Part shown: positions 1 through 64,000 of the stretch, in pieces | Position numbering within the stretch: the stretch's first letter is position 1 | Layout of the letters: every line of letters starts with the position of its first letter | Assembly: GCF_000724625.1 (NCBI RefSeq) | Contig: NZ_CP007139.1 | Coordinates: forward strand, 1,116,001-1,180,000 | Direction: 5' to 3' | From: Fimbriimonas ginsengisoli Gsoil 348 | GTDB lineage: Bacteria; Armatimonadota; Fimbriimonadia; Fimbriimonadales; Fimbriimonadaceae | Length of the DNA stretch: 64,000 bases | Program-made: the position numbers and the translations under genes | Notes under the pieces: generated by a model | Databases searched by the model: none | What the model was told of the DNA's origin: nothing | The model's input: only the letters and a program-made list of their open reading frames with translations

Positions 1-1
1 G

Positions 2-370
2 TTGCAGCCGCTCAACGACCCAAGTTTGCTGGACCATGCCGCCCGGTACGAGACGTCGCAATTACTCGCGATCCGGCCCGACCTCGTGCACGTCGAGGAT
101 CTTCCGGACGAAACTGAGGTGCGACGCGACGCCGTTCTCGGCGAGCATCCCCGCCTCGGCTCCGCCGCCGAAGGGCACGCCCTCCTACAGAAAGGGCTCG
201 AGGCTTGGGCAACCTGGATTCAAACCGCGACACGGGATTCGCTCGAGCAGTTTTACAAAGCGGAGTTCGACGCTCTTCAGGCGTACGTCGACGCTTACTA
301 CACCGGCTCTTGGGACGAGGCGCTCGAAGCCTGGTGGGCGACTAAGGATCGCCGGTCTCCTGCCACGTAG
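2..370 (+). CDS. Creatininase-family metal-dependent amidohydrolase, C-terminal part
   Basis: Only about the last 120 residues are present; the frame enters from the left edge, so the TTG at position 2 need not be the start. The stretch HAARYETSQLLAIRPDLV looks like the HAG-x-x-ETS...L...P-x-LV block in the second half of creatininase-family enzymes, and GSAAEGHALLQKGLEAW fits the C-terminal helix of that family. These are metal-dependent amidohydrolases acting on creatinine or related cyclic amides; the substrate cannot be told from this piece. The stop codon TAG (368-370) lies inside a dispersed palindromic repeat, so the original C terminus may have been altered by the repeat. Confidence 0.6.
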   Translation: MQPLNDPSLLDHAARYETSQLLAIRPDLVHVEDLPDETEVRRDAVLGEHPRLGSAAEGHALLQKGLEAWATWIQTATRDSLEQFYKAEFDALQAYVDAYYTGSWDEALEAWWATKDRRSPAT

Positions 371-396
371 CGTCGGCGCCCCCGCCGATGAACCCT
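367..396 (+). repeat. Palindromic repeat family B, copy 1
   Basis: GTAGCGTCGGCG followed by CCCCCGCCGATGAACC forms a short hairpin (GTCGGCG/CGCCGAT with mismatches). Other copies lie at 1742-1773 (inverted), 22615-22640 (partial), 14597-14617 (half) and 63645-63672. It provides the stop codon of the preceding gene. Confidence 0.7.
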
Positions 397-465
397 CCGG
401 ATTCCCTCACCCCCTTCTCCCTCGTTCGGCACATACATCCGAAGGAGGGAGAGGGGGCTCCGGAG
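395..465. repeat. Palindromic repeat family A, copy 1
   Basis: A 71-base inverted repeat with CTCCGGA at the left end and CTCCGGAG at the right. An inner stem pairs CTCCCTCGTTCGG with CCGAAGGAGGGAG around a loop CACATACAT. A nearly identical copy is at 6130-6206. It sits between two convergent genes and could also act as a transcription terminator, though no T-tract is present. Confidence 0.8.
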
Positions 466-479
466 CGCATCGGCAGGCG

Positions 480-1721
480 CTAAGTGACCGCCGACTTTGC
501 CACGTCGTACTTCTCAAATCGGCGCTCAGTAACCACACACCGAATACGATCGATCGCTTCTTCCAGCTCTTGGAACGTCGTGTAGAGCGGGGTCACGCCC
601 AAGCGGATGACGTTCGGCGCTCGAAAATCGGGGATAACCTTCATCTCGGCGATGAGCGCTTGATTGATCCGCCAAGCTTCCGGGTGAGTGACCGATACGT
701 GCGAGCCGCGCCGGTTTACGTCGCGGGGAGTGATCATCTGAAACCCGAGTGGGACCAAGACCTCGTCCACGAGCTCGATCAGGAACGAGGTCTGCGCCAC
801 CGACTTTTCTCGCAACCGATCCAATCCGGCTTCCAAGAGTAGATCGATACCCGGCTCTACCGCCGCCATCGATAAAATGGGGGGCGTCCCGGCCAGGAAC
901 CGGGCGACCCCGGCCGCGGGTTCGTAATCGAGAGAGAAGTCGAACGCATTTCGCTGTCCAAACCAGCCCCAGATCGGCGTCCGCATCCGCTCCTGCAGTT
1001 CTCGTCGAACGAAAAGAAACGCCGGCGCGCCGGGGCCGCCGTTCACGTATTTGTAGGTGCAGCCGACGGCGAGGTCCACGCCGCAATGGTTGAGGTCGAT
1101 CGGAAGCGCCCCGACCGAGTGGCTGAGATCCCAAAGCGCGAGGGCGCCCACCTCGTGCGCTCCCCCGGTCAGCCGCGCCATGTCGTGCACGTATCCGCTC
1201 CTGAAAAGGGCATGAGAGAGGGTGAGCACAGCGGTTTGGCCGTCGAGCTTCGCCTCGATCCGCGACGTGGCCGCGGCAACGTCGTCTTCCACGGCGACGA
1301 CGTCGAATTCGGTTTTCCCGGTGAGTACGGCCGCGCCGACGGTCACGTAAACGTCGGATGGAAAGTTCGCGTCGTCGGTGACCACTTTCGGGCGGTCGGC
1401 CTGAACCTGGAGCGCCGCCACCGTCAGCTTGAAGAGGTTCACGGAAGTCGAGTCGCAAACGACGACCTCATCGGCTTCCGCGCCGATAAGCCGGGCGATC
1501 TTGGCACCTAGACGTTGGGGGAGGTCGTACCACTCACGCCACCCAGAAACGAGCGAGGAGCCCCACTGGGACATCACCCGATCGACGGCTTCTACCGTCC
1601 CCTTCGGTAACCGCCCGAGGGAGTTCCCGTCCAGGTAAATCAGGTTCGGGTCTTCAATCACGAAACGATCGCGAAAGGCAGACAGCGAGTCTCCCGAATC
1701 AAGCTCCTGGCCTCCTTGCAC
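480..1721 (-). CDS. kynU: Kynureninase
   Basis: PLP-dependent fold-type I enzyme that cleaves L-kynurenine to anthranilate and alanine in tryptophan catabolism; cytosolic. At about 414 residues it has the family length. Visible family blocks are YLDGNSLGRLP near residue 30, VVVCDSTSVNLFKL near 87, WDLSHSVGALP near 198 and the PLP-lysine motif CTYKYVNGGPGAPAFLF with Lys about 225. A TTG at 1724 extends the frame by one codon, but a TAAGCT box ends exactly six bases before the GTG at 1721, the leaderless layout seen elsewhere in this window, so GTG is preferred. No other kynurenine-pathway gene is adjacent, so whether it serves tryptophan breakdown or anthranilate supply is open. Confidence 0.93.
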   Translation of the reverse strand: MQGGQELDSGDSLSAFRDRFVIEDPNLIYLDGNSLGRLPKGTVEAVDRVMSQWGSSLVSGWREWYDLPQRLGAKIARLIGAEADEVVVCDSTSVNLFKLTVAALQVQADRPKVVTDDANFPSDVYVTVGAAVLTGKTEFDVVAVEDDVAAATSRIEAKLDGQTAVLTLSHALFRSGYVHDMARLTGGAHEVGALALWDLSHSVGALPIDLNHCGVDLAVGCTYKYVNGGPGAPAFLFVRRELQERMRTPIWGWFGQRNAFDFSLDYEPAAGVARFLAGTPPILSMAAVEPGIDLLLEAGLDRLREKSVAQTSFLIELVDEVLVPLGFQMITPRDVNRRGSHVSVTHPEAWRINQALIAEMKVIPDFRAPNVIRLGVTPLYTTFQELEEAIDRIRCVVTERRFEKYDVAKSAVT

Positions 1722-1727
1722 CAAAGG

Positions 1728-1733
1728 AGCTTA
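1728..1733 (-). promoter_or_regulatory. Predicted -10 box of a leaderless transcript (kynU)
   Basis: TAAGCT on the minus strand, then six bases, then GTG. The spacing implies that transcription starts at or next to the start codon. No Shine-Dalgarno sequence lies in front of it. Confidence 0.5.
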
Positions 1734-1741
1734 CCGAAGGT

Positions 1742-1773
1742 GGGGGACTCATCGGCGAGGGCGCCGACGCTAC
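1742..1773 (-). repeat. Palindromic repeat family B, copy 2 (inverted)
   Basis: Read on the minus strand this is GTAGCGTCGGCGCCCTCGCC followed by GATGAGTCCCC, matching the copy at 367-396 with few changes. It fills the short space between the kynU start and the next gene's stop. Confidence 0.7.
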
Positions 1774-1781
1774 TGGCAACG

Positions 1782-2930
1782 TTACTTAGGGAGGACGGTT
1801 AGCTTGACTTCTAGACGGTTTTCGCTGGCCATGATGAGGGGGTCGTAGAGGTAGGGTTTGCCGGCTTCCATATCGTCCAGGCGGCGGACGAACTCGATTA
1901 ATGGGTCGGGCTTTTTCGGATTGAGCTTAACTTCTACCGGGACGGCTCGGAGGCCGCCAAGCGTCACCGTGGTTTCTCCGGCGGGCATTTTTCGATCGAG
2001 GGTGAGGGTTCCGGCGTAGATGTTCTTATCCGCGCCACCCTGGGGAAGCAGCTCGACAACGGTGTTCTTTCGAGCTTCCCGTGCGAAAACGCGTACACGG
2101 CGATCCGGGCCCGGAGGCGAATTGAGCTTCACTCGAATCTTGACTTCCCCGCCCGGAGGCACCAGCGATGGCTCGAGGACCGGATCGGAAAGCGTCACCG
2201 CCTCCTGAACGACGTCGGAGTTACCGGCAACCTTGGTCGACGCCATTTTTACAGTCTCCAGCCATGCTTGGATTCCCGTTTCCTTACCCTCCGGCGGATC
2301 GAGCCAGTACGCCCCGGCGTTGACCTTTGCGTCCTTGTAACTGGGAGCGCTGATCAATAGGAGCGCCTGCCCTTTCTCGGCGGGCGGGGCCGAGGCGGAG
2401 GCCGGGCCGTTGCCGACGGCGGTATTTGCGGCGGCCTCGCGAGCTTGTTGGGCAGTATCGCGATTGGGCAACACCGAGCTAGCCGTCTGACCGGCCAACG
2501 GCAATGGATTTCCGGTCGCGGCGGAAACGGCCGCGGCTTTTACCGTTTCGCCGGGCTTTGCCACTACGGAACCGGCTGCCTTCACCGGCGCCATCGCCAC
2601 GTCCGCTGCCACGCGCACGCACTTCTCGAGCAATCCTCGCCTACGTGAAGGACGGAGATGAAGCGCCCGCTTGGGGTCGGCGGCCAAGTTGTACTCACCC
2701 TTTTCGTCGGTCTTCGTCCAGGTCAGGACCTTGCCGTCTTTCTCTTGCAAAGCCACGGTCGCCCCCGCGACCGGCTTACCATCGGTATCGAGCACGCGCC
2801 CGTGTAGGACGCCTTTGGGAAACGTCTTGGGCGCGGCCGGTGTCTGGGCCGCCGCGAACGACGCCCCTAAAACGGAGGCGGCGAGGCCGAAGGCAAACCA
2901 GGTCGAGCGGTGAAGTTCAGTCCTCATCAT
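1782..2930 (-). CDS. Secreted protein with carboxypeptidase-regulatory-like domain
   Basis: The N terminus has a basic start, a hydrophobic core and an AAAQ-type signal-peptidase I site, so export is likely. Residues about 40-95 (GVLHGRVLDTDGKPVAGATV, then DEKGEYNL) match the Ig-like carboxypeptidase regulatory domain found in many surface and periplasmic proteins. The middle (about 105-185) is Ala/Pro-rich and low complexity. The C-terminal 200 residues (GGEVKIRVKLNSPPGPDRRV, then YAGTLTLDRKMPAGETTVTL) look like further beta-sandwich domains. No catalytic motif is visible. The ATG at 2930 is chosen over an upstream TTG at 2936. Function is not recognised; it may be a structural or carbohydrate-associated envelope protein. 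Confidence 0.75.
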   Translation of the reverse strand: MMRTELHRSTWFAFGLAASVLGASFAAAQTPAAPKTFPKGVLHGRVLDTDGKPVAGATVALQEKDGKVLTWTKTDEKGEYNLAADPKRALHLRPSRRRGLLEKCVRVAADVAMAPVKAAGSVVAKPGETVKAAAVSAATGNPLPLAGQTASSVLPNRDTAQQAREAAANTAVGNGPASASAPPAEKGQALLLISAPSYKDAKVNAGAYWLDPPEGKETGIQAWLETVKMASTKVAGNSDVVQEAVTLSDPVLEPSLVPPGGEVKIRVKLNSPPGPDRRVRVFAREARKNTVVELLPQGGADKNIYAGTLTLDRKMPAGETTVTLGGLRAVPVEVKLNPKKPDPLIEFVRRLDDMEAGKPYLYDPLIMASENRLEVKLTVLPK

Positions 2931-3010
2931 AGGCAACCTAAATCGTTTGACTGGCCCCAGCGGAGCTGAGTGCCGGGAAGCCGAATCGGGTTACACTCGC
3001 GGTTGCCGAT

Positions 3011-5512
3011 ATGGAAGATCTCAGCCGACGTTCGATGTTGAAGATGGCCGGAGGAACCGCCCTTGGTCTTGGATTCCCAGGAAAGATCCTTGCCGTGCTC
3101 GCGGATGGGACGCTAGTGGTGCAAGATCACAAAGTCCCCGCGGAGAAGGGGCTCTCCCGGGAGTGGAGGGCTCAGCTTATCCAGCGCGGCTCCAAAGAGA
3201 CTTGGACCGGAGCCGACCTCGACTCGATCGGGATGCCGATCGGGGGCATCGCCGCCGGGCAGCTATATCTCTGCGGCGACGGGACCCTCGGCTGCTGGGA
3301 GATATTCAACGAACACCGCTACCAAAACGAAGGCCCGTACAGCTACGCGAAGCGTCCGATCCCAAAGAACGTGGAGTTCGGCTTCACGCTAGAGGCAGGG
3401 GGGCGCAAGTACCGGCTGGACAAGAGTTCCTTTAGCCAGATCGAGTTCAACGGCCAATATCCGATCGCGACCGTTTCGTATCGAGACCCCGCCTGCCCGG
3501 TGATGGCGGAGATGGTGGCGTTCTCGCCGTTCATTCCGCTCAACGCGAACGACTCCGGGCTGCCGGCTACGGTTTTCGAGATCACGGTTCACAACCCCGG
3601 CTCCAGCGATGTCGCGATCGACCTCGCCGGCTTCCTCGAAAATGCCTGCGCTCGATCTGGGGAGCACGAAGATAAGGGGCGGCGGCGACACACCGCCGCG
3701 CACGTGGCAAAAGGGCTTACCCTGATGGTTCATGGCGCCGATCCGGCCCACGACACGTTCGCTTCGGAGCGAGCAAATCCGCGACCGAACATTCTCATCG
3801 CTGACTTCGAGGGGGAAACGTACGGCAACTGGAAGACGACCGGAACGGCCTTCGGCCCCGGCCCCGCGGCGGGGACCCTTCCGAGCCAGAACCCGGTCAC
3901 CAAGTTCGGCGGCAAGCGATTGGTCAACTCGTTTTACGGCGGCGACGATACAAAGGGCCGTCTGACCTCGCCCGAGTTCACGGTCGAACGAGATTTCATC
4001 ACCTTCAAGATCGGCGGCGGCCATATGCCGGGGAAGACCTGCATCAACCTGCTGGTCAACGGCAAAGTCGTTCGCACTGCGACCGGTCTCAACAGCGAGG
4101 AGCTGTTATGGGATGCCTGGGACGTCACCGAGTTCGAGGGGAAACGGGCCCAGATCGAAATCGTGGACGACGCGACGGGCGGCTGGGGCCACATTAACAT
4201 CGACGACCTTAGCCAGGCCGATCGCATCAAGGACGCCAAAGAGGTCGCCTCGCGCCATGCCGATCCGAATCGCGACAACGGCACCCTCGCCCTTGCCGCG
4301 CTCGCGAATGGCAAAGCAAGCCACCAGGATAGCTACGACTTCGCCACCAAGTACGTCGGAGAGGTTCGACCCGCCCCATTTCACCTCGCTCCCGGCGCCT
4401 CCCACACGGTCACTTTTGTGCTTGCCTGGCATTTCCCGCACCACCCTCGCGGACGTAACTACGCCAACCACTTCGCCGACGCCGGCGAGGTGGCGACCTA
4501 CGTCGCCCGCAACCAAAAGCGGCTGAGCGCGGACACCAAGCTTTGGCGGGACACCTACTACGACTCGACCCTTCCGTATTGGCTGCTCGACCGGCTGCAT
4601 TCGACGATCGGCAACATCGCCACCGGCGTTACCGAATGGTGGAAGAGTGGCCGCTTCTGGGCTTGGGAGGGGGTCGTCTGCTGCTCCGGCACCTGCACCC
4701 ACGTTTGGAACTACGAGCACTCGATGGCGAGGCTCTTCCCCGAGCTCGAGCGGAACGTCCGCGAGCGGCAGGATTTTGGGGAAGCGTTCGAAGAGTCGAC
4801 CGGACTCGTGGGTTTCAGGAGCGACCGCGAGTATGCCGCCGACGGACAGTGCGGCACGATCCTCAAGGCATACCGCGAGCACCTCAACAGCGCCGACGAC
4901 CGTTTTCTGAAGAAGAACTGGGCGAGGACGAAGAAGGCACTGGAATACCTTATCAAGCACGACGCCAACGGCGACGGCATGATCGAGGATGCCCAGCCGA
5001 ACACCTACGACATCGACTTCTTCGGTGCGAATACGTTTGTCGGCTCGCTCTACCTAGCCGCTCTCCGCGCGGGCGAAGAGATGGCGAAAGAGCTTGGCGA
5101 CCGTCCATTCGCCGAGCAGTGCCGGAAGATCTACGAAAGCGGGCGCGAGGCCACGATGCGGCGGCTGTGGAACGGCGAGTACTTCATCCAGGAGGTCGAC
5201 CAGTCGAAATACAAGCAGTACCAATATGGGCCGGGGTGCCTTGCCGATCAGCTTTTTGGCCAAGGGTGGGCGCACCAGGTTGGGCTCGGGCACATCTATC
5301 CGGCGGATAAGGTGGTGAAGGGGCTGCAGTCGGTCTGGAAGTACAACTGGGCTCCCGACGTGGCCGGTCAGAACAAGCGCTGGCCGCCGCAGCGGCCGTT
5401 CGCGCTGCCCGGCAAGGGGGGCTCTTCACCTGCACCTGGCCGATCGGCGGTCGCGAGCAAGATCCGGTGTTGTACCGGGACGAGGTGTGGACCGGCATCG
5501 AGTACCAGGTAG
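3011..5512 (+). CDS. GH116 (GBA2-type) beta-glucosidase, main fragment before a frameshift
   Basis: Family members hydrolyse beta-glucosides or glucosylceramide-type substrates. A twin-arginine signal (LSRRSMLKMAGGTALGLGFP) indicates folded export. GBA2_N-type blocks (SIGMPIGGIAAGQLYLCGDG, near residue 72) precede a beta-sandwich insertion at about 260-402 (ADFEGETYGNW to GGWGHINIDD). The catalytic (alpha/alpha)6 region starts near 505; WAWEG near 551 and TYDIDFFGANTFVGSLYLAA near 665 are the likely nucleophile and acid/base neighbourhoods. Translation stays in the true frame up to residue about 803 and then runs out of frame to a stop at 5512. The continuation is the -1 frame from 5416 (next entry). 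The break lies in a run of six G at 5416-5421 where seven would restore the frame. Confidence 0.85.
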   Translation: MEDLSRRSMLKMAGGTALGLGFPGKILAVLADGTLVVQDHKVPAEKGLSREWRAQLIQRGSKETWTGADLDSIGMPIGGIAAGQLYLCGDGTLGCWEIFNEHRYQNEGPYSYAKRPIPKNVEFGFTLEAGGRKYRLDKSSFSQIEFNGQYPIATVSYRDPACPVMAEMVAFSPFIPLNANDSGLPATVFEITVHNPGSSDVAIDLAGFLENACARSGEHEDKGRRRHTAAHVAKGLTLMVHGADPAHDTFASERANPRPNILIADFEGETYGNWKTTGTAFGPGPAAGTLPSQNPVTKFGGKRLVNSFYGGDDTKGRLTSPEFTVERDFITFKIGGGHMPGKTCINLLVNGKVVRTATGLNSEELLWDAWDVTEFEGKRAQIEIVDDATGGWGHINIDDLSQADRIKDAKEVASRHADPNRDNGTLALAALANGKASHQDSYDFATKYVGEVRPAPFHLAPGASHTVTFVLAWHFPHHPRGRNYANHFADAGEVATYVARNQKRLSADTKLWRDTYYDSTLPYWLLDRLHSTIGNIATGVTEWWKSGRFWAWEGVVCCSGTCTHVWNYEHSMARLFPELERNVRERQDFGEAFEESTGLVGFRSDREYAADGQCGTILKAYREHLNSADDRFLKKNWARTKKALEYLIKHDANGDGMIEDAQPNTYDIDFFGANTFVGSLYLAALRAGEEMAKELGDRPFAEQCRKIYESGREATMRRLWNGEYFIQEVDQSKYKQYQYGPGCLADQLFGQGWAHQVGLGHIYPADKVVKGLQSVWKYNWAPDVAGQNKRWPPQRPFALPGKGGSSPAPGRSAVASKIRCCTGTRCGPASSTR

Positions 5513-6009
5513 CGGGCCACATGATCTGGGAAGGGATGGTCGAGGAGGGGCTTTCAATTTGCCGGGCCGTGCACGAGCGGTACCACCCTTCGAAGCGGAA
5601 CCCGTACAACGAGGTCGAGTGTAGCGACCACTACTCGCGGGCGATGGCGTCGTGGGGGGTCTTCACGGCTTTGTCGGGGTTCAGCTACAACGGGCCGGCG
5701 GGCAGAATCGGATTCGCGCCGCGGGTGACGCCGGAAGAGTTTAAATCAGCTTTCACGACGGCCGAAGGTTGGGGAACGTTCTCGCAGAAGATCTCAGCCG
5801 GCCGGCACTCGTGCCACCTGTCCATGGCTTGGGGAAGGCTCCGGGTGCACGATCTTTCGTTTCAGGCCCACGGGACCCATGCGGATGTGTCCGTCGAGGG
5901 TCGCCCGCTCGACGTGACGGCGTCGCAGAAGGACGGAATGCTCCACATATCCCTCCCCCGCCCGATAACGCTGAAAGCGGGGCAGGCGATCGAGATTGTG
6001 ATCACCTAG
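5467..6009 (+). CDS. GH116 beta-glucosidase, C-terminal fragment after the frameshift
   Basis: This frame carries the last 180 residues of the GH116 enzyme. YRDEVWTGIEYQVAGHMIWE and AVHERYHPSKRNPYNEVECS are typical of the C-terminal part of the (alpha/alpha)6 barrel (DUF608), followed by a small beta domain ending LPRPITLKAGQAIEIVIT. Reading back from 5467 the same frame is open to the G run at 5416-5421 and encodes LFTCTWPIGGREQDP, continuous with the upstream fragment. The listed GTG at 5467 is therefore probably not a real start; the two entries are one gene interrupted by a single-base deficit, a sequencing error, a mutation or a -1 slip. Confidence 0.8.
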   Translation: MLYRDEVWTGIEYQVAGHMIWEGMVEEGLSICRAVHERYHPSKRNPYNEVECSDHYSRAMASWGVFTALSGFSYNGPAGRIGFAPRVTPEEFKSAFTTAEGWGTFSQKISAGRHSCHLSMAWGRLRVHDLSFQAHGTHADVSVEGRPLDVTASQKDGMLHISLPRPITLKAGQAIEIVIT

Positions 6010-6058
6010 TCCCGGAACTTGGGCTCGTTGCTCATGAGGTGAACAGGCGTTTACCGGA

Positions 6059-6085
6059 GGCCGGTCTGGAGACCGGCGGTCCTTA
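6059..6085. repeat. Palindromic repeat family C, copy 1
   Basis: GGCCGGTCTGGAGACCGGCG plus GTCCTTA. The core CCGGTCT-GG-AGACCGG is a perfect hairpin. A second identical 27-base copy is at 7386-7412, and a related element is at 53816-53875. Confidence 0.8.
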
Positions 6086-6106
6086 GGTCCGGATGCTCAA
6101 ACATCA

Positions 6107-6128
6107 CCTATCAAATATCAACCATCAT
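6107..6128 (+). repeat. Heptanucleotide repeat (CATCAAC-like)
   Basis: Degenerate tandem heptads (CATCACC, TATCAAA, TATCAAC, CATCATT) directly before the family A repeat. The same heptad, on the other strand, occurs inside aroE at 26060-26094. Confidence 0.5.
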
Positions 6129-6129
6129 T

Positions 6130-6206
6130 CTCCGGACTCCCTCACCCCCAACCCCCTCTCCCTCGTTCGGCACATACATCCGAAGGAGGGAGAGGGGGCT
6201 CCGGAG
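6130..6206. repeat. Palindromic repeat family A, copy 2
   Basis: Almost the same sequence as 395-465, with CTCCGGA/CTCCGGAG ends and the inner loop CACATACAT. It lies between the GH116 gene and the PadR gene. Confidence 0.8.
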
Positions 6207-6266
6207 CTCTGACCCGGTTCTTGACGGCCACCCTCATACCAAAACCAACATACCTCCTTTTTTATG

Positions 6267-6272
6267 TATACT
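6267..6272 (+). promoter_or_regulatory. Predicted -10 box for the PadR gene
   Basis: TATACT inside the AT-rich segment TTTTTTATGTATACTGAA, ten bases before the ATG at 6283, giving at most a leader of a few bases. The GTATAC palindrome overlapping it may be part of an autoregulatory PadR operator; this is inference. Confidence 0.45.
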
Positions 6273-6282
6273 GAATTCCTGC

Positions 6283-6621
6283 ATGACGTTCCGCGAAGAC
6301 CTTGAAGCACTGGTCCTTTCCTGCCTTTCGACAGGCCCGGCGCATGGATATGAACTCAGCAAGCGCATTCGATCGCTTAGTCAAGAAGCGCTTTCGGTGG
6401 CGGAAGGAAAGCTGTATCCGGCGTTGCACGCACTGGAAGCCGAGGGAGATATCTCCGCGGTGTGGGTTCCCCAGGGCAACAAGCCACCCCGTAAGGTCTA
6501 CGAATTGACCGAAGTTGGACGAAAGACGCTCCGGCGTAAGCAGGCGGAGTGGCAGGCCTTTGCCCGAGGCGTTGGATCCGTTCTGCAAAACGGGGTGACG
6601 GAATGGAAGTTGGTGAAATGA
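6283..6621 (+). CDS. PadR-family transcriptional regulator
   Basis: A 112-residue winged-helix repressor. The N terminus (FREDLEALVLSCLSTGPAHG then YELSKRI) and the wing region (EGKLYPALHALEAEGDISAV, then RKVYELTEVGRKTL) are diagnostic of PadR. In many bacteria such a regulator is co-transcribed with a membrane protein carrying an HAAS-like N-terminal domain, as here: the next gene's ATG overlaps this stop (ATGA at 6618-6621). It probably represses its own operon and responds to envelope or drug stress, but the signal is not evident. Confidence 0.9.
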   Translation: MTFREDLEALVLSCLSTGPAHGYELSKRIRSLSQEALSVAEGKLYPALHALEAEGDISAVWVPQGNKPPRKVYELTEVGRKTLRRKQAEWQAFARGVGSVLQNGVTEWKLVK

Positions 6622-7286
6622 ATACTCGCTCGATCGACACTTACGTCTCTGAACTCAGGCAGATGCTGGAGCGCACTCTCTCAACCCAATATGCTGAAGA
6701 AATCGCCGCCGAAGCGAAAAACCACCTGAGCGAACGGGCGGCCGAGCTGCGGGCGATTGGCCGCAGCGCCATGGATGCCGAGGCGCTGGCGGTCCAAGAA
6801 TTCGGTGAGCTGGGCGAGATTGCGGTCGAACTGGCGGACGGCTATCCGCCGAAATCCGCCATGGATGCCAGGCGGCTTGGCCCTTTGCCCGAGATTGCAC
6901 TGGGCGTCATGCTGTCCATCGCCGGCTACGGCTTCTCGATTTACGGAGGATGGCGCGGAGTCGAGGCGGCGGCCGGGATCTTGCTCCCGTCCATGCCGAT
7001 GCTGATGGTGCCGGGCTTGACGGCAGGATTGGGGCGCCTGAAGTACCGCCGGCTACGACCTCTCGCGATTCTTGTTCGGATGGCGAACTATGGCTTGTGC
7101 CTGACCCTCGTGGCCGCGGCTTGTCTCCTCGGCCTGCAACTTACCGGGCGAGCCGCCCTCACCACCGTCCTCCCCCTCGAATACGCCTTCGCGGCCGCGG
7201 TAGTTGTCATGTATTCGGTCATGAGAATGAGCTCCACCGACGGAAAGCTCTACACCTTCCTGCGATCCCGTTGCCGAATCCGTTGA
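6618..7286 (+). CDS. HAAS-domain membrane protein, PadR partner
   Basis: The start overlaps the PadR stop by four bases, so translation is coupled. Residues 1-80 (SIDTYVSELRQMLERTL, then HLSERAAELRAIGRSAMDAE, then EFGELGEIAVELADGY) form the helical HAAS-type signalling domain common in proteins encoded next to PadR. About four hydrophobic segments follow (near residues 90-110, 120-140, 155-180 and 190-205). No transporter or enzyme motif is seen. It is likely an inner-membrane partner whose level or state is controlled by the PadR protein. An ORF opening at 6549 in the same frame is an unsupported extension. Confidence 0.75.
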   Translation: MNTRSIDTYVSELRQMLERTLSTQYAEEIAAEAKNHLSERAAELRAIGRSAMDAEALAVQEFGELGEIAVELADGYPPKSAMDARRLGPLPEIALGVMLSIAGYGFSIYGGWRGVEAAAGILLPSMPMLMVPGLTAGLGRLKYRRLRPLAILVRMANYGLCLTLVAAACLLGLQLTGRAALTTVLPLEYAFAAAVVVMYSVMRMSSTDGKLYTFLRSRCRIR

Positions 7287-7385
7287 CTATGAAAGCTTGA
7301 GCGGGTCGTCTTGCGCTAGGGTGGAGGCCCACCGTGGGCTTGTTCGTGGCAGTTCGCTAAAGAGGCGAACGTTCGTTCATCGGAA

Positions 7386-7412
7386 GGCCGGTCTGGAGAC
7401 CGGCGGTCCTTA
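7386..7412. repeat. Palindromic repeat family C, copy 2
   Basis: Identical to 6059-6085. Its last three bases (TTA) are the stop codon of the minus-strand GH18 gene, so the repeat defines the end of that protein. Confidence 0.8.
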
Positions 7413-8360
7413 TGGGTTTAGGATGGCCCAGAGGGCGGCGAGGAGCGATTTTTCGCCTTTGGCGTCGGAGTCGAGGGACCAGATCATGATGCCGGCGAGC
7501 TTTTCATCGACGACGTATTTGGCCTTTGCCTGGATGGTGGCCAGGCCGTTGTACCAAATCGTGCTTCCCACTTGGTCCGCCTTCTCGGCCCCGGGGTAGG
7601 TCGTGACGATCTCCGAGAAGGGGTAGTCGCCCTTGCGGTAGGCGTCTCCGAATCCGTAGCCGTAAAACGGAACGCCGAGAACGGCTTTCGACTTGGGCAG
7701 ACCACGGTCCAGCCAGTACTTGACGTTTTGCTTGGCGGCATCGAAGGAGGAGTGCTGGCCGGGCCGGTCCGGGTTCCATGGGCCGCTCTCGTCGTAGGCC
7801 ATGATGTTGACGAAGTCGAACCACTCGAACACCGAGCTCGGCACCTTGTCGCCCCCATAACCCTTGGAGAGGGCGGAGGTGAGCAGCTTCCCTCTCAGTT
7901 TCAATGCCTTCCCCAGATCCTGTACGAATGCACCGTAGTCGGTGTTAATCGACGGCCCCTCGATGTCGACATCCAGTCCATCGAAGCTGTGCGAGACAAC
8001 GTATTCGACCAGCTTGGCGACAAAGCCGGCCCGCTTTTCCTCGGTCAGGAGGGCAAAATAGCGGTCCATCAATTCTTTGTTCGTGGAGGCAGAGCCGCCG
8101 CCGATGGAGACGAGCACCTTCACCTTCTTCGCGTGGGCTTTTGCGATCAACGCGTCATCCTTCTTGTTGAACGTCATGTTGCCGGCATCGTCCGCCGGAT
8201 TCTCGAACGCGACATTGAGATGCGTCACTTTGCCGTAGTCGATCGTATCGGTGAACGTTTCAAGCTCGATCCAGTTGGGGACATAGGCGACGACCACTTT
8301 TTGCGCGTGGGCTACCGCGATCATGGCAATGAACGTGATGGCTACGAGAGACTTCTTCAT
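7410..8360 (-). CDS. Secreted GH18 chitinase-like glycosidase
   Basis: 316 residues with a clear signal peptide (MKKSLVAITFIAMIAVAHAQ, cleavage after AHA). The GH18 barrel is recognisable from KVKVLVSIGGG near residue 80 and the catalytic FDGLDVDIE near 126-134, where D127, D130, D132 and the acid Glu134 of DxxDxDxE are all present. Further blocks are FDFVNIMAYDESGPW and GVPFYGYGF. The family hydrolyses chitin or related N-acetylglucosamine glycans with substrate assistance. There is no carbohydrate-binding module, and the enzyme is short, so it may act on soluble oligomers or peptidoglycan-like glycans. The gene stands alone and its stop lies in a repeat. Confidence 0.92.
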   Translation of the reverse strand: MKKSLVAITFIAMIAVAHAQKVVVAYVPNWIELETFTDTIDYGKVTHLNVAFENPADDAGNMTFNKKDDALIAKAHAKKVKVLVSIGGGSASTNKELMDRYFALLTEEKRAGFVAKLVEYVVSHSFDGLDVDIEGPSINTDYGAFVQDLGKALKLRGKLLTSALSKGYGGDKVPSSVFEWFDFVNIMAYDESGPWNPDRPGQHSSFDAAKQNVKYWLDRGLPKSKAVLGVPFYGYGFGDAYRKGDYPFSEIVTTYPGAEKADQVGSTIWYNGLATIQAKAKYVVDEKLAGIMIWSLDSDAKGEKSLLAALWAILNP

Positions 8361-8506
8361 TGGGTGCCAACAGCAATTCTATCGTGAACGAGGTTTTCTT
8401 AGGTCATGCTGTTGGCGCTCGAGCATTGTCTTCTCGCGCTGAACGCGTCGATTCAAGCCATGGATCTCATCACGTTGGGGCTGGCTCAATTTCGCCGGGC
8501 TGCGCC

Positions 8507-8548
8507 CTTCCCCGACCGGTCACGCTAAAGGCGGGGCAGGCGCTGGAG
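8507..8548 (+). pseudogene. Remnant resembling the C-terminal end of the GH116 gene
   Basis: In one frame this encodes LPRPVTLKAGQALE, matching LPRPITLKAGQAIE at the end of the GH116 protein (5953-5994) at 12 of 14 residues, with strong base-level similarity. Nothing else of a glycosidase is visible around it. It looks like a scrap of a deleted or recombined glycosidase gene between the GH18 gene and the SnoaL-like gene. Confidence 0.4.
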
Positions 8549-8553
8549 AAGAA

Positions 8554-8994
8554 CTACCCGGCTTTGATCCTGGTGGATTGGTAGGAGATGAGTTGCCAGC
8601 GGCCGTCCTCGTGGAGGTAGACGCGGATGATTTGGAGCCAGTGATTGATCGGCTGGTTGCGGGCGGTGCCTTGGGAGTGGAGGCGTTCGGTTACAACGGC
8701 GGTTTCCCCGTGCATGTAGACGTGGACGCGGTCGGCGGCCATTCGCCTGACCCGGGTCGCGCCCGTCCGCACGGAGTGGATCATGTGCTCGCGGTCGCCG
8801 ATCGAGCCGGTCGAGGTGACGATTACCGCGGTTTTGTGGATGATTCGGTCGAGTTCCTTGTGGTCACCGTTGAACAGCGCCTCCATGAACTGCTTGTCGG
8901 TCTCTCGCACCTGTTTCTCGGGAGAAGAGCCTCCTTGGGCGGCCGATAGGCAGACGAGACCGGCGGCGAGGGCGGACAGAGCGGTTTTGTTCAT
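8554..8994 (-). CDS. Secreted SnoaL/DUF4440-like (NTF2-fold) protein
   Basis: 146 residues starting with a signal peptide (MNKTALSALAAGLVCLSAAQ). The rest fits the cone-shaped NTF2 fold of DUF4440/SnoaL proteins: RETDKQFMEALFNGDHKELD, then a strand GDREHMIHSVRTG, then TAVVTERLHSQG and the final strand DGRWQLISYQSTRI. Members of this family bind small ligands or act as isomerases or hydrolases; nothing here identifies one. The gene is monocistronic and transcribed away from the sigma factor gene. Confidence 0.8.
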   Translation of the reverse strand: MNKTALSALAAGLVCLSAAQGGSSPEKQVRETDKQFMEALFNGDHKELDRIIHKTAVIVTSTGSIGDREHMIHSVRTGATRVRRMAADRVHVYMHGETAVVTERLHSQGTARNQPINHWLQIIRVYLHEDGRWQLISYQSTRIKAG

Positions 8995-9281
8995 GGGTTG
9001 GCCATATTATCGCGCAGTTCCCATTCTCGCCCGAACGGAGCGAGAACATTCAACGAGTTCCTGGACTTCTCATATTGTTAGGCTGAGGTCGCCACTTTCA
9101 GGGCTCGATGGGTTGGCCGGTATTACCAAGGCTCCGCTTCGCTTCACCATGGGCTAGAGGATCGACGCCTCTTCGAGGCCAGAGTGGGACAATCCATCGT
9201 CCGTACCTTCGCTCGTTCGGATCAAATAATTTTCACTCTGGCGATGATCTATTTTTGAGGGTGGGGGCGCCTTAGGGGTTG

Positions 9282-10811
9282 ATGACGCACGAAACGCAAC
9301 AAGAGCTCCTGACGCGAGCCCTCGCTGGGGATCGCGCGGCGACGGATCAATTATTCGAGGCCCACCGGCCAACTATCCTCCGGCTCGCCATGCGAGCCCT
9401 CGGAAATGTCGACGACGCTTACGACGTGGCCCAAGAAACCTTGGCGTACGCAGTCGTGAAGCTCCCCACGCTTCGCGACCACACGAAATTCACAGCCTGG
9501 CTTCGCCAGCTCACCCTGACCCACTGCACCGACTACCGCCGGCGTCGAGGCACTCGCCGGCTCGGTGAGCCGATCGCCCAGTTGAACGAAGCCTCAGAAG
9601 AGGCCGATCTGACGCAACGGCTCGCCATCCGCGATTCCTTAAAGCTTCTCTCCGAGCCTCATCAAGATGCCCTCCTCATGTATTACGTCGGCGGATGGTC
9701 CATCCCGGAGATCGCCCACCTGCTCGAGGTCCCGCCGAACACCGTGCGCAGCCGTCTCATGGCCGCGAAGAGGTTGATTCGCGACGACCTCCAGACCGTT
9801 TTCCCCTACCTCAACCCTATGAAACTAGCGAATCCGACTCTGAGCGAGTCCCACATGTCTCTCATCGAAGCCGCGTTTCCCGGCTCGCGAATCGTCAGCG
9901 TCCAGGCCGACCCCGAGCCCTGGCAACCGTTTTCCCCGCGCGTCAAGCTCGCGCTTTCCGACGGAACGCAAAGAACCGTCGACTTCCGCCGCATCGATGC
10001 TCATCGCATCCAGCTCGCCCAAGCACTGGCCCGGCTCGGTATTCCCGGACCCCAGGTGATCGCGGGACCGCAGCCGGGGCAGTCGCTCTGCCTTTGTCAG
10101 GTTCCGCGCGGCGAGAACCTGAGCCTTTGGGCGCTGGGAGGCACCCCGCACCGGATCCGGCTTGCCACCGAACGGGCGATCGAAGGACTCGACCGACTCC
10201 AAGCCTGCAGCGAGGGGCTCATGGACGACCCGATCGGAGCGACGCTCCCTCGACGAACTTTGCTGGACGAAGTGGCGATCCTCACCGACGACGAACGGTG
10301 GAACGCCGACCCGTGGCTGGCGGAGGCGGGAGCCGAGCGCCGGGCTTGGCTTGCGGACCCCTGGTTCGCCGACGCCGTCGCGCGGGTCGGCGCCGCGGTG
10401 GTCGAAATCGACACACCCCTTGTGTACACCGACTACATGTTCTTCTTTCCCCAGGGATACCGGATCCAAACGGGAACTGCGCCGATGGACGACCTCGTCG
10501 GCTGGCCCGGAGATCCGCACTATGGGGAAAACCCTCTCGTAGAATTCGTCCATGTCTTCGGCCACTTCGGCGATCCGTTACTCGGCTTGGCGATGGTGTG
10601 GGTCTACGACTGCTACCCGTTCGTCCACACCGGTTTCGTCGAGCAGGTGCTCTGGCGGCGCGGCGTCACCCAGCGCGAGTTCGCGCCGCGCTTGGCGCTG
10701 AAAGCGCTGCAAATGATCGCCCGCGATCTTCCGCTGGAGCGTCCGGCGGGCGAAGCCAGGTATTGGCAGAGCCTTCGCGGGTGGGCGGAGCAGGCATTAA
10801 GCTGGATGTAG
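9282..10811 (+). CDS. ECF-type sigma factor fused to a degenerate APH-like kinase domain
   Basis: Residues 1-170 are a complete ECF-like sigma factor: region 2 (LFEAHRPTILRLAMRALGNV, then DAYDVAQETLAYAV) and region 4 (LLSEPHQDALLMYYVGGWSI, then EIAHLLEVPPNTVRSRL). About 330 residues follow, which no ordinary ECF factor has. They resemble an aminoglycoside phosphotransferase fold: an N-lobe-like strand pair RVKLALSDGTQRTVDFRR, a helix ALARLGIPGPQVI, then LVYTDYMFFFPQGY where kinases have the HGD catalytic loop, and MDDLVGWPGDPHYG where they have the DWG/GDP metal loop. The HGD is replaced by YTD, so phosphotransfer is doubtful. It may be a ligand-sensing pseudokinase that controls the sigma part. 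ATG 9282 is preferred over TTG 9279, with AGGGG upstream. No anti-sigma gene is adjacent. Confidence 0.75.
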   Translation: MTHETQQELLTRALAGDRAATDQLFEAHRPTILRLAMRALGNVDDAYDVAQETLAYAVVKLPTLRDHTKFTAWLRQLTLTHCTDYRRRRGTRRLGEPIAQLNEASEEADLTQRLAIRDSLKLLSEPHQDALLMYYVGGWSIPEIAHLLEVPPNTVRSRLMAAKRLIRDDLQTVFPYLNPMKLANPTLSESHMSLIEAAFPGSRIVSVQADPEPWQPFSPRVKLALSDGTQRTVDFRRIDAHRIQLAQALARLGIPGPQVIAGPQPGQSLCLCQVPRGENLSLWALGGTPHRIRLATERAIEGLDRLQACSEGLMDDPIGATLPRRTLLDEVAILTDDERWNADPWLAEAGAERRAWLADPWFADAVARVGAAVVEIDTPLVYTDYMFFFPQGYRIQTGTAPMDDLVGWPGDPHYGENPLVEFVHVFGHFGDPLLGLAMVWVYDCYPFVHTGFVEQVLWRRGVTQREFAPRLALKALQMIARDLPLERPAGEARYWQSLRGWAEQALSWM

Positions 10812-10909
10812 TGGTTCGATTCCCCTCCCGAAGCGGTTGCTCGGTAATCGTCTTCAGGAGGGAATCGGGCCAGGCGGTGTACATTGAGGGAGCCCGGTAG
10901 GTCCTTACG

Positions 10910-13198
10910 ATGACGTTGACTCTCCGTTCGAGATTGCTTTTCGGTTTTTTGCTCGCGCTTGGAGCGAGCGCTCACGCGGCGAAGTTAGTCGAGGTGCGTA
11001 CCGTCGACGACGAGTACGTGATGATCCGGTGGCAGGACGGCTGGGTTCGGTATCGCGACCTGGGGACGGGACCGAGGGCGTTCAACAACCCCGAGGGGCT
11101 TGGGGACGACGTTTTGGAGAAATTCGGGCTGCCGGTGGATACCGCGGCGGCGACAGATCCGGCCAGCTACAGCTTGGTTTCAACAGACGACCCTGGGTAT
11201 CGAACCCCGGTCCGGCCGGTCAAATGTTCTCGCAAGGCGAAAGTCTCTGGCTCGGCGTGGAAGTGGCCCGATCCCGATTACACATTGGAGCACACGATCT
11301 TTCTGAAGCTCCCGAAGAAGCTGGAGCATGGGAAGCACTATCGGCTCACGATTTCGCCGCAGACCCATAGCGACGTGGAGGCCCGCACGTTCGCTTTCGA
11401 CATCTTTCGGAACGTCTCGGAGGCGGTGCACGCCAACATCATCGGCTACGATCCGAGCCAGACGGCGGCGAAATCGGCGGACCTATACATGTGGCTGGGG
11501 GACGGCGGGGCGCGCGACTATTCGAGCTACGCAGGACGGCGGGTGATGCTGTTCGACGCGAAGAGCGGCAAGAAGTACGAGGCCGGGACGGTGGTTTTTT
11601 GGAAGTCCAGCGGACCGGATTGCGGGACGTGGAACCTCACGAAGTCGGACGTTTGGAACTGCGACTTTTCCGCCTTCAAGCAACCGGGGACGTACCGGCT
11701 CGTGGTGGACGGGGTCGGCTGCAGCCAAGATTTCACCATCGCCGACGATGTGTACCGCCAGCCTTACAAGACGTCGGTGCTTGGATACTTCTTCATGCGG
11801 GAGGGGGAGAGCAAAGATTTCTTTCCGGTACCGCGGCAGCCACGATACGTCCCGAACGTGGACCCGCCCGGGTTCAAAGTGTTTCTGACGACGATGTCTC
11901 CGATCCACCCGGATTGGAAGAAGCTTGGCGGCGATCCTTGGGACAACAAGGATTGGTCGCGATACAAGGAACCGGGAGAGCCGACGAATCCGAACGCGTG
12001 GGGCGGACATTCCGACGCCACCGACTGGGACCGGAACGCTACTCACGTCTCGAACATCTGGGACATCCTCCTGCCGTTCGTGTTGAGCAACGGTCGGCTA
12101 AAGGAGGACGACCTAGGGATTCGGGAGAGCGGAAACGGGATTCCCGACCTGCTCGACGAAGCCCGCTACGAAGTCGACTTCTGGCTTCGGCTGCGCGACA
12201 CGAAGGGCGGATACAGCTTCGGGCTGAACAATCCGACGGTGGACGACAAAGCGATGTACCAGGCGGCGGCGGCGCCTTATATGGCGTGGGCAAACGCGGC
12301 CAACGCGGCGATGCTCGCCGACAGCTTCCGAATCGCGGGCAAGCCGGAGCTGGCCGAGCAGTATCGAGCGGCGGCGACCGAAGCTTGGAAGGTGGCGGCG
12401 GAGCGGGATCTCGACTTCAAGTTCGGCATCGGCAATGGCTCGATTCGCGGCCGCGATTTGAAGATGATGGCGGCGGCGTTCCTCTACAACGTCACCGGCG
12501 ACCGGGTTTTCGAAGACGCGATGGCCAAAGAGAGCATCGTTTCCGGGCCGGAGGTGGCGACGGAGGAGGCCGACAAATACAACCAGCTCTATGGCACGGC
12601 GGCCTATCTTATGTGCGCCAAGTTCGGATGGCGTCCGATCCACCACCCGGAGCTGCTGGCGAACATGAAGGCGGCGGTGATGTTGGAGACGCGGCATAAG
12701 AACGTCGCTCCCTCGTTAATCCGGCCGTCGCGGCGAAGCAGCGACGAGGCGTACGGATGGTTCCAGACGGTGGAAGAGGTGCAGCGGCTGTGCGTGGCCC
12801 ATGCGGTGGCGACTTCGCCGAGCGACCGGCTGGACTTCCAGCGGGCGATGATCTTAGAGGCGGACTACGGGCTTGGGCGGAACCCGATGAACATGACGCA
12901 GATGACCGGGTTGGGAGCGCGGCATCCGGAGGAGATCTACACGTCTGGACGGAACGACGGCATTCCCGATGTCCATCCGGGACACACGCCCTATATGAAC
13001 GCCGAAGCCTGGAGTCCCGGCTTCATGGGCGACCCGCAGTGGTACGCGAGCCGGGGTTACCCGGCCTGGAGCGAATGGCCACACGGCGAAGCGCTTTGGC
13101 GGGCCCGGTACTGCTACTGCAACAACGAGTTCACGCCGCAACAAACGATGCGGGGGAAGATGTGTTTGCTTGCGTATCTGTACTCTTTGCGGAAGTGA
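10910..13198 (+). CDS. Secreted GH9 family glycosidase (cellulase-type)
   Basis: 762 residues with a signal peptide (about 1-23, ending AHA). An N-terminal beta-rich region (about 25-280) contains an Ig-like domain of the type preceding GH9 catalytic domains (HANIIGYDPSQTAAKSADL; FKQPGTYRLVVDGVGCSQDF). The (alpha/alpha)6 catalytic domain has GGHSDATDWDRN near 366 in place of the usual GGWYDAGD, ESGNGIPDLLDEARYEVDFW, and DYGLGRNPMNMTQMTG. The general-acid glutamate is probably in CNNEFTPQQ near 739. The family hydrolyses beta-1,4-glucans or related oligosaccharides by inversion. The divergent first motif suggests a non-standard substrate. The neighbouring GH27 gene suggests a joint role in plant-polysaccharide use. 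Confidence 0.85.
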   Translation: MTLTLRSRLLFGFLLALGASAHAAKLVEVRTVDDEYVMIRWQDGWVRYRDLGTGPRAFNNPEGLGDDVLEKFGLPVDTAAATDPASYSLVSTDDPGYRTPVRPVKCSRKAKVSGSAWKWPDPDYTLEHTIFLKLPKKLEHGKHYRLTISPQTHSDVEARTFAFDIFRNVSEAVHANIIGYDPSQTAAKSADLYMWLGDGGARDYSSYAGRRVMLFDAKSGKKYEAGTVVFWKSSGPDCGTWNLTKSDVWNCDFSAFKQPGTYRLVVDGVGCSQDFTIADDVYRQPYKTSVLGYFFMREGESKDFFPVPRQPRYVPNVDPPGFKVFLTTMSPIHPDWKKLGGDPWDNKDWSRYKEPGEPTNPNAWGGHSDATDWDRNATHVSNIWDILLPFVLSNGRLKEDDLGIRESGNGIPDLLDEARYEVDFWLRLRDTKGGYSFGLNNPTVDDKAMYQAAAAPYMAWANAANAAMLADSFRIAGKPELAEQYRAAATEAWKVAAERDLDFKFGIGNGSIRGRDLKMMAAAFLYNVTGDRVFEDAMAKESIVSGPEVATEEADKYNQLYGTAAYLMCAKFGWRPIHHPELLANMKAAVMLETRHKNVAPSLIRPSRRSSDEAYGWFQTVEEVQRLCVAHAVATSPSDRLDFQRAMILEADYGLGRNPMNMTQMTGLGARHPEEIYTSGRNDGIPDVHPGHTPYMNAEAWSPGFMGDPQWYASRGYPAWSEWPHGEALWRARYCYCNNEFTPQQTMRGKMCLLAYLYSLRK

Positions 13199-13274
13199 GG
13201 GAGCCGGTTACGCAGAATTGTCCCGCCCAGCGTTGGCGAATAAGAGATGATTCAGTCAAGATAGCGGTCTCACG

Positions 13275-14600
13275 ATGATCTTTTCTAGCCTGCTCCCGTT
13301 GATCGCCTTACTCGGTTCGGGCACAACCGGCAAAGCCGACCAGCCAAATTACTGGTCTTGGGCGAAGACGCCGCCGATGGGGTGGAACAGTTGGGACGGG
13401 TTCGCCACGACGGTCACCGAAGCTCAGACCCGCGCGCATATCGACGTGATGGCGGAGAAGCTCAAGCGGTTTGGGTGGCAGTACGTCGTGGTCGACATTC
13501 AATGGTACGAGCCGAACGCCACCGGGTTCGATTACCGGCAGGGGGCCAAGCTCGAGATGGACGGGTTTGGACGGCTCCAGCCGGCGCTCAACAAGTTCCC
13601 TTCGGCAGCGGATGGGAAAGGGTTCAAAGCGCTTGCCGACTACGCGCACCATCGGGGCCTGAAGTTCGGAGTCCACTTGATGCGCGGCATCCCGCGTCAA
13701 GCCGTCGAGTCGAAAACTCCGGTCAAGGGAACTTCCTTCACGGCCGCGGATATCGCGGACCGGAAGAGCGTTTGTCCGTGGAACGGCGACATGTACGGGG
13801 TCGATATGACCAAGCCGGGGGCACAGGCGTACTACGACTCGGTTTTCCGCCAATTCGCAGATTGGGGGATCGACTTCGTTAAGGTCGATGACCTTTCGAG
13901 GCCGTACCACCTCCCGGAGATCGAGGCGATTCGAACCGCGATCGACCGGTCGAAACGGCGTATCGTCTTCAGCACGTCGCCGGGGGAAACTCCGCTCTCG
14001 GCGGGAGAGCACGTGCAAAACCACGCCAACATGTGGCGGATCAGCGACGACTTCTGGGACAACTGGCCGAGCCTGCTCGACCAGTTCCGGCGGCTACGAG
14101 ATTGGACGCCGTACCGAGCCCCCGGCCACTTTCCTGACGCGGACATGCTCCCCATCGGCATGATCCAGATGGGGCGCTCGAAGACCCGGTTTACTCCGGA
14201 CGAGCAGATCACGCTGATGACGCTTTGGAGCATCGCGCGATCCCCGCTGATGATCGGCGCCGACCTGACGAAGCTGGACGACTTTACGCTTTCGCTCCTC
14301 ACCAATCCGGAAGTGATTCGGGTCGACCAGGCGAGCACCAACAACCGGGAGCTGTTCCACCGCGATGGTGTTTTTGGTTGGATCGCCGATGTTCCGGGCT
14401 CGGCGGATAAGTACCTCGCGTTGTTCAATACTCAGACGACGGGCCGGGTTTCGGTCTCGCTGCAGGAGTTAGGGCTCGGGGGCCGGGTTCGGGTTCGCGA
14501 CCTGTGGCAGAGACGCGATCTCGGCCTAGCGGAGCGGGAGTTCGCGCCGACGATCGCGTCGCACGGCGCAGGGCTCTACCGCCTTCGGTCCGCTAAGTAG
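13275..14600 (+). CDS. Secreted GH27 alpha-galactosidase-like glycosidase
   Basis: 441 residues with a short signal peptide. GH27 blocks are clear: TPPMGWNSWDGFATTVTE near residue 33, FGWQYVVVDIQWY near 66, the nucleophile segment DFVKVDDLSRP (Asp205) and the acid/base segment WRISDDFWDNW (Asp258 or Asp259), followed by a small beta-sandwich C-terminal domain. The family is retaining alpha-galactosidases, with some beta-L-arabinopyranosidases, which remove side-chain sugars from plant galactomannans or oligosaccharides. It lies 76 bases after the GH9 gene on the same strand and may be co-expressed. Its stop codon TAG is the beginning of a family B repeat half-copy. Confidence 0.9.
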   Translation: MIFSSLLPLIALLGSGTTGKADQPNYWSWAKTPPMGWNSWDGFATTVTEAQTRAHIDVMAEKLKRFGWQYVVVDIQWYEPNATGFDYRQGAKLEMDGFGRLQPALNKFPSAADGKGFKALADYAHHRGLKFGVHLMRGIPRQAVESKTPVKGTSFTAADIADRKSVCPWNGDMYGVDMTKPGAQAYYDSVFRQFADWGIDFVKVDDLSRPYHLPEIEAIRTAIDRSKRRIVFSTSPGETPLSAGEHVQNHANMWRISDDFWDNWPSLLDQFRRLRDWTPYRAPGHFPDADMLPIGMIQMGRSKTRFTPDEQITLMTLWSIARSPLMIGADLTKLDDFTLSLLTNPEVIRVDQASTNNRELFHRDGVFGWIADVPGSADKYLALFNTQTTGRVSVSLQELGLGGRVRVRDLWQRRDLGLAEREFAPTIASHGAGLYRLRSAK

Positions 14601-14672
14601 CATCGGCTCCCACCACGTTTTTGTGAGCGAACCGGCGAGCGAATCGACACGATTCCCTACGCCCGAAGGACG

Positions 14673-14777
14673 TGTAGCCGCAGGTTGGCTCGTACCTGCG
14701 CGAGAATGTTTCGCCTAACACCAAACATACGGATCAGCCGACATGCTCGCGCAGGTACGAGCCAACCTGCGGCTACA
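14673..14777. repeat. Perfect 32-bp inverted repeat
   Basis: Arms 14673-14704 and 14746-14777 are exact reverse complements (TGTAGCCGCAGGTTGGCTCG at the outer 20 bases of the left arm) around a 41-base loop. The size and perfection point to a recent or selected structure, such as a miniature element or cruciform. Confidence 0.85.
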
Positions 14778-14926
14778 ACGCTTCGCGTTAGGTCCGGGAT
14801 GGGTGGTTTGAATCGGGCTTGTGACTCGGAACATCAGGCGTCCGACGAACGTTGACAGTCGTTGGCGTTCCCGTAGCCCGAAGATTATGATCTTCAACCA
14901 AAAGCACGTTGACAAAACAGATTCAC

Positions 14927-14990
14927 CCCGTAGCCCGGGGATTTATCCCCGGTAGAACCTTGAACCGCGGCTAAAGCCACGGGCTACGGG
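14927..14990. repeat. Palindromic repeat family D, copy 1
   Basis: CCCGTAGCCCGGGGATTTAT at the left and GCCACGGGCTACGGG at the right form the outer stem, with a second stem GGGGAT...ATCCCC. The 20-base core GGTAGAACCTTGAACCGCGG is shared exactly with copies at 42768-42850 and 63774-63836. Similarity to the last copy extends some 25 bases further left (TTGACAAAACAGATTCACC). Confidence 0.8.
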
Positions 14991-15090
14991 CCAACTAGAT
15001 GAGGGGAATGAAATCCGACTTGTGAATAACCATCATCCTCGGTAGAGCCTCGTACCCCGACTAATAGCCGCAGGCTACGAGACCAACAGG

Positions 15091-15717
15091 CTACGACGTA
15101 GGCTTTACGAATATCAGGTTCGTCAGCCCCGCCGTGATCTCGGCGGCGGTGGTGTGCCCTTCCACGACGAGCCGGTTGAAGGTGATGCTCTTGATCGTTC
15201 CCACGAACACCTCTGCAAGCAGCATGGCGCGAACATCCGTACGCACCCCGCCCTCCTGTTGGGCTTGCTCAATGAGCTTCTCAACGTCCTTCATGAACGC
15301 GCTCTGAGGTTTCAGCAGCCGCGGGTCCGAGCCGCCACAGGAAAGCACCAGACGAGTCATGTCGTAGAACGTAACCTTATCCGGACCGAACTTGTTCGCG
15401 ATCGACCAGGCGATGAACTCCCGCAGCCGGTCGGTTGCGGGGCGCGTGGGATCCATCTCCTGGAGGTATTGGCTCGTCCGCTGCAGGTTGCGCATGGCAA
15501 CGTGGATCAGCACATCTTCTTTGGAGCTGAAGTGCTGGTACAGCGTGGGACGGGAGATCCCGATCGCCTCCGTGATGTCCTCGAGGGTCATCGCGTTGAA
15601 CCCCTTCGTTTGCAGAAATTCGACGGCGGCGTCGAGAATCGCGTCCTCCCGGAGCTGGCGTTGGCGCTCCTTCATGCTCGGGCGGATGTTTCCTTGGTCC
15701 GTTTCAGCGATATTCAT
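15091..15717 (-). CDS. TetR-family repressor of the adjacent efflux operon
   Basis: About 208 residues. The TetR HTH is at residues about 20-65 (ILDAAVEFLQTKGFNAMTLE, then ITEAIGISRPTLYQHF, SSKEDVLIHV). The C-terminal all-helical ligand domain is divergent as usual. The gene diverges from a TolC-HlyD-MFS operon and the 196-base intergenic region carries two tandem palindromes, so the natural reading is a local repressor released by a substrate of the pump. ATG 15717 is preferred; the TTG four codons upstream has no support. Confidence 0.92.
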   Translation of the reverse strand: MNIAETDQGNIRPSMKERQRQLREDAILDAAVEFLQTKGFNAMTLEDITEAIGISRPTLYQHFSSKEDVLIHVAMRNLQRTSQYLQEMDPTRPATDRLREFIAWSIANKFGPDKVTFYDMTRLVLSCGGSDPRLLKPQSAFMKDVEKLIEQAQQEGGVRTDVRAMLLAEVFVGTIKSITFNRLVVEGHTTAAEITAGLTNLIFVKPTS

Positions 15718-15731
15718 TCGTTCTCTCAATA

Positions 15732-15749
15732 GGTGAGACGTTTCTCACC
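15732..15749. promoter_or_regulatory. Candidate TetR operator 1
   Basis: GGTGAGACGTTTCTCACC, a perfect 7-bp inverted repeat with a four-base spacer. It lies just upstream of the tetR start, near the predicted transcription start of tetR, and abuts a second palindrome. Confidence 0.65.
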
Positions 15750-15765
15750 AGGTCAATGTGACCTG
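15749..15765. promoter_or_regulatory. Candidate TetR operator 2
   Basis: CAGGTCAATGTGACCTG, a perfect 7-bp inverted repeat with a three-base spacer, sharing one base with operator 1. A minus-strand TACAAT box at 15766-15771 lies right beside it, so a bound repressor would block tetR transcription. The two palindromes differ in sequence, so they may bind two proteins or two states. Confidence 0.65.
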
Positions 15766-15866
15766 ATTGTATCATTTTTTTACGCGATGTAAGATTTTTT
15801 GTTTTCATGGTGTATGATCTGCTCAACAAGCAAACATATGAACGCTTGAAAAGAGAAGGTGAACCA

Positions 15867-15917
15867 ATGTACAAATTTGAATGCGACGTTAATCGAGGGG
15901 AGGCAGTGAGACTGTGA
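15867..15917 (+). CDS. Possible 16-residue leader peptide of the efflux operon
   Basis: ATG at 15867 has a good Shine-Dalgarno (AAGAGAAGG) six to seven bases upstream. It encodes MYKFECDVNRGEAVRL and stops at TGA 15915-15917, which overlaps the GTG start of the TolC-like gene (GTGA at 15914-15917). Such an overlap would couple translation of the pump gene to this peptide. No homology is claimed; the evidence is start signal, overlap and position only. Confidence 0.4.
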   Translation: MYKFECDVNRGEAVRL

Positions 15918-17227
15918 GCGCCCTTGCAGGAATCATCGCCGTTGCCGTCGCAGCTCAAGCGGGCGGAGACTCGCGGCCAACTCCGCTGACCCTCGACCAG
16001 GCTATCCGCGCCGCCGAGCAATACAGCACCGCGGTGAAAAACGCGCAGAGCGAGTACGACGCGGCGAAGGCACGGCTCGGCCAAGATCAGTCTCGCCGCC
16101 GCCCCCAGCTGAGCTTCCGGGCCTCTGCGACTCGCTTCGACGATCGCACCACAATCAGCTTTCCCGGCTCGAAATCGGAATTCGAGCTTGCGCCGAACAA
16201 CCAGGAGGAACTTTCGCTTGTTCTGTCGCAGGACCTCGACATTTCGAAGCAGCTCGGAATGATCGCCTCCCAGGCCAAGCTCCGGTCGCTGGCCGCCGCC
16301 TACCGGCTCCGCTCGACGGTGGAGGACCAGGACCTCAACACCACCACGGTTTACTACGCCGTTCTTCGGGCCGAGCAGAACGTCCGCGTCGCCAATGCCT
16401 CACTCAGCGCCTATCGAGAACAGGCGTCGGTCGCCGAGCGGCTGTACAAGGGCGGAGTCGGTCAAAAGATCGATACGCTCCGCGCCGAGAGCCAGGTGGC
16501 GGAAGCCGAGCGCGAGTTGGTCCGGCGGCAAAACGAGCTCGACTCCGCCCGCAGCGCGCTCAATGACCAATTGAACCGGCCGTTGGATGCCCCGCTCGCC
16601 CTCGTCGACCCGGGCCAATCCGATCAGAAGGAGAACGCGCTCGGACCAGACGAGAGAGCGGCGCTCATCGCTCAGGCACTCGACAAGCGCCCTGAAGCAC
16701 TTGCCGCGAGCATCGACCTTCAAGCAGCGGAGAAGGGGGTTAGCATCGCCAAGACAGGAAACGCCCCCTCGGTGATCTTCTCTCTCTCCGGTAACCGGTA
16801 CCCGACCACATCTTTTGTTTCACCGCGACAGAACGTCGTGGCGCTGACGCTCGGTCTGTCGTTTCCGATCTCGGACGGTGGACTGACGCGGGAACAGGTC
16901 CACGAGGCCCGCGCCGGTGTCGACGCGGCGAAGGCTCGCCAGGAACAGACGCGGCGAAGCATCTCGCTCGAAGTTCAGAACGCCGCCCTCGATGTGGAAA
17001 CGGAGCGAAAGCGGTTGGACGCCGCGAACGTGGCGCTCACCGCCGCGACGGCGGCGCGCAAGCTGGCGCAGCAACGATTCGAATCCCAAGTCGGCCTTTA
17101 CAGCGAAGTGACGGACGCCCAATCTGAGTTAACGGCGGCCCAAGCCGCCCAGGTCCAAGCGACCTACGACCTCCTCACGGCCAAGGCCCGCCTATCGCGA
17201 GCCGTGAGCCGACCCTTGATCCCGTAA
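15914..17227 (+). CDS. TolC-family outer-membrane efflux protein
   Basis: About 437 residues, the typical size. The pattern is that of outer-membrane factors: LTLDQAIRAAEQYSTAVKNA near the N terminus, long Ala/Gln/Glu-rich helices in two internal repeats, and the LEVQNAALDVETERKRLDAA type repeat with LAQQRFESQVGLYSEVTDAQ near the end. It forms the trimeric exit duct. The N terminus is short for a signal peptide (SALAGIIAVAVAAQAGG) but acceptable for export. It is first in the operon with the HlyD and MFS genes and overlaps the possible leader peptide. Confidence 0.9.
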   Translation: MSALAGIIAVAVAAQAGGDSRPTPLTLDQAIRAAEQYSTAVKNAQSEYDAAKARLGQDQSRRRPQLSFRASATRFDDRTTISFPGSKSEFELAPNNQEELSLVLSQDLDISKQLGMIASQAKLRSLAAAYRLRSTVEDQDLNTTTVYYAVLRAEQNVRVANASLSAYREQASVAERLYKGGVGQKIDTLRAESQVAEAERELVRRQNELDSARSALNDQLNRPLDAPLALVDPGQSDQKENALGPDERAALIAQALDKRPEALAASIDLQAAEKGVSIAKTGNAPSVIFSLSGNRYPTTSFVSPRQNVVALTLGLSFPISDGGLTREQVHEARAGVDAAKARQEQTRRSISLEVQNAALDVETERKRLDAANVALTAATAARKLAQQRFESQVGLYSEVTDAQSELTAAQAAQVQATYDLLTAKARLSRAVSRPLIP

Positions 17228-17244
17228 GCCCCCCGAGGAGAGCA

Positions 17245-18873
17245 ATGATCAAAGAACAGGCAAACCACGAATCTCGAACCCCCGTTACCTCGTCGCACCC
17301 TCCGGTCGACACGCCCAGCGAACCGGTCGACAGTGCCGCCCCCGCGCCCGAATCGGTCGCGGCAAAGCCGGCCGGCGTCGCTCGCAAGGCAATCCTGGCC
17401 ATCGTCGCCGGGGCGATCGTCCTCGCCGCCGGCTCCAAGGGGTGGGCCAGCTACTCGTTCGGCAAAACCCACGCGGAGACGGACGACGCGTACGTCACCG
17501 GAGACCTCGTCAACATCAGCCCAACCGTTTCCGGCACCCTCGCCGAGCTGACGGTGGAGGATGGTGATTTCGTCCACAAGGGGCAGCTCATCGCTCGCCT
17601 GAGCAACAACGGCTCTAGCGCCGAGCTCGCCCAAGCGAAGGCGAACCTGCTCGCGGCAGAGTCTCAGGTGCCGCAGGCGGAAGCTTCGCTAGCCTTTACC
17701 AAACTCTCGACCGAGGCCGCGATCCGGGGCTCTCAGGCTACGATCGCCACTCAGGCCGCCAAAACTCAGGGTTCGCGCCTACAGGTTCGGCTGAGCGCGG
17801 ACACGATCCGAAGCCAGGAGCGGCAGGCTCAGCAGCAGATCGCCGCCGCGAAGGCGCAGGCGTCGCAAGCACTGGCGGCGGTAGAAGGAGCCAGGGCGGG
17901 CCTTACCAGTGCCAAACAGGCGGTTGAGACGGCCCTTCGCAATGCGGCGGCGGTTCGCTCCGCCGTCGACTCCGCCAAGGCGGAGTCGGACCGGGCGGCG
18001 CAAGACCTCCAGCGGTACGCGAAGCTTTTCGCGGATGAAGCAGTTTCCAAGCAGCAATACGACTCAGCCGTCGCCGCGGCGGCGACCGCGAACGCAAACT
18101 TGGTGAGTACTGAGCAGCGCGCCGCCGCCGCCGATTCCCAGGTCGCCCAGGCCAAGTCCGCGGTGACGCAAGCGGAAGCGCAGGTGCGGGCGATGGAGAA
18201 CCAGGCCGAGGTGGCCGCCAAGCAGGTGCAGGTCGCCAAGGAAGGTCTGCAACTGGTCAGAGCGGGCGAAACGCAGGTCGGCATCCAGGGGGCGAACGTC
18301 GAAACGAACGAGGGACAGGGGCAGAAGGCGAACGCCGATCTGCAATCCGCCCAAGCGGGGGCGCAAGAGATCACCCTGAAGGAGAAGCAGATCGCGACAG
18401 CGAAGGCCCAGATGCTGCAGGCTAAAGCGGCGGTTGAGCGGGCGCAGGTCGCGGTCGGCGACGCCTTCCTATACGCTCCGTGCGACGGCTACGTGGTGAA
18501 GCACAGCGCCAACGTCGGGACGGCTATTAATCCGGGCCAAACCGTCGTCACGATCACTCGCGGAAGCCGGGTGTGGGTAATGGCCAACTTCAAAGAGACC
18601 CAACTCGGGGGAGTGAGAGAAGGGCAGCCGGCCGACGTGGAAGTCGACGCTTTTCCTGGGCAGAAATTCCACGGCCGCGTAGGCAAAGTGATTCGAGCCA
18701 CCGGCTCCGCCACGACGCTCCTGCCGCCGGATAACTCGACCGGTAACTTCACCAAGGTCGTTCAGCGGGTTCCCGTCAAGATCGTTTTCGACAAGGACGA
18801 GAACCCCGGAATCGACCGCTTGCGACAGGGAATGTCGGTGATCGCCACTGTAGACACCGCTGGGAGGCAGTAA
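17245..18873 (+). CDS. HlyD/EmrA-type membrane fusion protein with extended coiled coil
   Basis: 542 residues, well above the roughly 390 of EmrA. A Pro/Ala-rich cytosolic N terminus (1-45) is followed by one membrane helix (ARKAILAIVAGAIVLAAGSK). The lipoyl half-motifs are TDDAYVTGDLVNISPTVSGT and APCDGYVVKHSANVGTAINP. Between them (about 125-400) is a very long Ala/Gln-rich helical hairpin, which explains the extra length and would lengthen the periplasmic bridge to the TolC partner. The beta-barrel segment GSRVWVMANFKETQLGGVRE closes the adaptor. It links the inner-membrane pump to the outer-membrane duct. Confidence 0.93.
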   Translation: MIKEQANHESRTPVTSSHPPVDTPSEPVDSAAPAPESVAAKPAGVARKAILAIVAGAIVLAAGSKGWASYSFGKTHAETDDAYVTGDLVNISPTVSGTLAELTVEDGDFVHKGQLIARLSNNGSSAELAQAKANLLAAESQVPQAEASLAFTKLSTEAAIRGSQATIATQAAKTQGSRLQVRLSADTIRSQERQAQQQIAAAKAQASQALAAVEGARAGLTSAKQAVETALRNAAAVRSAVDSAKAESDRAAQDLQRYAKLFADEAVSKQQYDSAVAAAATANANLVSTEQRAAAADSQVAQAKSAVTQAEAQVRAMENQAEVAAKQVQVAKEGLQLVRAGETQVGIQGANVETNEGQGQKANADLQSAQAGAQEITLKEKQIATAKAQMLQAKAAVERAQVAVGDAFLYAPCDGYVVKHSANVGTAINPGQTVVTITRGSRVWVMANFKETQLGGVREGQPADVEVDAFPGQKFHGRVGKVIRATGSATTLLPPDNSTGNFTKVVQRVPVKIVFDKDENPGIDRLRQGMSVIATVDTAGRQ

Positions 18874-18876
18874 GCC

Positions 18877-20481
18877 ATGGCCAGCGCGACCGCAACCGCT
18901 CCGAGCTCCAGGATTCAACCCCTGCGCGAGCTCGGGGCGTATGGAAACGCCCGCTGGATACTGCTGGCGGGGTTCGTCCTCGCCTCGATTCTGGAGGTGC
19001 TCGACACCAGTATCATCAACCCGGTCTTGCCGACGATGGCCGGCAACCTCGGCTGTACCTTTCAAGAGATCGGATGGGTCAGCACCTCTTATATCCTGGC
19101 CAACGTAATTGTTCTGCCGATGACGGCATGGCTCGCAACGCGGTTTGGACTCAAACGGTACATGCTGGTCTCGATCGCCATGTTCATCGTGTCGTCCGCG
19201 CTGTGCGGATTCGCGACGAACCTGAACGAGATGATCCTGTTCCGGCTCATTCAAGGCGCCGCGGGCGCGCCGTTGATTTCAATGACGCAGGCCGCATTGG
19301 CCGAGATCTTCCCGAAGCATGAGGCGACGTTGTCGCAGAGCATCTGGGCGCTCGGTATCACCACCGCCCCTGCGCTCGCGCCGACGCTTGGCGGATGGAT
19401 CACTGACAACTACGCCTGGCCCTGGATCTTCTACATCAACATCCCAACCGGCTTGTTATCGATGTACCTCATCGGAAGGTACTACCGGGGAGCGGGAGCC
19501 CAGAAGGGAGGAACGATCGACTGGCTCGGCATCGGTTTGCTCACGGCCGGGCTCGGCTCGATTCAGTACGTCTTGGAGGAGGGACAGCAGAACGACTGGC
19601 TCGCGGATCAGCTGATCTTGAAGCTGACGATCCTCGGCGTCGTCGCGACTCTCGGGTTCGTCTTGTGGCAGATCTCGCCGCGTAACCGCTCGCCGGTCGT
19701 CGATCTTCGGGTACTGAAAGATCGCGGACTTAGCGGGGCCACGGTCGTCATGTTCGTCGCCGGTTTCGGCCTTTACGGAGGGCTCTATCTCTTCCCGCTG
19801 TTCGCCCAGGTCGTGCTCGGGTTTACGCCGCTAAAGAGCGGGCTCTTCATGTTCGCCCCCGGACTCTTCCTGGCGTTCACGATGATGGCCACCGGCATGA
19901 TGATGCAGAAGAAGGTGCCGGGGCGCGATCTGTCAATGGCCGGCGCTCTGATCATGATGATCTCGATGTGGATGCTAGGCCACATGACCTCGTCCAGCAA
20001 CGAGAGCGACGCGCAACTTGCGCTCGACCTCAGCCGGATCGGAATCGGCTTGCTGATGCTTTCCGTCATCGTCGCCGGCGTCGCCGGTCTTAAGGCGGAA
20101 TCGGTGAAGCAAGGCGCGGCGCTGCTCGGCTTGGCGCGGCAGCTCGGCGGATCGTTTGGAATCGCCGCCCTGTCGACCTATGTTACGCGGATGACCGCTT
20201 TCCACCGCTACGATCTGGCGGCTCGGATGTACAGCGGCAACCCGCTGGCCGACGACCGCACGAACATGCTGAAGGGAGCGCTCTACGCAAAGGGATTCGA
20301 TTTGCAGCGCGCCGAAGCGGGCGCCCACACCCTGCTCGATGGCCAGATCACGCGGCAGGCGTACACGATGGCGGTGAACAACGCCCACGTCCTCATCGGC
20401 ATCATGTTCGCCCTTACCATCCCCTGCCTTCTGCTGATGAAGCGAAGAGCCGGAGGAGGCGACGCGGCCGCCGCGCACTAG
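18877..20481 (+). CDS. DHA2-family MFS drug transporter (EmrB/QacA type)
   Basis: 534 residues with about 14 predicted membrane helices. Family motifs are LDTSIINPVLPTMAGNLGCT in helix 1 (motif D1), WVSTSYILANVIVLPMTAWL, RFGLKRYMLVSI (motif A-like), and WALGITTAPALAPTLGGWIT (motif C). Such pumps use the proton gradient to expel hydrophobic drugs, dyes or bile-salt-like compounds through the HlyD/TolC partners encoded just upstream. It starts three bases after the HlyD stop, so it is the third gene of the operon. Confidence 0.94.
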   Translation: MASATATAPSSRIQPLRELGAYGNARWILLAGFVLASILEVLDTSIINPVLPTMAGNLGCTFQEIGWVSTSYILANVIVLPMTAWLATRFGLKRYMLVSIAMFIVSSALCGFATNLNEMILFRLIQGAAGAPLISMTQAALAEIFPKHEATLSQSIWALGITTAPALAPTLGGWITDNYAWPWIFYINIPTGLLSMYLIGRYYRGAGAQKGGTIDWLGIGLLTAGLGSIQYVLEEGQQNDWLADQLILKLTILGVVATLGFVLWQISPRNRSPVVDLRVLKDRGLSGATVVMFVAGFGLYGGLYLFPLFAQVVLGFTPLKSGLFMFAPGLFLAFTMMATGMMMQKKVPGRDLSMAGALIMMISMWMLGHMTSSSNESDAQLALDLSRIGIGLLMLSVIVAGVAGLKAESVKQGAALLGLARQLGGSFGIAALSTYVTRMTAFHRYDLAARMYSGNPLADDRTNMLKGALYAKGFDLQRAEAGAHTLLDGQITRQAYTMAVNNAHVLIGIMFALTIPCLLLMKRRAGGGDAAAAH

Positions 20482-20515
20482 GAGCGCGCGTAACTTGCTC
20501 CTCACTCAAGCCGTC

Positions 20516-20521
20516 TAGAAT
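20516..20521 (+). promoter_or_regulatory. Predicted -10 box of a leaderless transcript
   Basis: TAGAAT, then six bases, then the ATG at 20528. Confidence 0.55.
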
Positions 20522-20527
20522 AAAGCC

Positions 20528-21211
20528 ATGTCAGGTACACCTCGTTTCCTTCGTCCCCTCTTGCTGGGCTTGATCGTTGTTCCTTGCGCCGTGGTCGCCA
20601 GCGGGAACGAGGGGACGGCGAGCCAGAACCTGATCGTAAACGGTGACTTCTCCCAGGGGAACACCGGCTTTACGTCCGACCTGCCCTACGCGAAGCCGGC
20701 GGTCGACTGCCTTTGGCCGGGCGCCTACACGATTGCCGCTGCGTTCGACCGGCCGCAGTTGCACCACCTTATCGCTCCCGAGTCCTTCGGATCTCCGATT
20801 AAGAAGACGGGCAAGGAGAAAGTCTTCTTTGCCAATGCCGGTGGCGTCGAGCCGCTTATGCTTTGGTCGACCACCGTGAAGTGCCAGCCAAAGACGCAGT
20901 ACCTGATCACCTTTAACTGCATCAGCCTCAGCGGACACATCGAGGAAGGAACCCCGCCCCATCAGGTGGCCACCGAAGAGTGGGTTCCGGACTGCGAAAT
21001 CTCGGCGAACGGCCAGGTCAGCCCTTCATTCCACGCCGGGCTCGGCCGGTACTACAAGGCGAGAATGACGTGGAACTCGGGCAAGTCCACGACCGCGACG
21101 ATTAAGATCATCCGATCAAAGATGCTCAATGGCCACAACTGTGGCCTGATCGGGATCAGCAACATCGAGATGGTCCCGTTCCGGGAAGCAGCGAAGAGCG
21201 CCGCTAACTGA
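20528..21211 (+). CDS. Secreted beta-sandwich protein of unknown function
   Basis: 227 residues with a signal peptide (LLLGLIVVPCAVVAS). The mature start SQNLIVNGDFSQGNTGFTSD is the usual opening of jelly-roll carbohydrate-binding-like (DUF642-type) domains, where the new strand begins N-L-V-x-N-G-D-F-E. Later segments (TQYLITFNCISLSGHI; ARMTWNSGKSTTATIKII) fit the remaining strands. No catalytic residues or sorting tag are seen. It probably binds a glycan outside the cell. It has its own leaderless promoter and ends at a strong terminator. Confidence 0.75.
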   Translation: MSGTPRFLRPLLLGLIVVPCAVVASGNEGTASQNLIVNGDFSQGNTGFTSDLPYAKPAVDCLWPGAYTIAAAFDRPQLHHLIAPESFGSPIKKTGKEKVFFANAGGVEPLMLWSTTVKCQPKTQYLITFNCISLSGHIEEGTPPHQVATEEWVPDCEISANGQVSPSFHAGLGRYYKARMTWNSGKSTTATIKIIRSKMLNGHNCGLIGISNIEMVPFREAAKSAAN

Positions 21212-21216
21212 GGCAT

Positions 21217-21257
21217 AGAAAAAGGGTTGCCGGCGAATCGCCGGCAACCCTTTTTCT
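21217..21257. terminator. Bidirectional intrinsic terminator
   Basis: A perfect 20-bp inverted repeat (AGAAAAAGGGTTGCCGGCGA, one-base centre, reverse complement) with A-tract and T-tract at the ends, so it terminates from both sides. It separates two convergent genes. Confidence 0.95.
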
Positions 21258-21261
21258 GTTT

Positions 21262-22323
21262 TTAGCTGGACTGGACCTGGATGGTTGCGGTGTGCGTATG
21301 CCCGCCGCCGGTGGCGCTGAGCGTTACGGAACTCTGGCCCTGCCCCTGTCCTTGCTGGGACATTTGCAGGTGGATCGTCGTGGTTCCGGGGGAGGCCGAG
21401 GCCACGTTGATCGTGAACGGATTCGTCGTCGGCGACGATAACGTGACCCGTGGGTCCGTCGCGGTCGCGGTAACGGTGATCAGCCCAGTGAATCCGTTTT
21501 GCGGGTTGGCGGTGACGGTGATCGCCTGGGAGGTCGCACCCGGGGTCAACAGGACGCTATTGGTGCTCGTGCCGAAGGTGAAGTCGCCCGGCAAGTTGCC
21601 CGCGACCTGCACATGGAGCATGGCAAACCCATCGTTCGTCCTCGCCCTGAAGAAGACAGGAACGTCGATCGTGCTTCCGGGGGTCGCGGTAGCAGGGATA
21701 TGGTAGGAGACCGTCGCGGAGAGAGCCCCGTTTGCGGCGATGTTGCCGCTCTGAGGGTTGACCGATACTCCGCCTAATTGGCCGGTGAACTCAACGAGCC
21801 CGTGGGCGCTTCCGATCGAAGTCAACGTCAGGGTGCCGGTTACCGTGCTCCCAGGATTTCCTGAGACAGGTCCTTGCCCCTGGAATGCGCCCACCACGGT
21901 GGAACTGCCGACGATCAGTTCGTAACTGCTCACAAGCCCGAGGCTGATCGGTGAGGTCTCGGACGAGCGGGCTACTTGGAGGTGAAGGTGGGTTCCTTCG
22001 GCAAGCCCGTCCGGAATGTGGACGGTGATCACGTGGTAGTCCACGGCGTTCACAGGACCGACGGTTCCAGTCCAACTGCGATGATCGATGGACGGGATGT
22101 CCGAGGAGTCGACGTTGGCGGTGAACGTGTGGCCAGGCTCAGTGCTGTTTACTGCGGTGGTAACCAGCAGCAGGTCAACGGCAGTCCCGGCGAGAACCCC
22201 CTGAGGGTTATTAGGCGCGAAGAGGACGCCTTGCCGATCGAAAGTTGTGCCGCTTCCTCCTCCGCCACAGGCAACGATAGTGGCGACGGCAACCGCATAG
22301 AGAAGGTAACGAATGAGCTTCAT
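21262..22323 (-). CDS. Secreted lipoprotein with repeated Ig-like domains
   Basis: 353 residues. The signal sequence ends in the lipobox VACGGGGSG, so the cysteine near residue 19 is probably lipidated. The rest is Ser/Thr/Gly-rich beta structure with tandem Ig-like or BACON-like strands (TVTGTLTLTSIGSAHGLVEF; LTPGATSQAITVTANPQNGF) and a Gln/Gly-rich hinge QQGQGQGQSS near the C terminus. No enzymatic motif is visible. It is likely a surface-exposed structural or adhesive lipoprotein. Confidence 0.8.
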   Translation of the reverse strand: MKLIRYLLYAVAVATIVACGGGGSGTTFDRQGVLFAPNNPQGVLAGTAVDLLLVTTAVNSTEPGHTFTANVDSSDIPSIDHRSWTGTVGPVNAVDYHVITVHIPDGLAEGTHLHLQVARSSETSPISLGLVSSYELIVGSSTVVGAFQGQGPVSGNPGSTVTGTLTLTSIGSAHGLVEFTGQLGGVSVNPQSGNIAANGALSATVSYHIPATATPGSTIDVPVFFRARTNDGFAMLHVQVAGNLPGDFTFGTSTNSVLLTPGATSQAITVTANPQNGFTGLITVTATATDPRVTLSSPTTNPFTINVASASPGTTTIHLQMSQQGQGQGQSSVTLSATGGGHTHTATIQVQSS

Positions 22324-22421
22324 CGAGGCTCTATTATTGCGGAGAGGGGCTGCAAATGCAAAGTCGGCCCATTTAGAGATGGGACCAGGGGCGCATGCGC
22401 CTCGCGGGTAAGTTGGAGCTA

Positions 22422-22592
22422 ATGTTTTTGCGTCTCGCGGCAGGAGCGGTTCTGGGAGCGCTGACCGGTTACGGCTATCACAAGCTGATGTGCAGCGTCG
22501 GCTCGACGTGAATTAACCGAAAGATCCCGGCGGTGCCGGTGATCATCCTTGCCCTCGCCGGTCTCGGCCTCGCTTTCTACTCGCTGAAGTAG
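22422..22592 (+). pseudogene. Small DUF6132-like membrane protein gene with an in-frame TGA
   Basis: ATG 22422 starts LRLAAGAVLGALTGYGYHKL then MCSVGST, like the first helix and C-x-x-G motif of small YeeE/DUF6132-type membrane proteins. A TGA follows at 22509-22511, and the same frame continues INRKIPAVPVIILALAGLGL, AFYSLK to TAG at 22590. The second half is a good membrane helix, so the reading frame was once continuous. The simplest reading is a nonsense mutation or small indel. A hairpin 12 bases after the TGA raises the remote option of recoding (see findings). Confidence 0.45.
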
Positions 22593-22614
22593 CGGCAGGG
22601 GCGAACGTACGTTC

Positions 22615-22640
22615 GCTCATCGGCGAGGACGCCGAAGAGG
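22615..22640 (-). repeat. Palindromic repeat family B, partial copy
   Basis: CTCATCGGCGAGGACGCCGA corresponds to the inverted B element at 1749-1768 with two changes. A GAACGTACGTTC palindrome sits just before it, similar to GAACGTTCGTTC at 7367-7378 upstream of a family C copy. Confidence 0.5.
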
Positions 22641-22694
22641 CGGAACACAATTGCCGGCAACTAAACGCACCGAGAATGTGTCTTCGGCTCGCGA

Positions 22695-22700
22695 TACAAT
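22695..22700 (+). promoter_or_regulatory. Predicted -10 box of a leaderless transcript (vapB)
   Basis: TACAAT, six bases, then ATG at 22707. Confidence 0.6.
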
Positions 22701-22706
22701 AGAGCT

Positions 22707-22967
22707 ATGTCGCTCGTAATCCTAGAAGAAGGATCGGTACCCCTTCCCGAAGACCTTGCTGAAGAGTTTGGGCTTCATAAAGGTAGCCCGATCCAATGGG
22801 AGCGGACCGAGGACGGTGCTCTTAAGTTGCGGCCAGCGGTCTCTCGTGAGGAGGCCGTCGAGAGGTTGAGCGGCTTGCTGAAGCCTTATCTAAAGCAGCA
22901 GGGGGGCGGGGTCGATGCATTCCTTCGCTGGCGTGAGGAAGACGCACGCCTCGACGGTAGCTTGTGA
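22707..22967 (+). CDS. vapB: AbrB/MazE-like antitoxin
   Basis: 86 residues. The first 50 (LVILEEGSVPLPEDLAEEFG then LHKGSPIQWERTEDGALKLR) fit the swapped-hairpin AbrB DNA-binding fold; the C terminus (AFLRWREEDARLDGSL) is the charged tail that in VapB proteins inserts into the toxin active site. It overlaps the PIN gene by four bases (GTGA), the usual coupling of antitoxin and toxin. It should repress its own promoter together with the toxin. Confidence 0.85.
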   Translation: MSLVILEEGSVPLPEDLAEEFGLHKGSPIQWERTEDGALKLRPAVSREEAVERLSGLLKPYLKQQGGGVDAFLRWREEDARLDGSL

Positions 22968-23374
22968 CCCACCTGCTCGATACGTCTGGCGCTCTCGCCG
23001 CCCTTCTTAACGAAGCCGGGGCAGAGCGTGTGAAAGCGATCCTGTTGGACGCCAAGAACAGCGTCGGTATTTCGGCACTGACCCTGTTCGAGATTGACAC
23101 TGCCGTGTTCCACCAGACGGGTTCGCGTGAGGCGGCTGACCGCGCCGTACAGGGGATCCAAGAGGCCGTCGCAGAGGTCATTCCGTTCACGGAATCCATC
23201 GTCCACCTTGCCCGCGACTTACGCCATGCTGCGACCGCGCGGATTGCTACGGTTGACACGTTAATTGCCGCGACTGCAGTTGATCGTCGCGCGGTTCTAG
23301 TTCACCGAGACCCTCACTTCGCCACCTTGCCCGCCGATCGACCGGCTCAGGAGATGCTTCCCAGCAAGCGCTAA
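22964..23374 (+). CDS. vapC: PIN-domain ribonuclease toxin
   Basis: 136 residues. PIN-domain acidic residues are in place: HLLDTSGALAALLNE (Asp5), an ALTLFEID glutamate near 44, and IATVDTLIAATAVDRRAVLV with the third acidic residue near 98, then HRDPHF. VapC toxins cut tRNA or rRNA. GTG start at 22964 overlaps the antitoxin stop. Confidence 0.9.
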   Translation: MTHLLDTSGALAALLNEAGAERVKAILLDAKNSVGISALTLFEIDTAVFHQTGSREAADRAVQGIQEAVAEVIPFTESIVHLARDLRHAATARIATVDTLIAATAVDRRAVLVHRDPHFATLPADRPAQEMLPSKR

Positions 23375-23506
23375 TAGAAACGCCCGACTACCTTCAGGGA
23401 TTCTCCGTACGCGGAGGGACGAAACGGCTGATTTTCACCAGTGCTACCGAACGTGCCTCTACTGCGACGCTGCAACTGTACGTAGAAGATCTACCGCCCG
23501 AACTGT

Positions 23507-24616
23507 ATGGCTAACCGTTCCCCTCTTGCTGTCTACGTTCACATCCCGTTTTGCCCGAGCAAGTGCGGGTACTGCGACTTCAACTCGTACGCGATGCAGG
23601 GGGAGATCGTGGGGCGCACGGTGGAGGCGATCGTTGCAGATATCCAGCGTTCGCCGTGGGCTGGACGACCGGCGAAGACGATCTTCTTCGGCGGCGGTAC
23701 GCCAACCTATCTAGACGAAGGCTCGCTTCTGCGCATCTTCCAGGCCGTACTGGAAACTCACCCGCCGCTCGATGGCGCGGAAATCACGAGCGAAGCGAAT
23801 CCGGGGACGGTCGACCACTCAAAGTTTGCCGCGATGCGAACAGCTGGCTTCAACCGGATCTCGCTGGGCGCTCAGAGCTTTCTCGATTCCGACCTCATCG
23901 CCCTGGAACGGGTGCACAAGGCGGGAGATATCGAGCGAGCGGTGGGCGCCGCTCGGGAGGCAGGGTTCGATAACGTCAATCTCGATCTGATGTTCGCCCT
24001 TCCGAATCAGAGCATCCACGCCTGGCGGCGAAACCTTGACCGGGCGCTGGCCTTGGAACCGGAGCATCTCTCCCTTTACTGCCTAACGATCGAACCGAAC
24101 ACCGCATTTTACAAGCGCCACCTCCGCGGCCAGCTCACTCAGCCGGACGACGATCAGCAGGTGGCGATGTACGAGGAGTGCGTGGCCCGAACCGAAGCCG
24201 CGGGATTCCGGCAGTACGAGATCAGCAATTTCGCTAAACCCGGCCGGGAGTGTGCCCACAACCTCTGCTACTGGCACGCCGAGGAGTACGCGGCGTATGG
24301 TCCAGGTGCGGTGGGGATGGTCGAGGGCCGGCGGTACACCAACCTCAAGCATCCGCTGGGCTATTGCGAGGCCGTGGAAGCCGGCCTGCCGCTCCCGTTC
24401 GAGTCGGAACACTTGGACAAGGACACTTTGCGCACCGAACGGATCATGCTCGGCCTGCGGCTGAACGAGGGGTTATCGCTGACGGGTCTGGAACTGGAGG
24501 AGCGGGGAGTACGGCGGCTACTGGATCGCGGCTGGGTCGAATCGGATGCGGAGCGTCTCCGCCTAACCCCGGCCGGCCGCCATTTTTGCTCGGAAGTAGC
24601 CTTAGAGTTGATCTAA
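23507..24616 (+). CDS. hemW: Radical SAM protein HemW (coproporphyrinogen dehydrogenase-like)
   Basis: 369 residues. The N-terminal YVHIPFCPSKCGYCDFNSYA carries the CxxxCxxC iron-sulphur motif followed by the extra Cys-x-Phe typical of HemN/HemW. TIFFGGGTPTYL is the GGGTP SAM-binding motif, and RISLGAQSFLDSDL, NVNLDLMFALPNQ and YEISNFAKPG follow in family order. The protein has the shorter HemW length and lacks the N-terminal extension of true HemN. HemW is thought to insert haem into respiratory enzymes. Confidence 0.93.
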   Translation: MANRSPLAVYVHIPFCPSKCGYCDFNSYAMQGEIVGRTVEAIVADIQRSPWAGRPAKTIFFGGGTPTYLDEGSLLRIFQAVLETHPPLDGAEITSEANPGTVDHSKFAAMRTAGFNRISLGAQSFLDSDLIALERVHKAGDIERAVGAAREAGFDNVNLDLMFALPNQSIHAWRRNLDRALALEPEHLSLYCLTIEPNTAFYKRHLRGQLTQPDDDQQVAMYEECVARTEAAGFRQYEISNFAKPGRECAHNLCYWHAEEYAAYGPGAVGMVEGRRYTNLKHPLGYCEAVEAGLPLPFESEHLDKDTLRTERIMLGLRLNEGLSLTGLELEERGVRRLLDRGWVESDAERLRLTPAGRHFCSEVALELI

Positions 24617-24745
24617 CCCGTGGCGCCGCCTTCCAACCGGTAGCCCAATGTATCTAAAGCCCAGACATTCCGCTATGAGGGATCTGTGACCTCTCCGAGG
24701 TCGAGGACGGATGCAGCATCCAAAAAAAGAGCCTTGACGCTTTGC

Positions 24746-25630
24746 TTAGGTGGCTCGCTTCAAACGATCCCACACCGCGGCCCACTCCGCCGACTTTGGG
24801 GGACGTTCGACGAGGATTTCCGGGAGACCTAGGTGGTCGAGGTCGTGAAGTGCGGCGTAAAGGGCCGCGGCATATTGCTCGGGGTCGTCCAAACGGGCGA
24901 TACCGGGCTCCCCTTCGGGAAGGTGGTCGACCAGCCGGACCGGTGTACGCGGGGCGTAGTGGCGAGGATATTGGCCGGGTGATCGCCGCTCTTTGCTTTG
25001 GCCCGCAAGAACAGGCTCCCCCAGTGCGTCTTCCAGGTCACTCTGGGTTACTCTTCCGGGGCGGAGAAGGCGGATGGTGGGACCGGTGGCGTCGACGACG
25101 GTGGACTCGAGGCCAACTTCGCAGGGACCGCCATCGAGAATGAGCGCCAGGTGCTCGGCTAAAGAAGGGTCGATATGTTCGGCGCGGGTCGGCGAAAGTC
25201 CCATGAACAGATTTGCGCTTGGAGCAGAGAGAGGGACTCCCGCGGCGGCGATCAGCGCACGCGCGGCCGGGTGAGCGGGAACACGAACGGCCACGGTACC
25301 TAAGCCTCCGGTCGTTACTTCCGGTACGTCCGATCGTTTGGGCAAGACGAGCGTCAGCGGCCCCGGCCAGAAGCGGCGGGCGAGCTCTTGGGCGTGGGCC
25401 GGGAAAGCGGCGGCGACGGTCGACACATCAGTAGCGTCGGCGAGATGAACGATCAAGGGGTTATCGGCGGGGCGACCTTTCGCGGTGAAGGTCGCCCTCA
25501 CGGCGGCCGGATCGAGCGCGTTCGCCGCCACTCCATACACCGTCTCGGTTGGCATCCCGACCAGCTTGCCCTGCCTCAGCGCTTGCGCGGCAAGCTCGAT
25601 ATTTGCGTCGGTAGGGGGAAGAACCCTCAA
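24746..25630 (-). CDS. tsaC: Threonylcarbamoyl-AMP synthase with Sua5 domain
   Basis: About 294 residues. The YrdC domain is clear (KLVGMPTETVYGVAANALDP; KGRPADNPLIVHLAD; WPGPLTLVLPK; APSANLFMGLSPT), followed by the Sua5 C-terminal domain after the linker SPGQYPRHYAPRTPV. It makes threonylcarbamoyl-AMP from threonine, bicarbonate and ATP for the t6A37 modification of ANN-decoding tRNAs. A TTG at 25630 overlaps the aroE stop (TTGA) and gives the right N terminus LRVLPPTDANIELAAQAL; the frame upstream of it is aroE shadow. Last gene of the six-gene operon. Confidence 0.92.
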   Translation of the reverse strand: MRVLPPTDANIELAAQALRQGKLVGMPTETVYGVAANALDPAAVRATFTAKGRPADNPLIVHLADATDVSTVAAAFPAHAQELARRFWPGPLTLVLPKRSDVPEVTTGGLGTVAVRVPAHPAARALIAAAGVPLSAPSANLFMGLSPTRAEHIDPSLAEHLALILDGGPCEVGLESTVVDATGPTIRLLRPGRVTQSDLEDALGEPVLAGQSKERRSPGQYPRHYAPRTPVRLVDHLPEGEPGIARLDDPEQYAAALYAALHDLDHLGLPEILVERPPKSAEWAAVWDRLKRAT

Positions 25631-26481
25631 TCGAGCGCCTCCAGCATAACTTGGCGGGGGGCGGGAACCCCGAGCCACCACTCGAACGCCAACGCCCCTT
25701 GAGCGGCGAGCAAAGGTCGGCCGTCGCAGGTGCGCAAACCGCGCTCGGCAGCTTCTCGCAGGAACGGGGTGCCTCCTTCGGCATACATGAGGTCGTAGGC
25801 GACGGCATCCCGGCTCGCATTCTCCCAGGGAATGCCCAGGCTCGCTCCTTGTAGGGAGGCTGAGGTGGTGTTAAGGATTAGGTCGGCCCCTTCCGGGTCC
25901 GGTTGGGAGAGCAGTTCGGCTTCGATTTCGAGGCCATTCAGCATCTCCACGGCGCGCTCGCGCGTCCGGTTGTAGATCCGCAGCCGCCATCCGGCTTGCG
26001 CTAACGCGAACGCCAACGCTCGGGCCGAGCCACCGGCACCGAGGAGGAGGACGGTGGGTTTGATGGTTGATGCTTGATGGTTGATGGTTGACAGAACCGC
26101 GCTTCCGGCCTCGCGCCTTAAACTTTCCAACGTCTCCATAAAGCCAGGGGCGTCGGTGTTGATGCAGGCTTTGTCGGCGAGGCGGAGGGTATTGGCAGCT
26201 TGGACTCGGCGGGCGAGGGGATCGATCTGTGTGCACCACTTCAGGGCGTCTTCCTTATGCGGAACCGTGACGTTAACGCCGACGTAACTGAGCGCGGACA
26301 AGTGGTCCAGGGCCGGGCCGACCTCGCCGGCGGGCACATGGACCGCGACATACCGGTACCGCAAACCCAACGCGGCGTACGCAGCCTGGTGCATGCGAGG
26401 CGACAGGGAGTGAGATACCGGATCGCCGATGACGGCGAACTCGGCAGCCGGCGCTTCGCGCCAGGGGAAGACCTGGTTCAT
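25627..26481 (-). CDS. aroE: Shikimate dehydrogenase
   Basis: About 284 residues. The substrate domain has FAVIGDPVSHSLSPRMHQAA and GVNVTVPHKEDAL (catalytic Lys), and NTDAPGFMETLESL; the NADP domain begins VLLLGAGGSARALAFALA with the NRT motif following (YNRTRERA). It reduces 3-dehydroshikimate with NADPH in aromatic amino acid synthesis. Between the two domains the protein carries SAVLSTINHQASTIKP, encoded by a tandem heptanucleotide repeat (26060-26094) that is foreign to the family. ATG 26481 overlaps the upstream gene by four bases (ATGA). Confidence 0.93.
   Translation of the reverse strand: MNQVFPWREAPAAEFAVIGDPVSHSLSPRMHQAAYAALGLRYRYVAVHVPAGEVGPALDHLSALSYVGVNVTVPHKEDALKWCTQIDPLARRVQAANTLRLADKACINTDAPGFMETLESLRREAGSAVLSTINHQASTIKPTVLLLGAGGSARALAFALAQAGWRLRIYNRTRERAVEMLNGLEIEAELLSQPDPEGADLILNTTSASLQGASLGIPWENASRDAVAYDLMYAEGGTPFLREAAERGLRTCDGRPLLAAQGALAFEWWLGVPAPRQVMLEALD
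26060..26094 (-). repeat. Tandem TTGATGG heptad repeat inside aroE
   Basis: Five heptads on the plus strand (TTGATGG, TTGATGC, TTGATGG, TTGATGG, TTGACAG). Their minus-strand translation gives STINHQASTIKP. The reading frame of aroE is preserved. The same heptad, degenerate, occurs in the intergenic space at 6107-6128. Confidence 0.85.
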
Positions 26482-27566
26482 TGCTTGAAGGCGTACCGCC
26501 GGGACCCGTAGAAGTTCCACGCCGCCGCAACCACCGCGCCCAACGCGTTCGCGACCGCCAGGCTGACCCCTCGATGGCCGGGAATGATGTTGAAGAACAG
26601 CGTGAAGACGACGTTGTTGATCACAAGGCCGACCAGCGACACGGCGTAGAACCGCTTCATCTGCTTCAGCCTCTCTTCCTTACCCCGCACCTCGAAGGTC
26701 CAGAGCCGGTTCCAGACGAACGAGTTGAACATGGCGAAGAGAGAAGCGATGAAACCCAGAATCGGAGCCGCCGCTCCCTGGTCGTCGCGCGCGAAACTGA
26801 AGAGTCCGGGGAAATCGGTGCGCAGCGTGTGCCCTACTTGCTCGCTGAGCAGTTGATTTCCCGCGTGGACGTAACGGATCAGGAAAAACTTGATCGCCAG
26901 ATCGACAGCGAAGGAGGTAGCGCCAACGATGGCGAACTTCACGAATTGGTGATAGACGGAGCGCTCTCTCAGCGGCTTCGTGACTTCGGCCGCGTTCCCA
27001 TGTTCGTCGAGCGGAGTAATGAGCGACTTGTAGATCGGCCCGGTCAATAGCCCTTCGATGAAGCGATTGATCCGCGTGGGGCCGAACTCCTTACTCGCCA
27101 TTTTGCGGACCCAGATAGCGTCGATTCCCGCCCGGTTGGCGCCAAGGATGTCGGTCATCATTTGGTCACCGATCATGATTGCTTCCTCAGGCTTCTTGTG
27201 AAACTTGATTAAGGCAAGCCGGTACATCGCCCGACTCGGCTTGAACCGACCGCGAACGGTTTCCACCCCTAGGAGCTGGGTGATGCGCATGAGCCGCTCC
27301 ACTCGGCGGGTGTTGCTAAGGATGCACAGGGTGAATCCCATCCCTTTCGCCTTCTCCAGCCACTCCACCACCGCCGGGGCGAAGTTCTCCCCCTTCCACT
27401 CAACCAGCGTGTTATCGACATCGAGGAGGATTAGGCGCTTGCCGCGATCCCAAAGGCGCTGCAGGTCGACTTGCTCCAGGGAATCGGCGGCATGGGCGGG
27501 GGTGAACGGGTGGAAGAAATCGGAGATCCGCTCGCGATCGAAATCGCCGCTTTGCCAGCGGCTCAC
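26478..27566 (-). CDS. Fusion of a YqeG-type HAD phosphatase and a GtrA-like membrane domain
   Basis: Residues 1-185 are a YqeG-like HAD phosphatase: LILLDVDNTLVEWKG (DxDxT, Asp49/Asp51), CILSNTRRVERL, and IMIGDQMMTDILGANRAGID with the metal-binding GD...D. Residues about 205-362 are a four-helix GtrA-like domain (HQFVKFAIVGATSFAVDLAI; FNSFVWNRLWTFEVRGKE; AAWNFYGSRRYAFKQ), a family implicated in polyprenyl-linked sugar flipping. The two are normally separate. The fusion is read through a 20-residue linker with no stop, so it is one protein. It may act on phosphorylated or lipid-linked substrates at the membrane. It is in an operon with mltG and aroE; yqeG-aroE adjacency is also known in Firmicutes. 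Confidence 0.85.
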   Translation of the reverse strand: MSRWQSGDFDRERISDFFHPFTPAHAADSLEQVDLQRLWDRGKRLILLDVDNTLVEWKGENFAPAVVEWLEKAKGMGFTLCILSNTRRVERLMRITQLLGVETVRGRFKPSRAMYRLALIKFHKKPEEAIMIGDQMMTDILGANRAGIDAIWVRKMASKEFGPTRINRFIEGLLTGPIYKSLITPLDEHGNAAEVTKPLRERSVYHQFVKFAIVGATSFAVDLAIKFFLIRYVHAGNQLLSEQVGHTLRTDFPGLFSFARDDQGAAAPILGFIASLFAMFNSFVWNRLWTFEVRGKEERLKQMKRFYAVSLVGLVINNVVFTLFFNIIPGHRGVSLAVANALGAVVAAAWNFYGSRRYAFKQ

Positions 27567-28585
27567 TGTCCCAGCTCCTTGAGCGCATCTCTGCGCTTTT
27601 TAACGTTCTTCAAATGTTCCTTGTAGGTTGACGCAAACGCGCTGCGTTGGCCCGGCATTGCCACATAGAACAGGCTGTCGCCGGACGTGTCGGGTTTCAT
27701 AGCGGCCTCAATGCTCTTTAGACTCGGCGAACAGATCGGGCCTGGCGGCAGCCCCTCATGGAGGTAAGTGTTGTACGGTGTGTCCAGATTCTTATAGTCG
27801 GCATTCGTGAGCCGTTTCCACCGCTGAATTCCGTACAGGATCGTCGCGTCGATCTGTAGCCGCATCTTCTTCTTCAACCGGTTCTCGATGACCCCTGCGA
27901 TGGCGGCCCGCTCGTCGTCGCGACCAGCTTCGAGTTCGACCATGGAAGCGACGGTTAGGATTCTCGGCAGGTCGGCCGGATGGTTGAGCGGCTCCCATAC
28001 CTTACGCTCGAACGCTTTGAGCTGCCGCTCGATGACCGCCCGAGCGCCCAGCAGCGGCGGAAGGTCGTAGGTGTCTGGATATAGATAGCCTTCCAGGGTC
28101 GTCGAGGGGAGGGGGAACGAGACGAGTTTATGGAACTGCTTCGGGTCGCGATAGAGCGCCATATACTCGTCCGCCGAACAGACTTGGTACTTCGTGTCGA
28201 GCAGGTTCGCCGTACGCTGCGCCCAATTCGTCTCCGGAATCCGCACCTTCTGACTGAACGGCTTTCGAAATTCGTTGAGTAGCTCCCTCGCCGTCATGCC
28301 CGGGCGAACCTGGTAGGTACCGGTACGGATCTGGGTGGGGGTGCGGGTGATAAAGGCGTAAACCCGGAACGCGGTAGGGTCGCGCACGACCCCTTTTCGC
28401 TGCATCTCAGACAGCACCTTAGGTAGCGTCGTGGGGCGCTCGTATCGCACATAAAAAGCCCGGCCGGCGGGCATTGGCGCAGTGCCGGCGGAGAGCCAGA
28501 GGAATCCTCCGAGCAGGATGGCGGCAAGCAGGAGCAGGAATGTCCAGCGTCCGAACCTTCGGTTCTTATTGCGTTTTTTGGGCAT
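27563..28585 (-). CDS. mltG: Endolytic murein transglycosylase MltG
   Basis: 340 residues with a basic N terminus and one membrane helix (WTFLLLLAAILLGGFLWLSA). A LysM-like segment is followed by the YceG catalytic domain: LEGYLYPDTYDL near 165, ILTVASMVELEAGRDDERAA with the catalytic Glu near 218, IAGVIENRLKKKMRLQIDAT and YNTYLHEGLPPGPICSP. It cuts nascent glycan strands and sets their length. It overlaps ruvX by 20 bases, as in the widespread yqgF-mltG pairing. Confidence 0.94.
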   Translation of the reverse strand: MPKKRNKNRRFGRWTFLLLLAAILLGGFLWLSAGTAPMPAGRAFYVRYERPTTLPKVLSEMQRKGVVRDPTAFRVYAFITRTPTQIRTGTYQVRPGMTARELLNEFRKPFSQKVRIPETNWAQRTANLLDTKYQVCSADEYMALYRDPKQFHKLVSFPLPSTTLEGYLYPDTYDLPPLLGARAVIERQLKAFERKVWEPLNHPADLPRILTVASMVELEAGRDDERAAIAGVIENRLKKKMRLQIDATILYGIQRWKRLTNADYKNLDTPYNTYLHEGLPPGPICSPSLKSIEAAMKPDTSGDSLFYVAMPGQRSAFASTYKEHLKNVKKRRDALKELGQ

Positions 28586-28982
28586 CCCGGTATCTCTCTA
28601 AAATGAGGCACGCAGCCTCGGCGTCGCGGCGTTTGCGCCGCTCGCTCCCTTTCAAACCGCTATCGAGCAAGGTGCGTTCCGCTTCGGCGCTGGTCAGCCG
28701 CTCGTCCACCAAATAGACAGGACGGCCGAGCTCTTCCAGATGTCCCGCCAATTGACGACAGATCCGGGCCATTCGCCCTTCCTCGCCGTTCGGCTCGATG
28801 GGAAGTCCCACCACGATGGCATCGGCTTGCTCGCGCTTCGCCTGCTGGTCGATGACGTTCGCGTCGGTCTTCAGTTTGCCACTCGCCGCCAGCGGGTTTC
28901 GAGGCGCGGGAAGGCCTGCCTCGCCGTCCATCACGGCAAGACCGATCCGCTTAAATCCGAAGTCGACGCCCAGGAATCTCAT
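28566..28982 (-). CDS. ruvX: Putative pre-16S rRNA nuclease / Holliday junction resolvase RuvX (YqgF)
   Basis: 138 residues, the normal size. RNase H-fold motifs are FLGVDFGFKRIGLAV (Asp5 region), DAIVVGLPIEPNGEEG, and VYLVDERLTSAEAERTLL, with the acidic residues in place. It takes part in 16S rRNA 5'-end maturation and possibly in recombination. ATG overlaps the HisN-like stop (ATGA). Confidence 0.94.
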   Translation of the reverse strand: MRFLGVDFGFKRIGLAVMDGEAGLPAPRNPLAASGKLKTDANVIDQQAKREQADAIVVGLPIEPNGEEGRMARICRQLAGHLEELGRPVYLVDERLTSAEAERTLLDSGLKGSERRKRRDAEAACLILERYRDAQKTQ

Positions 28983-29746
28983 GCGAACGCCCGGAGTATC
29001 TCCTCGTGAAGGACGCCGTTGCTGCTGACCGCTTCGAGGTCGTTGGCGGCGGCCGACGTGAATGGATCGCCGCCGCGAAAGTCGGTGAATTTGCCACCGG
29101 CTTCTTCGATCAAGATCTTAATCGCGCTGAGGTCCCAGCGGGTGACGATCGGATCGACCATCGCCTCGATCCGACCCGAGGCGACAAGGGCATGCCCGTA
29201 GGCGTCGCTCCATGTCCGAGTGGCGAGCGTCTGGCCCGAGAGGGTCGCAAAGCCGTCCCAGCGGCCGTACTTGATCATCGACTTGGGTCCGCCACAGGCG
29301 AGGACGCTTTCCGGGAGATCGCTTTTGGCGGAGACGCGGCAAGGGCGGCCGTTGAGGGTGCATCCTTGCCCCCGCTCGGCGTAAAGCATTTCGCCGAGGG
29401 CGGGAAAGTAGCAGACGCCGAGAATCGGCTGGCCGTCTTGCTCGTAGCTGAGCAGGGTGGCGTAGAGCGGGACCCCACTGACGAACGATTTGGTGCCGTC
29501 GATCGGGTCGATCACCCATCGGTCGAGCGCGTCGGAGGCGCCTCCTTCTTCCTCGCCGAGGATCGCATCGTGAGGATACACGGCGGCGATCGCTTGCCGG
29601 ATCATCCGCTCCGCATTGCGGTCGGCGACGGTGACCGGCGACAAGTCGGCTTTCAGGTCGACGCCCACGCCGGCTTGGAAGTGAGCCAACGTCGATCTCC
29701 CGGCCCGATAAGCCGCCTCTACCGCAAACGCCAACCGAGGCGACAT
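28979..29746 (-). CDS. Inositol monophosphatase-family phosphatase, histidinol-phosphatase-like
   Basis: 255 residues. Family motifs are ILGEEEG (first metal Glu), WVIDPIDGTKSFVSGVP (metal Asp pair) and TRWDLSAIKILIEEAGGKFT (third metal Asp). The variant IDGTKSF and overall length are typical of HisN histidinol-phosphatases rather than FBPase or CysQ, but substrate assignment by sequence is uncertain. It heads the operon with a TAGACT box seven bases before its ATG. Confidence 0.85.
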   Translation of the reverse strand: MSPRLAFAVEAAYRAGRSTLAHFQAGVGVDLKADLSPVTVADRNAERMIRQAIAAVYPHDAILGEEEGGASDALDRWVIDPIDGTKSFVSGVPLYATLLSYEQDGQPILGVCYFPALGEMLYAERGQGCTLNGRPCRVSAKSDLPESVLACGGPKSMIKYGRWDGFATLSGQTLATRTWSDAYGHALVASGRIEAMVDPIVTRWDLSAIKILIEEAGGKFTDFRGGDPFTSAAANDLEAVSSNGVLHEEILRAFA

Positions 29747-29753
29747 GCCAGTG

Positions 29754-29759
29754 AGTCTA
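29754..29759 (-). promoter_or_regulatory. Predicted -10 box of the six-gene operon
   Basis: TAGACT on the minus strand, seven bases, then ATG at 29746, implying a leaderless or nearly leaderless mRNA for the hisN-like to tsaC operon. Confidence 0.5.
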
Positions 29760-29774
29760 CCGAAGAGCCTTTGG

Positions 29775-29860
29775 AAGGCGGAGGGGGGAATGCGGAAGCC
29801 GGAAGGCCTTTACTCGGGGCTTCCACAACATTCCGCCTTCCGCATTCCCCCTTCCGCCTT
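29775..29860. repeat. Inverted repeat family F
   Basis: Left arm begins AAGGCGGAGGGGGGAATGCG and the right arm ends CGCATTCCCCCTTCCGCCTT, with about 22 bases between the roughly 32-base imperfect arms. Both strands translate to Arg/Leu/Pro-rich peptides (RLPHSPLRLP) that explain the spurious ORFs here. Confidence 0.75.
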
Positions 29861-29863
29861 TGA

Positions 29864-30382
29864 CTAGCTCATCCGAATGAAGTGCGTGGACGCGTTGGCG
29901 GTTCGGGTGTGGCGGAAACAGCCGTAACCTTCGCGGGATTGACCGTCGTTCGTGTTCCCTTCTAAGGTTCGATAAGAGTTGCCGGTCATCTCGATGACGT
30001 GGCCGCCGTGTCCAGTCGTTGGCGATTCGATGATGATGAAGACATCGCCGCGTCGGGGGGTAGTCACGAGCCGTCCAGTTTGGTGAGCCCATTCGTACCA
30101 GGAGTGCGTAGACGCCGGATTGGGCGGCAGTTCGGTGCCGCCGCTGTCCTTGAAGTTTGCCGCGACGAAGCTGACGCACCAGGGATCACCGGGATGGGCG
30201 CCGGCCGCCTCTAAGAAGTAGCTCACCTCGGGTCCCTTATTCGAGCCGCGCGGCTGCTCCTCGACCTTGCGAACATCCGTCCAGTAGGCCGCCCGCCGCA
30301 GAGCCCGCTCGTGAACCGGAAGCGCTTTCCAGGCTTCGGGTGTCAATTCGGGGGCGATGTCGTGTTGAGTCGGTTGAACCAC
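29864..30382 (-). CDS. CHAP-domain (NlpC/P60-like) amidase or peptidase
   Basis: 172 residues without a signal peptide. DPWCVSFVAANFKDSGG holds the catalytic Cys and GHGGHVIEMTGNSYRTLEGN holds the catalytic His and strand pattern of CHAP/TIGR02594-type amidases, which cut peptidoglycan peptides or gamma-glutamyl bonds. A GTG start is supported by TATGAT exactly six bases upstream. It might be a lytic enzyme released by lysis, a phage remnant or an autolysin; no phage genes are nearby. Confidence 0.8.
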   Translation of the reverse strand: MVQPTQHDIAPELTPEAWKALPVHERALRRAAYWTDVRKVEEQPRGSNKGPEVSYFLEAAGAHPGDPWCVSFVAANFKDSGGTELPPNPASTHSWYEWAHQTGRLVTTPRRGDVFIIIESPTTGHGGHVIEMTGNSYRTLEGNTNDGQSREGYGCFRHTRTANASTHFIRMS

Positions 30383-30388
30383 GAGGAC

Positions 30389-30394
30389 ATCATA
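30389..30394 (-). promoter_or_regulatory. Predicted -10 box of a leaderless transcript (CHAP gene)
   Basis: TATGAT on the minus strand, six bases, then the GTG start at 30382. Confidence 0.5.
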
Positions 30395-30767
30395 CAGCTT
30401 CTTGCACCCGCCGCCGGCAAATTGTACTTGTTTCCTCTCGAATATGAGGTCTATCGGGGATCCAGTGGGTGGAACCGGACGTCCCCGCGCCTGCCGCCCT
30501 GCCTTTCTCCCAAATTAAACCTAATCGCTCCGTCTGTAGGTCAAATTGAGAGAAAGGCGGGGCTTTGCATGGGCTGTTAAAAAGATCCGTCCAAAGCGCC
30601 CACGTCAATTGTCGATAGACCCGAATATGGTTGAGAACAGACGAGAACCGGCGGAACAGGCAACTGAAGCCGTAACTGGAGAGCGGACATCATTGCTCCA
30701 CGGGCAAACCCCTCCCCTCCTAACCTTTTACGAAGAATAATTTAGGTGATTACGCTCACAGGTGTTC
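30395..30767. other. Intergenic stretch, no gene seen
   Basis: About 370 bases with short ORFs on both strands that lack start signals and protein-like composition. Base composition begins to fall here towards the accessory operon. No repeat of the families found elsewhere and no copy of the tRNA 3' end was found. Confidence 0.5.
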
Positions 30768-31145
30768 CTAATTTCCAAGTTTATCGCTTATTTCTCTGGA
30801 AACCTGGTCGACGATATCCAATAATCTCGGAAAGACCGGTATAAATTGACTGATTTCTCCAAAGAATAGCTCAACAGACACAACGATAGTATCGTTTTTC
30901 CAGGTAGCTTTGGCAGCCTTGTACTGACGATTAACGTCGTTGCAGGTCACCATAGCGGCGGTCTGATCACAACCTTCGGCATCTAGGAACTTCGCCAGCC
31001 GAAAATACTCCGGGTCCTTTTCAGCGACGAAAAGGATATACGTCATGCCCTCATATTTGAAGACGATGTCACCATCCTCGTCAGTCTTGGGGCGGTAGCC
31101 TTCGTCCAAGAGATACGTGGTGTAGATCTCTCCCTTGGTCATCAC
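30768..31145 (-). CDS. YbjN / secretion-chaperone-like protein, third gene of CFI-box operon
   Basis: 125 residues. Alternating strands and helices (IYTTYLLDEGYRPKTDEDGD, then IVFKYEGMTYILFVAEKDPE, YFRLAKF) with a final helix LPRLLDIVDQVSREIS match the YbjN/CesT-like chaperone fold. Members bind and hold other proteins; none is an enzyme. The start is GTG 31145 or ATG 31142, each overlapping the previous stop. The low GC is shared with its two neighbours. Confidence 0.6.
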   Translation of the reverse strand: MMTKGEIYTTYLLDEGYRPKTDEDGDIVFKYEGMTYILFVAEKDPEYFRLAKFLDAEGCDQTAAMVTCNDVNRQYKAAKATWKNDTIVVSVELFFGEISQFIPVFPRLLDIVDQVSREISDKLGN

Positions 31146-31390
31146 AAGTACACCTTATACTGACCTTGAAAACCTCCGCGCTTTACAGCAACCTGGCCAT
31201 TTACGTAGAGCGTGCATTCTGCCCCGGCGTCAGTGTCGACCTCAAAGTGCGCCTCACCGTTCGAATTCGTTCGCTGATCAGGCGTGAACCCACCTGCCAT
31301 GAACTGATGGATTTCGAATGATACTCGGACGTCCTTCGCAGGCCGACCGTCACTTCCTAATATAAGAACCGCAATATATCGCTTAGCCAT
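31142..31390 (-). CDS. Small Ig-like domain protein, second gene of CFI-box operon
   Basis: About 82 residues starting MAKRYIAVLILGSDGRPAKD, a single beta-sandwich resembling carboxypeptidase-regulatory or bacterial Ig-like domains (VRVSFEIHQF; GEAHFEVDTDAGAECTLYVN). There is no signal peptide, so it is probably cytosolic. ATG 31390 overlaps the CFI-box gene by eight bases, and its stop overlaps the next gene, so the three are translated together. Its job is not recognised; a partner-binding subunit is likely. Confidence 0.6.
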   Translation of the reverse strand: MAKRYIAVLILGSDGRPAKDVRVSFEIHQFMAGGFTPDQRTNSNGEAHFEVDTDAGAECTLYVNGQVAVKRGGFQGQYKVYL

Positions 31391-32207
31391 GGGTTTGTTT
31401 TTGCTCCTCGATGTTGTGAAAGCCCGCAATCTTCAAAGCTTTAGTTAAGGGAATTAGGACTGAATACTTGACCAACTTTCCCAATCTAGGGTGCCTAACG
31501 ACTACCTCTGCTGCTCCCGGGCCGGTCGCGTAGTACCACTTTACGAACAACTTTCCCATCGCGTGTCTGAGCAAACAACGATCCCGCCAATTTCTCAAAA
31601 CGAGAACGTCAGGGTGATCATACGAGCCATAACAGGCTGTCGCAATAAAGCAGGGGCCCTTCTTTGGTGGATTTTCTAGCTCTGCCAAAAATTTCCTGGC
31701 GGCAATATATGTCTCTTCGAGATGCTGAAAATTGGCGGTAATATAACGTAGTTCGGTGATTGCTTCTGGTTTACGCCCAATTGCCTGCAGGATATCTGCC
31801 TTAGTCAGCCGTGCGTAGGCATTGTCGGAGATTGATAACGCTTCGTCCAGAATTTTCAAAGCCTTGTTTGCGTTGTTTTTCTCCTGAGCTCTCGCAATTC
31901 CTGCCGCAGCCAAACCGCCCACTAGCGATTCCGATCCCTGTGCCATTTTGCGCATCAGAACCGAGGAGCCGAAGACCCGTAGGGCTCGAAAAACGTGATA
32001 GTTGGATTCGTGAAAGAGAACATCAGAATCTGAAGAATCCAGGGATTTGGCCGTCGTTATTTGCTGAAGGTAGACCTTGAGCTTCTGATCGATTTGCTTT
32101 TCGACCTTAGAGTCCTTTTTCGCATCTCCGGTCATTTGGGCGAAGAGGACATCTAAATCACTATCGTATTCTTCCAGAAGTCTCGTTTCCGCTGTTGGTA
32201 ATGGCAT
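31383..32207 (-). CDS. CFI-box-CTERM protein with helical repeat N terminus
   Basis: 274 residues. Residues about 1-180 are helical, with TPR-like repeats (NANKALKILDEALSISDNAY; LTKADILQAIGRKPEAITEL). Then comes CFIATACYGSYDHPDVLVLR and the family extension (RDRCLLRHAMGKLFVKWYYA; VVRHPRLGKLVKYSVLIPL). That is the CFI-box C-terminal domain, of unknown function, found in diverse bacteria. Its hydrophobic final helices may contact membrane. The lower GC and AT-rich codon choice differ from neighbours. First gene of a three-gene operon next to a tRNA; see findings. Confidence 0.75.
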   Translation of the reverse strand: MPLPTAETRLLEEYDSDLDVLFAQMTGDAKKDSKVEKQIDQKLKVYLQQITTAKSLDSSDSDVLFHESNYHVFRALRVFGSSVLMRKMAQGSESLVGGLAAAGIARAQEKNNANKALKILDEALSISDNAYARLTKADILQAIGRKPEAITELRYITANFQHLEETYIAARKFLAELENPPKKGPCFIATACYGSYDHPDVLVLRNWRDRCLLRHAMGKLFVKWYYATGPGAAEVVVRHPRLGKLVKYSVLIPLTKALKIAGFHNIEEQKQTHG

Positions 32208-32586
32208 ATCTGTGGTAGCTCCGCGCCAAATGGTAATGGAATTGGCGGAGAAATATCAGACAACCATTAAAAACATGCATGTTTACTAGTGAGAGCATGT
32301 ACATCCGCCTATCGTTTTGTAGGGGTATGCCAAAGGCGTTTCAACGGAACTTGGGGTTCCAGTGGATGACCGCTTTGGCTTGGCTGGCCGCTATGTCAGG
32401 TCGACCGTCAAGAAAATAATCCGGACCGTGGCCTGCCTCTAGGTCCTTAATAGGGCCTGGACCGGTACCCGAGTTCCTCTAAACCGAACGCTGCTACCGA
32501 GCGTATCCGGGAGTACTGACTAGAACTTCCTTCAACTGTGCCGGGATGTTTATAGAAGTGCCACCACGCGATAATGTGAAGACGGA
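32208..32586. other. Intergenic stretch between accessory operon and tRNA, no gene seen
   Basis: About 380 bases. It includes a short direct motif CATGCATGTTTACTAG and no long ORF or repeat family. It lies on the 3' side of the tRNA, where an integrated island would begin, but no integrase or duplicated tRNA end is present. Confidence 0.5.
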
Positions 32587-32662
32587 TGGTGGAGGCTAGG
32601 GGACTCGAACCCCTGACCCTCTGCTTGCAAAGCAGATGCTCTCCCAACTGAGCTAAGCCCCC
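32587..32662 (-). tRNA. tRNA-Ala (TGC)
   Basis: 76 bases on the minus strand. The acceptor GGGGGCT pairs with AGCCTCC (one G-U pair). The D-arm includes AGCTCAGTTGGGAGAGC, and the anticodon arm CTGCTTTGCAAGCAG shows TGC. The T-arm contains GGTTCGAGTCC, and the CCA end is encoded. Confidence 0.97.
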
Positions 32663-32765
32663 AAAATGGCGTCGCGCACGTCGCATGCGGCCAACGATCG
32701 GACACAGAGTATACCTGTCTTCAGAAATCCCGGTCGATCGTTCCTGTGATTAGCGCGACATGGTC

Positions 32766-32771
32766 TACTAT
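32766..32771 (+). promoter_or_regulatory. Predicted -10 box of a leaderless transcript (antitoxin)
   Basis: TACTAT, six bases, then ATG at 32778. This spacing argues for the 32778 start instead of ATG 32760 or 32772. Confidence 0.55.
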
Positions 32772-32777
32772 ATGACT

Positions 32778-33038
32778 ATGATCCAGGCAAACGTAGCTCA
32801 AGTGAAGGCCCGGCTGTCTCACTTTTTGCGGCTCGCGAAAGCTGGCGAGAAGGTGGTGATTTGCGAGCGAAATCGACCGATAGCGGAACTCACAGCCGTT
32901 CGTCCTCCGGTTGATAGGGCGTTGCGCGAGTCCGCCTTTGGAATGTATGCCGGACAGGTCGACGAGAAGGAGTTAGAGGACGCGTTACGACCGATGACCG
33001 ATCGAGAGGCGGATGAATTTGTCCAGGGCGGACTTTGA
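32778..33038 (+). CDS. Phd/YefM-type antitoxin
   Basis: About 86 residues. MIQANVAQVKARLSHFLRLA then KAGEKVVICERNRPIAELTA is the Phd/YefM N-terminal domain (N-V-x-x-x-K-x-x-L-S-x-L). The acidic C-terminal helix (YAGQVDEKELEDALRPMTDR) would wrap the toxin. The stop overlaps the toxin start (TTGA). Confidence 0.9.
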   Translation: MIQANVAQVKARLSHFLRLAKAGEKVVICERNRPIAELTAVRPPVDRALRESAFGMYAGQVDEKELEDALRPMTDREADEFVQGGL

Positions 33039-33418
33039 AAATCCTCCTGGACACAAGTGTCCTCTTACGGCTTTCGCTCGCAGAACAGACGCTCAGCAAG
33101 GAGTTGAAGGAGATATTGCTCGGGACGGAAAACTTGATGGTTACGGCTATTTCGCGCGCCGAGATCAACATCAAAGTCTCCGTCGGCAAACTCCATCTCC
33201 CGGTCCCCGAGTCGGTGTTCTGGGATGAGCTTATCTCGCGGCTTCAGGCCACTCAACTATCGTTTGACACTGCTCACGCCGCGCGGTTGGCGAGCTTGCC
33301 TTTATATCACCGCGACCCTTTCGACCGAATGATCTTGGCTCAATGCCTGGTCGAGGACCTAGTTTTAGCGACGACCGACATCATGCTTGGAAGTTACGGC
33401 GTGACCGTGGTCAATTAG
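33035..33418 (+). CDS. PIN-domain toxin, Phd-associated
   Basis: 127 residues. ILLDTSVLLRLSLAEQTLSK (Asp first), an ISRAEINIKVSVGKLHLP glutamate, and LYHRDPFDRMILAQCLVEDL (R-D-P-F-D-R-x-x-x-A-Q is the signature of the Sll0205-type PIN subgroup that partners Phd antitoxins), then LATTDIMLGSYGV. Probably an RNase. TTG start at 33035 overlaps the antitoxin stop. Confidence 0.9.
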   Translation: MKILLDTSVLLRLSLAEQTLSKELKEILLGTENLMVTAISRAEINIKVSVGKLHLPVPESVFWDELISRLQATQLSFDTAHAARLASLPLYHRDPFDRMILAQCLVEDLVLATTDIMLGSYGVTVVN

Positions 33419-33573
33419 AGTTCTCTCTCGCCCGCGACCTGGAGGTGCACACTGGTCAGCGAGAGTACCATCGCCTCGATCGGCACAATCAAGTAACTTC
33501 ACCGGCCTCGGAGCCTTCCATTTACCGCTATCATTGCGGCTGCTAGTACCTTACGCACCTATAGAGGGCGACT

Positions 33574-35343
33574 ATGAATTACCAGAAGATGACTCCGGCG
33601 CTTAACGCCCTGATGCATGACTTTGAGCACCCCCGCGTCGGAGGATTATCGGCTTCGCTCCAGTCGTTCGGTATCGTGCAGACGGATGCGACGGCGGATC
33701 CGAGTGTCGTGGTGAAGGTGCGGATCGACGACAAGCCAGAGACGGTCGCGCGCCTTGCCAAGATAGGAGTGACCGTCAACGAGCCCACTCGGAGCGAAGC
33801 CGGACGCAAGAACGGATACGTGGCCCGCACCGCATACCTTCCGATCAGCGCTCTTGGGAGTCTTTCCGACGACCCTTCGGTGCGGAGAATCAGTCCGGGC
33901 CGGTATCTGAACCTCTTGTTGGATACGGCAGCGGTCGCCGTAAACCTTCCCGCCTACAAAGCCGCGACCGGCGACACCGGAAAGGGAGTCGTCGTCGGGA
34001 TCGTGGACAGCGGCTTGGATTGCTCGCATCCCGCATTCGCAGGGCGCGTTCTCCGTGTTTGGGATCAAACGCTGGCCGGCGCAGGCGTCCCTGGTCGAAG
34101 CTACGGAACCGAGTTCGTGGCTCCGACCTTTACCGGCACGACCGATACCCACGGACACGGGACGCACGTCGCTGGAATCGCCGCGGGAAACGACGCGACT
34201 TATCAGGGGGTCGCCCATGAAGCGAACATCGTCTTTGTTAAGACCACGATGATGGACGCCCACATCGCAGACGGAGTCGAATACATCTTCGATGTCGCCG
34301 CCAGCCTCGGATTGCCTGCCGTCGTGAATCTGAGCCTCGGGGGTCACCACGACCCGCACGATGGGACGGACGACCTCTCGCATCGGATCGACCTTGTCTC
34401 AGGACCCCAACGCATCGTGGTGTGCGCGGCCGGCAACGAAGGGTCCCAGGATATTCATGCGCACACGAGTATCGCCCCCTCGGGCGCCGACACGATCAAT
34501 TTCGGCGTCGCTAATCCGGCAATGATCCCCGTTCTCAACGGGTGGTATCCGGGAACGTTCGAACTCGAAATCGCGGTGGAATCGCCCTCGGGGCTGATGA
34601 CGCCGTTTCAAGGCGTCATCCTCGCCGGTTCGCCGTCGAGGATTTATCCGCTCACGGATGGGACGATAAGAATGACGACGAACGGCCCCGACCCGGTCAG
34701 CGGAGACCACAACTTCTTCGTCGAGGTGCTCGGCGCGAGCCCGCTCGGTCAAGTCGCCGCCGGCGTGTGGAAGCTCCACGTGCGACGAGGACCCACGGCG
34801 GGGCCGGCGGGTGACCTTCACATTTGGAGCATGGAGGGGCACAACATCGGCCAAGTGCCTTTCGTATCGGGGAGCGGCGTTCCAGGACACAAGGTCGGTT
34901 CGCCGGGAGCCTCTGGTCAAGCGGTTACCGTCGCTTGCCTCTGTACAAAGAACAGTTGGACGGACGCCACGCCCGCGCCTCAATCGATTCCCTCTCTCAC
35001 CGTGGGCGGCCTCGCGTTTTTCAGCAGCGATGGACCGCTTCGCAACGGCGCTCAAAAGCCCGATTTCACTGCGCCCGGGGCGGTGATCGCCTCCGCCATG
35101 TCTTCCGCTTCCTTGCCGCTACCGAAAAACCGGCTGCTCGGCGGGTTCACCATCATGATGGGAACCAGCATGGCGGCCCCGTTTGTGACCGGCCTGGTTG
35201 CGCTCCTCTTGCAGAAGGATCCCACGCTCGACCCGGCCGGGGTGAAGGCGAAGCTTAAGGCTCGCTCCGCAATCCCCGGCGGAGCTCCCGGCGCTTGGGA
35301 CGCTCACTGGGGCTATGGGATAATCGACATGGCGACACCCTAG
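33574..35343 (+). CDS. Leaderless subtilisin-like serine protease (S8) with N-terminal prodomain
   Basis: 589 residues. Residues 1-115 form an N-terminal domain (MNYQKMTPALNALMHDFEHP ... VVVKVRIDDKPETVARLAKI ... ISPGRYLNLL) with the I9 propeptide pattern. The S8 triad follows: Asp145 in GIVDSGLDCSHPAFAG, His195 in HGHGTHVAGIAAGN and Ser532 in GTSMAAPFVTGLVALLL. A beta-sandwich P/Homo B-like domain is inserted at about 320-430 (TFELEIAVESPSG; AAGVWKLHVRRGPT). There is no signal peptide or Tat motif, so it may act in the cytosol or leave by a non-classical route. A short gene 14 bases on encodes a homologue of its own N-terminal domain. Confidence 0.93.
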   Translation: MNYQKMTPALNALMHDFEHPRVGGLSASLQSFGIVQTDATADPSVVVKVRIDDKPETVARLAKIGVTVNEPTRSEAGRKNGYVARTAYLPISALGSLSDDPSVRRISPGRYLNLLLDTAAVAVNLPAYKAATGDTGKGVVVGIVDSGLDCSHPAFAGRVLRVWDQTLAGAGVPGRSYGTEFVAPTFTGTTDTHGHGTHVAGIAAGNDATYQGVAHEANIVFVKTTMMDAHIADGVEYIFDVAASLGLPAVVNLSLGGHHDPHDGTDDLSHRIDLVSGPQRIVVCAAGNEGSQDIHAHTSIAPSGADTINFGVANPAMIPVLNGWYPGTFELEIAVESPSGLMTPFQGVILAGSPSRIYPLTDGTIRMTTNGPDPVSGDHNFFVEVLGASPLGQVAAGVWKLHVRRGPTAGPAGDLHIWSMEGHNIGQVPFVSGSGVPGHKVGSPGASGQAVTVACLCTKNSWTDATPAPQSIPSLTVGGLAFFSSDGPLRNGAQKPDFTAPGAVIASAMSSASLPLPKNRLLGGFTIMMGTSMAAPFVTGLVALLLQKDPTLDPAGVKAKLKARSAIPGGAPGAWDAHWGYGIIDMATP

Positions 35344-35356
35344 CGTCGAAGGATGA

Positions 35357-35620
35357 ATGAACTACCGAAAGTTGGATGCCGCGCTCGCTAGCGTGGTGGA
35401 CGATCTTTCCTATCCGGTCGAGGTTTCGGTTAGGACGCAACGCGCCCCCACTCAAACCGAGGCGACGGCATTGGCTCGCCTCGGCGTGGAGTTACCGAGC
35501 TTGGAACGGCCCGTCTTCACGGCAACCTTAAACCGGAAAGGGATCGGCTTTCTGTCGGAAGAGGACTGGGTCTTGAAAATTTCCCTTTGCCAGCCGCTGC
35601 AATACCTCAAGCCCGCCTAG
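35357..35620 (+). CDS. Free-standing copy of the subtilase N-terminal (prodomain-like) region
   Basis: 87 residues. MNYRKLDAALASVVDDLSYP matches MNYQKMTPALNALMHDFEHP at the protease N terminus, and VEVSVRTQRAPTQTEATALA then RLGVELPS matches VVVKVRIDDKPETVARLAKI then GVTVNEP, ending ISLCQPLQYLKPA against ISPGRYLNLLL. Between these it lacks a 20-25 residue stretch. There is no catalytic domain. It starts 13 bases after the protease stop with GAAGGA upstream. Most likely an inhibitor or folding chaperone for the protease, by analogy with I9 propeptide-like inhibitors; it could also be a decaying duplicate. Confidence 0.75.
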   Translation: MNYRKLDAALASVVDDLSYPVEVSVRTQRAPTQTEATALARLGVELPSLERPVFTATLNRKGIGFLSEEDWVLKISLCQPLQYLKPA

Positions 35621-35651
35621 GACGGTCTGCTAATTCTTTTGGTGTGAAGCG

Positions 35652-36950
35652 ATGTTGACCGCCCTTGCCCTCACCGTTTTAGCGACGACCGACTTGGACT
35701 ATCTGCACCAAGTCGCCCACGAAGTTGTCGACGCCAGCAAGGTCGTCGCGGGTGGCAGGATCGGCGATGCCAACCTAAACACCACCGGCTACACGGTGCG
35801 CGTTCCAGGCGGTACGCAGAGCTACTACCCGGCATTTTGGATGCGCGATGCCGCGATGATGCTGGGGGCAGACCTCGTTTCCGCGGACGAGGTCGAAGGG
35901 TGGATAAAGGTTATCGCCGCCGTTCAGCCCGGGCCGAGTGGACTCGACTTTCCACACGGATTGCACGTCCCCGCCTACAGCATTCCCGATCACATTACGC
36001 TTCAGGGGGAGGCGTGCTGGTACCCGGGAGCCTATGCGGACCAAGGGGTCGGCAACTACGGCTATCTTCCGCCGGCGGACGACGCATTCTATTTCATTCA
36101 GATGGCGCACGAGCAGTTTCGACTCACCCGGCGCTCCACATTTCTCCGCTCCCTGGTCAAAACCCGCTGGGGTAGCTCGCCCGTTATCGACATCTGCCAG
36201 AAGGCTTTCGAGTCGGTAGCGACCGACTCGCTCACCGGGCTCGTCGTCTGCGACGACGCAGCGGGTAAGGGACGGGTCGACTGGGGGTTCTGCGACTCGA
36301 TCACAAAGACGGGCAAGTGCCTGATGCCTTCCCTCCTGCGATGGCAAGCCGCCCGCCGCCTTGCGGCGATGTTCGACGCAGTTGGCCAAAGAGGCCGGGC
36401 GAGGAGCTTCCGCCAGGCCGCGGCGCTTATCTGCCGGAGCGTTGCGGCCAGCTTCTACCATCCGCTGGAACTCCACCAAGCAACGCTCCTTTCCGCCACC
36501 GGGTTGGGGAAGAGAGAGGACGTATGGGCCTCCGCTTTCGCGGTCTGGCTCGGAATTCTGCCCCGTCGCGAAGAAGAGGCTGTCGCACGGCGCCTGCTTT
36601 CGCTCTATTTAGCGGGTGGAACCGTCATGGAGGGGCAGGTCCGCCACATGCCGCCCACGGGCGAGTTCGGCGGCTTCTGGGAACGGGCGAGCTCCGGCCA
36701 GGGCACGTACCAGAACGGTGGCTTTTGGGCTACGCCGACGGGCTGGATGGTCGTTGCCCTCGAAAAAGTGGATCGCTCGGCAGGGGAGAAGTTGCTCGCT
36801 GAATACGTTGCCCATATTCGACGACACCGTTCCGAAGGTGCGCCGTATGAGTGGATCAACCCCGTCATTGGGGCGCGGGTAAACGGTAACTATGCTTCGT
36901 CGGCGGGTCTGGTTTATTCGGCCATACGGCAGGCTCGAAACGAGCGGTAA
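35652..36950 (+). CDS. Secreted six-hairpin glycosidase-like protein
   Basis: 432 residues with a short signal sequence. The chain has the alternating helix-turn pattern of (alpha/alpha)6 glycosidases. RVPGGTQSYYPAFWMRDAAM then MLGADL is the W-x-R-D substrate-site block seen in GH63/GH37/glucoamylase-like enzymes. DWGFCDSITKTGKCLMPSLL then RWQAARRLAAMFDAVGQ and YQNGGFWATPTGWMVVALEK follow. Several such families share the fold and differ in substrate, so no EC number is given. It is 31 bases after the prodomain gene on the same strand, but a functional link is not implied. Confidence 0.7.
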   Translation: MLTALALTVLATTDLDYLHQVAHEVVDASKVVAGGRIGDANLNTTGYTVRVPGGTQSYYPAFWMRDAAMMLGADLVSADEVEGWIKVIAAVQPGPSGLDFPHGLHVPAYSIPDHITLQGEACWYPGAYADQGVGNYGYLPPADDAFYFIQMAHEQFRLTRRSTFLRSLVKTRWGSSPVIDICQKAFESVATDSLTGLVVCDDAAGKGRVDWGFCDSITKTGKCLMPSLLRWQAARRLAAMFDAVGQRGRARSFRQAAALICRSVAASFYHPLELHQATLLSATGLGKREDVWASAFAVWLGILPRREEEAVARRLLSLYLAGGTVMEGQVRHMPPTGEFGGFWERASSGQGTYQNGGFWATPTGWMVVALEKVDRSAGEKLLAEYVAHIRRHRSEGAPYEWINPVIGARVNGNYASSAGLVYSAIRQARNER

Positions 36951-36984
36951 CCTCCGCCCGTAGCAACTACCGGTGTTAAGAACG

Positions 36985-37605
36985 ATGGCGGAGACCCACT
37001 TAACCGAAACTCAGGTTCACGACGTGATCATACGCGCCGGGGAGATCGAGCAGCGGCTCCGCTCCGGCGCCAATACGTCCGAGCTAGAGAATGTTCTTGC
37101 CGCGGCCCAGGAGGCCGGTCTGTCGCGCGAGGCGGTCCTGCAGGCAATGCAGGAGCATCTGGATTTGCTGGGCGAGCCGCCGAAGGAAGGCGATCTCGTC
37201 TTTGCCAAGTCGACGGACGGCAAGTTCTATGCCGCCAAGTTGCTGCAGGTTGGCAAGGGAGCGCCGCGGGTTTGCTTTCTGAACGGAGGTGAGACGAATG
37301 TGAGCTTCGAGGACATTCGCCCCCTGGCCATCACTCCGGGCACCCGGGTGGTGTGTAAGTGGCCCGATTGGGGAGATTGGACTTCCACCGTCATCCGCTA
37401 CGACGCTCAACGTTCGACGGTGCGTGTCAGCGACGGCTGGGGGTCCGAAAAAACATTCCCCTTGGCCGAGATCCAACTGGACATTAAGCAGTTTCAACCC
37501 AAAGCCCCAATTCAATGGGCCAACTTTAAGTGGCAGGTTGCCGTGGCCTTTGCTGCCGCCGGCGGAATCGTGGGCAGCCTGCTCACCTGGCTATTGATGC
37601 GCTAG
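36985..37605 (+). CDS. Tail-anchored protein of unknown function
   Basis: About 206 residues. An N-terminal helical segment (THLTETQVHDVIIRAGEIEQ; AAAQEAGLSREAVLQAMQEH) resembles an Asp/Glu-rich SHOCT-like oligomerisation region. Then comes a Tudor/SH3-like beta domain (EGDLVFAKSTDGKFYAAKLL, GTRVVCKWPDWGDWTSTVIR) and one C-terminal membrane helix (VAVAFAAAGGIVGSLLTWLL). It is a cytosolic protein held at the membrane. The start is ATG 36985; the GTG at 36973 is not supported. It converges on the histidine kinase gene, with a four-base overlap at the ends. Confidence 0.65.
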   Translation: MAETHLTETQVHDVIIRAGEIEQRLRSGANTSELENVLAAAQEAGLSREAVLQAMQEHLDLLGEPPKEGDLVFAKSTDGKFYAAKLLQVGKGAPRVCFLNGGETNVSFEDIRPLAITPGTRVVCKWPDWGDWTSTVIRYDAQRSTVRVSDGWGSEKTFPLAEIQLDIKQFQPKAPIQWANFKWQVAVAFAAAGGIVGSLLTWLLMR

Positions 37606-39344
37606 CGCCCGTTTTGCGCTCCGGAAGGAAGAGTGAAGGTGAAGCAGGCGCCTTTGCCCGGTCCATCGCTTTCCGCCCAGATCTTTCCGCCGTGGCGTTC
37701 GACGATCCGTTTGGCGTTCGCTAAGCCGATGCCGGTGCCTGGGTATTCCTCGTCGCGGTGAAGGCGCTCGAAGGGGCGGAAGAGCTTGGCTACGTATCGC
37801 ATGTCGAAACCGATCCCATCGTCGGAGACGGTGAACTCCGCACCTTTTTGCCGGAGGGCGATATGCGGCGTCGATCCGGACCTGCGATACTTGCCCGAGT
37901 TTTCAAACAAGATCGTCAGCAAGATCTCCAGCAGGGTTGCGTCGCCCACGGCGACCATGTCCGGCTCGATCGAGAATTCGGCCCCGGCGCAAGACCAATC
38001 GGGCTGAGAAAGGCGGTCGGCGACTGCACGCGCAAGCGCCGAGAGGTCAAAGGTTTCCTTGGCCGGCTCCCGGTGCCCTAACCGGGCATAGTCGAGCAGG
38101 TCGTCGACTAAGGCTCCGAGTTTTTGGGCGGCAGTGGCCTGGCGGCGGAGTTGCTCGCGGGCGTCGTTCTCGAGTTCGTTGCCGAAATCCTCGAGCAGGA
38201 TATGGCTCGATGAAATGATCGCCCGGATCGGCGCACGCATGTCGTGGGAGATTGAATAAGAGAACCCGGTCAGCTCATCGACCGCCTTCTGCAGCGCGTC
38301 GGTTCTCTGTCGCACCCGGCCTTCCAACTGCTCGTTCAGCATCCGATACCGCTCTTCGCTCGCCCGCAACGCCTCTTCGGCGGCGCGGCGTTCGGCGATC
38401 TCGCGTTGCGCGGCGTCGTACAGATCGGCGTTTTGGAAAGCGATGGCGAGCGGAGAAATCAACGCGCTGAATCTCTCCAACTCCGGCGGACCATAGGCGT
38501 CTTGCTCATGGCTCATAACCTGCACGACCCCGAGGACCTTGCCGTCGAGCTTAATCGGCGCCATCATCGCCGTACGTGGAGTGGGTGGCGGGGCGCTCTC
38601 CGCCTTCAGGTCGCGCTGCCCACCGTCCGGCTCGACTTCGATATAGGTGGTCCCGGGGCGCGCGACCCGTTCGCCTACGTCGAAGATCCTGGGCTCGCCC
38701 GTACGGATCACCTCCGTTTGCATACCGCCGGCTCCCGGCTGGTAAGCCAATACCGGCAGGGTCGTGGGGTCGATCTCAATACTCCCGGTCCAAAGGTAGA
38801 CGCATCGGATCTCCGCGGCGTCCGGATCGAAAGTCGATACGACGATCCCGTTACATGGAATCGCCTCCATCACCAGATCTTGAAACGCGCTGCAGAGCTC
38901 GTGCCGGTCTAAGGTGGCGGAAAGGCGGCGGGCGGCCTCGTACACCTGGTGCAGCTCCGCGTCGCGACGCCGAATCGCCGTGACGTCGCGGACGATCTCG
39001 CAGAAGCCAGCCAAGTGGCCGTGCCGATCGAACACGGGCGACGCCGTGACGGAGACGCTTAAGGTTCGGCCATCCTTGGCGATCCGCTCGGAGTCGTAGC
39101 GGTCGACCGGCTCGCCGCGGATGAGCCGCTCTCTGACCGAGCGTTCCCGGTCTCGACGTTCGGGGGCGACAAATAACTCGAAGGGGCGCCCCATCGCTTC
39201 AGCCGCCGAATAACCCAATACCCGTTCGGCGGCACGGTTCCAAACGTTGACGATGCCGTCGAGCGTCTTACCGACGATCACGTCTCCGGCCGACTCGACG
39301 AGAGCCGGCCATAGCTCCGCATCCATCCGACCGGCGACCTCCAT
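37602..39344 (-). CDS. PAS-GAF sensor histidine kinase
   Basis: 580 residues, no membrane helices, so a cytosolic sensor. PAS domain about 10-125 (LVESAGDVIVGKTLDGIVNV; GFCEIVRDVTAI), GAF domain about 140-305, coiled coil, then HisKA with FSYSISHDMRAPIRAIISSS (His367). HATPase has the N box ILLTILFENSGKYRRSGS, G1 DDGIGFD, F-box FRPFERLH and G2 GTGIGLANAKRI. It phosphorylates a response regulator that is not encoded nearby. The ATG has a TAGAAT box six bases upstream. Confidence 0.93.
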   Translation of the reverse strand: MEVAGRMDAELWPALVESAGDVIVGKTLDGIVNVWNRAAERVLGYSAAEAMGRPFELFVAPERRDRERSVRERLIRGEPVDRYDSERIAKDGRTLSVSVTASPVFDRHGHLAGFCEIVRDVTAIRRRDAELHQVYEAARRLSATLDRHELCSAFQDLVMEAIPCNGIVVSTFDPDAAEIRCVYLWTGSIEIDPTTLPVLAYQPGAGGMQTEVIRTGEPRIFDVGERVARPGTTYIEVEPDGGQRDLKAESAPPPTPRTAMMAPIKLDGKVLGVVQVMSHEQDAYGPPELERFSALISPLAIAFQNADLYDAAQREIAERRAAEEALRASEERYRMLNEQLEGRVRQRTDALQKAVDELTGFSYSISHDMRAPIRAIISSSHILLEDFGNELENDAREQLRRQATAAQKLGALVDDLLDYARLGHREPAKETFDLSALARAVADRLSQPDWSCAGAEFSIEPDMVAVGDATLLEILLTILFENSGKYRRSGSTPHIALRQKGAEFTVSDDGIGFDMRYVAKLFRPFERLHRDEEYPGTGIGLANAKRIVERHGGKIWAESDGPGKGACFTFTLPSGAQNGR

Positions 39345-39350
39345 CCTTTC

Positions 39351-39356
39351 ATTCTA
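39351..39356 (-). promoter_or_regulatory. Predicted -10 box of a leaderless transcript (histidine kinase)
   Basis: TAGAAT on the minus strand, six bases (GAAAGG), then ATG at 39344. The six bases also resemble a Shine-Dalgarno sequence, so a short-leader reading is not excluded. Confidence 0.55.
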
Positions 39357-39416
39357 GTCGCGGTCACTGATCCCCCCTAGGTATCTGGCAAACCGTGCGG
39401 CTTAGCCCGCCGTTTC

Positions 39417-40505
39417 TCAGGGGTAAAGGGACTCGGCCTCTTCGAAACGGGCCCCTTTCTCGTCGCAAACGGCATACCGGCTATGTCCAAATCCCACGCT
39501 GGCATGCCGGCCGCGCGCGTCCAGAACGTAGAAGTTCAGACCGAAATTCGGACGGCCGTTTTCTTCAAGCAAGCGCTTCTCTTTAGTGTTGGAGACCACT
39601 CGCTTGAGGGCGGCCAATCCGGCATCCTTCGGGTGCGCGCCCCGGCGGAGCTCTTCGACGACGAGTAACGAGCAGAGATTATAGAGGTTCGCCTCGCCCC
39701 GGCCGGTGGACCCGGCAGCGCCGACCTGCCCATCCACGTAAAGTCCGGCGCCGAGAACCGGGGAGTCTCCGACCCGGCCGGGAATCTTAAAGGCGAGACC
39801 GCTAGTGGTCGTCACCCCGGCCAGCTCGCCAGCGGGACTGATTCCGTTGCAGTTGATCGTCCCCCACACGTGCTCCGGATCGATCCAGCCTTCGCGTGAC
39901 ATCGCCAGCGCCGCTTCGAGGCCGGCTTGATCGCGCTTAGCCGGGTCTAAATAGTGCGTCGGGTCGGTCCGGCGCTTCCACTCGACCCATGCCCGGCGCG
40001 ACTGCTCCGTGTTGAGGTCTTCCTCGATCGTAAAGCCCATGGCGCGGGCGAATTCTTGAGCCCCCTTCCCCACGAGCAGGTGGTGGTCGGTTCCGGATGC
40101 GACGAGTTTCGCGACCTTGGACGGGGTTCGAACCCCTTCCAAAGCCGCCACTCCGCCCGCCCAGCGTTTGGGGCCGTGCATACAGCATGAGTCGAGCTGA
40201 ACGACTCCATCGGCGTTCGGTATTCCTCCGTAACCCACGGAGCTTTCGTGGGGATCGAGCTCGACGATGTTCACCCCTTCGATCAGGGCGTCGAGAACGT
40301 CGGTCCCGCTGGTCATCAGGCGGAAGGCCCGCTCCACGCAGGTCTCTTTTCCTCCGTTACGGAAACTGTTTCCATTCCCAGAGGAGATGACCACCGGTTT
40401 CACGGCGGACGGCAGGTGAATAAGCGGAGATCGGTCGAAAAGCGGGGTGGCTACGGCTCCGGCGGTGCCGGCAATTAGGTCTCGGCGCGAGATCGACGAG
40501 GGCAT
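39417..40505 (-). CDS. Tat-exported glycosylasparaginase-like Ntn hydrolase
   Basis: 362 residues. MPSSISRRDLIAGTAGAVAT is a twin-arginine signal. The alpha part contains ISSGNGNSFRNGGKETCVER, and SVGYGGIPNADGVVQLD follows. The self-cleavage site is in HVWGTINCNGISPAGELAGV: the nucleophile Thr follows Gly where most family members have Asp. The beta part has TTTSGLAFKIPGRVGDSPVL, GAGLYVDGQVGAAGSTGRGE. It cleaves the GlcNAc-Asn bond of N-linked glycopeptides. The Asp-to-Gly change at the cleavage site is unusual and could slow activation. Confidence 0.88.
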   Translation of the reverse strand: MPSSISRRDLIAGTAGAVATPLFDRSPLIHLPSAVKPVVISSGNGNSFRNGGKETCVERAFRLMTSGTDVLDALIEGVNIVELDPHESSVGYGGIPNADGVVQLDSCCMHGPKRWAGGVAALEGVRTPSKVAKLVASGTDHHLLVGKGAQEFARAMGFTIEEDLNTEQSRRAWVEWKRRTDPTHYLDPAKRDQAGLEAALAMSREGWIDPEHVWGTINCNGISPAGELAGVTTTSGLAFKIPGRVGDSPVLGAGLYVDGQVGAAGSTGRGEANLYNLCSLLVVEELRRGAHPKDAGLAALKRVVSNTKEKRLLEENGRPNFGLNFYVLDARGRHASVGFGHSRYAVCDEKGARFEEAESLYP

Positions 40506-40527
40506 AGTTGCCTAGCATAACCGTTTG

Positions 40528-41016
40528 CTAGGCCCAGTGCATCTCGCCGTCGCCATAGAGCGATTGAATGTAATTGATCTGGCCGTCGTGGTAATTCATA
40601 TGCGACGCGGCATAGTACGCCAGCCTGTACGCGGGAAGCGGCTGGCCCCAAGGCGCGCGAACTTCGGCGGCAAGCTCTTCCGGTTCCAAGGCGGCAAGAG
40701 CTTCGATAACGACGCCGCAACTGTCGGTTAGCCCTTCCTGGAGTTTGGTCAGCGAGTCGAAAGAGCGGACAAACGCCTCGCGCTCTTCGGTTCCCGGCAT
40801 GTAAACCGGCTCATTCCTGAGCGCCCGCGCAACGAATCGGTTAAATCCTATGCATTCGGCCGTGAAGGAGGCGGGTGTTCGGGCGGCACCCATTGGAATC
40901 GCGTGCAGCTTGTCTTCCGGCACGTGGGAAAGGTCCGAGTTGTAAGTCTCACAAGCCTCGGAGATCATTGCGGAGATCACCTGCCGAAGGTCGGTAGAGG
41001 CGTTATCGATCATCAT
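40528..41016 (-). CDS. DinB-superfamily protein
   Basis: About 162 residues of four-helix-bundle DinB type. The metal ligands are three His: PEDKLHAIPMGAARTPASFT holds an early one, and AYYAASHMNYHDGQINYIQS carries the H-x-x-x-H pair near the C terminus. DinB-like proteins include thiol-dependent transferases and many of unknown function. The start ATG 41016 has CAAAAT six bases upstream, like the leaderless boxes elsewhere; an ORF extension to 41031 is less likely. Confidence 0.8.
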   Translation of the reverse strand: MMIDNASTDLRQVISAMISEACETYNSDLSHVPEDKLHAIPMGAARTPASFTAECIGFNRFVARALRNEPVYMPGTEEREAFVRSFDSLTKLQEGLTDSCGVVIEALAALEPEELAAEVRAPWGQPLPAYRLAYYAASHMNYHDGQINYIQSLYGDGEMHWA

Positions 41017-41049
41017 GCCGCAATTTTGCATCCGTTCTCCAATTTGATT

Positions 41050-41096
41050 GGGTGCCCTTTTTCAGGGACACGCCGTCGAGGTCGAGGGCACCCTAC
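41050..41096. repeat. Intergenic hairpin
   Basis: GGGTGCCCTTTTTCAGGGAC at the left and GAGGGCACCCT at the right form a stem of about nine base pairs around a GC-rich loop. It lies between two minus-strand genes. It may be a terminator for the XRE-cupin gene or another short repeat. Confidence 0.45.
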
Positions 41097-41146
41097 GCCC
41101 CGAGCATGCCGGCGGCGGTTTCTTGCCGCGGCTGAGAAAGCGCCGT

Positions 41147-41803
41147 TTAAGGCAGAACGATCTGCAAGACTAAAGGCGCGGGATGCCCGGGAGTTACCGG
41201 GTCGCACGGCTCGAGGCCGTTTGGCTGAGTGGCATCATAGGTGGCGGCCTCGCCTTCTTGCAATACGAAGCTCTCTTCGCCGACGACCACCCGCACCTTT
41301 CCCCGCAGCCCGTAAACGAACCGCTCCCCGCTCGGATCCGCCGTGATGTCGCTGGGGCGGTAAACCTCCACGACGAACGGAATCAACCGCGAGCCCTCTC
41401 GACGACAACGAAGAGGACGGCCGAAGTTGTCGGCCAAGCCGTACCAACCAAGCCGGCTCCGCTCGGCCGGATCGCCGATTCGCTCGTTGGTAGAGCTCTC
41501 CGCTTCCCCGTTCCGGTTGACCTTGGTCGCATACCAAACCGCGTCCGCGTTGGTGTGAAGGCGATAGTATGCACCTTCATTGGCTCCAGGCCGCCGGGAG
41601 GCCGGATCGGTCGGGACCATGCCGAGAGCTCGGCAGAGCTTCTCCCGAGTCGCTTTTTGGACCGGCAAACCGGACTCCACGCGAAGGAGTGTGTTCTTAC
41701 TGATCCCGGCGAGCTCGGCCAGATCGCGGACGGTGTATCCGAGTAGGTTTCGGTTGCGCCGCATGGAAGCGCCGAACTCCGCCAGGTTCTCGGATTCGGA
41801 CAT
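41147..41803 (-). CDS. XRE-family regulator with cupin domain
   Basis: About 218 residues. HTH_3 domain about 8-62 (FGASMRRNRNLLGYTVRDLA then ELAGISKNTLLRVESG). C-terminal cupin about 100-218 (PFVVEVYRPSDITADPSGER, FVYGLRGKVRVVVGEESFVL). Such regulators sense small molecules such as polyamines, sugars or phosphonates and repress nearby genes. It diverges from the prepilin gene. ATG 41803 is chosen; the upstream 29-codon extension has no support. Confidence 0.88.
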   Translation of the reverse strand: MSESENLAEFGASMRRNRNLLGYTVRDLAELAGISKNTLLRVESGLPVQKATREKLCRALGMVPTDPASRRPGANEGAYYRLHTNADAVWYATKVNRNGEAESSTNERIGDPAERSRLGWYGLADNFGRPLRCRREGSRLIPFVVEVYRPSDITADPSGERFVYGLRGKVRVVVGEESFVLQEGEAATYDATQPNGLEPCDPVTPGHPAPLVLQIVLP

Positions 41804-41921
41804 GCCACTTATTGTGTCGCTTGGAATTGGACCAAATCTAGGTGAATTGTCCCAACCTCGAGTCCGGCCATAAAGCCGGGATCTTGACATTTCCAGATAG
41901 CGTAACAGACACTATTCAATT

Positions 41922-42767
41922 ATGCTGCGCCGAAAAGGCTTTACTCTTATCGAACTGCTGGTAGTAATCGCCATCATTGCGATCCTCGCCGCCATTCTCT
42001 TCCCGGTTTTCGCCCAAGCCAAGGAATCGGCGAAGCGCACCGCGTGCCTCAGCAACTCGCGCCAGCAAGGGACCGCCCTTCAGCTCTATCTGCAAGACGA
42101 AGACGGGATGATGCCGACCGCATATCAGCTCAGCGCGACGGGCGAGTACCACGACGTTTGGAACCTCCTGCTTCCATACACGAAAAACCAGGAGATCTTC
42201 TTCTGCCCGGATCGTAATCAGCGCGGATGCACGGGAGATCCGGGCCAGCCGGAAGACTCTCGCTGTATCGGCTACGGCTTTAACTGGGGACCGCTCCAAA
42301 CCTTTACGCCCGGAGACTTCGAAGGGGGCCTGATGGAAGCTTACGACGCGGGCGACGATTGGCAGGGAGCGCGGGGCAGAAACGAGAGCGCGGTCCTAAG
42401 CTCGGCGGAGACGTTCGCGTTCGGCGACACTCACGATCGCACCTGGTACACGATCGCTCTGAACACGATGCTGAGCAAATTCGAGGGAACCACCAATCAC
42501 GAGCTGGTCCACGGTGGCAAGCTCAACATGAATTTCGTCGACGGCCACGCAAAAATGGTGGCGTGGAAAGTCGGCCTCGTAGCCCCCGGCCACCTCGGCC
42601 CGCGCGTTTCCTACCTCTTCCCCAAGAACTCCAACGACTGGAGCAAATGGTGCGCGGATCCCGCCGCCAACGTCACCGTCCCCGGTGGCCTGCGAGGCGG
42701 CCTGCAAATGCCGTGCGGGGACGTAGCTCAGTACTACGCCGACAAAGCGGAGTGGGCTCCCGACTAG
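41922..42767 (+). CDS. Prepilin-like protein, DUF1559 family
   Basis: 281 residues. The type IV pilin N terminus [20 protein letters not shown] has the prepilin peptidase site KG|F and the Glu at +5, followed by a long hydrophobic helix. The globular part has the DUF1559 signature ([38 protein letters not shown], the H-x9-DG-type motif), with a Cys pair near the C terminus. This family is hugely expanded in Planctomycetes and Armatimonadetes. It is exported and assembled by the type II/IV pilus machinery; no machinery genes are nearby. Confidence 0.92.
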
Positions 42768-42850
42768 CCGGGGATTTTTATCCCGGTAGAACCTTGAACC
42801 GCGGGCGAATCCACCGCTGGCCCGCCGACAACCGCAGGGGGGCCAAAGCC
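42768..42850. repeat. Palindromic repeat family D, degenerate copy
   Basis: Shares the 20-base core GGTAGAACCTTGAACCGCGG with 14927-14990 and GGGGATTTTTATCCC at its left, but the right half is changed by insertions and an extra GC-rich inverted segment. It abuts the stop codon of the prepilin gene. Confidence 0.65.
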
Positions 42851-42855
42851 CGTCG

Positions 42856-43167
42856 CTACCTGTGCTTGACGACGTCGGCGAGATAGAGGCAGGAAAAGGC
42901 GATAACCGCCACTGAACCACCAAGAATCTTGGCGATGGTCTTGCGGCGAGAAACGGGAATATCGCTCAAGAACATCATCGAAAGGGCACAAACGACCTGA
43001 ACGAGTCCGAGCAAGAGCAGATTAAACGTAGTCCTTGCCGATGCATTGTCCCCCACCCAAGAACCTGGATTGAAAACCGAGACCAAGCCTAACAGCGCGG
43101 CAAAAGCAACGCTGACGGTTATGCACACTGTAAGTCTGGAAAACGCCTTCAACAGTCCCGGACCCAT
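42856..43167 (-). CDS. Small membrane protein downstream of nuoG
   Basis: About 103 residues starting MGPGLLKAFSRLTVCITVSV, with three probable membrane helices (about 8-28, 45-65 and 78-98). It begins 13 bases after the nuoG stop on the same strand, so it is likely co-transcribed with nuoG. It has no recognised motif. The longer ORF upstream overlaps nuoG and is not supported. Confidence 0.6.
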   Translation of the reverse strand: MGPGLLKAFSRLTVCITVSVAFAALLGLVSVFNPGSWVGDNASARTTFNLLLLGLVQVVCALSMMFLSDIPVSRRKTIAKILGGSVAVIAFSCLYLADVVKHR

Positions 43168-43180
43168 GGCAGTGCCCCGC

Positions 43181-45340
43181 TTAACCGTTAACTTCCACCG
43201 GCGCCGTATGATCCTGCGGATCGGGATCGGGGCCGACGCCAAGTAGGAACCCTTCCCCCTTAAGCGAATCGTACGACGCACCCACGAACTCCGGGATCTC
43301 GGCGGCGATTCGCGCCAAGATTTCGCCTGGATTGAACGGAGGGGCGTAGGGGCGAAGGCGGATCGCCAATTCCGTGTAAACGCGCCACGCCGGCTTGGCA
43401 TCCCCTTTCCATGGCAGCACCTGGGCGAACCGCTGGACGCGGCGCTCCAAGTTCGTGAAGCTTCCTTCAGCCTCGGTCGGAGCGGTCATCGGGAGAACGA
43501 CGCTCGCGTAGTGCAGCGCCTCGCTCTCCGTATGGTGCTGAAAAACCAAGAAGTCGACATTCTCCAACGCGCGACGAACCAGGTCGCGATCGGGATGTGC
43601 GTCGAAGGGGTCCACGCCGGCGAGCCACAGCGCCTTGATTTTTCCGACGGCGCACGCTTGGAGAATCTCATGAGTGTTGAGACCATTCTCAGGAAGAACG
43701 CCGAGGAGCGTCGCTCCTTCCTCGTTCGCTCCACGGGCGTAGTTGTTGAACGTGCCACCCGTAACCATCGAGAGCCCGGCCAACGTCTCGACCGCGTCGG
43801 CGCCGCCCGGCGCATCGTAGATACCGCGTGTCGTGATCGTCGCGCTACCCGCGACGATCCCCGCGGCTTCGCGCAGGGTGGCGGCCGGCACTCCGGTCAC
43901 CGTCTCCACATATTCCGGCGTGAATTGACGTAAGTCCTCCACGAGCGCCGACGGGACTTGTGCTTTGCCGGTGGAAACCAGCTCGTTCAACAGACCGTTC
44001 GCCAGCGCCGCCGCCGTCCCCGGTTTGTAGCGCAGGATCAGGTGGGCGAAACTGTCGGCGTCGGTCGGTCCATCATGGGCGACGACGACCCTGGTTCCCT
44101 TGTTGAACCAAGCCTTGCGGACGCGGAGGAAGAGGATCGGCTCCTCGTCGGCTAGCGAGGTTCCGAAAATGAGGATCGACGGAACGGTTTCGAAGTCCGC
44201 GATCGTGTTCTGGACCGTCTTGACGCCAAGCTTGTTCTCCAAGCGATTGGCATTCGAGATCAGATCTTTCTCGAACCGATGGTCCAGGTTTTCGCTACCA
44301 AACTCGCCCCGCACAAGATTTCGGAAGGTGAAAAGGTCTTCGTTCGAGAGCCGTGTGGAGGCTAACGCCGCCACGTCTCCTCCTTGGAAAACGCTCAGAA
44401 TCTGGCCGTACGCGGTCGCCCAGTCGGAAGGCGCCAGCCCGGCCCCCTCGCGAACCAGCACCTTCGAAAGGCGCTTGTCCGAATTCAGCGAGTAGTGCCC
44501 AAACTTGCCGCGGTCGCAAGTCCACTCTTCGTTGACCGCCTCATTGGTCCGGCCGTTGATCCGAGCGACCTCGTCGACCCGATAGTCGACGTATACGTTG
44601 CATCCGTTACTGCACACCGTGCAGATGCCGGGGCGGGTCTGGAGGTCCCACGGGCGGGCCCGGAACCGGTATTTGGAGCTGGTCAGGGCGCCCACGGGGC
44701 AGATCTCGATGACGTTGCCGCTGAATTTTGACTCGAAGGTCCGCAGCTCAAACGTTCCGGGCTGCGTCTTCGCGCCTCGGAAACGGAGCGCGAGCTCCGC
44801 CTCACCCGAGATCTCCTCGGTAAATCGCACGCACCGGCCGCACTGAATACACCGTTCGAGGTCGAGCGTTACGTACTGGCTCAGCGGAAACGCTTTCGGC
44901 GCGTGGCGCTTCAGCTCCACGAACCGGCTCGTGCTGGGGCCGTAAAAAAGGGTGTTGTTCTGAAGCGGGCACTCGCCGCCCCGGTCGCAGATCGGGCAAT
45001 CGAGCGGGTGGTTGATCAGCAGAAACTCGAGGACGCCGCGTCGGTCGTTGTGCAAGAGCTGCGTGTCGGTGTAGACCATCAGCCCCTCGGAGGCAGGGAG
45101 CGTACAGGCGGTCTGCGGTTTCGGCATCTTCCGCACGGATCCGTCCGGCTGCTTGAACCCGATCTCGATGAGGCACATGCGGCACATGCCGACCGGCTTC
45201 ATTCGAGGGTGGTAACAGAAGATCGGGACTTCGAGCCCGAGACGCTTCACCGACTCGACGATCAGCTCCCCTTTGGGGACCTGGAGGGCCACGTCGTTGA
45301 TGGAGATATTGACGAGCGGGACGTCCGCGACGGCTGCCAT
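43181..45340 (-). CDS. nuoG: NADH-quinone oxidoreductase subunit G
   Basis: About 719 residues. The N-terminal [2Fe-2S] ferredoxin-like domain has FCYHPRMKPVGMCRMCLIEI. The two cluster segments CPICDRGGECPLQNN and CIQCGRCVRFTEEISGEAEL follow, then ICPVGALTSSKYRFRARPWD and the GICTVCSNGCNVYVDY segment of the molybdopterin-like domain. It carries electrons from NADH in complex I. The other nuo genes are not in this window, so nuoG is separated from the usual operon or this is a second copy. ATG 45340 gives the family N terminus. Confidence 0.92.
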   Translation of the reverse strand: MAAVADVPLVNISINDVALQVPKGELIVESVKRLGLEVPIFCYHPRMKPVGMCRMCLIEIGFKQPDGSVRKMPKPQTACTLPASEGLMVYTDTQLLHNDRRGVLEFLLINHPLDCPICDRGGECPLQNNTLFYGPSTSRFVELKRHAPKAFPLSQYVTLDLERCIQCGRCVRFTEEISGEAELALRFRGAKTQPGTFELRTFESKFSGNVIEICPVGALTSSKYRFRARPWDLQTRPGICTVCSNGCNVYVDYRVDEVARINGRTNEAVNEEWTCDRGKFGHYSLNSDKRLSKVLVREGAGLAPSDWATAYGQILSVFQGGDVAALASTRLSNEDLFTFRNLVRGEFGSENLDHRFEKDLISNANRLENKLGVKTVQNTIADFETVPSILIFGTSLADEEPILFLRVRKAWFNKGTRVVVAHDGPTDADSFAHLILRYKPGTAAALANGLLNELVSTGKAQVPSALVEDLRQFTPEYVETVTGVPAATLREAAGIVAGSATITTRGIYDAPGGADAVETLAGLSMVTGGTFNNYARGANEEGATLLGVLPENGLNTHEILQACAVGKIKALWLAGVDPFDAHPDRDLVRRALENVDFLVFQHHTESEALHYASVVLPMTAPTEAEGSFTNLERRVQRFAQVLPWKGDAKPAWRVYTELAIRLRPYAPPFNPGEILARIAAEIPEFVGASYDSLKGEGFLLGVGPDPDPQDHTAPVEVNG

Positions 45341-45429
45341 GGTGGGGTTCGGGCGTCCATCTACGCGTGCAAGGCGCCCTTGGATGTTGTGTACCTGAAA
45401 ACCGCGTCTCGAGGCGTCATGCTTATGCG

Positions 45430-45999
45430 ATGGAACGGGGTCTGACCACAAAGGAGACGCTCTTGGGTTGTGGCGTTTTGGTGGTCGCCGCCGCTCTCGT
45501 CCTGGCAATCGGCCTCCGGATAAGGGGCAAAAAGATGGATCAGGGGGAGGCGGAGCGGATGAGACAGGTGTACGTGGCGCTCTCGATGTACGAGTCGTCT
45601 AACGACGGCATCCCCGCCCCAAGCCTCGCCTCGCTTGCTGTTTCCGGGGTCGATCCCGCGAATTTCCTCGCCACCGGCGACCCGTACGCCAACACCAAAG
45701 CACCTGCATATCCCATCGACGGCAGCCGGCCGCGGGCGCCGCGTAGCTCGGCCTACCGAATTTCGTTCAGCTATGCAGGAGCATTTCCCGAGATCGCCAA
45801 GCGACTGAATCGTTCCGATCCCCTTGTCGGTCTTCTTGCAAACGAATGGATCGGCAAGGTGTCCCCTACCGGCGACTTTGGTGCGGACGTTTCCGGGCCG
45901 ATCATGCGGATCACAATGGACGGCTCGGTCTACCAGACGGCCGACCGCGGGGGGCCTAAGCCGCTCGGCGATGCCGAGGATCTATTCCTTCGCCGTTAA
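45430..45999 (+). CDS. Membrane-anchored protein with pseudopilin-like layout
   Basis: 189 residues. One N-terminal helix (ETLLGCGVLVVAAALVLAIG) is followed by a polar region (MRQVYVALSMYESSNDGIPA) that resembles the linker of type II secretion pseudopilins and DUF1559-like proteins, and a Pro/Gly-rich C terminus (GSVYQTADRGGPKPLG). A prepilin cleavage site is absent, so it may simply be an inner-membrane protein. Unknown function. Confidence 0.6.
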   Translation: MERGLTTKETLLGCGVLVVAAALVLAIGLRIRGKKMDQGEAERMRQVYVALSMYESSNDGIPAPSLASLAVSGVDPANFLATGDPYANTKAPAYPIDGSRPRAPRSSAYRISFSYAGAFPEIAKRLNRSDPLVGLLANEWIGKVSPTGDFGADVSGPIMRITMDGSVYQTADRGGPKPLGDAEDLFLRR

Positions 46000-46047
46000 G
46001 CGATATTCTCAAACGTATGCGCGGCCCCGCGCGTCTGAGAGTTAGGA

Positions 46048-46590
46048 ATGCTGCTCGCCTACAAGATTATCGTTTCGACGCTGCTATCGGTGGCGCAGAA
46101 TGGAATTCCAAAGGAGGAAGCGCCATTCAAGGCCCTCGGACAAATGACCGGCGCCGACTCCCAGGTGGAGAGCCCCCGGGTGGAAATGGTTCAGGACAAC
46201 GCCAACTGGGCGAGGGTATGGCGCGACCACCGGCAGTCGACGAACGTCGTTCCCGGCATCTCGGCGCCCGTTACCGATCTCCCCGACCGGCCGGTAGTCG
46301 ATTTTGAAAAGAACGTCGTGCTGTGCCTCTTCGGCGGACAGTCGCGGAATGTCACTGGCTTCGACATCGTCGATGTCGGGGACGAGAAGGGGACCGCCTT
46401 CGTGCGTATCCGCCCCCAGATCCTCCCCCAAGCCGGTGCGAGCGTCCTCCAGAACGCCTATATTCTTATCGTCCTCCCTCGTACCAAGCGCAAGATGACG
46501 GTCGAACTCGACCAGTCCTCCCTCGGCGGCCGCGGTTGGCGGACGCTGGCGTCGTTCGGGCCGACGGTTAAGGAGAAGACGAAGTTTTGA
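46048..46590 (+). CDS. PrcB_C-like domain protein
   Basis: 180 residues with a weak hydrophobic start. The C-terminal 100 residues (PVVDFEKNVVLCLFGGQSRN; GFDIVDV; YILIVLPRTKRKMTVELDQ) match the PrcB_C domain pattern, originally described in a spirochaete protease complex and widespread in secreted proteins. There is no protease gene beside it. The function is not known. It ends exactly at a repeat of family E. Confidence 0.6.
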   Translation: MLLAYKIIVSTLLSVAQNGIPKEEAPFKALGQMTGADSQVESPRVEMVQDNANWARVWRDHRQSTNVVPGISAPVTDLPDRPVVDFEKNVVLCLFGGQSRNVTGFDIVDVGDEKGTAFVRIRPQILPQAGASVLQNAYILIVLPRTKRKMTVELDQSSLGGRGWRTLASFGPTVKEKTKF

Positions 46591-46591
46591 A

Positions 46592-46699
46592 GGCGTTGGG
46601 CGTTGGGAGTTGGGCGTTGGGAATAGGGTAATGCCTACAAGCTACTAACGCCTCAACGCCTCAACGCCTCAACGCCTCAACGCCTTAACGCCTTAACGC
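46592..46699. repeat. Tandem octamer inverted repeat, family E, copy 1
   Basis: Left arm GGCGTTGGGCGTTGGGAGTT GGGCGTTGGG and right arm six tandem octamers (four CTCAACGC, two CTTAACGC, 46652-46699). The arms are partly complementary (GCGTTGGG with CTCAACGC). It starts two bases after a stop codon and ends just before the phyH stop. Confidence 0.85.
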
Positions 46700-46703
46700 C
46701 TTC

Positions 46704-47591
46704 TCACAACACACTTCCCGCACTGCAGTGCGATCCAGGGGTGTGAACGACGTGGGCGATTTTGAGATCGGCGTCGGGCTCGATTTCCTGCTGAAACTGA
46801 GGGTCGGGCTGCCAGTGGAACTGCGGGCTATCCGGAAACATTCGGGCGAAGGCGCGGAGGCCGAGCGGGATGAGCTTTAGGCGACTCGTGACCCAGTGGA
46901 TGTCCCAAGGGCCTTCCTCCAAAATCTGCTCGGCGGCGCGAAATTCGTAGTAGATCGTTCGGCGCAACGCATTTCCCAAAGCTCGCGGCGAGCCGTGGAC
47001 GACCATCACATCGTGGAGAAGAACGTCGCCCGGTTCCATCTCCACGACTGTCGAGCCGGGAGGGCTCCATCCGTGCTCTTCTTCTAGCCGGCAAGCGTCC
47101 AGGCGGTCGCGTTGGCTTCCCGGAATGACCACGAGCGCCCCCGCCCCTTGGCGCGAGGAATCGAGATAAAGATCGTAGTTGAAGATCCGGTGTTTGCGCG
47201 GATGCACTGCGTCTTGGTGCCAGCGAATAACCTCACCGTCTCCCTCCTGCTTAAACACCATCGACTCGTACGTAGGCACGAAGTTCCGCCCACAAAGACT
47301 CTCGGCCACCCCCAAGACTTGCGGGGCGCCTAGCATCGCCAACGACGCCTCCTGCCCCTTGTCGTGCAGATAGTCGACCCGGTACATCACCTCTCCGACC
47401 TCGCGTTTGGCCCACGCGTAGTCCCCACGTTCCGCTTCGCTCAGGTCGGGGGAAGTTCCCCGCTCCATCCAGACCGTCCCAGCGGATTGAAGCGCCTCGA
47501 GCAACGGACCCGTAATCCAATTCCGAAGGATCAAGTACCCGTTGGCGTCGAAGAACGCGATCTGCTCATCGGTGAGGTGATGCGAGCCCAT
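46704..47591 (-). CDS. Phytanoyl-CoA dioxygenase family protein
   Basis: About 295 residues. LTDEQIAFFDANGYLILRNW is the classic PhyH N-terminal helix-strand. The iron facial triad is His-x-Asp in IRWHQDAVHPRKH and the distal His in VVHGSPRALGNALRRT, with the 2-oxoglutarate Arg following in LRRTIYYEF. Members hydroxylate lipids, ectoine, halogenated or sugar-derived small molecules, so substrate is open. ATG 47591 is supported by a TATTCT box six bases upstream. Confidence 0.9.
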   Translation of the reverse strand: MGSHHLTDEQIAFFDANGYLILRNWITGPLLEALQSAGTVWMERGTSPDLSEAERGDYAWAKREVGEVMYRVDYLHDKGQEASLAMLGAPQVLGVAESLCGRNFVPTYESMVFKQEGDGEVIRWHQDAVHPRKHRIFNYDLYLDSSRQGAGALVVIPGSQRDRLDACRLEEEHGWSPPGSTVVEMEPGDVLLHDVMVVHGSPRALGNALRRTIYYEFRAAEQILEEGPWDIHWVTSRLKLIPLGLRAFARMFPDSPQFHWQPDPQFQQEIEPDADLKIAHVVHTPGSHCSAGSVL

Positions 47592-47597
47592 AGCGTA

Positions 47598-47603
47598 AGA
47601 ATA
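47598..47603 (-). promoter_or_regulatory. Predicted -10 box of a leaderless transcript (phyH-like)
   Basis: TATTCT on the minus strand, six bases, then ATG at 47591. Confidence 0.55.
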
Positions 47604-47663
47604 ACGCAGAGGGTGCCACGGGTGTAGGCGGATGTCCGTGCCGCCGAAACCCGTGCGCATGGC

Positions 47664-48959
47664 TCACATAACTTCCAAAACCACGGGCCTCTGCGCGACT
47701 TCCTCGTCCGAAAACGTGATCGCGTTCGATACCCTTTCCGCCGCGTGCTGGGCCTTTTTCTCGGTCGAGGCAAAGACGGTGAAGAGCGGCTCGCCACGCG
47801 CGATTCGAGCGCCGACAATGGTGTGGACTTCGACTCCGGCAGAGGGGTCGATCTTATCCTCCTTCTTTCTTCGTCCGCCACCGATGTCGATCACCGCTCG
47901 ACCGACCAGTTCCGCGTTGATCGTTTCGACCCAGCCATCCGCTTGCGCCTCGACCGTCTTGCGAACCGCGGCTTGCGGTAACTTCGCATCGATCGAGGCG
48001 CCTTGAGCGGCGAACCACTGCCGAGCCTTCTCATACGCGTCACCCGACTCCAGGGCTCGCCTTGCCATCTCTCGGCCAGCCACTAGATCCGGAGCGAGCC
48101 CGGCGCCGCGCAAGGCGACTCCCGAAAGGTCGAGGCACAAATCGATGAGCCTCTGCGTGCCCGCATCGTTCGGCTCGTTGCGCAACGCCTGTCGCGCCTC
48201 CTCGATCTCGATCGCGTTCCCCACGCACCCGAGCGGCTGCTCCATATCGGTGAGCGCAAGGTGGCAGTTGAGACCGCAGGCCTTTGCCGTCCGAGCTAAC
48301 GCGGCCGCCAAAGACCGAGCTCCGGCCTCGGTACGCATAAAGCCGCCGGATCCGCTCTTGACGTCGAGAACGATGACATCGGCCCCGCCCGCGATCTTCT
48401 TGCTAAGAATGCTGGATACAAGCAAGGGGATCGACTCGACCGTGCCGGTGACGTCGCGTAGCGCGTAGATCGCCTTGTCAGCCGGAGCGAGGTCGGGAGA
48501 CTGACCGGTGATCGCAAGCCCGATCTTGGCCGCCTGCGCCTTCATCTCCTCCGGCGTCAGGTCGATCCGGAATCCCGGTACCGACGCGAGCTTATCGAGG
48601 GTCCCGCCGGTAGTGCCGAGTCCGCGCCCGCTCATCTTCACCAGAGTCAGCCCGCATGCGGCGAGGATCGGCAGCAAAATGATCGTCGTTTTATCGCCGA
48701 CTCCTCCGGTGCTGTGCTTGTCCACCCAGGGCTTGGGCAAGCCAGAGAGGTCGATGCGGTCCCCGCTCTCCGCCATCGCCATGGTGAGCCAGGCGGTTTC
48801 CTCGTCGTCGAGCGGGTTCAGGTAGGCGGCCATCAGCCAGGCCGCCAACTGATAGTCGGGGATCGTCCCTTTGGCCGCCCCTTCCGCGAGGAAGTGCAAT
48901 TCCCGATCTGTATGGCGCTTCCCGTCGCGGCGGGTGGTGATGATGGTTTGAAAGTTCAT
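47664..48959 (-). CDS. Pyrimidine-nucleoside / thymidine phosphorylase
   Basis: About 431 residues. WVDKHSTGGVGDKTTIILLP is the family phosphate-binding segment, preceded by LTMAMAESGDRIDLSG. LVKMSGRGLGTTGGTLDKLA and DVKSGSGGFMRTEAGARSLA complete the signature. It cleaves thymidine, uridine or deoxyuridine with phosphate to base and (deoxy)ribose-1-phosphate. Sequence alone does not separate DeoA from Pdp, so no symbol is given. It is not next to other nucleoside genes. The start is either ATG 48959 or ATG 48971. Confidence 0.92.
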   Translation of the reverse strand: MNFQTIITTRRDGKRHTDRELHFLAEGAAKGTIPDYQLAAWLMAAYLNPLDDEETAWLTMAMAESGDRIDLSGLPKPWVDKHSTGGVGDKTTIILLPILAACGLTLVKMSGRGLGTTGGTLDKLASVPGFRIDLTPEEMKAQAAKIGLAITGQSPDLAPADKAIYALRDVTGTVESIPLLVSSILSKKIAGGADVIVLDVKSGSGGFMRTEAGARSLAAALARTAKACGLNCHLALTDMEQPLGCVGNAIEIEEARQALRNEPNDAGTQRLIDLCLDLSGVALRGAGLAPDLVAGREMARRALESGDAYEKARQWFAAQGASIDAKLPQAAVRKTVEAQADGWVETINAELVGRAVIDIGGGRRKKEDKIDPSAGVEVHTIVGARIARGEPLFTVFASTEKKAQHAAERVSNAITFSDEEVAQRPVVLEVM

Positions 48960-49010
48960 CGGGCTATCCATCTCTGAATACCCGTTCCGGACCCGCCGCC
49001 ACCGCCGACA

Positions 49011-49826
49011 CTACGGGAGAGATTCGGCTAGTACGAAAACGAGGGGGGCGTTCCAGTTGATTGCCATCTCGTTAACGGTGAAGTTCGCCTCGCGGTCTTC
49101 CCACTGCTTGGCGGGCGGGCTCTTCCGGTTGGCGTTCGGACCGCCCGCGAGCATTCCGGGCCACGGTTGCTCGATACCGTCGGCGCCGCTGGGGCGGTGG
49201 TGCGGGTGCATGTACCTTTTGCTTCCCAGCCAGGTGACGAAGCTGGTGTTAAACGTATTTCGTCCGAGCAGGTAATGCAGCGAGTCCTGCGCGCAGTTCC
49301 GATACTCGGCCTTCGGGGTGAAACGGTTGGCGATGAGCGCCATCATCGCGTAGTTGGCCACCACTGAGTTACTGCCCCAGATGTAATCCTTCGACAGCAT
49401 CGGCACGCGGTAACCGTTCGTTTGCGTCCGAGCCGCGATTTCGTCCGCCGCCTTCACCGCGTCCGCTTTGATCTTGCTAACGGCGTCCGCATCCGCCTCC
49501 TTACGTCCCGACAGGGCGTAGGTGTACATCGCCATGTTCCCCACGACGGGCCAGCCTTGAGGCGCGTCTCCTTTGATGGTTGGGCTCCACTCGCCGTAAT
49601 GCGCCAAGAAGTAGTCGTTGTACTCCTTGCCGCCGCTCAAACGGAACAGCTCGGCGGCGGCCCATAAACGCTCGTCTTTCATGTTGTCGTCGCCGTAGCC
49701 GCCGGTCCCGATGCCGGGAGGGTTTCGGAAGGTGGCGTCGCCGTTCGAGCGGAGCCACGCCCACGCATTTCCTGCGGCGCCCCCACAGTGGTTGGCGAAG
49801 ACCCAGTCGTACTTCATTATATACAC
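49011..49826 (-). CDS. GH9 glycosidase, C-terminal fragment of a frameshifted gene
   Basis: Residues from KYDWVFANHCGGAAGNAWAW to the end carry the second half of the GH9 catalytic domain: GYGDDNMKDERLWAAAELFR, DYIWGSNSVVANYAMMALIA, LHYLLGRNTFNTSFVTWLGS and the general-acid region ANFTVNEMAINWNAPLVFVL. The N-terminal half is in another frame (49815-50742). They belong to one original gene with about 575 residues, interrupted near 49815-49823. Confidence 0.85.
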   Translation of the reverse strand: MYIMKYDWVFANHCGGAAGNAWAWLRSNGDATFRNPPGIGTGGYGDDNMKDERLWAAAELFRLSGGKEYNDYFLAHYGEWSPTIKGDAPQGWPVVGNMAMYTYALSGRKEADADAVSKIKADAVKAADEIAARTQTNGYRVPMLSKDYIWGSNSVVANYAMMALIANRFTPKAEYRNCAQDSLHYLLGRNTFNTSFVTWLGSKRYMHPHHRPSGADGIEQPWPGMLAGGPNANRKSPPAKQWEDREANFTVNEMAINWNAPLVFVLAESLP

Positions 49827-50742
49827 GGGCCGCGATCGCCATCACGGCGGCGAAGTCGGCGGTGGCGGCGGTGGTCTTGAACGGGGCGTGGCCGCTGCCA
49901 ACGATCAGCATTTGTCCGTGGTCGTCCTGCGGCATGATGAAGGCGGGGAACTGAGCGGTGGTCGCCTTGTGCCAAACCCCGCCGTCGGAGTCCTGCATCT
50001 TGAGCATCCACTCCAGATTCCATCGGATCTCGTTCAGCATGTCCGGGACGCCATTGCCGCTCTCCGGGAGGTCTAGGCGAATCTTTCCAAGCTTCTTCGA
50101 GTTCAGCTCGTATGCCCATAACAAGGTGCCCGTGGTGATCCCGGAGTTCACGATGTAGCGGCCAAAATCGCCGGCATCGTGCCATCCGCCAGTGCACTCC
50201 TTGACGCCGGTTTTGCCGCTGGAAACGTGGAACTGCGCGTCGCCGGTGTGGCAGGCGGGATAGTGGTATTCGGGGAAGTCCGGAGCGAGGCTCACGGCCG
50301 TTCCACATCGCTGGCCGGTAAATGCGCGCATCGCAAGGCGGAAGGAGTGGGCGAAGACGTCCTTTCCGATGCGGAAGTCGTAACTCGTTCCTAATCCAGG
50401 AACTTCGAGGTAGTAGGTGCCGGACTTGGTGAGCTTGGAGAAGTCGACCTCCCGAACGGCATCGCCGGAATCGGAATCCACGCGCTCGGGTCCGGGGGTG
50501 ACGGTCAGGACGGCTTTCCCATCGCCGGCTCGTCTCACCACCGCTTGCGACGCGGAGGCGGTGACGACGGCGAACTTCGTCTCTTCCGGCAGGTAGCCGA
50601 CCTGGCACACTTTGATCGCGTCCGAGTGATCTTTCCGAATGCTCGGCATCACATGAGCCGCCTCACCCCTTTGCGCCGTCGAGTCCGCTCCCGCGGCAAA
50701 GAGAGGCGCCGCCAAAATCACAACCAGACCACGATGTCCCAT
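49501..50742 (-). CDS. GH9 glycosidase, N-terminal fragment of a frameshifted gene
   Basis: Signal peptide (LVVILAAPLFAAGAD), Ig-like N-terminal domain (IKVCQVGYLPEETKFAVVTA, SGTYYLEVPGLGTSYDFRIG), and the first part of the GH9 domain: TGGWHDAGDFGRYIVNSG, where the catalytic base pair D-A-G-D is intact, and DLPESGNGVPDMLNEIRWNL. Homology ends at about residue 309 (position 49815); the remaining residues to 49501 are out-of-frame translation. The enzyme would hydrolyse beta-1,4-glucan. The break is next to TATATAATG on the minus strand. Confidence 0.85.
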   Translation of the reverse strand: MGHRGLVVILAAPLFAAGADSTAQRGEAAHVMPSIRKDHSDAIKVCQVGYLPEETKFAVVTASASQAVVRRAGDGKAVLTVTPGPERVDSDSGDAVREVDFSKLTKSGTYYLEVPGLGTSYDFRIGKDVFAHSFRLAMRAFTGQRCGTAVSLAPDFPEYHYPACHTGDAQFHVSSGKTGVKECTGGWHDAGDFGRYIVNSGITTGTLLWAYELNSKKLGKIRLDLPESGNGVPDMLNEIRWNLEWMLKMQDSDGGVWHKATTAQFPAFIMPQDDHGQMLIVGSGHAPFKTTAATADFAAVMAIAARVYNEVRLGLRQPLWGRRRKCVGVAPLERRRHLPKPSRHRDRRLRRRQHERRAFMGRRRAVPFERRQGVQRLLLGALRRVEPNHQRRRASRLARRGEHGDVHLRPVGT

Positions 50743-50748
50743 GCGCTT

Positions 50749-50778
50749 ACTTTAACAAGTAATTGACCGATATATCAA
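50749..50778 (-). promoter_or_regulatory. Promoter of a leaderless transcript (frameshifted GH9)
   Basis: -35 TTGATA (minus strand, 50773-50778), 18-base spacer, -10 TAAAGT (50749-50754), then six bases and ATG at 50742. Both boxes are present, making this the most complete of the leaderless promoters here. Confidence 0.65.
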
Positions 50779-50813
50779 CGGAGGAAAGGTAGCAACGGGG
50801 GGTGGCAACTCGT

Positions 50814-50888
50814 TTCCTTGCGTCTTCGCGCATTTGCGAGAGATTCCGTTTCCGGAGTGTCACGCAAAGACGCGAAGACGCAAAGGGG
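50814..50888. repeat. Inverted repeat, CTTGCGTCTTCGCG type
   Basis: Left arm TTCCTTGCGTCTTCGCG (50814-50830) and right arm CGCGAAGACGCAAAGGG (50872-50888) pair over about 15 bases. It lies between two divergent genes. It resembles dispersed repeats common in bacterial intergenic DNA. Confidence 0.7.
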
Positions 50889-50933
50889 TTTATTCACTCC
50901 GATCCCACCCTCGCTGTATGCTGAGTGACTGCC

Positions 50934-53813
50934 ATGGCATCTTTGCTCCTTGCCGCTTTGCTGATCGGGACCTCGCCGGCGGCGCCGGTTGACCCGGGGT
51001 ATTACTCCGCGCTTCGATGGCGGATGATCGGGCCGTTTCGAGGTGGCCGCACGGTTGGTGCGACTGGTGTGCCAGGGCAGCCGCATACCTTCTACATCGG
51101 CGTCAACAACGGCGGCGTGTGGAAAACCGACGACGCGGGGCGGACGTGGGAGCCGATTTTCGACAAAGAATCGAGCGGCTCCATCGGCGCGCTCGCCGTG
51201 GCCCCGACGGACCCGAATGTCCTCTATGTCGGCAGCGGCGAAGGGTTGCAGCGACCCGACCTGTCGGTCGGGAACGGCATGTACCGGTCGGGCGACGCCG
51301 GTAAGACCTGGCAGCACCTTGGGCTGCGCGACGGCCAGCAGATCACTGGGATCCTCGTCGATCCGCGAGATCCAAACCGATTGCTTGTCTCCGTCCTCGG
51401 GCACCCGTACGGGCCAAACGAAGAGCGCGGCGTCTACCGCTCCACCGACGGCGGGCAAAGCTGGACGAAGACCCTATACAAGGACACCGACACAGGCGCG
51501 ATGACCGTGGTCGCCGACCCGAAGAATCCGGATGTCGTCTACGCCGACCTCTTCGCGCAGCGGTTGGCTCCGTGGGAGAACGGCATGTGGCGAGGGACCA
51601 CCAGCGGCCTCTACAAATCGACCGACAATGGGATCCATTGGCGGCCGCTCACCCAGGGACTCCCCACGAACAAAGAGGGTCTCGGCCGCATCGGCCTCGC
51701 CCCCGCTCCCAGTGAGCCGACCCGGCTTTACGCCATTGTCGACGCTCCCCAATTGGGTGGGCTCTACCGCTCGGACGACCGGGGCGAGAGTTGGAAGAGG
51801 ATCAACCCGGACCGCCGCATCTGGGGCCGGGGAGACGACTTTGCCGAGGTGCGGGTGGACCCGATGAATCCGGACGTCGTTTACGTGGCGAACACCGCTT
51901 CGTACAAATCGATCGACGGCGGAAAGACGTTCATCGGCTGGAAAGGGTCGCCCGGGGGCGACGACTACCACACCATCTGGATCAACCCGGAAAACCCGAA
52001 GATCATGCTGCTAGCCGCCGACCAAGGGGCGAGCGTGACGCTCAACGGGGGCGACACCTGGAGCAGTTGGTACAACCAGCCGACCGCCCAGTTCTATCAC
52101 GTCGCCACCGACTTCCGTTATCCGTACTGGGTGTACGGCGGCCAGCAGGAAAGCGGCTCCGCCGGCGTCGCCAGTCGGGGGAATGCCGGGCGCATCACTT
52201 TCCACGATTGGCACCCTGTCGGCGCCGACGAGTATGCCTACATCGCGCCCGATCCGCTGAACCCCGGAATCATCTACGGGGGCAAAGGGACCCGGTACGA
52301 CGAAAGCACCGGGCAGACGCAGGAGGTTGGGCCGGAAGCGGTCCGCTCCGGCAAGTACCGCGCGTTGCGGACTTCCCCGCTCATCTTCTCGACGGTCGAC
52401 AAACACGCGCTCTACCTGGCCACCAACGTTCTCTTTAAGACTCGCGACGGAGGGAATAGCTGGAAGATTGTTAGTCCTGACCTAAGTCGGGAAAACCCCA
52501 TGCTCCCCACCGATGCCCTGTTCGGCAAGCCTGGCCGGCGGGGGGTTATCTACGCGGTTTCGCCTTCCTATCAAGAGGCGGACACGATTTGGGCGGGCAC
52601 CGACGACGGCTTGGTATGGCGCACCGCCGATGGCGGCGCGCACTGGTCAAACGTGACGCCCCCGGGTCTGACGCCCTGGAGCAAAATCGCCCAGATCGAC
52701 GCGGGGCGACACGACCGATCAACCGCGTACGTTTCGGTGAACCGCATCCGTCTCGACGACATGCGCCCGCATATCTACGTGACCCACGATAACGGGCGAA
52801 CGTGGTCGGAAGGCACGAGCGGAATTCCGGCGGACGAGCCGGTGAACGTGGTGAGGGAGGATCCGGTTCGTCGCGGGCTCCTGTACGCGGGTACCGAGCG
52901 CGCGGTCTACGTCTCGATTGATGACGGCGTCTCGTGGTCGCCGCTACGCCAAAACATGCCGGCTACTTCGATCCGCGACCTGGTTGTGAAAGACGACGAT
53001 CTGGTCGTCGGCACCCACGGTCGCTCGTTCTGGATCCTTGACGACGTCACGCCGCTACGCCAACTCGACCTCCGTCATCTCAGCGGCGAGCTAACGTCGC
53101 GAGACACCGTGCTATATGTCCCTCAAGTGGCCACCCGCGTGCGTTGGAATATGAACTCCGACACCCCGCTACCTCCCGAAGAGCCGGGGGGTGAGAACCC
53201 GCCGGACGGAGCGATCATCAACTTTCATCTCGCCCGAGATTGCGACAAGACGACACTGGAAATCTTCGATGACAAGGGAAGGCTGGTACGCCGCTACGCG
53301 AGCGACGACCCGGCGCCACCCGTCGATCCACGAGGACTCGATATCGATCCGGATTGGATCCGGCCATTCGAGCCGCTCCCGCGGACGGCAGGATCGCACC
53401 GGTTCCTTTGGAACATGCGATACGGTCCGCTTCCGGGGGGTCGTTACACTATGGCCGCCGTTCTGGGAGACACTCCGGTGGAGGCTCCCGGCCCCTGGGC
53501 CAGGCCGGGCAAATACACGGTGCGGCTCACCGCAAACGGCCAAACGCAAACCGTCCCGCTCGTTTTGCGAATAGACCCCCGAGTCAAGACTTCCCGTGCC
53601 GGTCTGGAACGCCAGTTCGCTATCGGCTACGGGTCTTACGATCTTGCCCGGCGTCTCCGCGCGAAGGGAGGGGACGCGGCGAACCGGCTGGCGGGCGAGC
53701 TGCTAGGGTTGATGCGCCTTGCCGACGACGCCGACGTCGCGCCAACGACTCAAGTCGAAGCGGCCTTTGCCGACGCGAAGAAGCGGGCGGAAGCGATCCT
53801 TTCCCAAGCTTAA
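50934..53813 (+). CDS. Secreted BNR/sortilin-like beta-propeller protein
   Basis: About 959 residues with a signal peptide (ASLLLAALLIGTSPAAP). The body is repeated beta-propeller blades with Asp-box-like S-x-D-x-G-x-x-W motifs: WKTDDAGRTWEPIF, YRSGDAGKTWQHLG, YRSTDGGQSWTKT, YKSTDNGIHWRPLT, YRSDDRGESWKRIN and others, as in VPS10/sortilin-type proteins. The last 300 residues are beta-sandwich (FHLARDCDKTTLEIFDDKGR; PGKYTVRLTANGQTQTVPLV). Such proteins bind glycans or other proteins; some were annotated as glycosyl hydrolases without proof. Start ATG 50934 is chosen over GTG 50925. Confidence 0.85.
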   Translation: MASLLLAALLIGTSPAAPVDPGYYSALRWRMIGPFRGGRTVGATGVPGQPHTFYIGVNNGGVWKTDDAGRTWEPIFDKESSGSIGALAVAPTDPNVLYVGSGEGLQRPDLSVGNGMYRSGDAGKTWQHLGLRDGQQITGILVDPRDPNRLLVSVLGHPYGPNEERGVYRSTDGGQSWTKTLYKDTDTGAMTVVADPKNPDVVYADLFAQRLAPWENGMWRGTTSGLYKSTDNGIHWRPLTQGLPTNKEGLGRIGLAPAPSEPTRLYAIVDAPQLGGLYRSDDRGESWKRINPDRRIWGRGDDFAEVRVDPMNPDVVYVANTASYKSIDGGKTFIGWKGSPGGDDYHTIWINPENPKIMLLAADQGASVTLNGGDTWSSWYNQPTAQFYHVATDFRYPYWVYGGQQESGSAGVASRGNAGRITFHDWHPVGADEYAYIAPDPLNPGIIYGGKGTRYDESTGQTQEVGPEAVRSGKYRALRTSPLIFSTVDKHALYLATNVLFKTRDGGNSWKIVSPDLSRENPMLPTDALFGKPGRRGVIYAVSPSYQEADTIWAGTDDGLVWRTADGGAHWSNVTPPGLTPWSKIAQIDAGRHDRSTAYVSVNRIRLDDMRPHIYVTHDNGRTWSEGTSGIPADEPVNVVREDPVRRGLLYAGTERAVYVSIDDGVSWSPLRQNMPATSIRDLVVKDDDLVVGTHGRSFWILDDVTPLRQLDLRHLSGELTSRDTVLYVPQVATRVRWNMNSDTPLPPEEPGGENPPDGAIINFHLARDCDKTTLEIFDDKGRLVRRYASDDPAPPVDPRGLDIDPDWIRPFEPLPRTAGSHRFLWNMRYGPLPGGRYTMAAVLGDTPVEAPGPWARPGKYTVRLTANGQTQTVPLVLRIDPRVKTSRAGLERQFAIGYGSYDLARRLRAKGGDAANRLAGELLGLMRLADDADVAPTTQVEAAFADAKKRAEAILSQA

Positions 53814-53815
53814 TT

Positions 53816-53875
53816 GGACCGCTGCTCTCCAGAGCGGCTCGCGTGGTGGGAAGCCGCTCTGGAGAGCGGCGGTCC
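53816..53875. terminator. Hairpin of the GGACCGC family between convergent genes
   Basis: GGACCGCTGCTCTCCAGAGC and its near-perfect reverse complement (23 of 24 bases pair over 53816-53839 and 53852-53875) around a 12-base loop. It lies two bases after one stop and just before the opposite stop at 53880. It is related to family C (core CTCTGGAGAG versus GTCTGGAGAC, both followed by CGGCGGTCC), so a dispersed repeat may be working as a terminator. Confidence 0.7.
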
Positions 53876-53879
53876 GGGG

Positions 53880-54911
53880 TCAGCCGTACTTTGGGGGCGG
53901 CGCCGTCGAAGCCCGGCGAACAAACTGGACATCAAAAATAACGTCGGCAGGCGGGTGGGTCGGGTCGGCGATCTGCTCGAAGAGCTTCGTCGCTGCGCAG
54001 ACGCCGATCTCGCGCAACTGCTGACGAAGGGTGGTGAGCGGAGGATGCAGCGATTTCGCCCGCGCGACGTCGTCGAACCCGACGAGGGAGACGTCATCCG
54101 GAATCCGCAAGCCAAGGTCCTCGGCCGCCCGCATCGCCGAGGCCGCGATGCTGTCTTGCGGACAAAAGATCGCCGTCGGGCGTCGCTTCGGGGGCCTCGC
54201 CAGCAGGTCGCGCGAGGCGCGATACGCGACGATATCTTCATACGCCCCCTGCACTGCCAATTCGGGGTCGACTTCCAAGCCGCTATCCCCGTGAGCCTGA
54301 AGGTATCCCGCATACCGCTCCGGGCCACTGCTGGAGTTCACCGGTCCTTTGATCATCGCGATCCGGCGATGCCCCAGATCGATAAGGTGCTGCACGCCGA
54401 TGCGTGCGCCTTCGACATTGTCCGAGTCGACGGTGGTTACGGTCGCGCCCGGTATTCGAGTCCCGATCACGACGATCGGGGTTCCCTTCTCGAGCAGCAG
54501 CGGAACCAGCCGGCTTTCGCGAGGTGGCGCGATCAGCACCAAGCCTTCGCACCGGCCATCCGAGTAAACCGGCACGTTTCGCTCGGCCTCGTCCCACTTC
54601 ATGCCGGTGAAAAGCATGGAAATCTTTCGACGCGCCGTCGCGGCGTCGAGCAAGCCGGCCAAGACCGGTGAGAAGTAATCGTTCTCGAGCGGCGCGGCCA
54701 CTTCGTGCGGAAAAACGATTCCAAGGACATCCCCCTTCTTCCCTTTCAGCCCGCGGGCGAAGGCGTTGGGATGGTAATTCAGCTCCTGAATCGCCTGCAG
54801 CACCCGTGCGCGGGTCTCGGGCAACACATCGCGCGGTCCGTTGTTGATCACATACGAGACCGTCGCAGTGGAAACTCCACTCCGCTTCGCGATATCTTTC
54901 AGCGTCGCCAT
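53880..54911 (-). CDS. LacI-family transcriptional regulator
   Basis: 343 residues. Helix-turn-helix with the hinge: TLKDIAKRSGVSTATVSYVI then NNGPRDVLPETRARVLQAIQ, then the periplasmic-binding-like effector domain (VLGIVFPHEVAAPLENDYFS; VGFDDVARAKSLHPPLTTLR). It is divergently placed from the GH13 gene, with 145 bases between, so it likely represses that gene until a sugar is present. GGAGAGAG is a normal Shine-Dalgarno before its ATG, unlike the leaderless genes. Confidence 0.92.
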   Translation of the reverse strand: MATLKDIAKRSGVSTATVSYVINNGPRDVLPETRARVLQAIQELNYHPNAFARGLKGKKGDVLGIVFPHEVAAPLENDYFSPVLAGLLDAATARRKISMLFTGMKWDEAERNVPVYSDGRCEGLVLIAPPRESRLVPLLLEKGTPIVVIGTRIPGATVTTVDSDNVEGARIGVQHLIDLGHRRIAMIKGPVNSSSGPERYAGYLQAHGDSGLEVDPELAVQGAYEDIVAYRASRDLLARPPKRRPTAIFCPQDSIAASAMRAAEDLGLRIPDDVSLVGFDDVARAKSLHPPLTTLRQQLREIGVCAATKLFEQIADPTHPPADVIFDVQFVRRASTAPPPKYG

Positions 54912-54942
54912 CTCTCTCCGGAGTGAACCTTATATTGGTGTG

Positions 54943-55030
54943 AGGCGTTGGGCGTTGAGGCGTCAGGGCGTTGGGCAGCTTTACCGCATCACTTTTCCTT
55001 CACGCCCCGGCACCTAGCGCCCAACGCCCA
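54943..55030. repeat. Inverted repeat family E, copy 2
   Basis: GAGGCGTTGGGCGTTGAGGC at the left and TAGCGCCCAACGCCCAGC at the right, with a 40-base middle. It occupies most of the LacI-GH13 divergent region, so any LacI operator must lie within or beside it. Confidence 0.75.
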
Positions 55031-55056
55031 GCCGAAGTATCCTGCATCTGCGTCCT

Positions 55057-56592
55057 ATGACCCCCTTGTTGCTACTGCCCGTGCTTGCCGCCACCCTTCC
55101 CGATGCTAAAACGTTTGCCGCTCGCGAGCGAGACTGGTGGAACGGGCCTATCGTCTATCAAATCTTCGTAGACCGGTTCGCTCCGCCCGCCAACCTCGAG
55201 GCGAAGCGACACCTGTATGCGGCGCCTCGATCACTCCGGCCGTGGTCGGAAGATCCCAAGCCGGGGACACTTAACCAAGAGGTCGGCCTGTGGTCGCACG
55301 AGCTGGCGTTCTGGGGTGGGGACCTCAAGAGCCTCCGCTCGAAGCTCGACTACGTTCGAGCCCTTGGTCCCGACGTCGTTTACCTAAACCCGATCGTCGA
55401 GGCGTTGACGAACCACAAGTACGACGCGCTGGACTACGAGCGGGTCGCCCCCGAATACGGCACCCGCCAGGACGTGATCGACCTTGCCCACGAGCTTCAT
55501 GCCCACGGAATGAAGCTGATGCTGGACGGGGTTTTCAATCACATGGGGCGGAACGCCCCTCGATTCCAGTCCGCCCTGAAGGATCCGAAGAGCCCTTACC
55601 GGAACTGGTTTTTCATCGGTTCGAAGTATCCGATAGGATATCGAGCGTGGGAGACCGTCGCCAACCTCCCGGAGCTGCGAATCGAAAATCCCGAGGTGCG
55701 AAAGTATCTCTGGGAAGGACCGGAATCGGTCGTTCAAAAATATTTGAAGGAAGGGGTGGACGGTTGGCGTCTCGATACCGCTTTCGAGCTTGGAACGAAA
55801 TACCTTCACGAGCTCACGACAGCGGCTCATCGGGCGAAATCCGATTCCGTCGTTATCGGCGAGGTCTGGAACTATCCGGAAGGGTGGTCCCCGGCGATGG
55901 ACGGCATCATGAACTTCCACGCGGGGAGGATCGCTTCCGCGTTTGCCACCGGCAAGCTGGAAGGTCCGGTGGCGGGGCACATGCTCGAGCGCATGATCGC
56001 CGACTCGGGGATCGAGCCGGTGCTCCGCTCTTGGTTGGTGCTCGATAACCACGACACTGACCGACTCCTCAACCTTTTGCCAGACGAGAAGAGCCGCCAC
56101 ATCGCTCAGGCACTGCAATTCACCCTCCCTGGCGCTCCCGTCATGTATTACGGAACGGAGCTCGGAATGACGGGCGCCGGCGACCCCGGCTCGCGCGGCC
56201 CGATGCGATGGGATCTCAACGTCAACTCAAATCCTGAGTTGCAATGGAATCGCCGCCTCGTCGAAATGCGTAAGAAGGTTCGATCCTTACGGATCGGCGA
56301 TTTCCGGCGTTTGGAATCTGAGCACCTGCTGGCGTTCCTCCGGCTTACGGACAGAGTGGGAGAAACCGCCATCGTTCTTGCCAATCCCACCGACGCGCCG
56401 GTTCACGAGATCGTCGGCATTCGCGACGGCCGAATCATGAACGGCACCCGGCTCACCGACCGCCTTTCGTCCGCGCAGACATTGACCTTTGCCGGCATGG
56501 TCGAGGTAACACTTCCGCCCAAGTCAATCCGCGTCTTCACCCCCGTGACTACCGCTCGCGGCGGGTACACGCCATATAAGCGGATAGAGTAG
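55057..56592 (+). CDS. Secreted GH13 alpha-amylase-family glycosidase
   Basis: 511 residues with a short N-terminal signal-like segment (LLLLPVLAATLPDA). The four GH13 regions are present: DGVFNHMG, GWRLDTAFEL (nucleophile Asp240), IGEVWNYP (acid/base Glu269) and VLDNHDTDR (Asp333). A beta-sandwich domain C ends the protein. GH13 enzymes act on alpha-glucans; this length and arrangement fit a cyclomaltodextrinase or neopullulanase-like enzyme, but the subfamily is not fixed by eye. Its LacI neighbour suggests sugar induction. Confidence 0.93.
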   Translation: MTPLLLLPVLAATLPDAKTFAARERDWWNGPIVYQIFVDRFAPPANLEAKRHLYAAPRSLRPWSEDPKPGTLNQEVGLWSHELAFWGGDLKSLRSKLDYVRALGPDVVYLNPIVEALTNHKYDALDYERVAPEYGTRQDVIDLAHELHAHGMKLMLDGVFNHMGRNAPRFQSALKDPKSPYRNWFFIGSKYPIGYRAWETVANLPELRIENPEVRKYLWEGPESVVQKYLKEGVDGWRLDTAFELGTKYLHELTTAAHRAKSDSVVIGEVWNYPEGWSPAMDGIMNFHAGRIASAFATGKLEGPVAGHMLERMIADSGIEPVLRSWLVLDNHDTDRLLNLLPDEKSRHIAQALQFTLPGAPVMYYGTELGMTGAGDPGSRGPMRWDLNVNSNPELQWNRRLVEMRKKVRSLRIGDFRRLESEHLLAFLRLTDRVGETAIVLANPTDAPVHEIVGIRDGRIMNGTRLTDRLSSAQTLTFAGMVEVTLPPKSIRVFTPVTTARGGYTPYKRIE

Positions 56593-56717
56593 GCGCCGAG
56601 GCGTTTCCGGAACTCAAAAAGGCCTAGAACGATCCGAAAATGCGAATAACGGCGCGACGAGCGGCGGGAAGCGGAGACAATGGTCTTTATCCGTCGCTAG
56701 GTCGGCGCTGAGTTGTT

Positions 56718-58955
56718 ATGTTGTCCACCTTCGCCTTCGCCCTCATCCTCGCCCACCGGCGAGACGCGCCGATTCATACGCCATATGCGAAGTCCGAACG
56801 ACTCGGCATTTCCGGAGCGAGTCTGTCCGCACCCAAAGTTCCGCGATTGGGACTAGAGGAGATCCAGGTCGATGCCCATGGAACGTTCGAAAACCCGTTC
56901 GATCCCGAAGACGTCGCGCTCGATGCGCACGTAATCCCGCCGAGCGGCCAAGCGTACGATCTACCGGGATTCTTCTACCAACCGTTCGGGCGCGAGCTAA
57001 GCGCCGGGAAGGAGGTGCTCTCCCCATCCGGAAGCCCAAAGTGGCTCGTACGGATCGCACCCAAAGAGGTCGGTGAGCACCGGGTCGAGCTGACCTTCCG
57101 CGACCGAACCGGCGTTTCCAAGCGAACGGGAATCCATTTCATGGCGACCGAGGGGACGCAGCACGGGATGATCCGCGTCAGCCCCCGTGATCGGCGGTAC
57201 TTCGAGTACGACGACGGCTCCGCCTACTATCCGGTCGGCTCCAACGTATGTTGGGGCGGCGACCCCGGCACGTTCAACTACGACCAATGGTTTTCCGACT
57301 ACGGGAAGCAAAAGGCGAACTACGCCCGGCTTTGGCTTTCCCCTTTCTGGACTACTTTCGCCCTAGACGTTCCGGGCAAGCCGGAAGAAGGGAAAGGAAT
57401 GGGGCAGTTCGACCTGGGAAATGCCTGGCGGCTCGATTACGTGCTCGACCTCGCCCGTCAGAACGGTCTGAATCTGCAGCTCTGCATCGAGTCGTACAAC
57501 ATCTTGCGCAACACCGATGCCTACCCGTGGTGGCCCAAAACGCCGCATAACCGGGAGAACGGCGGGCCGTTGCGCATCTGGAGCGACTTCTGGACCGATC
57601 CGGAGATGGACCGGCTGTTCAAGACGAAGCTTCGATATCTGGTCGCTCGGTACTCCGCCTTCTCCAACGTGTTTTCCTGGGAGATGTGGAACGAGGTCGA
57701 CATCGTTCAGGATTTCAACGTCGACCTTGTCCGCGATTGGCACCGGCGAATGGGAGCGGAGCTCCATCGGATCGACCCGTATGCCCACCCGGTCACCACG
57801 AGCGTCGGCAATACGATGGGGATTCGCGATCTGGAGCTGATACCTGAGCTCGACTATTTCCAGACCCACCATTACGGCAGCCCGGACCTGGCCGGAACGG
57901 TTCTGCTTCAGCAGTCGCGCAAGGCATGGGGCCGCCCGCACCTTATCGGCGAAGTCGGAGCGGATGCCTCGGGCTCGAGAGAGAAGGACGATCCGACCGG
58001 AATCCAGATTCACGATCCGATGTGGGCGAGCGTCGCATGCGGCGTCTCCGGGGCTGCCTCCCCATGGTGGTGGGACAACCTCACCGCGCCCAACGGTCTT
58101 TATCCAATTTTTGGGGCGGTGGCCCGCTTCGTCGACGGGATCGACTGGCCGGGCGAAGCGTTCCAGTTGAACGACATCACATTCGCTTACCAGTCGGAGC
58201 CTACGAAGCGGCAATACAAGGATCTCATCTTCGAGGGTGGGCCGATCGACTGGGGCAAATCGCGCGCGAACCAACCGAAGACGTTGACGGTTTCGCCATC
58301 CGGCGTCCAAGGGCCGCTTCCGTTGGCGGGGATCCAGCACGGAGTGGTTAACCACCCGGACCTGCACAACCCGGTGCGTTTTAAGGTGAACCTACCGCGG
58401 CCGACCCGGTTCGAAGTGATCGTGGGGGATGTTTCCGGTTTTGGGGGAGCCACGTTGAAGGTCGAGCTGGACGGGGAGCGGATCATGACCCGCGACTTTG
58501 CCGATACCGACACCAGCACCGAAACATTGACGAAGTATTCCGGCCGCTACGGTTTCACCGTCCCCGCCGGCGCTCATACGATCCGGGTCGAGAACGTCGG
58601 CAAGGATTGGTTCATGGCCTCCTACCGGTTCGTGGCGTTGACCCCTCGTTCCAAGCCTCCGATCGACGGTTGGTGTATCGTCGGAAACGATACGGTGCTT
58701 GCCTGGTTCCGCCCAGAGGGACGCACTTGGCAGCGGCTCGCCGTGATGAAAGAAAAGCTCCCGCCGGTCCCCCCGACGATGATCGGCCTCGCCGGACTGG
58801 CATCGGGTACTTGGACCGTCGAGTACTGGGACACCTGGAAAGGAATCGTCCTCAGCACCCGCACGGTCACCGTCCCCCGAACCGGCAAAGTCCGAGTCCC
58901 CCTCCCAGGGTTCGACGGAGATTTGGCGGTGAAGATGAGGAAAGGTAGGCGTTAG
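56718..58955 (+). CDS. Secreted DUF5060-containing GH5-like glycosidase
   Basis: 745 residues with a signal-type start. An N-terminal beta-sandwich DUF5060-like domain (LGLEEIQVDAHGTFENPFDP; GEHRVELTFRDRTGV) is followed by a TIM barrel: NYARLWLSPFWTTFAL, VFSWEMWNEVDIVQDFNVDL with the acid/base Glu of the N-E motif, and RPHLIGEVGADASGS with the probable nucleophile Glu. A beta-sandwich C-terminal region follows. GH5-like or GH2-like clan A substrate is unknown. The stop TAG falls in a family E repeat, which may have changed the last residues. Confidence 0.82.
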   Translation: MLSTFAFALILAHRRDAPIHTPYAKSERLGISGASLSAPKVPRLGLEEIQVDAHGTFENPFDPEDVALDAHVIPPSGQAYDLPGFFYQPFGRELSAGKEVLSPSGSPKWLVRIAPKEVGEHRVELTFRDRTGVSKRTGIHFMATEGTQHGMIRVSPRDRRYFEYDDGSAYYPVGSNVCWGGDPGTFNYDQWFSDYGKQKANYARLWLSPFWTTFALDVPGKPEEGKGMGQFDLGNAWRLDYVLDLARQNGLNLQLCIESYNILRNTDAYPWWPKTPHNRENGGPLRIWSDFWTDPEMDRLFKTKLRYLVARYSAFSNVFSWEMWNEVDIVQDFNVDLVRDWHRRMGAELHRIDPYAHPVTTSVGNTMGIRDLELIPELDYFQTHHYGSPDLAGTVLLQQSRKAWGRPHLIGEVGADASGSREKDDPTGIQIHDPMWASVACGVSGAASPWWWDNLTAPNGLYPIFGAVARFVDGIDWPGEAFQLNDITFAYQSEPTKRQYKDLIFEGGPIDWGKSRANQPKTLTVSPSGVQGPLPLAGIQHGVVNHPDLHNPVRFKVNLPRPTRFEVIVGDVSGFGGATLKVELDGERIMTRDFADTDTSTETLTKYSGRYGFTVPAGAHTIRVENVGKDWFMASYRFVALTPRSKPPIDGWCIVGNDTVLAWFRPEGRTWQRLAVMKEKLPPVPPTMIGLAGLASGTWTVEYWDTWKGIVLSTRTVTVPRTGKVRVPLPGFDGDLAVKMRKGRR

Positions 58956-59053
58956 GCGCTGGGCGTTGAGGCGTTAGGCGCTGCGCGCCGATGAAAGGTA
59001 ATCCGGTTTTCCCTAACGCCCAACGCCTTAACGCCCAGCGCCTAACGCCTACC
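58946..59053. repeat. Inverted repeat family E, copy 3
   Basis: AGGCGTTAGGCGCTGGGCGT at the left and CCCAGCGCCTAACGCCTACC at the right, with tandem GCGTTRGG units. Its left end overlaps the last codons and stop of the GH5-like gene. Confidence 0.85.
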
Positions 59054-59061
59054 CCGTCCCC

Positions 59062-61035
59062 TCAAAACGCCCAAACCACCTTCACGCTCACCCTCCGCTG
59101 AAACGTGTCGGAGTTCGGGTCGCCGAGGATGAAGTAGAGCTCGGTGCCATTTAGGCCGCCGTTGCGGAAGGCGAGGTAGGCGTTTTGTTTGCCGTTTCGC
59201 TGGACGAAGCGGCCGGTAATCGAGCGGGTTGGGCTGAGCTCGCTGCCGATGGTGACGATGGCGAGCTGGTCGGTGCCGTCGAATCGGAGGGCCGAGAACT
59301 CCGCCCCCAGGTCAAGCCGTTTCAGCACTCGAACCGAGCCGTGCAAGGAGAAGAAGGTGCTCGGCTTGGAACCGCGTTCGCCGGTTTCGAAATAGCCGCC
59401 GAACCGCTTGAACCGGTTGCTTTGGTTGAAATTTAGGCCGAGGCCGGTGACCGAGTCGCGGCCGTCGGCAAACTGGGTATCGACCCGGCTCGCGGAAATC
59501 CGAATGTCCTTTCGGGTCGTTGCGCCGGCGAACCACTCCATCCCCTCCTGTTGGAGCGCGCCCGCGTTGGTGTGGTAGTGGGCGGTGTAGACGTTCGCGT
59601 TGAATCCCCGGATCGGTCCGGTTCGGTATTCGGTCGAGTAATCGGTGTACTGGTACCAACCGTGGCGGTCTTGCCAAGGGACGTAAGCGAGAGGCGGATC
59701 GAAGTTCTTGTCGACATGCTCGAACTTGAAAGTCGAGAACCACTTGGGAACCTCGTAGTTCGCGGCATAACTGTAGGCCGAGTCGGTTGGTCCGCGTTCG
59801 TCGGCCTCAGTGGCGCCTTGAAAGTCGGCCGAAAAAGTTCCGCGCCGGGCAAAGGCGGTCGCGCCATAGGCGTTGTTCGTCCGTCCCACTTGGTCGAAGC
59901 GAGTGGCAAAAATCGAAGCGTCCGCCTTTGGGCCGAAGGTCTTCGCGATTCGAGCGACGGAGGCGGTCGTGTGGCCAGTATCGACGGTCGTCAAAACCCC
60001 CGCGGAGAGGGTGGGAGTGATGCGGCCATACGCTTTGGCGCCGTAGTCGAAGGTCGGAATCCGTTGGGAATAGAACATCCGGCCGAACGTGAACTCGCCG
60101 GTAAGGTCGAAGAAGTCGCTCCCTTCGTTGAAGAACGGACGCGCCTCGTCCAAGAATCGCTCGGTCCGTGTGAAATCCACGCCGGCGATTTGGTTTTCGA
60201 TGTTCCGGAAATCCGGATTCAGACTTACGAGTGATGTAAGTGTCGGGGTAAGCGAGTACCGGACGTCGAGGCCCGAGCGCAGGGTCGAACGCCCGTGGTC
60301 GTATTCCGGCGCCGTGTAGGCCAGAAACTGGATTTTTTTCCGGTCGTCCTTCGTCGGAGCTTCGACCCCTTCCCAGAACCCCGCGTATTCCGGACGGTCC
60401 GCAACCGTGGTGTTCGCCCACTTCGAGCCGATCCTCGTTCGCGCTTGGAACCGCTCGAGGTTAAGGTCCATGTTGAGCGCTTTCCCCTTCGGGTAGTTGA
60501 GCATCTTCCACGGAATGCTCATCTCGACGCTCCACCCATCGGGGAGCCGTTGGGTCGCGGATTTCCAATCGCCTCGCCATTCCCGTTTGGCCGCACGGCC
60601 GCCGGAGATTTCCTCGCTCTGCGTGTTGAGCAGGTTCACCCGGAATCGAGACCGCCCCTCGTAACCTCGGGTACCGAATGGGTTGATGCGGAAAGTGACG
60701 GTGTCCTCGTCTTGCATCTCCGAGCCCGGTTGGATCTCGCGCCCGATGAGTCCGCCCGGCTGGGAGTCGTGACAGATGAATGCGACGTAAATCGCGTCGC
60801 CGTCGTAGCCGACCCAGCCTTCGGTCGCATCGCTCGTCGGATTACCCGTGTAGGGATCGACAAACCGGAGGACGTGCGTCGCTTCCTTCCATTCTTCGGG
60901 ATCGACCTTCCCATCGATCTTGGGAGGTTTGGTCAGCTTCGAGGCCTTGATATGTGGGGGCGCGATCTGAGCGCGCGAAGATGCGCCTAGAACGAGCATG
61001 CCAACTATCAACGGCGATCGGGCACTAAAAAACAA
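59062..61035 (-). CDS. DUF5916 outer-membrane protein with CBM9-like domain
   Basis: 657 residues with a signal peptide (LIVGMLVLGASSRA). Residues about 30-210 are a CBM9-like domain (IDGKVDPEEWKEATHVLRFV; GWVGYDGDAIYVAFICHDS). The rest is the DUF5916 beta-barrel-type domain (SGLDVRYSLTPTLTSLVSLN then PDFRNIE; FTRTERFLDEARPFFNEGSD then FFDL) with alternating amphipathic strands to the C-terminal Phe. It probably sits in the outer membrane and binds glycan or helps hydrolysis products across. The start codon is TTG at 61035; a later start in the signal peptide is possible. Confidence 0.82.
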   Translation of the reverse strand: MFFSARSPLIVGMLVLGASSRAQIAPPHIKASKLTKPPKIDGKVDPEEWKEATHVLRFVDPYTGNPTSDATEGWVGYDGDAIYVAFICHDSQPGGLIGREIQPGSEMQDEDTVTFRINPFGTRGYEGRSRFRVNLLNTQSEEISGGRAAKREWRGDWKSATQRLPDGWSVEMSIPWKMLNYPKGKALNMDLNLERFQARTRIGSKWANTTVADRPEYAGFWEGVEAPTKDDRKKIQFLAYTAPEYDHGRSTLRSGLDVRYSLTPTLTSLVSLNPDFRNIENQIAGVDFTRTERFLDEARPFFNEGSDFFDLTGEFTFGRMFYSQRIPTFDYGAKAYGRITPTLSAGVLTTVDTGHTTASVARIAKTFGPKADASIFATRFDQVGRTNNAYGATAFARRGTFSADFQGATEADERGPTDSAYSYAANYEVPKWFSTFKFEHVDKNFDPPLAYVPWQDRHGWYQYTDYSTEYRTGPIRGFNANVYTAHYHTNAGALQQEGMEWFAGATTRKDIRISASRVDTQFADGRDSVTGLGLNFNQSNRFKRFGGYFETGERGSKPSTFFSLHGSVRVLKRLDLGAEFSALRFDGTDQLAIVTIGSELSPTRSITGRFVQRNGKQNAYLAFRNGGLNGTELYFILGDPNSDTFQRRVSVKVVWAF

Positions 61036-61240
61036 AGGGACAACCGTTCTACCCAGTGGCGGAGACTACCCGCGGTCACTCCGCGAGTTATCGCATTTTA
61101 AGAACAGGAATCCAGGTTAAATTGCTGGCGTCGAAGATAGGTTGCCAAGTGTCCCGATCGACTCAGTCCCGCCACGGGTCCACGCGCTCCCGGCCGCAAC
61201 ACCCCAACACCCTGTCTCTCGCGGGTAGCCTGCAGTTGCC

Positions 61241-63640
61241 ATGAATCGCGGGTACCTGATTCTCTCGCTGGTCGCTGTCGGCGCCGTTTCCTTTGCCACC
61301 TACCGTGCCGTCACGAAGGCGAAGCCGGTCGTTCACCCCGGGCCGAACCTTCTGATGAATGGGTGGGGCATTACGCCGGTGGGAAACCACGTCCGGATCG
61401 GCGATATGGCGCTCAAGATGGTCTTTTCGCCCGACCGCAAGCAGCTTGTCACCACCACCCTCGGCTTCGGCGGCGTGCATGTGACCACCCTCGACGCCGC
61501 TACCCACCAAGTCATCCAAACCGTCGACCTCGAAAAGGTGTGGAACGGTATCGCCTTCAGTCCCGACGGAAAAACGCTCTACATTTCCGGCGGCAACTCC
61601 GGAAAGCTCCTGGCCTTCGATTACGACGCCGGCAAGCTGACGAAGCGAAACGAGATCAAGGGGCCCGAATACGCTTTTATCTCCGGCCTCGCCGTCAGTC
61701 CCAAAACGGGTCGGATCTACGCGTGCAACGAGTCATTCAACCAGCTCTACGCCTTGGAACCGGGCACCTTGAAAGTGCTCGGAATCGTGAACACCGGAAG
61801 CAATCCCCATAGCTGCTGCCTCGGCGAAGATGGCCGCCACCTGTACATCAGCAATTGGGGAAGCAATAGCGTCACCGTCGTGGACACCCAGACGAACGCC
61901 CACGTCCGCGACATCCGGGTCGGCATCCGGCCGAACGACATGGCGCTCGCGCCCGACGGTCGCCTTTTCGTCGCCTGCGCGGGCGACAACACCGTGCATG
62001 TCATCCAAACCCGATCCCTGGAAGCGGCGGTTGGCGGCCCAACCCGCGCCACCCGGCCTCCAGAAGGGGTCCGCGAAGTGCTCAATACGGCGATCGAACC
62101 GACCCTCCTCGAAGGAAGCTCCCCCGTCGCCGTCTCCGTCGCCCCCGACGGCAAGACCCTGTACGTGGCCAACGCGGACAATAACGACGTCCTCGTCGCC
62201 GATATCTCCGATCCTAAGACGACAACCATTCAAGGCTTCATCCCCACGGGTTGGTATCCCACCGCCGTCGCCGCTGGCGAGTCCCAGCTATACGTTGCCG
62301 TCGGTAAAGGTCTCCACTCTCGCGCCAATTACCCGAGCAAGGTCGCCAATCCGGAAGAGGGAAGGCAGGGTCAAAAATTCGACTACACCGGTAACTGCTT
62401 CGAAGGGTACGTCAGCGCGATTCCAATCGGGAGCGCCCCGGCGCTCACCGCTTGGACCCGGCAGGTACGGGCCAACATCCCGTTCCGGGTCGACAACGTC
62501 TTGCGCACCGCCGCGAAGAGCGATTCGATCGTTCCCGACGCCACCAACAAGCCGTCTCCCATCGACCACGTCCTCTACGTGATCATGGAAAACCGCACGT
62601 ACGATCAGGTGTTTGGCGACATGAAGGAAGGGAACGGCGAACCGTATCTCTGCATGTACGGCGAGAAAGTAACGCCGAACCGCCACAAGCTCGCCCGCGA
62701 ATACACCCTGCTGGACAACCTCTACTGCAACGGCGAAGTGAGCTACGACGGCCATAGCTGGTGCGACGGGGCGATCGCGACGGATGAGATGCAGAAGCAG
62801 TGGACCTCCGGCTACTCCGACCACGGCGATATCGTCAATGGGGAAGAGCTTCAGGTTCCCGCCGCCGGCTACCTCTGGGACCTGGCCCGCCGTCATGGAC
62901 TCTCCGTAAAGGCGTACGGCGAGGGAGACTCCGACTATCTGGGCGGCCATGCCGTCCCGGTCGATAGTCGCGGCACCTGGTCCGAGGGACGCGATATGAA
63001 CCGCGTGGATGGCTGGATCAAGGATCTTCACAAAGCGGAAACCACCGGGAAGTTGCCCAGCTTCATGATCATGTCGCTTGGCGAGGACCACACCAGCGGT
63101 ACCCGGCCCGGTTCCTTCACTCCGGAGGCGTGCGTGGCGAGCAACGACGTCGCCATCGGCAAGATCATCGCCGCCGCCAGCCGGAGCAAGTTCTGGAAAT
63201 CCACCGCGATCTTCTTCGTGGAGGACGACGCTCAAGACGGCCCCGACCACGTGGACGCTCACCGAACGTTCGGCCTCGTCGTTAGCCCGTGGGTCAAGCG
63301 TCACGCCGTCGACCATACGATGTACAGCCAAGTGAGCATGGTACGGACCATCGAACTCCTCCTCGGCCTCCCGCCGATGACCCAGTACGATGCCGCCGCC
63401 ACCCCCATGTTTGGAGTCTTCGGTCGAAAAGCCGACACCACCCCCTACCAACCGGCCCCCGCCCAAGTCGACCTCCAAGCCAAGAACTCCCCCAAAGCCC
63501 CCGGCGCCAAGGAATCGATGGCGATGAACCTGACGGAATACGACAAAGCCCCCGCCGACGCCCTAAACCAAATCCTCTGGGCCGCCGCCAAAGGCCCCAA
63601 CGTCCCCTACCCCGCCCTCCACCGAACGTTTGGAAAGTAG
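61241..63640 (+). CDS. YncE-like beta-propeller fused to a phosphoesterase domain
   Basis: 799 residues. A membrane helix at the N terminus (YLILSLVAVGAVSFATYRAV) anchors it outside the cytoplasm. Residues about 60-380 are YVTN-type propeller blades (IAFSPDGKTLYISGGNSGKL; VSVAPDGKTLYVANADNNDV). From about 445 a phosphoesterase/alkaline-phosphatase-like domain follows (IDHVLYVIMENRTYDQVFGD; MIMSLGEDHTSGTR; FFVEDDAQDGPDHVDAHRTF), the family of acid phosphatases and phospholipase C-like enzymes with metal ligands Asp, Glu and His. This architecture is widely seen as a secreted phosphatase of unknown substrate. Confidence 0.9.
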   Translation: MNRGYLILSLVAVGAVSFATYRAVTKAKPVVHPGPNLLMNGWGITPVGNHVRIGDMALKMVFSPDRKQLVTTTLGFGGVHVTTLDAATHQVIQTVDLEKVWNGIAFSPDGKTLYISGGNSGKLLAFDYDAGKLTKRNEIKGPEYAFISGLAVSPKTGRIYACNESFNQLYALEPGTLKVLGIVNTGSNPHSCCLGEDGRHLYISNWGSNSVTVVDTQTNAHVRDIRVGIRPNDMALAPDGRLFVACAGDNTVHVIQTRSLEAAVGGPTRATRPPEGVREVLNTAIEPTLLEGSSPVAVSVAPDGKTLYVANADNNDVLVADISDPKTTTIQGFIPTGWYPTAVAAGESQLYVAVGKGLHSRANYPSKVANPEEGRQGQKFDYTGNCFEGYVSAIPIGSAPALTAWTRQVRANIPFRVDNVLRTAAKSDSIVPDATNKPSPIDHVLYVIMENRTYDQVFGDMKEGNGEPYLCMYGEKVTPNRHKLAREYTLLDNLYCNGEVSYDGHSWCDGAIATDEMQKQWTSGYSDHGDIVNGEELQVPAAGYLWDLARRHGLSVKAYGEGDSDYLGGHAVPVDSRGTWSEGRDMNRVDGWIKDLHKAETTGKLPSFMIMSLGEDHTSGTRPGSFTPEACVASNDVAIGKIIAAASRSKFWKSTAIFFVEDDAQDGPDHVDAHRTFGLVVSPWVKRHAVDHTMYSQVSMVRTIELLLGLPPMTQYDAAATPMFGVFGRKADTTPYQPAPAQVDLQAKNSPKAPGAKESMAMNLTEYDKAPADALNQILWAAAKGPNVPYPALHRTFGK

Positions 63641-63644
63641 AAAC

Positions 63645-63672
63645 GTAGCATCGGCTCCCAGCCGATGAACCC
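63645..63672 (+). repeat. Palindromic repeat family B, copy 3
   Basis: GTAGCATCGGCTCCCAGCCG then ATGAACCCC, a hairpin CATCGGC/GCCGATG with a four- to five-base loop. It follows the stop of the phosphoesterase gene by four bases. Confidence 0.75.
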
Positions 63673-63700
63673 CACGGCCATCCTTAGTCCGGTGAAAGGG

Positions 63701-63721
63701 CCAGGGGCAGGATGCCCCTGG
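63701..63721. repeat. Perfect short hairpin
   Basis: CCAGGGGCA, loop GGA, TGCCCCTGG: nine base pairs. It may be the terminator for the phosphoesterase gene or another short repeat. Confidence 0.6.
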
Positions 63722-63731
63722 GACCCACTGG

Positions 63732-63870
63732 CTTGATGGTCATCAACCAAATAGATTGACGAAACAGATTCACCCGTAGCCCGAGGATTTATCCCCGGTA
63801 GAACCTTGAACCGCGGCTAAAGCCACGGGCTACGGGCAAGATGAATGTCAACCCAATTTGTCAATGACCA
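63732..63870. repeat. Palindromic repeat family D, copy 3, with extended flanks
   Basis: The central 61 bases match 14927-14990 with few changes (core GGTAGAACCTTGAACCGCGG exact). Outside them, TTGATGGTCATCAACCAAAT at the left and TTGTCAATGACCAT at the right are partly complementary, so the full element is a longer palindrome of about 135 bases. Confidence 0.75.
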
Positions 63871-63873
63871 TGA

Positions 63874-64000
63874 AGCCAGTGCCACGTTACGCGTACCGCA
63901 TTGCCCCCACTAGTATCGAACGTGTCGAGTTCCGTAGGCTATGAAAACCCCAGCGCGTTCATTGCCATGTTCCGGGAGGCGTTCGGAACGACTCCCGGCA
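63874..64000 (+). pseudogene. C-terminal part of an AraC-family regulator, 5'-truncated
   Basis: The frame opens after a TGA at 63871 and encodes SVGYENPSAFIAMFREAFGT then TPG, the unmistakable second helix-turn-helix of AraC/XylS regulators (G-Y-x-x-x-S-x-F-x-x-x-F-x-x-x-F-G-x-x-P). Only about 20 residues precede it before the stop, and the family D repeat lies just upstream, so the sensor domain and first helix-turn-helix are missing. It runs off the right edge. It is probably a regulator truncated by repeat insertion or deletion. Confidence 0.6.

Follow-up and report, generated by a model that had tools for sequence, protein, structure and literature searches.

An ECF-type sigma factor of Fimbriimonas ginsengisoli fused to a putative pseudokinase of aminoglycoside-phosphotransferase descent

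Here, we report that Fimbriimonas ginsengisoli Gsoil 348 encodes an ECF-type sigma factor joined to a large C-terminal extension which, as judged from sequence comparison, descended from APH-type (choline/aminoglycoside/sugar) small-molecule kinases. We consider it reasonably probable that this protein is a self-contained, autoregulated ECF sigma factor that does without an anti-sigma factor and is gated by its APH-descended pseudokinase. ECF factors with C-terminal sensory extensions and without anti-sigma factors are an established class (PMC8999054), and reviews of these factors name SnoaL, TPR, WD40, cysteine-rich, zinc-finger and membrane extensions, whereas an extension of the APH-pseudokinase type, or any sigma-APH fusion, was not found in the open-access literature that we searched (the 2021 ECF re-classification lies outside that search).

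The fusion gene and its distribution

The DNA analysed in this study (the window) is a stretch of 64,000 nt (NZ_CP007139.1, positions 1,116,001-1,180,000) from a strain with one circular chromosome of 5,231,762 bp (PMC4072686). The sigma-pseudokinase gene is complete and occupies positions 9282-10811 of the window on the forward strand, with an ATG at 9282, an uninterrupted coding sequence (9282-10808) and a stop codon at 10809-10811; the single alternative in-frame start upstream is a TTG at 9279. In the product of 509 amino acids, a variable linker connects ECF sigma regions 2 and 4 to an extension of ~320 residues. Both sigma regions, which an earlier note on this sequence had described as complete, matched their Pfam models over the cut-offs: region 2 (residues 24-90, positions 9351-9551, forward strand) matched PF04542 (Sigma70_r2, 3.2e-10) and region 4 (residues 114-164, positions 9621-9773, forward strand) matched PF08281 (Sigma70_r4_2, 1.9e-11). 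With these two regions and without regions 1 and 3, the sigma part falls within the ECF (group IV) factors, and the protein also matched Pfam Sigma70_ECF and, over the cut-off, the NCBIfam sigma70-ECF superfamily. The reading frame is no artefact, because the fusion stays intact in homologues with 38-65% overall identity to the window protein (six aligned fusions), and the combination of sigma factor and extension in one ORF is a genuine observation.

A profile search of the phylum, a survey that the earlier note had proposed, revealed 10 fusion genes in 9 of 291 Armatimonadota genomes belonging to four families; one of them (in G070) is split across two contigs. A profile built from six fused extension domains (hereafter A2) had matches in 13 of the 291 genomes, counting fused, fragmentary and stand-alone or partial forms, and the stand-alone or partial relatives were located in G076, G077, G100 and G101. 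One fragment of the pseudokinase domain without a sigma part (L049, 2251-3240; contig C52 of G019) has its C-terminus broken at the contig end and is either a decayed gene or an assembly chimera. When one genome per species was scanned, a procedure that detects close relatives only, the close relatives of the fusion came from two other Armatimonadota MAGs, and a plasmid search gave no match. For 29 of 36 pairs of fusions, identity was higher in the extension than in the sigma domain (means of 55% and 51%), which suggests that the extension is under constraint at least as strong as that on the sigma domain. In genomes of the genus that lack the fusion, the best orthologue of the sigma domain did not exceed 36% identity.

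Descent of the extension and its active-site residues

Residues ~187-509 had no matches in Pfam, NCBIfam or PDB sequences, and the curated Pfam APH model (PF01636) matched the stand-alone relatives and none of the fused domains. The A2 profile detected the stand-alone proteins of G076 and G077 (E values of 6.5e-10 and 1.8e-9), as well as the C-terminal parts of proteins in G101 and G100, and the stand-alone proteins of G076 and G077 in turn matched PF01636 at 4.5e-14 and 4.2e-14. When A2 was compared by hhalign with an alignment headed by these two proteins, the match covered 278 columns (97.6%, 4.6e-12), whereas direct profile comparison with the canonical APHs of its own genome alone was weak (E value of 0.014). 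The clear homology to APH thus came solely through stand-alone intermediates, and the link is transitive and, in our opinion, sound. At the level of sequence, then, descent of the extension from APH-type small-molecule kinases is shown, and the degenerate APH-like domain proposed in the earlier note is upheld. None of the known non-kinase sigma extensions, a finding of which would have spoken against that proposal, matched the window extension: SnoaL-like domains gave no Pfam match up to an E value of 1, TPR and WD40 repeats gave no Pfam match, and a transmembrane extension was rejected as the highest 19-residue hydropathy was just 1.26.

Two stand-alone APH-family proteins, L038 (1123-2085, reverse strand) and L039 (4958-5965, reverse strand), have NGD or SGD in place of HGD and retain the catalytic Asp; no recognisable sigma gene adjoins either of them. 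They are the nearest relatives of the pseudokinase that are likely to be active, and they offer the best clue to the substrate of its ancestor.

The structure comparison was consistent with this descent, to which it adds weak support. The AF2 model of the extension was poor (three-row alignment, mean pLDDT of 57, pTM of 0.46). Its N-terminal part is arranged as strand-strand-strand-helix-strand-strand, the order of a kinase N-lobe, and an N-lobe-like part (residues ~187-275, positions 9840-10106, forward strand) is also delineated by the alignment to stand-alone kinases. In the VIA search, nearly all top matches of the model were structures of APH, choline kinase, FN3K, hexosamine kinase or maltokinase. 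The best of them (Z score of 8.6, near the level that can arise without kinship) was APH(4)-Ia on the C-lobe over 167 residues at 4.0 A, and APH(2'')-IVa and APH(3') fitted the N-lobe of this low-confidence model over 74-85 residues at ~3.3 A. Each lobe was fitted by APH structures separately, and the best Foldseek match of the model (E value of 0.13) was not significant.

With regard to the catalytic loop, the earlier note had placed YTD where the HGD motif of APH belongs. This tripeptide (residues 382-384, positions 10425-10433, forward strand) lies in PLVYTD, which corresponds to PLVFSNGD of the stand-alone kinases; the two groups read PLVFSNGDYQPGN...YLDFEKAGFEDPLWTLARYPVYALEPFEHVGL (stand-alone relatives) versus PLVYTDYMFFFPQGYRI...PLVEFVHVFGHFGDPLLGLAMVWVYDCYPFVHTGFVEQ (fusions). 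In an ungapped alignment YTD stands opposite FSN and the catalytic Asp opposite M, T, H or L, whereas with a two-residue gap the catalytic Asp stands opposite D, S, H or N. The loss claimed in the earlier note thus holds insofar as neither plausible register gives the aligned fusions a conserved catalytic Asp, while the exact register that it assumed is uncertain.

The remaining active-site positions are a mixture of losses and retentions. The position of the helix-C Glu is occupied by Arg in eight of the 10 fusions, by Leu in one and by Glu in one (G070), and that of the Mg-binding Asn by Asn in four and by Gln in five. The first Asp of the DxD motif, which binds Mg, has most likely given way to an invariant Glu, E421 (positions 10542-10544, forward strand), aligned with it across a gap of two residues. 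A basic residue, R236, is invariant among the fusions at the position of the beta-3 Lys. Compared with active APHs, then, the catalytic Asp and (in nine of 10 fusions) the helix-C Glu are lost and the Mg-binding Asp is most likely replaced, with an Arg retained in beta-3. On the other hand, the signature DPLLGLAMVWVYDCYPFVHTGFVEQ (residues 431-455, positions 10572-10646, forward strand), which comprises the structural Asp of APH (GDP) and a C-lobe stretch, is nearly unchanged among the fusions, and D431, P432, L433 and DCYPFVHTG are invariant in all 10. The stretch just after the GDP motif forms part of the acceptor site in APH-type kinases. Because the conserved C-lobe stretch corresponds to this acceptor-contact region, we infer that an acceptor-type ligand is favoured over a nucleotide. 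Loss of the helix-C Glu in nine of 10 fusions and replacement of the Mg-binding Asp in all of them speak against ordinary nucleotide binding, so that gating by a nucleotide appears to be the weaker part of the earlier interpretation.

The fusions share with APH-type kinases (PF01636) the order of lobes, the Asp of the GDP motif and a common ancestry traced via stand-alone intermediates, and differ from them in being fused to a sigma factor, in lying below Pfam detection and in lacking the catalytic Asp and helix-C Glu. A comparable combination is found in the bacterial spore kinase (BSK) pseudokinases (YtaA/CotI-related), which are APH/choline-kinase-like and have lost the catalytic Asp and retained the structural Asp (PMC2860764); unlike the fusion, they are spore-coat proteins of spore-forming Gram-positive bacteria and are not fused to a transcription factor.

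Promoter-like element, sigma lineage and genomic context

Two features that the earlier note had missed are a conserved promoter-like element and an ECF clade with apparently swapped extensions. The fusion genes are preceded by an element of the form T(G)(A)TC-N17-(G)CGCCT/A. Its spacing of 17 nt is fixed, and its last base lies 6-12 nt before the start codon. In the window it reads TGATC-N17-GCGCCT (positions 9245-9272, forward strand; TGATC at 9245-9249 and GCGCCT at 9267-9272) and ends 9 nt before the start codon. When each site was scored with a leave-one-out PWM, it ranked first at its own locus in nine of the 10 fusion loci, the exception being G012 (1.4 bits, rank 10), and the window site ranked first of 127,944 window positions (20.6 versus 11.2 bits). 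A significant match to the element was also present upstream of three of the related ECF genes with other extensions, each time with a -10 of the CGTC type: TGATTACTTTT..GCGTCT at 11 nt from the start of L092, TGCTCACTTTC..GCGTCA at 6 nt from that of L093 and TCATCATTTTC..CCGTCA at 40 nt from that of L084, where elements as good occurred in 0.0007, 0.002 and 0.009 of random blocks, respectively. CGTC is the usual, canonical -10 of ECF factors. Of the ECFs whose promoters can be predicted, about 55% are considered autoregulated, positive autoregulation being the usual case (PMC8103513). Such control is not obligatory in ECF factors. The comparison strongly suggests that TGATC-N17-GCGCCT is the cognate promoter of the fusion gene, which would thus be autoregulated with positive feedback. 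With this candidate promoter so near the start codon, the mRNA would be leaderless or nearly so.

A regulon beyond the fusion gene itself was not supported by counts of near-exact motif copies, which were no commoner in genomes with the fusion gene than in those without, and the six exact TGATC-N17-GCGCCT sites in the genome of F. ginsengisoli included no convincing second target. A profile model, trained on the same sites and scored on the best 150 candidates per genome, gave a single outstanding site for each gene copy. This suggests that the regulon is probably small, or that its further promoters are unlike the one used for autoregulation.

In the tree of sigma domains, whose relatives were picked by similarity to the window sigma domain, which limits its reading as a lineage, nine fusions lay on one side of a branch with a support of 69 (eight of the nine at 95), and the G005 fusion formed a long branch. 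The other members of the set enclosing the fusions all carry different large extensions, and the plain ECF factors of the genus are placed apart. Related Armatimonadota ECFs with other large C-terminal extensions include L084, L087, L088, L090, L092 and L093; TPR and WD40 extensions (L092, L088) and two further domains (L090, L093) are present among them. The simplest reading of these sequences suggests one sigma lineage that exchanges sensor domains.

The earlier note had also stated that no anti-sigma gene is adjacent. We agree with this, as no anti-sigma domain was found by Pfam in the neighbours at the window locus, and neither an anti-sigma gene nor a common neighbour was seen at the other fusion loci among the neighbours read, which were compared by sequence start and size. 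Neighbourhoods differed between all fusion loci, and the sole sharing was between two copies within G076. In the window the gene is flanked by genes for a secreted DUF4440/SnoaL-like protein (8554-8994, reverse strand; Pfam), a GH18 enzyme, a GH9 enzyme (10910-13198, forward strand; Pfam) and an alpha-galactosidase. Nearby, a gene for a GH116-type glycosidase is apparently split by a frameshift into two overlapping ORFs (3011-5512 and 5467-6009, forward strand), with DUF608 profile positions 98-265 in the first and 291-360 in the second, and is either a pseudogene or the result of a sequencing error. At 6283-7286 (forward strand), a PadR regulator gene overlaps one that encodes a membrane protein matching HAAS weakly; regulator/membrane-protein pairs of this type are known.

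Possible modes of action

In the reading that we prefer, the sigma gene would be transcribed from its own ECF-type promoter, resulting in positive feedback. The pseudokinase would bind a small molecule in the pocket that once held the acceptor, or else a partner protein on the same face. This binding would alter the packing of the domain on sigma regions 2 and 4, whereby binding of RNA polymerase would be released or allowed. A similar mechanism has been described for ECF41 with its SnoaL extension and proposed for ECF42 with its TPR extension. We infer in this way that the pseudokinase gates promoter use; the extension could instead be needed constitutively. A more specific version, put forward tentatively and as possible more than probable, is that a metabolite or antibiotic in the old acceptor pocket gates a self-amplifying sigma factor, within a lineage that has interchangeable TPR, WD40 and APH-pseudokinase sensors.

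The proposed arrangement has several counterparts among known ECF systems. It resembles ECF41 (SigJ, Ecf41Bli), in which sigma regions 2 and 4 are followed by a C-terminal, enzyme-like small-molecule fold without an anti-sigma factor, and the SnoaL-like extension works by conformational change (PMC8999054), although the extension of the fusion has ~320 residues and is of APH-kinase rather than SnoaL descent. Like ECF42 and ECF57, the fusion has a large cytosolic extension and no adjacent anti-sigma gene, and its nearest sigma relatives carry TPR or WD40 domains, a likeness judged from the extensions; the fold of the extension and probably the kind of signal are different. EcfP is likewise an ECF factor tied to a kinase-fold protein (PMC8999054), yet there a separate, active Ser/Thr protein kinase phosphorylates the sigma factor, whereas here a degenerate small-molecule-kinase domain is covalently attached to it.

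We also considered that the pseudokinase, instead of sensing a small molecule, may be a protein-interaction platform to which a regulator from another locus binds; the TPR and WD40 extensions of ECF42 and ECF57 have been proposed to work in this way. The TPR and WD40 domains of the closest sigma relatives are typical protein-binding folds, and the absence of catalytic and helix-C residues would suit such a role; however, no conserved partner gene was seen, and the top conservation lies just past the GDP motif (DCYPFVHTG), where a pocket fits at least equally well, and this explanation seems to us rather doubtful. Some pseudokinases still bind nucleotide or have a different transferase activity, as in AMPylation by SelO. 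It is quite unlikely that the present domain keeps nucleotide binding or has such an activity, directed at the sigma factor or RNA polymerase: the beta-3 Lys position is occupied by the invariant R236, E421 might coordinate a metal and the Mg-binding Asn is kept in four fusions, but the catalytic Asp is lost from a loop whose sequence differs among members, and the helix-C Glu has become Arg in eight fusions and Leu in one.

The linker raises the question of whether the gene has two products, the full fusion and a free pseudokinase starting at M180 (ATG at 9819-9821, forward strand), which might serve as an antagonist or sensor. An ATG is present at this point of the sigma/pseudokinase border in all 10 fusions even though the surrounding linker varies, and in eight of them the residue after the Met is S, P or T, so an internal start is possible. 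M180 could also be a relic of the start of the ancestral kinase gene; ribosome-binding sequences are not enriched before it (p = 0.55), and L084, a related ECF with a different extension, likewise has PM in its linker, which makes two products unlikely. That the extension is an inert relic of fusion with no regulatory role might be argued from its patchy spread over nine of 291 genomes and from its function not being known. We regard this as highly improbable, considering that the extension is at least as conserved as the sigma domain in most pairs (29 of 36), that a stretch of 25 residues is nearly invariant across families and that the genus has no unfused orthologue above 36% identity.

If the preferred reading of a gated, autoregulated sigma factor is correct, the candidate promoter and the sigma gene together provide a two-part reporter assay with which ligands can be sought and the contribution of the extension assessed. 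A domain derived from a small-molecule kinase would equip a sigma factor with a soluble pocket of ligand size, through which a metabolite could gate the initiation of transcription with no anti-sigma factor involved, and the lost catalytic residues suggest that the pocket of a retired enzyme may now be a built-in sensor.

Follow-up and report, generated by a model that had tools for sequence, protein, structure and literature searches.

A translationally coupled operon of three genes was identified on the minus strand of the genome of Fimbriimonas ginsengisoli Gsoil 348, a member of Armatimonadota with a genome of 5,231,762 bases in a single contig, as given in the available text of the genome report (PMC4072686). 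The operon was likely acquired horizontally, and its products may form a cytosolic scaffold/co-chaperone complex, a reading that we prefer only tentatively and that is our best guess from gene neighbourhoods. The DNA analysed, hereafter the window, is the stretch of 64,000 nucleotides at G000:C1:1116001-1180000, where G000 stands for this genome.

Organization, composition and origin of the operon

The gene for a TPR-like helical protein of 274 aa with a C-terminal CFI-box, assigned by NF041770 and an AlphaFold2 model, is located at 31383-32207. It adjoins the gene for a stand-alone Ig-like (beta-sandwich) protein of 82 aa at 31142-31390 (ATG start), which shows weak matches to MG4 and Big_1 and is assigned by our own profile A1, and then the gene for a TY-Chap1 or YbjN/CesT-like protein of 124 aa, a predicted peptide-binding chaperone assigned by PF22551, at 30768-31142 (ATG start, with an in-frame GTG also present at 31145). 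The CFI and Ig-like genes overlap by 8 nt, with the stop TAA inside ATGGCTAA, and the Ig-like and TY-Chap genes by 1 nt (TGATG), in agreement with the first-pass annotation of three overlapping genes. A tRNA-Ala (TGC) was located by ARAGORN and Rfam RF00005 at 32587-32662 on the minus strand, and thus the operon lies on its 3' side, as had been claimed.

A low-GC, foreign-looking stretch, with approximate ends at 30400-33500 as judged from a 500-base GC profile and codon use (no strand assigned), includes besides the operon the tRNA-Ala and a low-GC pair of a Phd-like antitoxin and a PIN toxin (32760-33418, plus strand), a neighbour outside the operon on the 5' side of tRNA-Ala. Other neighbours are a CHAP-domain-like protein at 29864-30382 (PF05257 just below threshold; in PHROG it matches an endolysin family best, E 3.4e-12) and an S8 subtilase at 33574-35343 (PF00082, E 4e-35; PADLOC "subtilase" 8.4e-30 and IetS 1.7e-11), followed at 35357-35620 by a small ORF that resembles a subtilase N-terminal region by eye and is perhaps a free propeptide.

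Composition was compared with that of the 51 other window genes of at least 80 aa called by a purpose-written script. The GC content is 0.479 for the CFI gene, 0.514 for the Ig-like gene and 0.468 for the TY-Chap gene, 4.6 to 6.6 standard deviations under the mean of the 51 genes (0.616 +/- 0.022). The GC3 values are 0.515, 0.524 and 0.568 in the same order, against 0.752 +/- 0.051, and none of the 51 genes falls under the operon genes in GC3 or in codon adaptation. The low GC noted earlier for this stretch is borne out.

Among the 20 genomes of the genus, the CFI protein was matched only in the genome of the window itself and was absent from the other 19. At 18 loci from 17 relatives, no tblastn match (E 1e-4) to the CFI, Ig-like or TY-Chap protein was detected beside the conserved IMPase-RuvX-MltG genes, and likewise none to the CHAP, Phd, PIN, S8 and GH proteins. 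Because codon use is foreign, the CFI protein is confined to one genome in the genus and relatives lack a match beside IMPase-RuvX-MltG, horizontal acquisition is likely, as had been proposed; the alternative finding, an operon at the same place in all relatives with ordinary codon use, does not hold. That these are native genes with drifting composition is quite improbable, given a sharp composition step and GC3 and codon-adaptation values under those of all 51 genes. In favour of a native origin, the genus is broad (the best IMPase match shows 51-69% identity in 18 of the 19 other members and 29% in G007), so that absence from these members could be due to loss. In addition, the pairs of Ig-like and TPR-type genes described below are not consistently low in GC: relative to the flanks, the pairs of G048 and G190 are lower and that of G213 slightly lower, and of the two in G021 one is equal and one higher.

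Insertion targeted to the tRNA was not demonstrated, because no att copy, no integrase and no clean empty site were found. The 3' end of tRNA-Ala (last 16-30 nt) has no second copy within the window, the best other 25-nt match being 17/25 at 55754, and no integrase was recognized among eight genes scanned around the operon, from 29864 to 36950, both in agreement with the first reading. Direct repeats flanking the operon appear to be at chance level. The tRNA-Ala(TGC) and IMPase share one fetched locus in 11 of the 17 relatives, separated by anything from about 50 bases to roughly 16 kb and with an orientation that varies. This place is variable across relatives, the genes between tRNA and IMPase including no common island genes as judged by eye. 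Since the tRNA-IMPase interval varies in DNA and orientation, the search for an empty site after the tRNA gave no clean one among the relatives compared. Of the earlier proposal of a foreign module at a tRNA end, only the acquisition is supported.

Features of the three proteins

The CFI-box of the window protein was identified with NF041770 at 80.8 bits (cut-off 40; E 4.5e-23) over residues 186-250 of 274, at the C-terminal end as this family expects; the N-termini differ among other CFI-box proteins. The AlphaFold2 model is all-helical (pLDDT 78.9), with a box of four helices mostly above 90, and the box modelled alone gave a mean pLDDT of 84 and a pTM of 0.70. TPR_19 matched below threshold (20.2 bits against a cut-off of 25), and in the Foldseek search with the whole model several TPR proteins were in the top rows (best E 0.063). 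The CFI-box named earlier is upheld by a family match above cut-off and the helical build by the model, the TPR character being putative. For the box model, Foldseek found nothing in the PDB up to E 10 and six matches in BFVD, all weak, and VIA-align, for the two chains compared, gave a best Z of 3.4 with a VEL domain. PDB sequence searches with the protein and the box yielded chance-level matches only, and a scan of genome contigs with the CFI protein alone yielded none.

The CFI-box domain occurs across viral contigs, plasmids and bacterial genomes, and no paper on it was found in the literature searched. The CFI_box_CTERM proteins of NF041770 on viral contigs resemble the window protein in having a C-terminal box after a short linker and a helical N-terminal part (the Zn ribbon and the helices being judged by eye, and two of these proteins having no Pfam match), but differ in that a stand-alone Ig-like or TY-chaperone gene was a neighbour at none of the 18 viral-contig and none of the eight plasmid CFI loci fetched.

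By eye, none of the three operon proteins carries a signal peptide or membrane segment, and the highest 19-residue Kyte-Doolittle mean is at most 1.24 in seven CFI-boxes; by sequence, the box looks soluble and does not appear to span a membrane. The envelope complex suggested earlier is therefore unsupported. It is highly improbable that the CFI protein is a secreted or surface effector served by a T3SS-like chaperone: it has no export signal by eye, and the secretion genes given in the available text of the F. ginsengisoli paper (PMC4072686) are of types II and IV, type III not being named. What speaks for an effector is that TY-Chap1 belongs, by its family description, to the YopN/CesT/YbjN fold group, and that some CFI-box proteins elsewhere (L066-L069) appear by eye to be exported.

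The assignment of the third protein as YbjN/CesT-like was confirmed through PF22551 (36.1 bits, gathering cut-off 27, E 5.9e-9), while YbjN itself (PF10722) scored 20.4 bits, under its gathering cut-off of 22. Peptide-binding chaperone activity of TY-Chap1 has been predicted in the available text of PMC9503650. Its nearest plasmid relatives are from Deinococcus, none was detected in phages, and its profile matched no PDB sequence.

The small Ig-like protein is below the Pfam gathering cut-offs, with 18.4 bits against 34.9 for Bacterial Ig-like group 1 (Big_1, PF02369) and 21.9 against 24.7 for MG4 (PF17789), yet its own profile delimits a clear family, so that the earlier description holds. 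Profile A1 detected 15 strong places (E < 1e-17) in 11 of 291 Armatimonadota genomes, most of which match by construction because its 11 rows were themselves drawn from strong places; with the single window protein as query, 13 places in nine of the 291 genomes were found. Alignment A3 scanned against genome contigs gave four loci, all already in the set. Ig-like queries found nothing on plasmids and viral contigs, and matches of the profile to PDB sequences were weak (best E 0.01).

A second gene of the same Ig-like family is present in F. ginsengisoli at G000:C1:1748050-1748283 (L116 5036-5290), with an ordinary GC of 0.596 and without a CFI or TPR-family neighbour. At locus L124 (37-5470), a BTAD/AAA_35 and an AAA_35/WD40 gene are followed, 44 bases after the second, by an Ig-like gene; L125 shows a similar AAA_35-type and Ig-like arrangement by gene calls only, and in L123 another gene lies between the AAA_35-type genes and the Ig-like gene. 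In G005 (L121), the gene that follows the Ig-like one had been taken as Hsp70-like by eye only, and was dropped after Pfam and NCBIfam gave nothing.

Co-occurrence of Ig-like, CFI-box and TPR-type genes

Whole-genome counts were made for one phylum, the 291 genomes of Armatimonadota: 19 genomes carry the CFI-box, at 20 places in all, and 13 carry TY-Chap1, at 17. Only F. ginsengisoli and G213 possess a strong Ig-like gene together with a CFI-box gene, and in both genomes the two adjoin, though in opposite order. The CFI gene comes first in F. ginsengisoli; in G213, which was found through the CFI-box search and not via the Ig search, the Ig-like gene comes first, 12 bases ahead of the CFI-box gene. 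Six-frame profile scans of all fetched loci placed Ig beside CFI only in the window and in G213, and 18 of the 20 CFI-box places in the phylum are without an Ig neighbour within about 1.5 kb, contig ends shortening some of these loci. In these scans the TY-Chap gene adjoined Ig or CFI nowhere but in the window, one of its 17 places in the phylum. Thus, co-occurrence outside this genome was seen for two of the three families, and the genome-context check succeeded for the Ig/CFI pair and failed for TY-Chap with that pair. The recurrence of Ig-like and CFI genes side by side suggests, at the level of gene order, that their products work jointly.

In Abditibacterium (G021), the Ig-like gene is followed by one for a TPR-type protein of 232 aa, with TPR motifs below cut-off. 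A search with this protein gave five strong places (E <= 4.8e-14; the next at 4.7e-5), two in G021 and one each in G048, G213 and G190. A profile of these five recovered its members at 1.7e-60 or better, and then matches from 1.2e-9 that were mostly the TPR motif alone; the family was not found on plasmids. A same-strand Ig-like neighbour is present at all five places, 12 to about 600 bases away, of which only G190 is an independent test because the other four were first met via Ig or CFI searches; the Ig-like gene of G190 is weak (6.5e-6 by profile). The C-termini of the family differ, being a CFI-box in G213, a hydrophobic hairpin in both G021 proteins and in G048 (Kyte-Doolittle means over 19 residues peak at 2.05 and 2.73 in the two sequences computed) and neither in G190.

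These pairs resemble the window in having a small Ig-like gene and a TPR-type gene side by side on one strand, but differ from it in the absence of TY-Chap, in the three hairpins and the lack of either module in G190, and in an N-terminal part without detectable homology. Membership of the window CFI protein in the five-member family was rejected (hhalign E 0.074, probability 0.8; no match of the profile in G000). Since the N-terminal parts are not significantly related, the window and the TPR-family cases share only the Ig neighbour and, in G213, the CFI-box.

That the Ig-like and CFI/TPR proteins work jointly is fairly likely. It is somewhat unlikely that three unrelated cargo genes arrived together and form an operon without joint function, since the three genes overlap translationally and since the Ig-like gene adjoins the CFI-box gene in both genomes that contain the two and adjoins the TPR-family gene at all five places. 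Such a chance assembly would fit the finding of the three-gene set only once among all loci compared, the occurrence of the Ig-like family also beside AAA_35/WD40 genes in one genus and, in G001, beside a gene that looks like SufB by eye, and the lone Ig-like copy elsewhere in the F. ginsengisoli genome.

Chaperone neighbours and possible function

The scaffold/co-chaperone role is favoured because CFI-box genes adjoin Hsp70 and TY-Chap1 adjoins Hsp100-type AAA genes. Genes for J-domain/TPR/CFI-box proteins are located next to Hsp70 in G050 (DnaJ E 8.9e-18; Hsp70 E 4.9e-111) and G077 (5.4e-14 and 2.3e-113, respectively), and on a Haliscomenobacter plasmid CFI-box, coiled-coil-like, Hsp70 (E 8.8e-67) and AAA genes stand in a row. 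TY-Chap1 comes directly after Hsp100-type AAA genes in three of the five neighbourhoods fetched (G259, G023 and G050), the type being our reading of the set AAA, AAA_2 and AAA_lid_9 in G050 and G023 and a judgement by eye in G259. The proteins of G050 and G077 are like that of the window in combining TPR with a CFI-box, but have a J-domain and an adjacent Hsp70 and lack neighbours of the Ig-like or TY-Chap type. Next to the window operon itself, neither Hsp70 nor Hsp100 was seen. A member of the YbjN family, DR1245, is described as binding DdrB in the available text of PMC3575483.

In the complex that we infer, clients or partners would be bound by the TPR-like region of the CFI protein, to which the small Ig-like protein would be dedicated as a partner. 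According to the model, the CFI-box is a compact, soluble module of four helices at the C-terminus; it would attach the scaffold to a target, for instance a chaperone machine or a membrane-associated site, and the TY-chaperone would maintain the solubility of a peptide or partner. That the chaperone serves the CFI-box protein, as supposed in the first-pass annotation, is possible, but TY-Chap accompanies the Ig/CFI pair in this genome only. A broader idea, which we consider doubtful, is that the CFI-box serves generally as a soluble docking module that can take the place of a membrane anchor (the same slot in G213 as the hairpin in G021 and G048), and that CFI-box proteins, Hsp70/J and TY-chaperones belong to one undescribed scaffold/co-chaperone family with the Ig-like protein as adaptor. 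The linked partner gene, the alternation of hairpin and CFI-box within one family and the Hsp70/J neighbours provide testable handles on the role of the CFI-box.

The operon could instead be an anti-phage or conflict module, in which the CFI/TPR protein is sensor or effector, the Ig-like protein an adaptor and the TY-chaperone a restraint until infection, but this is unlikely. None of the three proteins matched PADLOC at E up to 1, no toxic or nuclease domain was recognizable in them with Pfam and NCBIfam, and no ADP-ribose genes were seen beside the operon. The hints of the defence-related complex proposed earlier are indirect, and weaker than the scaffold/co-chaperone links: the distribution is patchy and foreign, one genus has Ig-like genes after STAND-like AAA_35/WD40 genes, the available text of PMC9503650 describes TY-Chap1 within predicted virus-countering systems, and the closest plasmid TY-Chaps follow an AddA-like UvrD/PD-(D/E)XK gene in Deinococcus (three of the six records examined). 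Both the TY-Chap1 of the ARG-centred predicted antiviral systems, in the available text of that paper, and the Deinococcus YbjN-like genes share with the window the PF22551 or YbjN-like fold group, but the window operon is without an ADP-ribosyl glycohydrolase or helicase-nuclease gene.

In the three Deinococcus plasmid records (L219, L220 and L221), the YbjN/TY-Chap-like gene is located after AddA-like UvrD and PD-(D/E)XK genes, which are in pieces in L221, a candidate defence or repair operon, and in two of them (L219 and L220) it is followed by a gene for a WYL-type regulator.

What the first reader, a model, noticed from the sequence alone, without database searches (positions are those of the whole stretch)
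33574..35620. Leaderless subtilase followed by a free-standing copy of its own N-terminal domain
Seen: a 589-residue S8 protease with intact triad (Asp145, His195, Ser532) and no signal peptide is followed 13 bases later by an 87-residue gene whose product aligns end to end with the protease's first 115 residues, minus an internal stretch of 20-25 residues. Known: subtilase I9 propeptides fold the enzyme, inhibit it, and exist as separate inhibitors in some organisms. Inference: an intracellular protease kept silent by a dedicated prodomain-like inhibitor, comparable to a toxin-antitoxin or conditional-protease module. A decaying duplication is the alternative.
Basis: partly seen in the sequence, partly recalled or inferred. 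Interest (0 to 1): 0.8.

Follow-up and report, generated by a model that had tools for sequence, protein, structure and literature searches.

The report
Subtilase paired with free-standing prodomain copy
A bacterial protease that appears to stay inside the cell is encoded next to a small gene that makes a separate version of the protease's own built-in inhibitor, and the same pairing occurs in distant bacteria, which suggests a deliberate lock-and-key control unit rather than gene debris.

Summary
In detail: a 589-aa S8 protease with an intact triad and no leader (33574-35343), then 13 nt later an 87-aa gene (35357-35620) whose product matches the protease's N-terminal domain. The decisive new fact is a second copy of the pair in another phylum. 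An Embleya (Actinomycetota) plasmid encodes a 47%-identical protease followed by a 39%-identical small protein. The two small proteins group together against the two protease N-termini (bootstrap 96), so the duplication is old and the copy was kept; it is not decaying. Rhizobial and Sphingobium plasmids carry looser versions (S8, then an 84-92-aa gene), and the small gene there is under purifying selection in most comparisons. Profile-profile comparison ties all these small proteins to subtilase prodomains (95.7%, controls at most 0.6%). The protease is Csp-like, with an inserted jellyroll-type region. Best reading: a trans-acting propeptide-like inhibitor, and perhaps folding helper, of a cytosolic Csp-like subtilase. 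Analogues are SUB1-ProM, POIA1 and the Aeromonas ASP-ORF2 operon. Inhibition, the complex and any toxin-antitoxin or defence role are not shown. The small protein does not reach Pfam I9, and its single-sequence model is poor.

The parts
33574..35343 (+). Leaderless S8 subtilase, 589 aa, Csp-like architecture
   Evidence: PF00082 4e-35; best PDB sequence relative C. perfringens CspB 4i0w; Foldseek best hits CspA/CspB/CspC
33574..33924 (+). [quoted passage not shown]
   Evidence: AF2 strands/helices E46-52 H55-63 E84-90 H91-97, pLDDT about 75 at 50-70, lower elsewhere; alignment with other prodomains
34006..34008 (+). catalytic Asp145 codon
   Evidence: invariant column
34156..34158 (+). catalytic His195 codon
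   Evidence: invariant column
34471..34893 (+). approximate insert between oxyanion Asn288 and Ser532, all-beta in the model, corresponding to the Csp jellyroll domain
   Evidence: CspB aligns through it; beta strands 295-419 in the model; PMC3567191
35167..35169 (+). catalytic Ser532 codon (GTSMA)
   Evidence: invariant column
35348..35353 (+). Shine-Dalgarno-like GAAGGA in the 13-nt spacer, 3 nt before the ATG of the small gene
   Evidence: sequence
35357..35620 (+). 87-aa stand-alone prodomain-like protein
   Evidence: ortholog in Embleya; z = 7.0 to own prodomain; profile-profile 95-96% to prodomains; codon-position GC 0.59/0.43/0.73 like its neighbours

Best explanation
The two genes form a translationally close operon for an intracellular Csp-like subtilase and a dedicated, trans-acting copy of its prodomain. 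The protease folds on, cleaves and may lose its own N-terminal prodomain. The 87-aa protein keeps the same fold and ends at about the residue where the prodomain would be cut, so it can dock on the same surface with its C-terminal tail in the active-site cleft. It would hold the mature enzyme silent in the cytosol, and may also help it fold, until the inhibitor is removed or outcompeted. Shown: homology, conserved gene order across two phyla, ancient duplication, intact catalytic residues, Csp-like architecture. Inferred: binding, inhibition, autoprocessing, cytosolic location, the trigger and the biological purpose.
For: The pair recurs in Embleya sp. NBC_00896, protease 47% identical and small protein 37-39%. 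Four-sequence tree puts small with small and prodomain with prodomain, UFBoot 96. Each small protein still resembles its own protease's prodomain more than the other's (z 7.0 vs 2.7; 6.1 vs 2.3), as expected if both dock on the same catalytic domain. S8 plus an 84-92-aa prodomain-like gene also occurs in Rhizobium sp. TH2, R. etli Mim1, R. leguminosarum WSM1325, A. leguminum AT13 and Sphingobium; small-gene dN/dS 0.13-0.32 in all but the closest pair. Profile of the small proteins hits subtilase N-termini (L016 residues 78-139, E 9e-6) with little else among all ORFs of the loci held; hhalign 95.7%, controls at most 0.6%. In CspB the prodomain works in trans as chaperone and inhibitor, through its last residues (PMC3567191). 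Stand-alone propeptide-like inhibitors are proven elsewhere (PMC6993865).
Against: No biochemical data. No Pfam I9 match for P0002 even at E = 10. Single-sequence AF2 model of P0002 is poor (pLDDT 48.5, no significant fold match). The protease has its own prodomain, so a second copy is not obviously needed. The module is absent from the genus and family sampled, and several related subtilases lack it.
Confidence: 0.66

Rival explanations
1. External folding chaperone. The small protein is needed to fold the protease, like ORF2 of Aeromonas ASP, and its inhibition is only transient; it is not a standing lock.
For: ASP/ORF2 has the same gene order (chaperone just downstream of the protease), and the ORF2 C-terminus sits at the catalytic site and inhibits, IC50 84 nM (PMC5638518). 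The CspB prodomain restores folding in trans.
Against: ASP is described as propeptide-deficient, whereas this protease has its own prodomain, which should serve folding. The two roles are not exclusive.
Confidence: 0.17
2. A prodomain-fold protein with another job: an adaptor, sensor or decoy, or a regulator of a different subtilase of the genome, kept next to the protease as part of a conflict (defence or toxin-antitoxin-like) island.
For: Rhizobial pairs sit beside PLD genes, in one case also a CHAT gene. A PIN toxin/antitoxin pair is immediately upstream in the window. The own genome has several other S8 genes.
Against: Apart from its Embleya ortholog, its best match is the adjacent protease's own prodomain, and the partnership persists without other shared neighbours in Embleya.
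Confidence: 0.11
3. Decaying or neutral tandem duplication of the 5' end of the protease gene.
For: The small protein lacks about 25 residues relative to the protease N-terminus, and no ortholog was found in the genus.
Against: The duplicate is shared with another phylum, predates that split, has coding-type codon-position composition and is under purifying selection in related loci.
Confidence: 0.04

Closest known systems
Plasmodium SUB1-ProM, with POIA1, yeast PBI2, Arabidopsis SPI-1 and TgMIC5 (stand-alone propeptide-like inhibitors; PMC6993865)
   Same: Small separate gene resembling a subtilisin propeptide; SUB1-ProM also lies beside subtilase genes and inhibits its cognate enzyme
   Different: All are eukaryotic. 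SUB1-ProM carries a secretory signal; the window protein has no visible leader. Inhibition is proven there, not here. The window protein has traceable sequence homology to its neighbour's prodomain, whereas the I9 mimics lack significant similarity
Aeromonas sobria ASP-ORF2 operon (PMC5638518)
   Same: Bacterial S8 protease with a downstream gene whose product acts as external chaperone and inhibitor through its C-terminus
   Different: ASP is secreted, kexin-like and propeptide-deficient; the window protease appears leaderless, is Csp-like and has a prodomain
Clostridial CspB/CspA/CspC germination (pseudo)proteases (PMC3567191; PDB 4i0w, 9pr8, 9pr9, 6mw4)
   Same: Subtilase with an inserted jellyroll-type domain and a prodomain; CspB prodomain inhibits and works in trans
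   Different: I found no separate prodomain gene described there; the window protein scores far below the Csp family cut-offs
Trypco1/Trypco2, trypsin-co-occurring small domains of conflict systems (PMC7159879)
   Same: Small uncharacterised gene frequently beside a peptidase gene
   Different: Partner is a trypsin-like peptidase; no homology was tested

Membership tests
Peptidase family S8 (subtilase) | Asp/His/Ser triad in the S8 motifs and PF00082 score above cut-off | tested here: met
   122 bits vs 21.8 cut-off; D145, H195, S532 invariant
Csp-type subtilases | jellyroll-type insert between the oxyanion Asn and the catalytic Ser | tested here: met
   CspB aligns 134-547; Foldseek top 11 are Csp structures, best E 2e-29; the model is of medium confidence (pLDDT 66.8)
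Csp-type subtilases | NCBIfam Csp family cut-offs (CspBA, CspC) | tested here: not met
   91.6 bits vs 1250; 54.1 vs 675
Csp-type subtilases | prodomain cleaved but retained on the enzyme | not testable with these tools
   needs purified protein
Peptidase inhibitor family I9 (PF05922) | profile score above cut-off | tested here: not met
   no hit for P0002 at E up to 10; one relative 0.038 only
[quoted passage not shown]
   P0002 model pLDDT 48.5, order H-E-H-E-E, insignificant hits include the CspB prodomain chain 4i0w_A at E 2.3; the homologous protease prodomain shows the expected order
Peptidase inhibitor family I9 (PF05922) | inhibits a subtilisin-type protease | not testable with these tools
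   needs an assay
Homolog of subtilase prodomains (any) | significant profile-profile similarity to prodomains of subtilases | tested here: met
   95.7%, E 9e-9; controls 0.1-0.5%
ASP-ORF2 type operon | protease lacks its own propeptide | tested here: not met
   N-terminal domain present and homologous to prodomains
IetAS/IteS anti-phage system | S8 protein above the family cut-off | tested here: not met
   29.3 bits vs 900; PADLOC IetS match partial, 439-548
IetAS/IteS anti-phage system | adjacent IetA ATPase | not tested
   not searched for directly; the immediate neighbours identified are PIN/antitoxin and a GH-like gene
Type II toxin-antitoxin | protease toxic alone, small protein neutralises it | not testable with these tools
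   needs expression test

The most novel reading that the evidence does not exclude
Leaderless Csp-like subtilases with a separately encoded prodomain are a widespread, mobile bacterial conditional-protease module, used in conflict with phages or other elements, in which loss of the free inhibitor releases a cytosolic protease that acts on the cell or invader.
Probability: 0.22. Interest if true: 0.8.

Novelty: new variant of a known kind. Interest (0 to 1): 0.55.

Why it matters
Stand-alone subtilisin propeptide inhibitors with proven function are known from eukaryotes, and the bacterial precedent found (ASP-ORF2) is a secreted enzyme without a propeptide. A conserved bacterial pair in which the protease keeps its own prodomain and a second copy is supplied in trans would show how a prodomain becomes an independent regulator, and would give a small system for testing when such a copy acts as chaperone or as lock. 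It also offers a candidate control mechanism for cytosolic subtilases found beside CHAT, PLD and MBL genes on plasmids.

Tried and rejected
Decaying duplication: rejected. I9 membership by Pfam: not met. Genome-contig scans with the window and Embleya proteases found nothing, so synteny rests on plasmid records. Viral-contig scans gave one full-length relative without a small gene (L042) and many ordinary subtilases; a scan with the small-protein alignment could not be run. Weak phylum hits for the small protein were read: L009, L010 and L141 are unrelated genes; L142 was not read. The P0002 fold model is too poor to use. The search tools for whole genomes reach only the window's own phylum, so prevalence across bacteria was not measured. 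Literature searches found no description of this bacterial pair, but only open-licence papers are held.

Full report
Observation. The window holds a 589-codon gene at 33574-35343 and, 13 nt after its stop, an 87-codon gene at 35357-35620. The first encodes an S8 subtilase (PF00082, 4e-35) with Asp145, His195, Asn288 and Ser532 in invariant columns. No leader is visible at its N-terminus, by inspection only. The spacer carries GAAGGA just before the second ATG, so the pair is probably one transcript; transcription was not tested. Codon-position GC of the small gene (0.59/0.43/0.73) is like that of the two genes around it.

What the protease is. Its nearest solved relative by sequence is Clostridium CspB. 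A 15-sequence AlphaFold model (pLDDT 66.8) finds CspA, CspB and CspC as its best structural matches. The extra stretch between Asn288 and Ser532 is all-beta in the model and corresponds to the jellyroll insert that characterises CspB (PMC3567191). It is not a member of the curated Csp families (91.6 bits against a cut-off of 1250). Residues about 45-104 of the N-terminal domain follow the strand-helix-strand-strand-helix-strand order of subtilisin prodomains, and the domain aligns with the N-terminal domains of relatives.

The small protein is a prodomain homolog. In this genome alone the similarity to the protease N-terminus is faint: BLASTP E 6e-5 for one comparison, z = 7.0 against shuffles. 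Three further results settle it. First, Embleya sp. NBC_00896 carries the same two genes in the same order: protease 45-47% identical over the full length and a 93-aa protein 37-39% identical over the full length, 108 nt downstream. Second, a tree of the two small proteins and the two protease N-termini joins small with small and N-terminus with N-terminus, bootstrap 96. The duplication is thus older than the split of the two loci, and both copies were kept. Third, profile-profile alignment of eight small proteins against ten prodomains gives 95.7% (E 9e-9), while three control segments of the same proteases give at most 0.5%; with the window and Embleya small proteins alone it is 96.2% against prodomains and at most 0.6% against controls. 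Interestingly, each small protein is closer to its own protease's prodomain (z 7.0 and 6.1) than to the other protease's prodomain (z 2.7 and 2.3). With only two loci this is suggestive of co-adaptation or gene conversion, not proof.

How widespread. Among plasmid records, S8 genes of the same broad group are followed by an 84-92-aa prodomain-like gene in Rhizobium sp. TH2, R. etli Mim1, R. leguminosarum WSM1325, Agrobacterium leguminum AT13 and Sphingobium fuliginis KK22. Leisingera M658 has an orphan small gene beside insertion elements. A profile made only of small proteins finds the N-terminus of an R. leguminosarum S8 protein (residues 78-139, E 9e-6) and, weakly, of other S8 proteins, with a single other weak match among all ORFs of the loci held. 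dN/dS of the small gene is 0.13-0.32 across most rhizobial pairs and 0.47 (11 substitutions) in one close pair; the window-Embleya value (0.57) is uninterpretable because synonymous sites are near saturation. Other relatives lack the small gene: the R. leguminosarum UPM791, S. meliloti and Rhizobium sp. CC1099 loci, where an MBL gene follows, S. medicae, Acaryochloris, Paenibacillus, the viral contig L042, and the leader-bearing subtilases of the window's own phylum. Neither gene has an ortholog in the genus or family sampled, so the pair is an accessory acquisition in this species.

Mechanism. Prodomains of CspB fold the enzyme and block the active site with their last residues, and do so when supplied in trans (PMC3567191). 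Separate propeptide-like proteins inhibit subtilases in malaria parasites, fungi, yeast and plants (PMC6993865). Aeromonas ASP needs ORF2, encoded just downstream, whose C-terminus sits at the catalytic site (PMC5638518). The window's small protein ends close to where the protease's own prodomain should be cut (alignment), so it has the shape of a processed prodomain with a free tail. I therefore take it as a cognate trans-acting inhibitor, with chaperoning as a possible second role. This step is inferred. A model of the complex could not be made, the single-sequence model of the small protein is unreliable, and nothing here measures inhibition.

Context and limits. Beside the pair in the window lie a Phd/PIN toxin-antitoxin pair and a TY-Chap/TPR cassette; three rhizobial pairs are followed by PLD genes, and in TH2 a CHAT gene lies upstream. 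This is compatible with a conflict role but proves none. PADLOC matches to subtilase and IetS models are partial. The database reach outside plasmids and the window's phylum was limited, so the real distribution is unknown.

Verdict. Observation confirmed; the neutral-duplication alternative is rejected; the inhibitor reading is the best supported but untested. New variant of a known kind.

Noticed in passing
window 32760-33418, +: Phd/YefM-like antitoxin (0.00029, below cut-off) and PIN-domain toxin (1.7e-13) directly upstream of the protease.
   Followed up: partly
window 30768-32207, -: Three-gene cassette: TY-Chap1 protein, small Ig-like protein, and TPR protein with a CFIATACYGS motif; possible conflict-type cassette.
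   Followed up: no
L015, L033, L034 (rhizobial plasmids): S8 and prodomain-like gene are followed by a PLD gene; in TH2 a CHAT-domain gene lies upstream.
   Followed up: partly
L018 1471-7272 (Sinorhizobium meliloti plasmid): Related S8 gene without small gene sits between a XendoU RNase gene and an MBL-fold gene; the same S8-MBL order recurs in R. leguminosarum UPM791 and Rhizobium sp. CC1099.
   Followed up: partly
L014 5088-5579, -: A peptidase inhibitor I36-like protein gene lies next to the Embleya pair (PF03995).
   Followed up: no
L042 4317-6961 (viral contig): Csp-like S8 gene on a phage-like contig, followed by an ORF that reads like a SIR2-type protein (by eye).
   Followed up: no
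L035 5001-5267 (Leisingera plasmid): Orphan prodomain-like gene beside IS elements with no S8 gene in place.
   Followed up: yes
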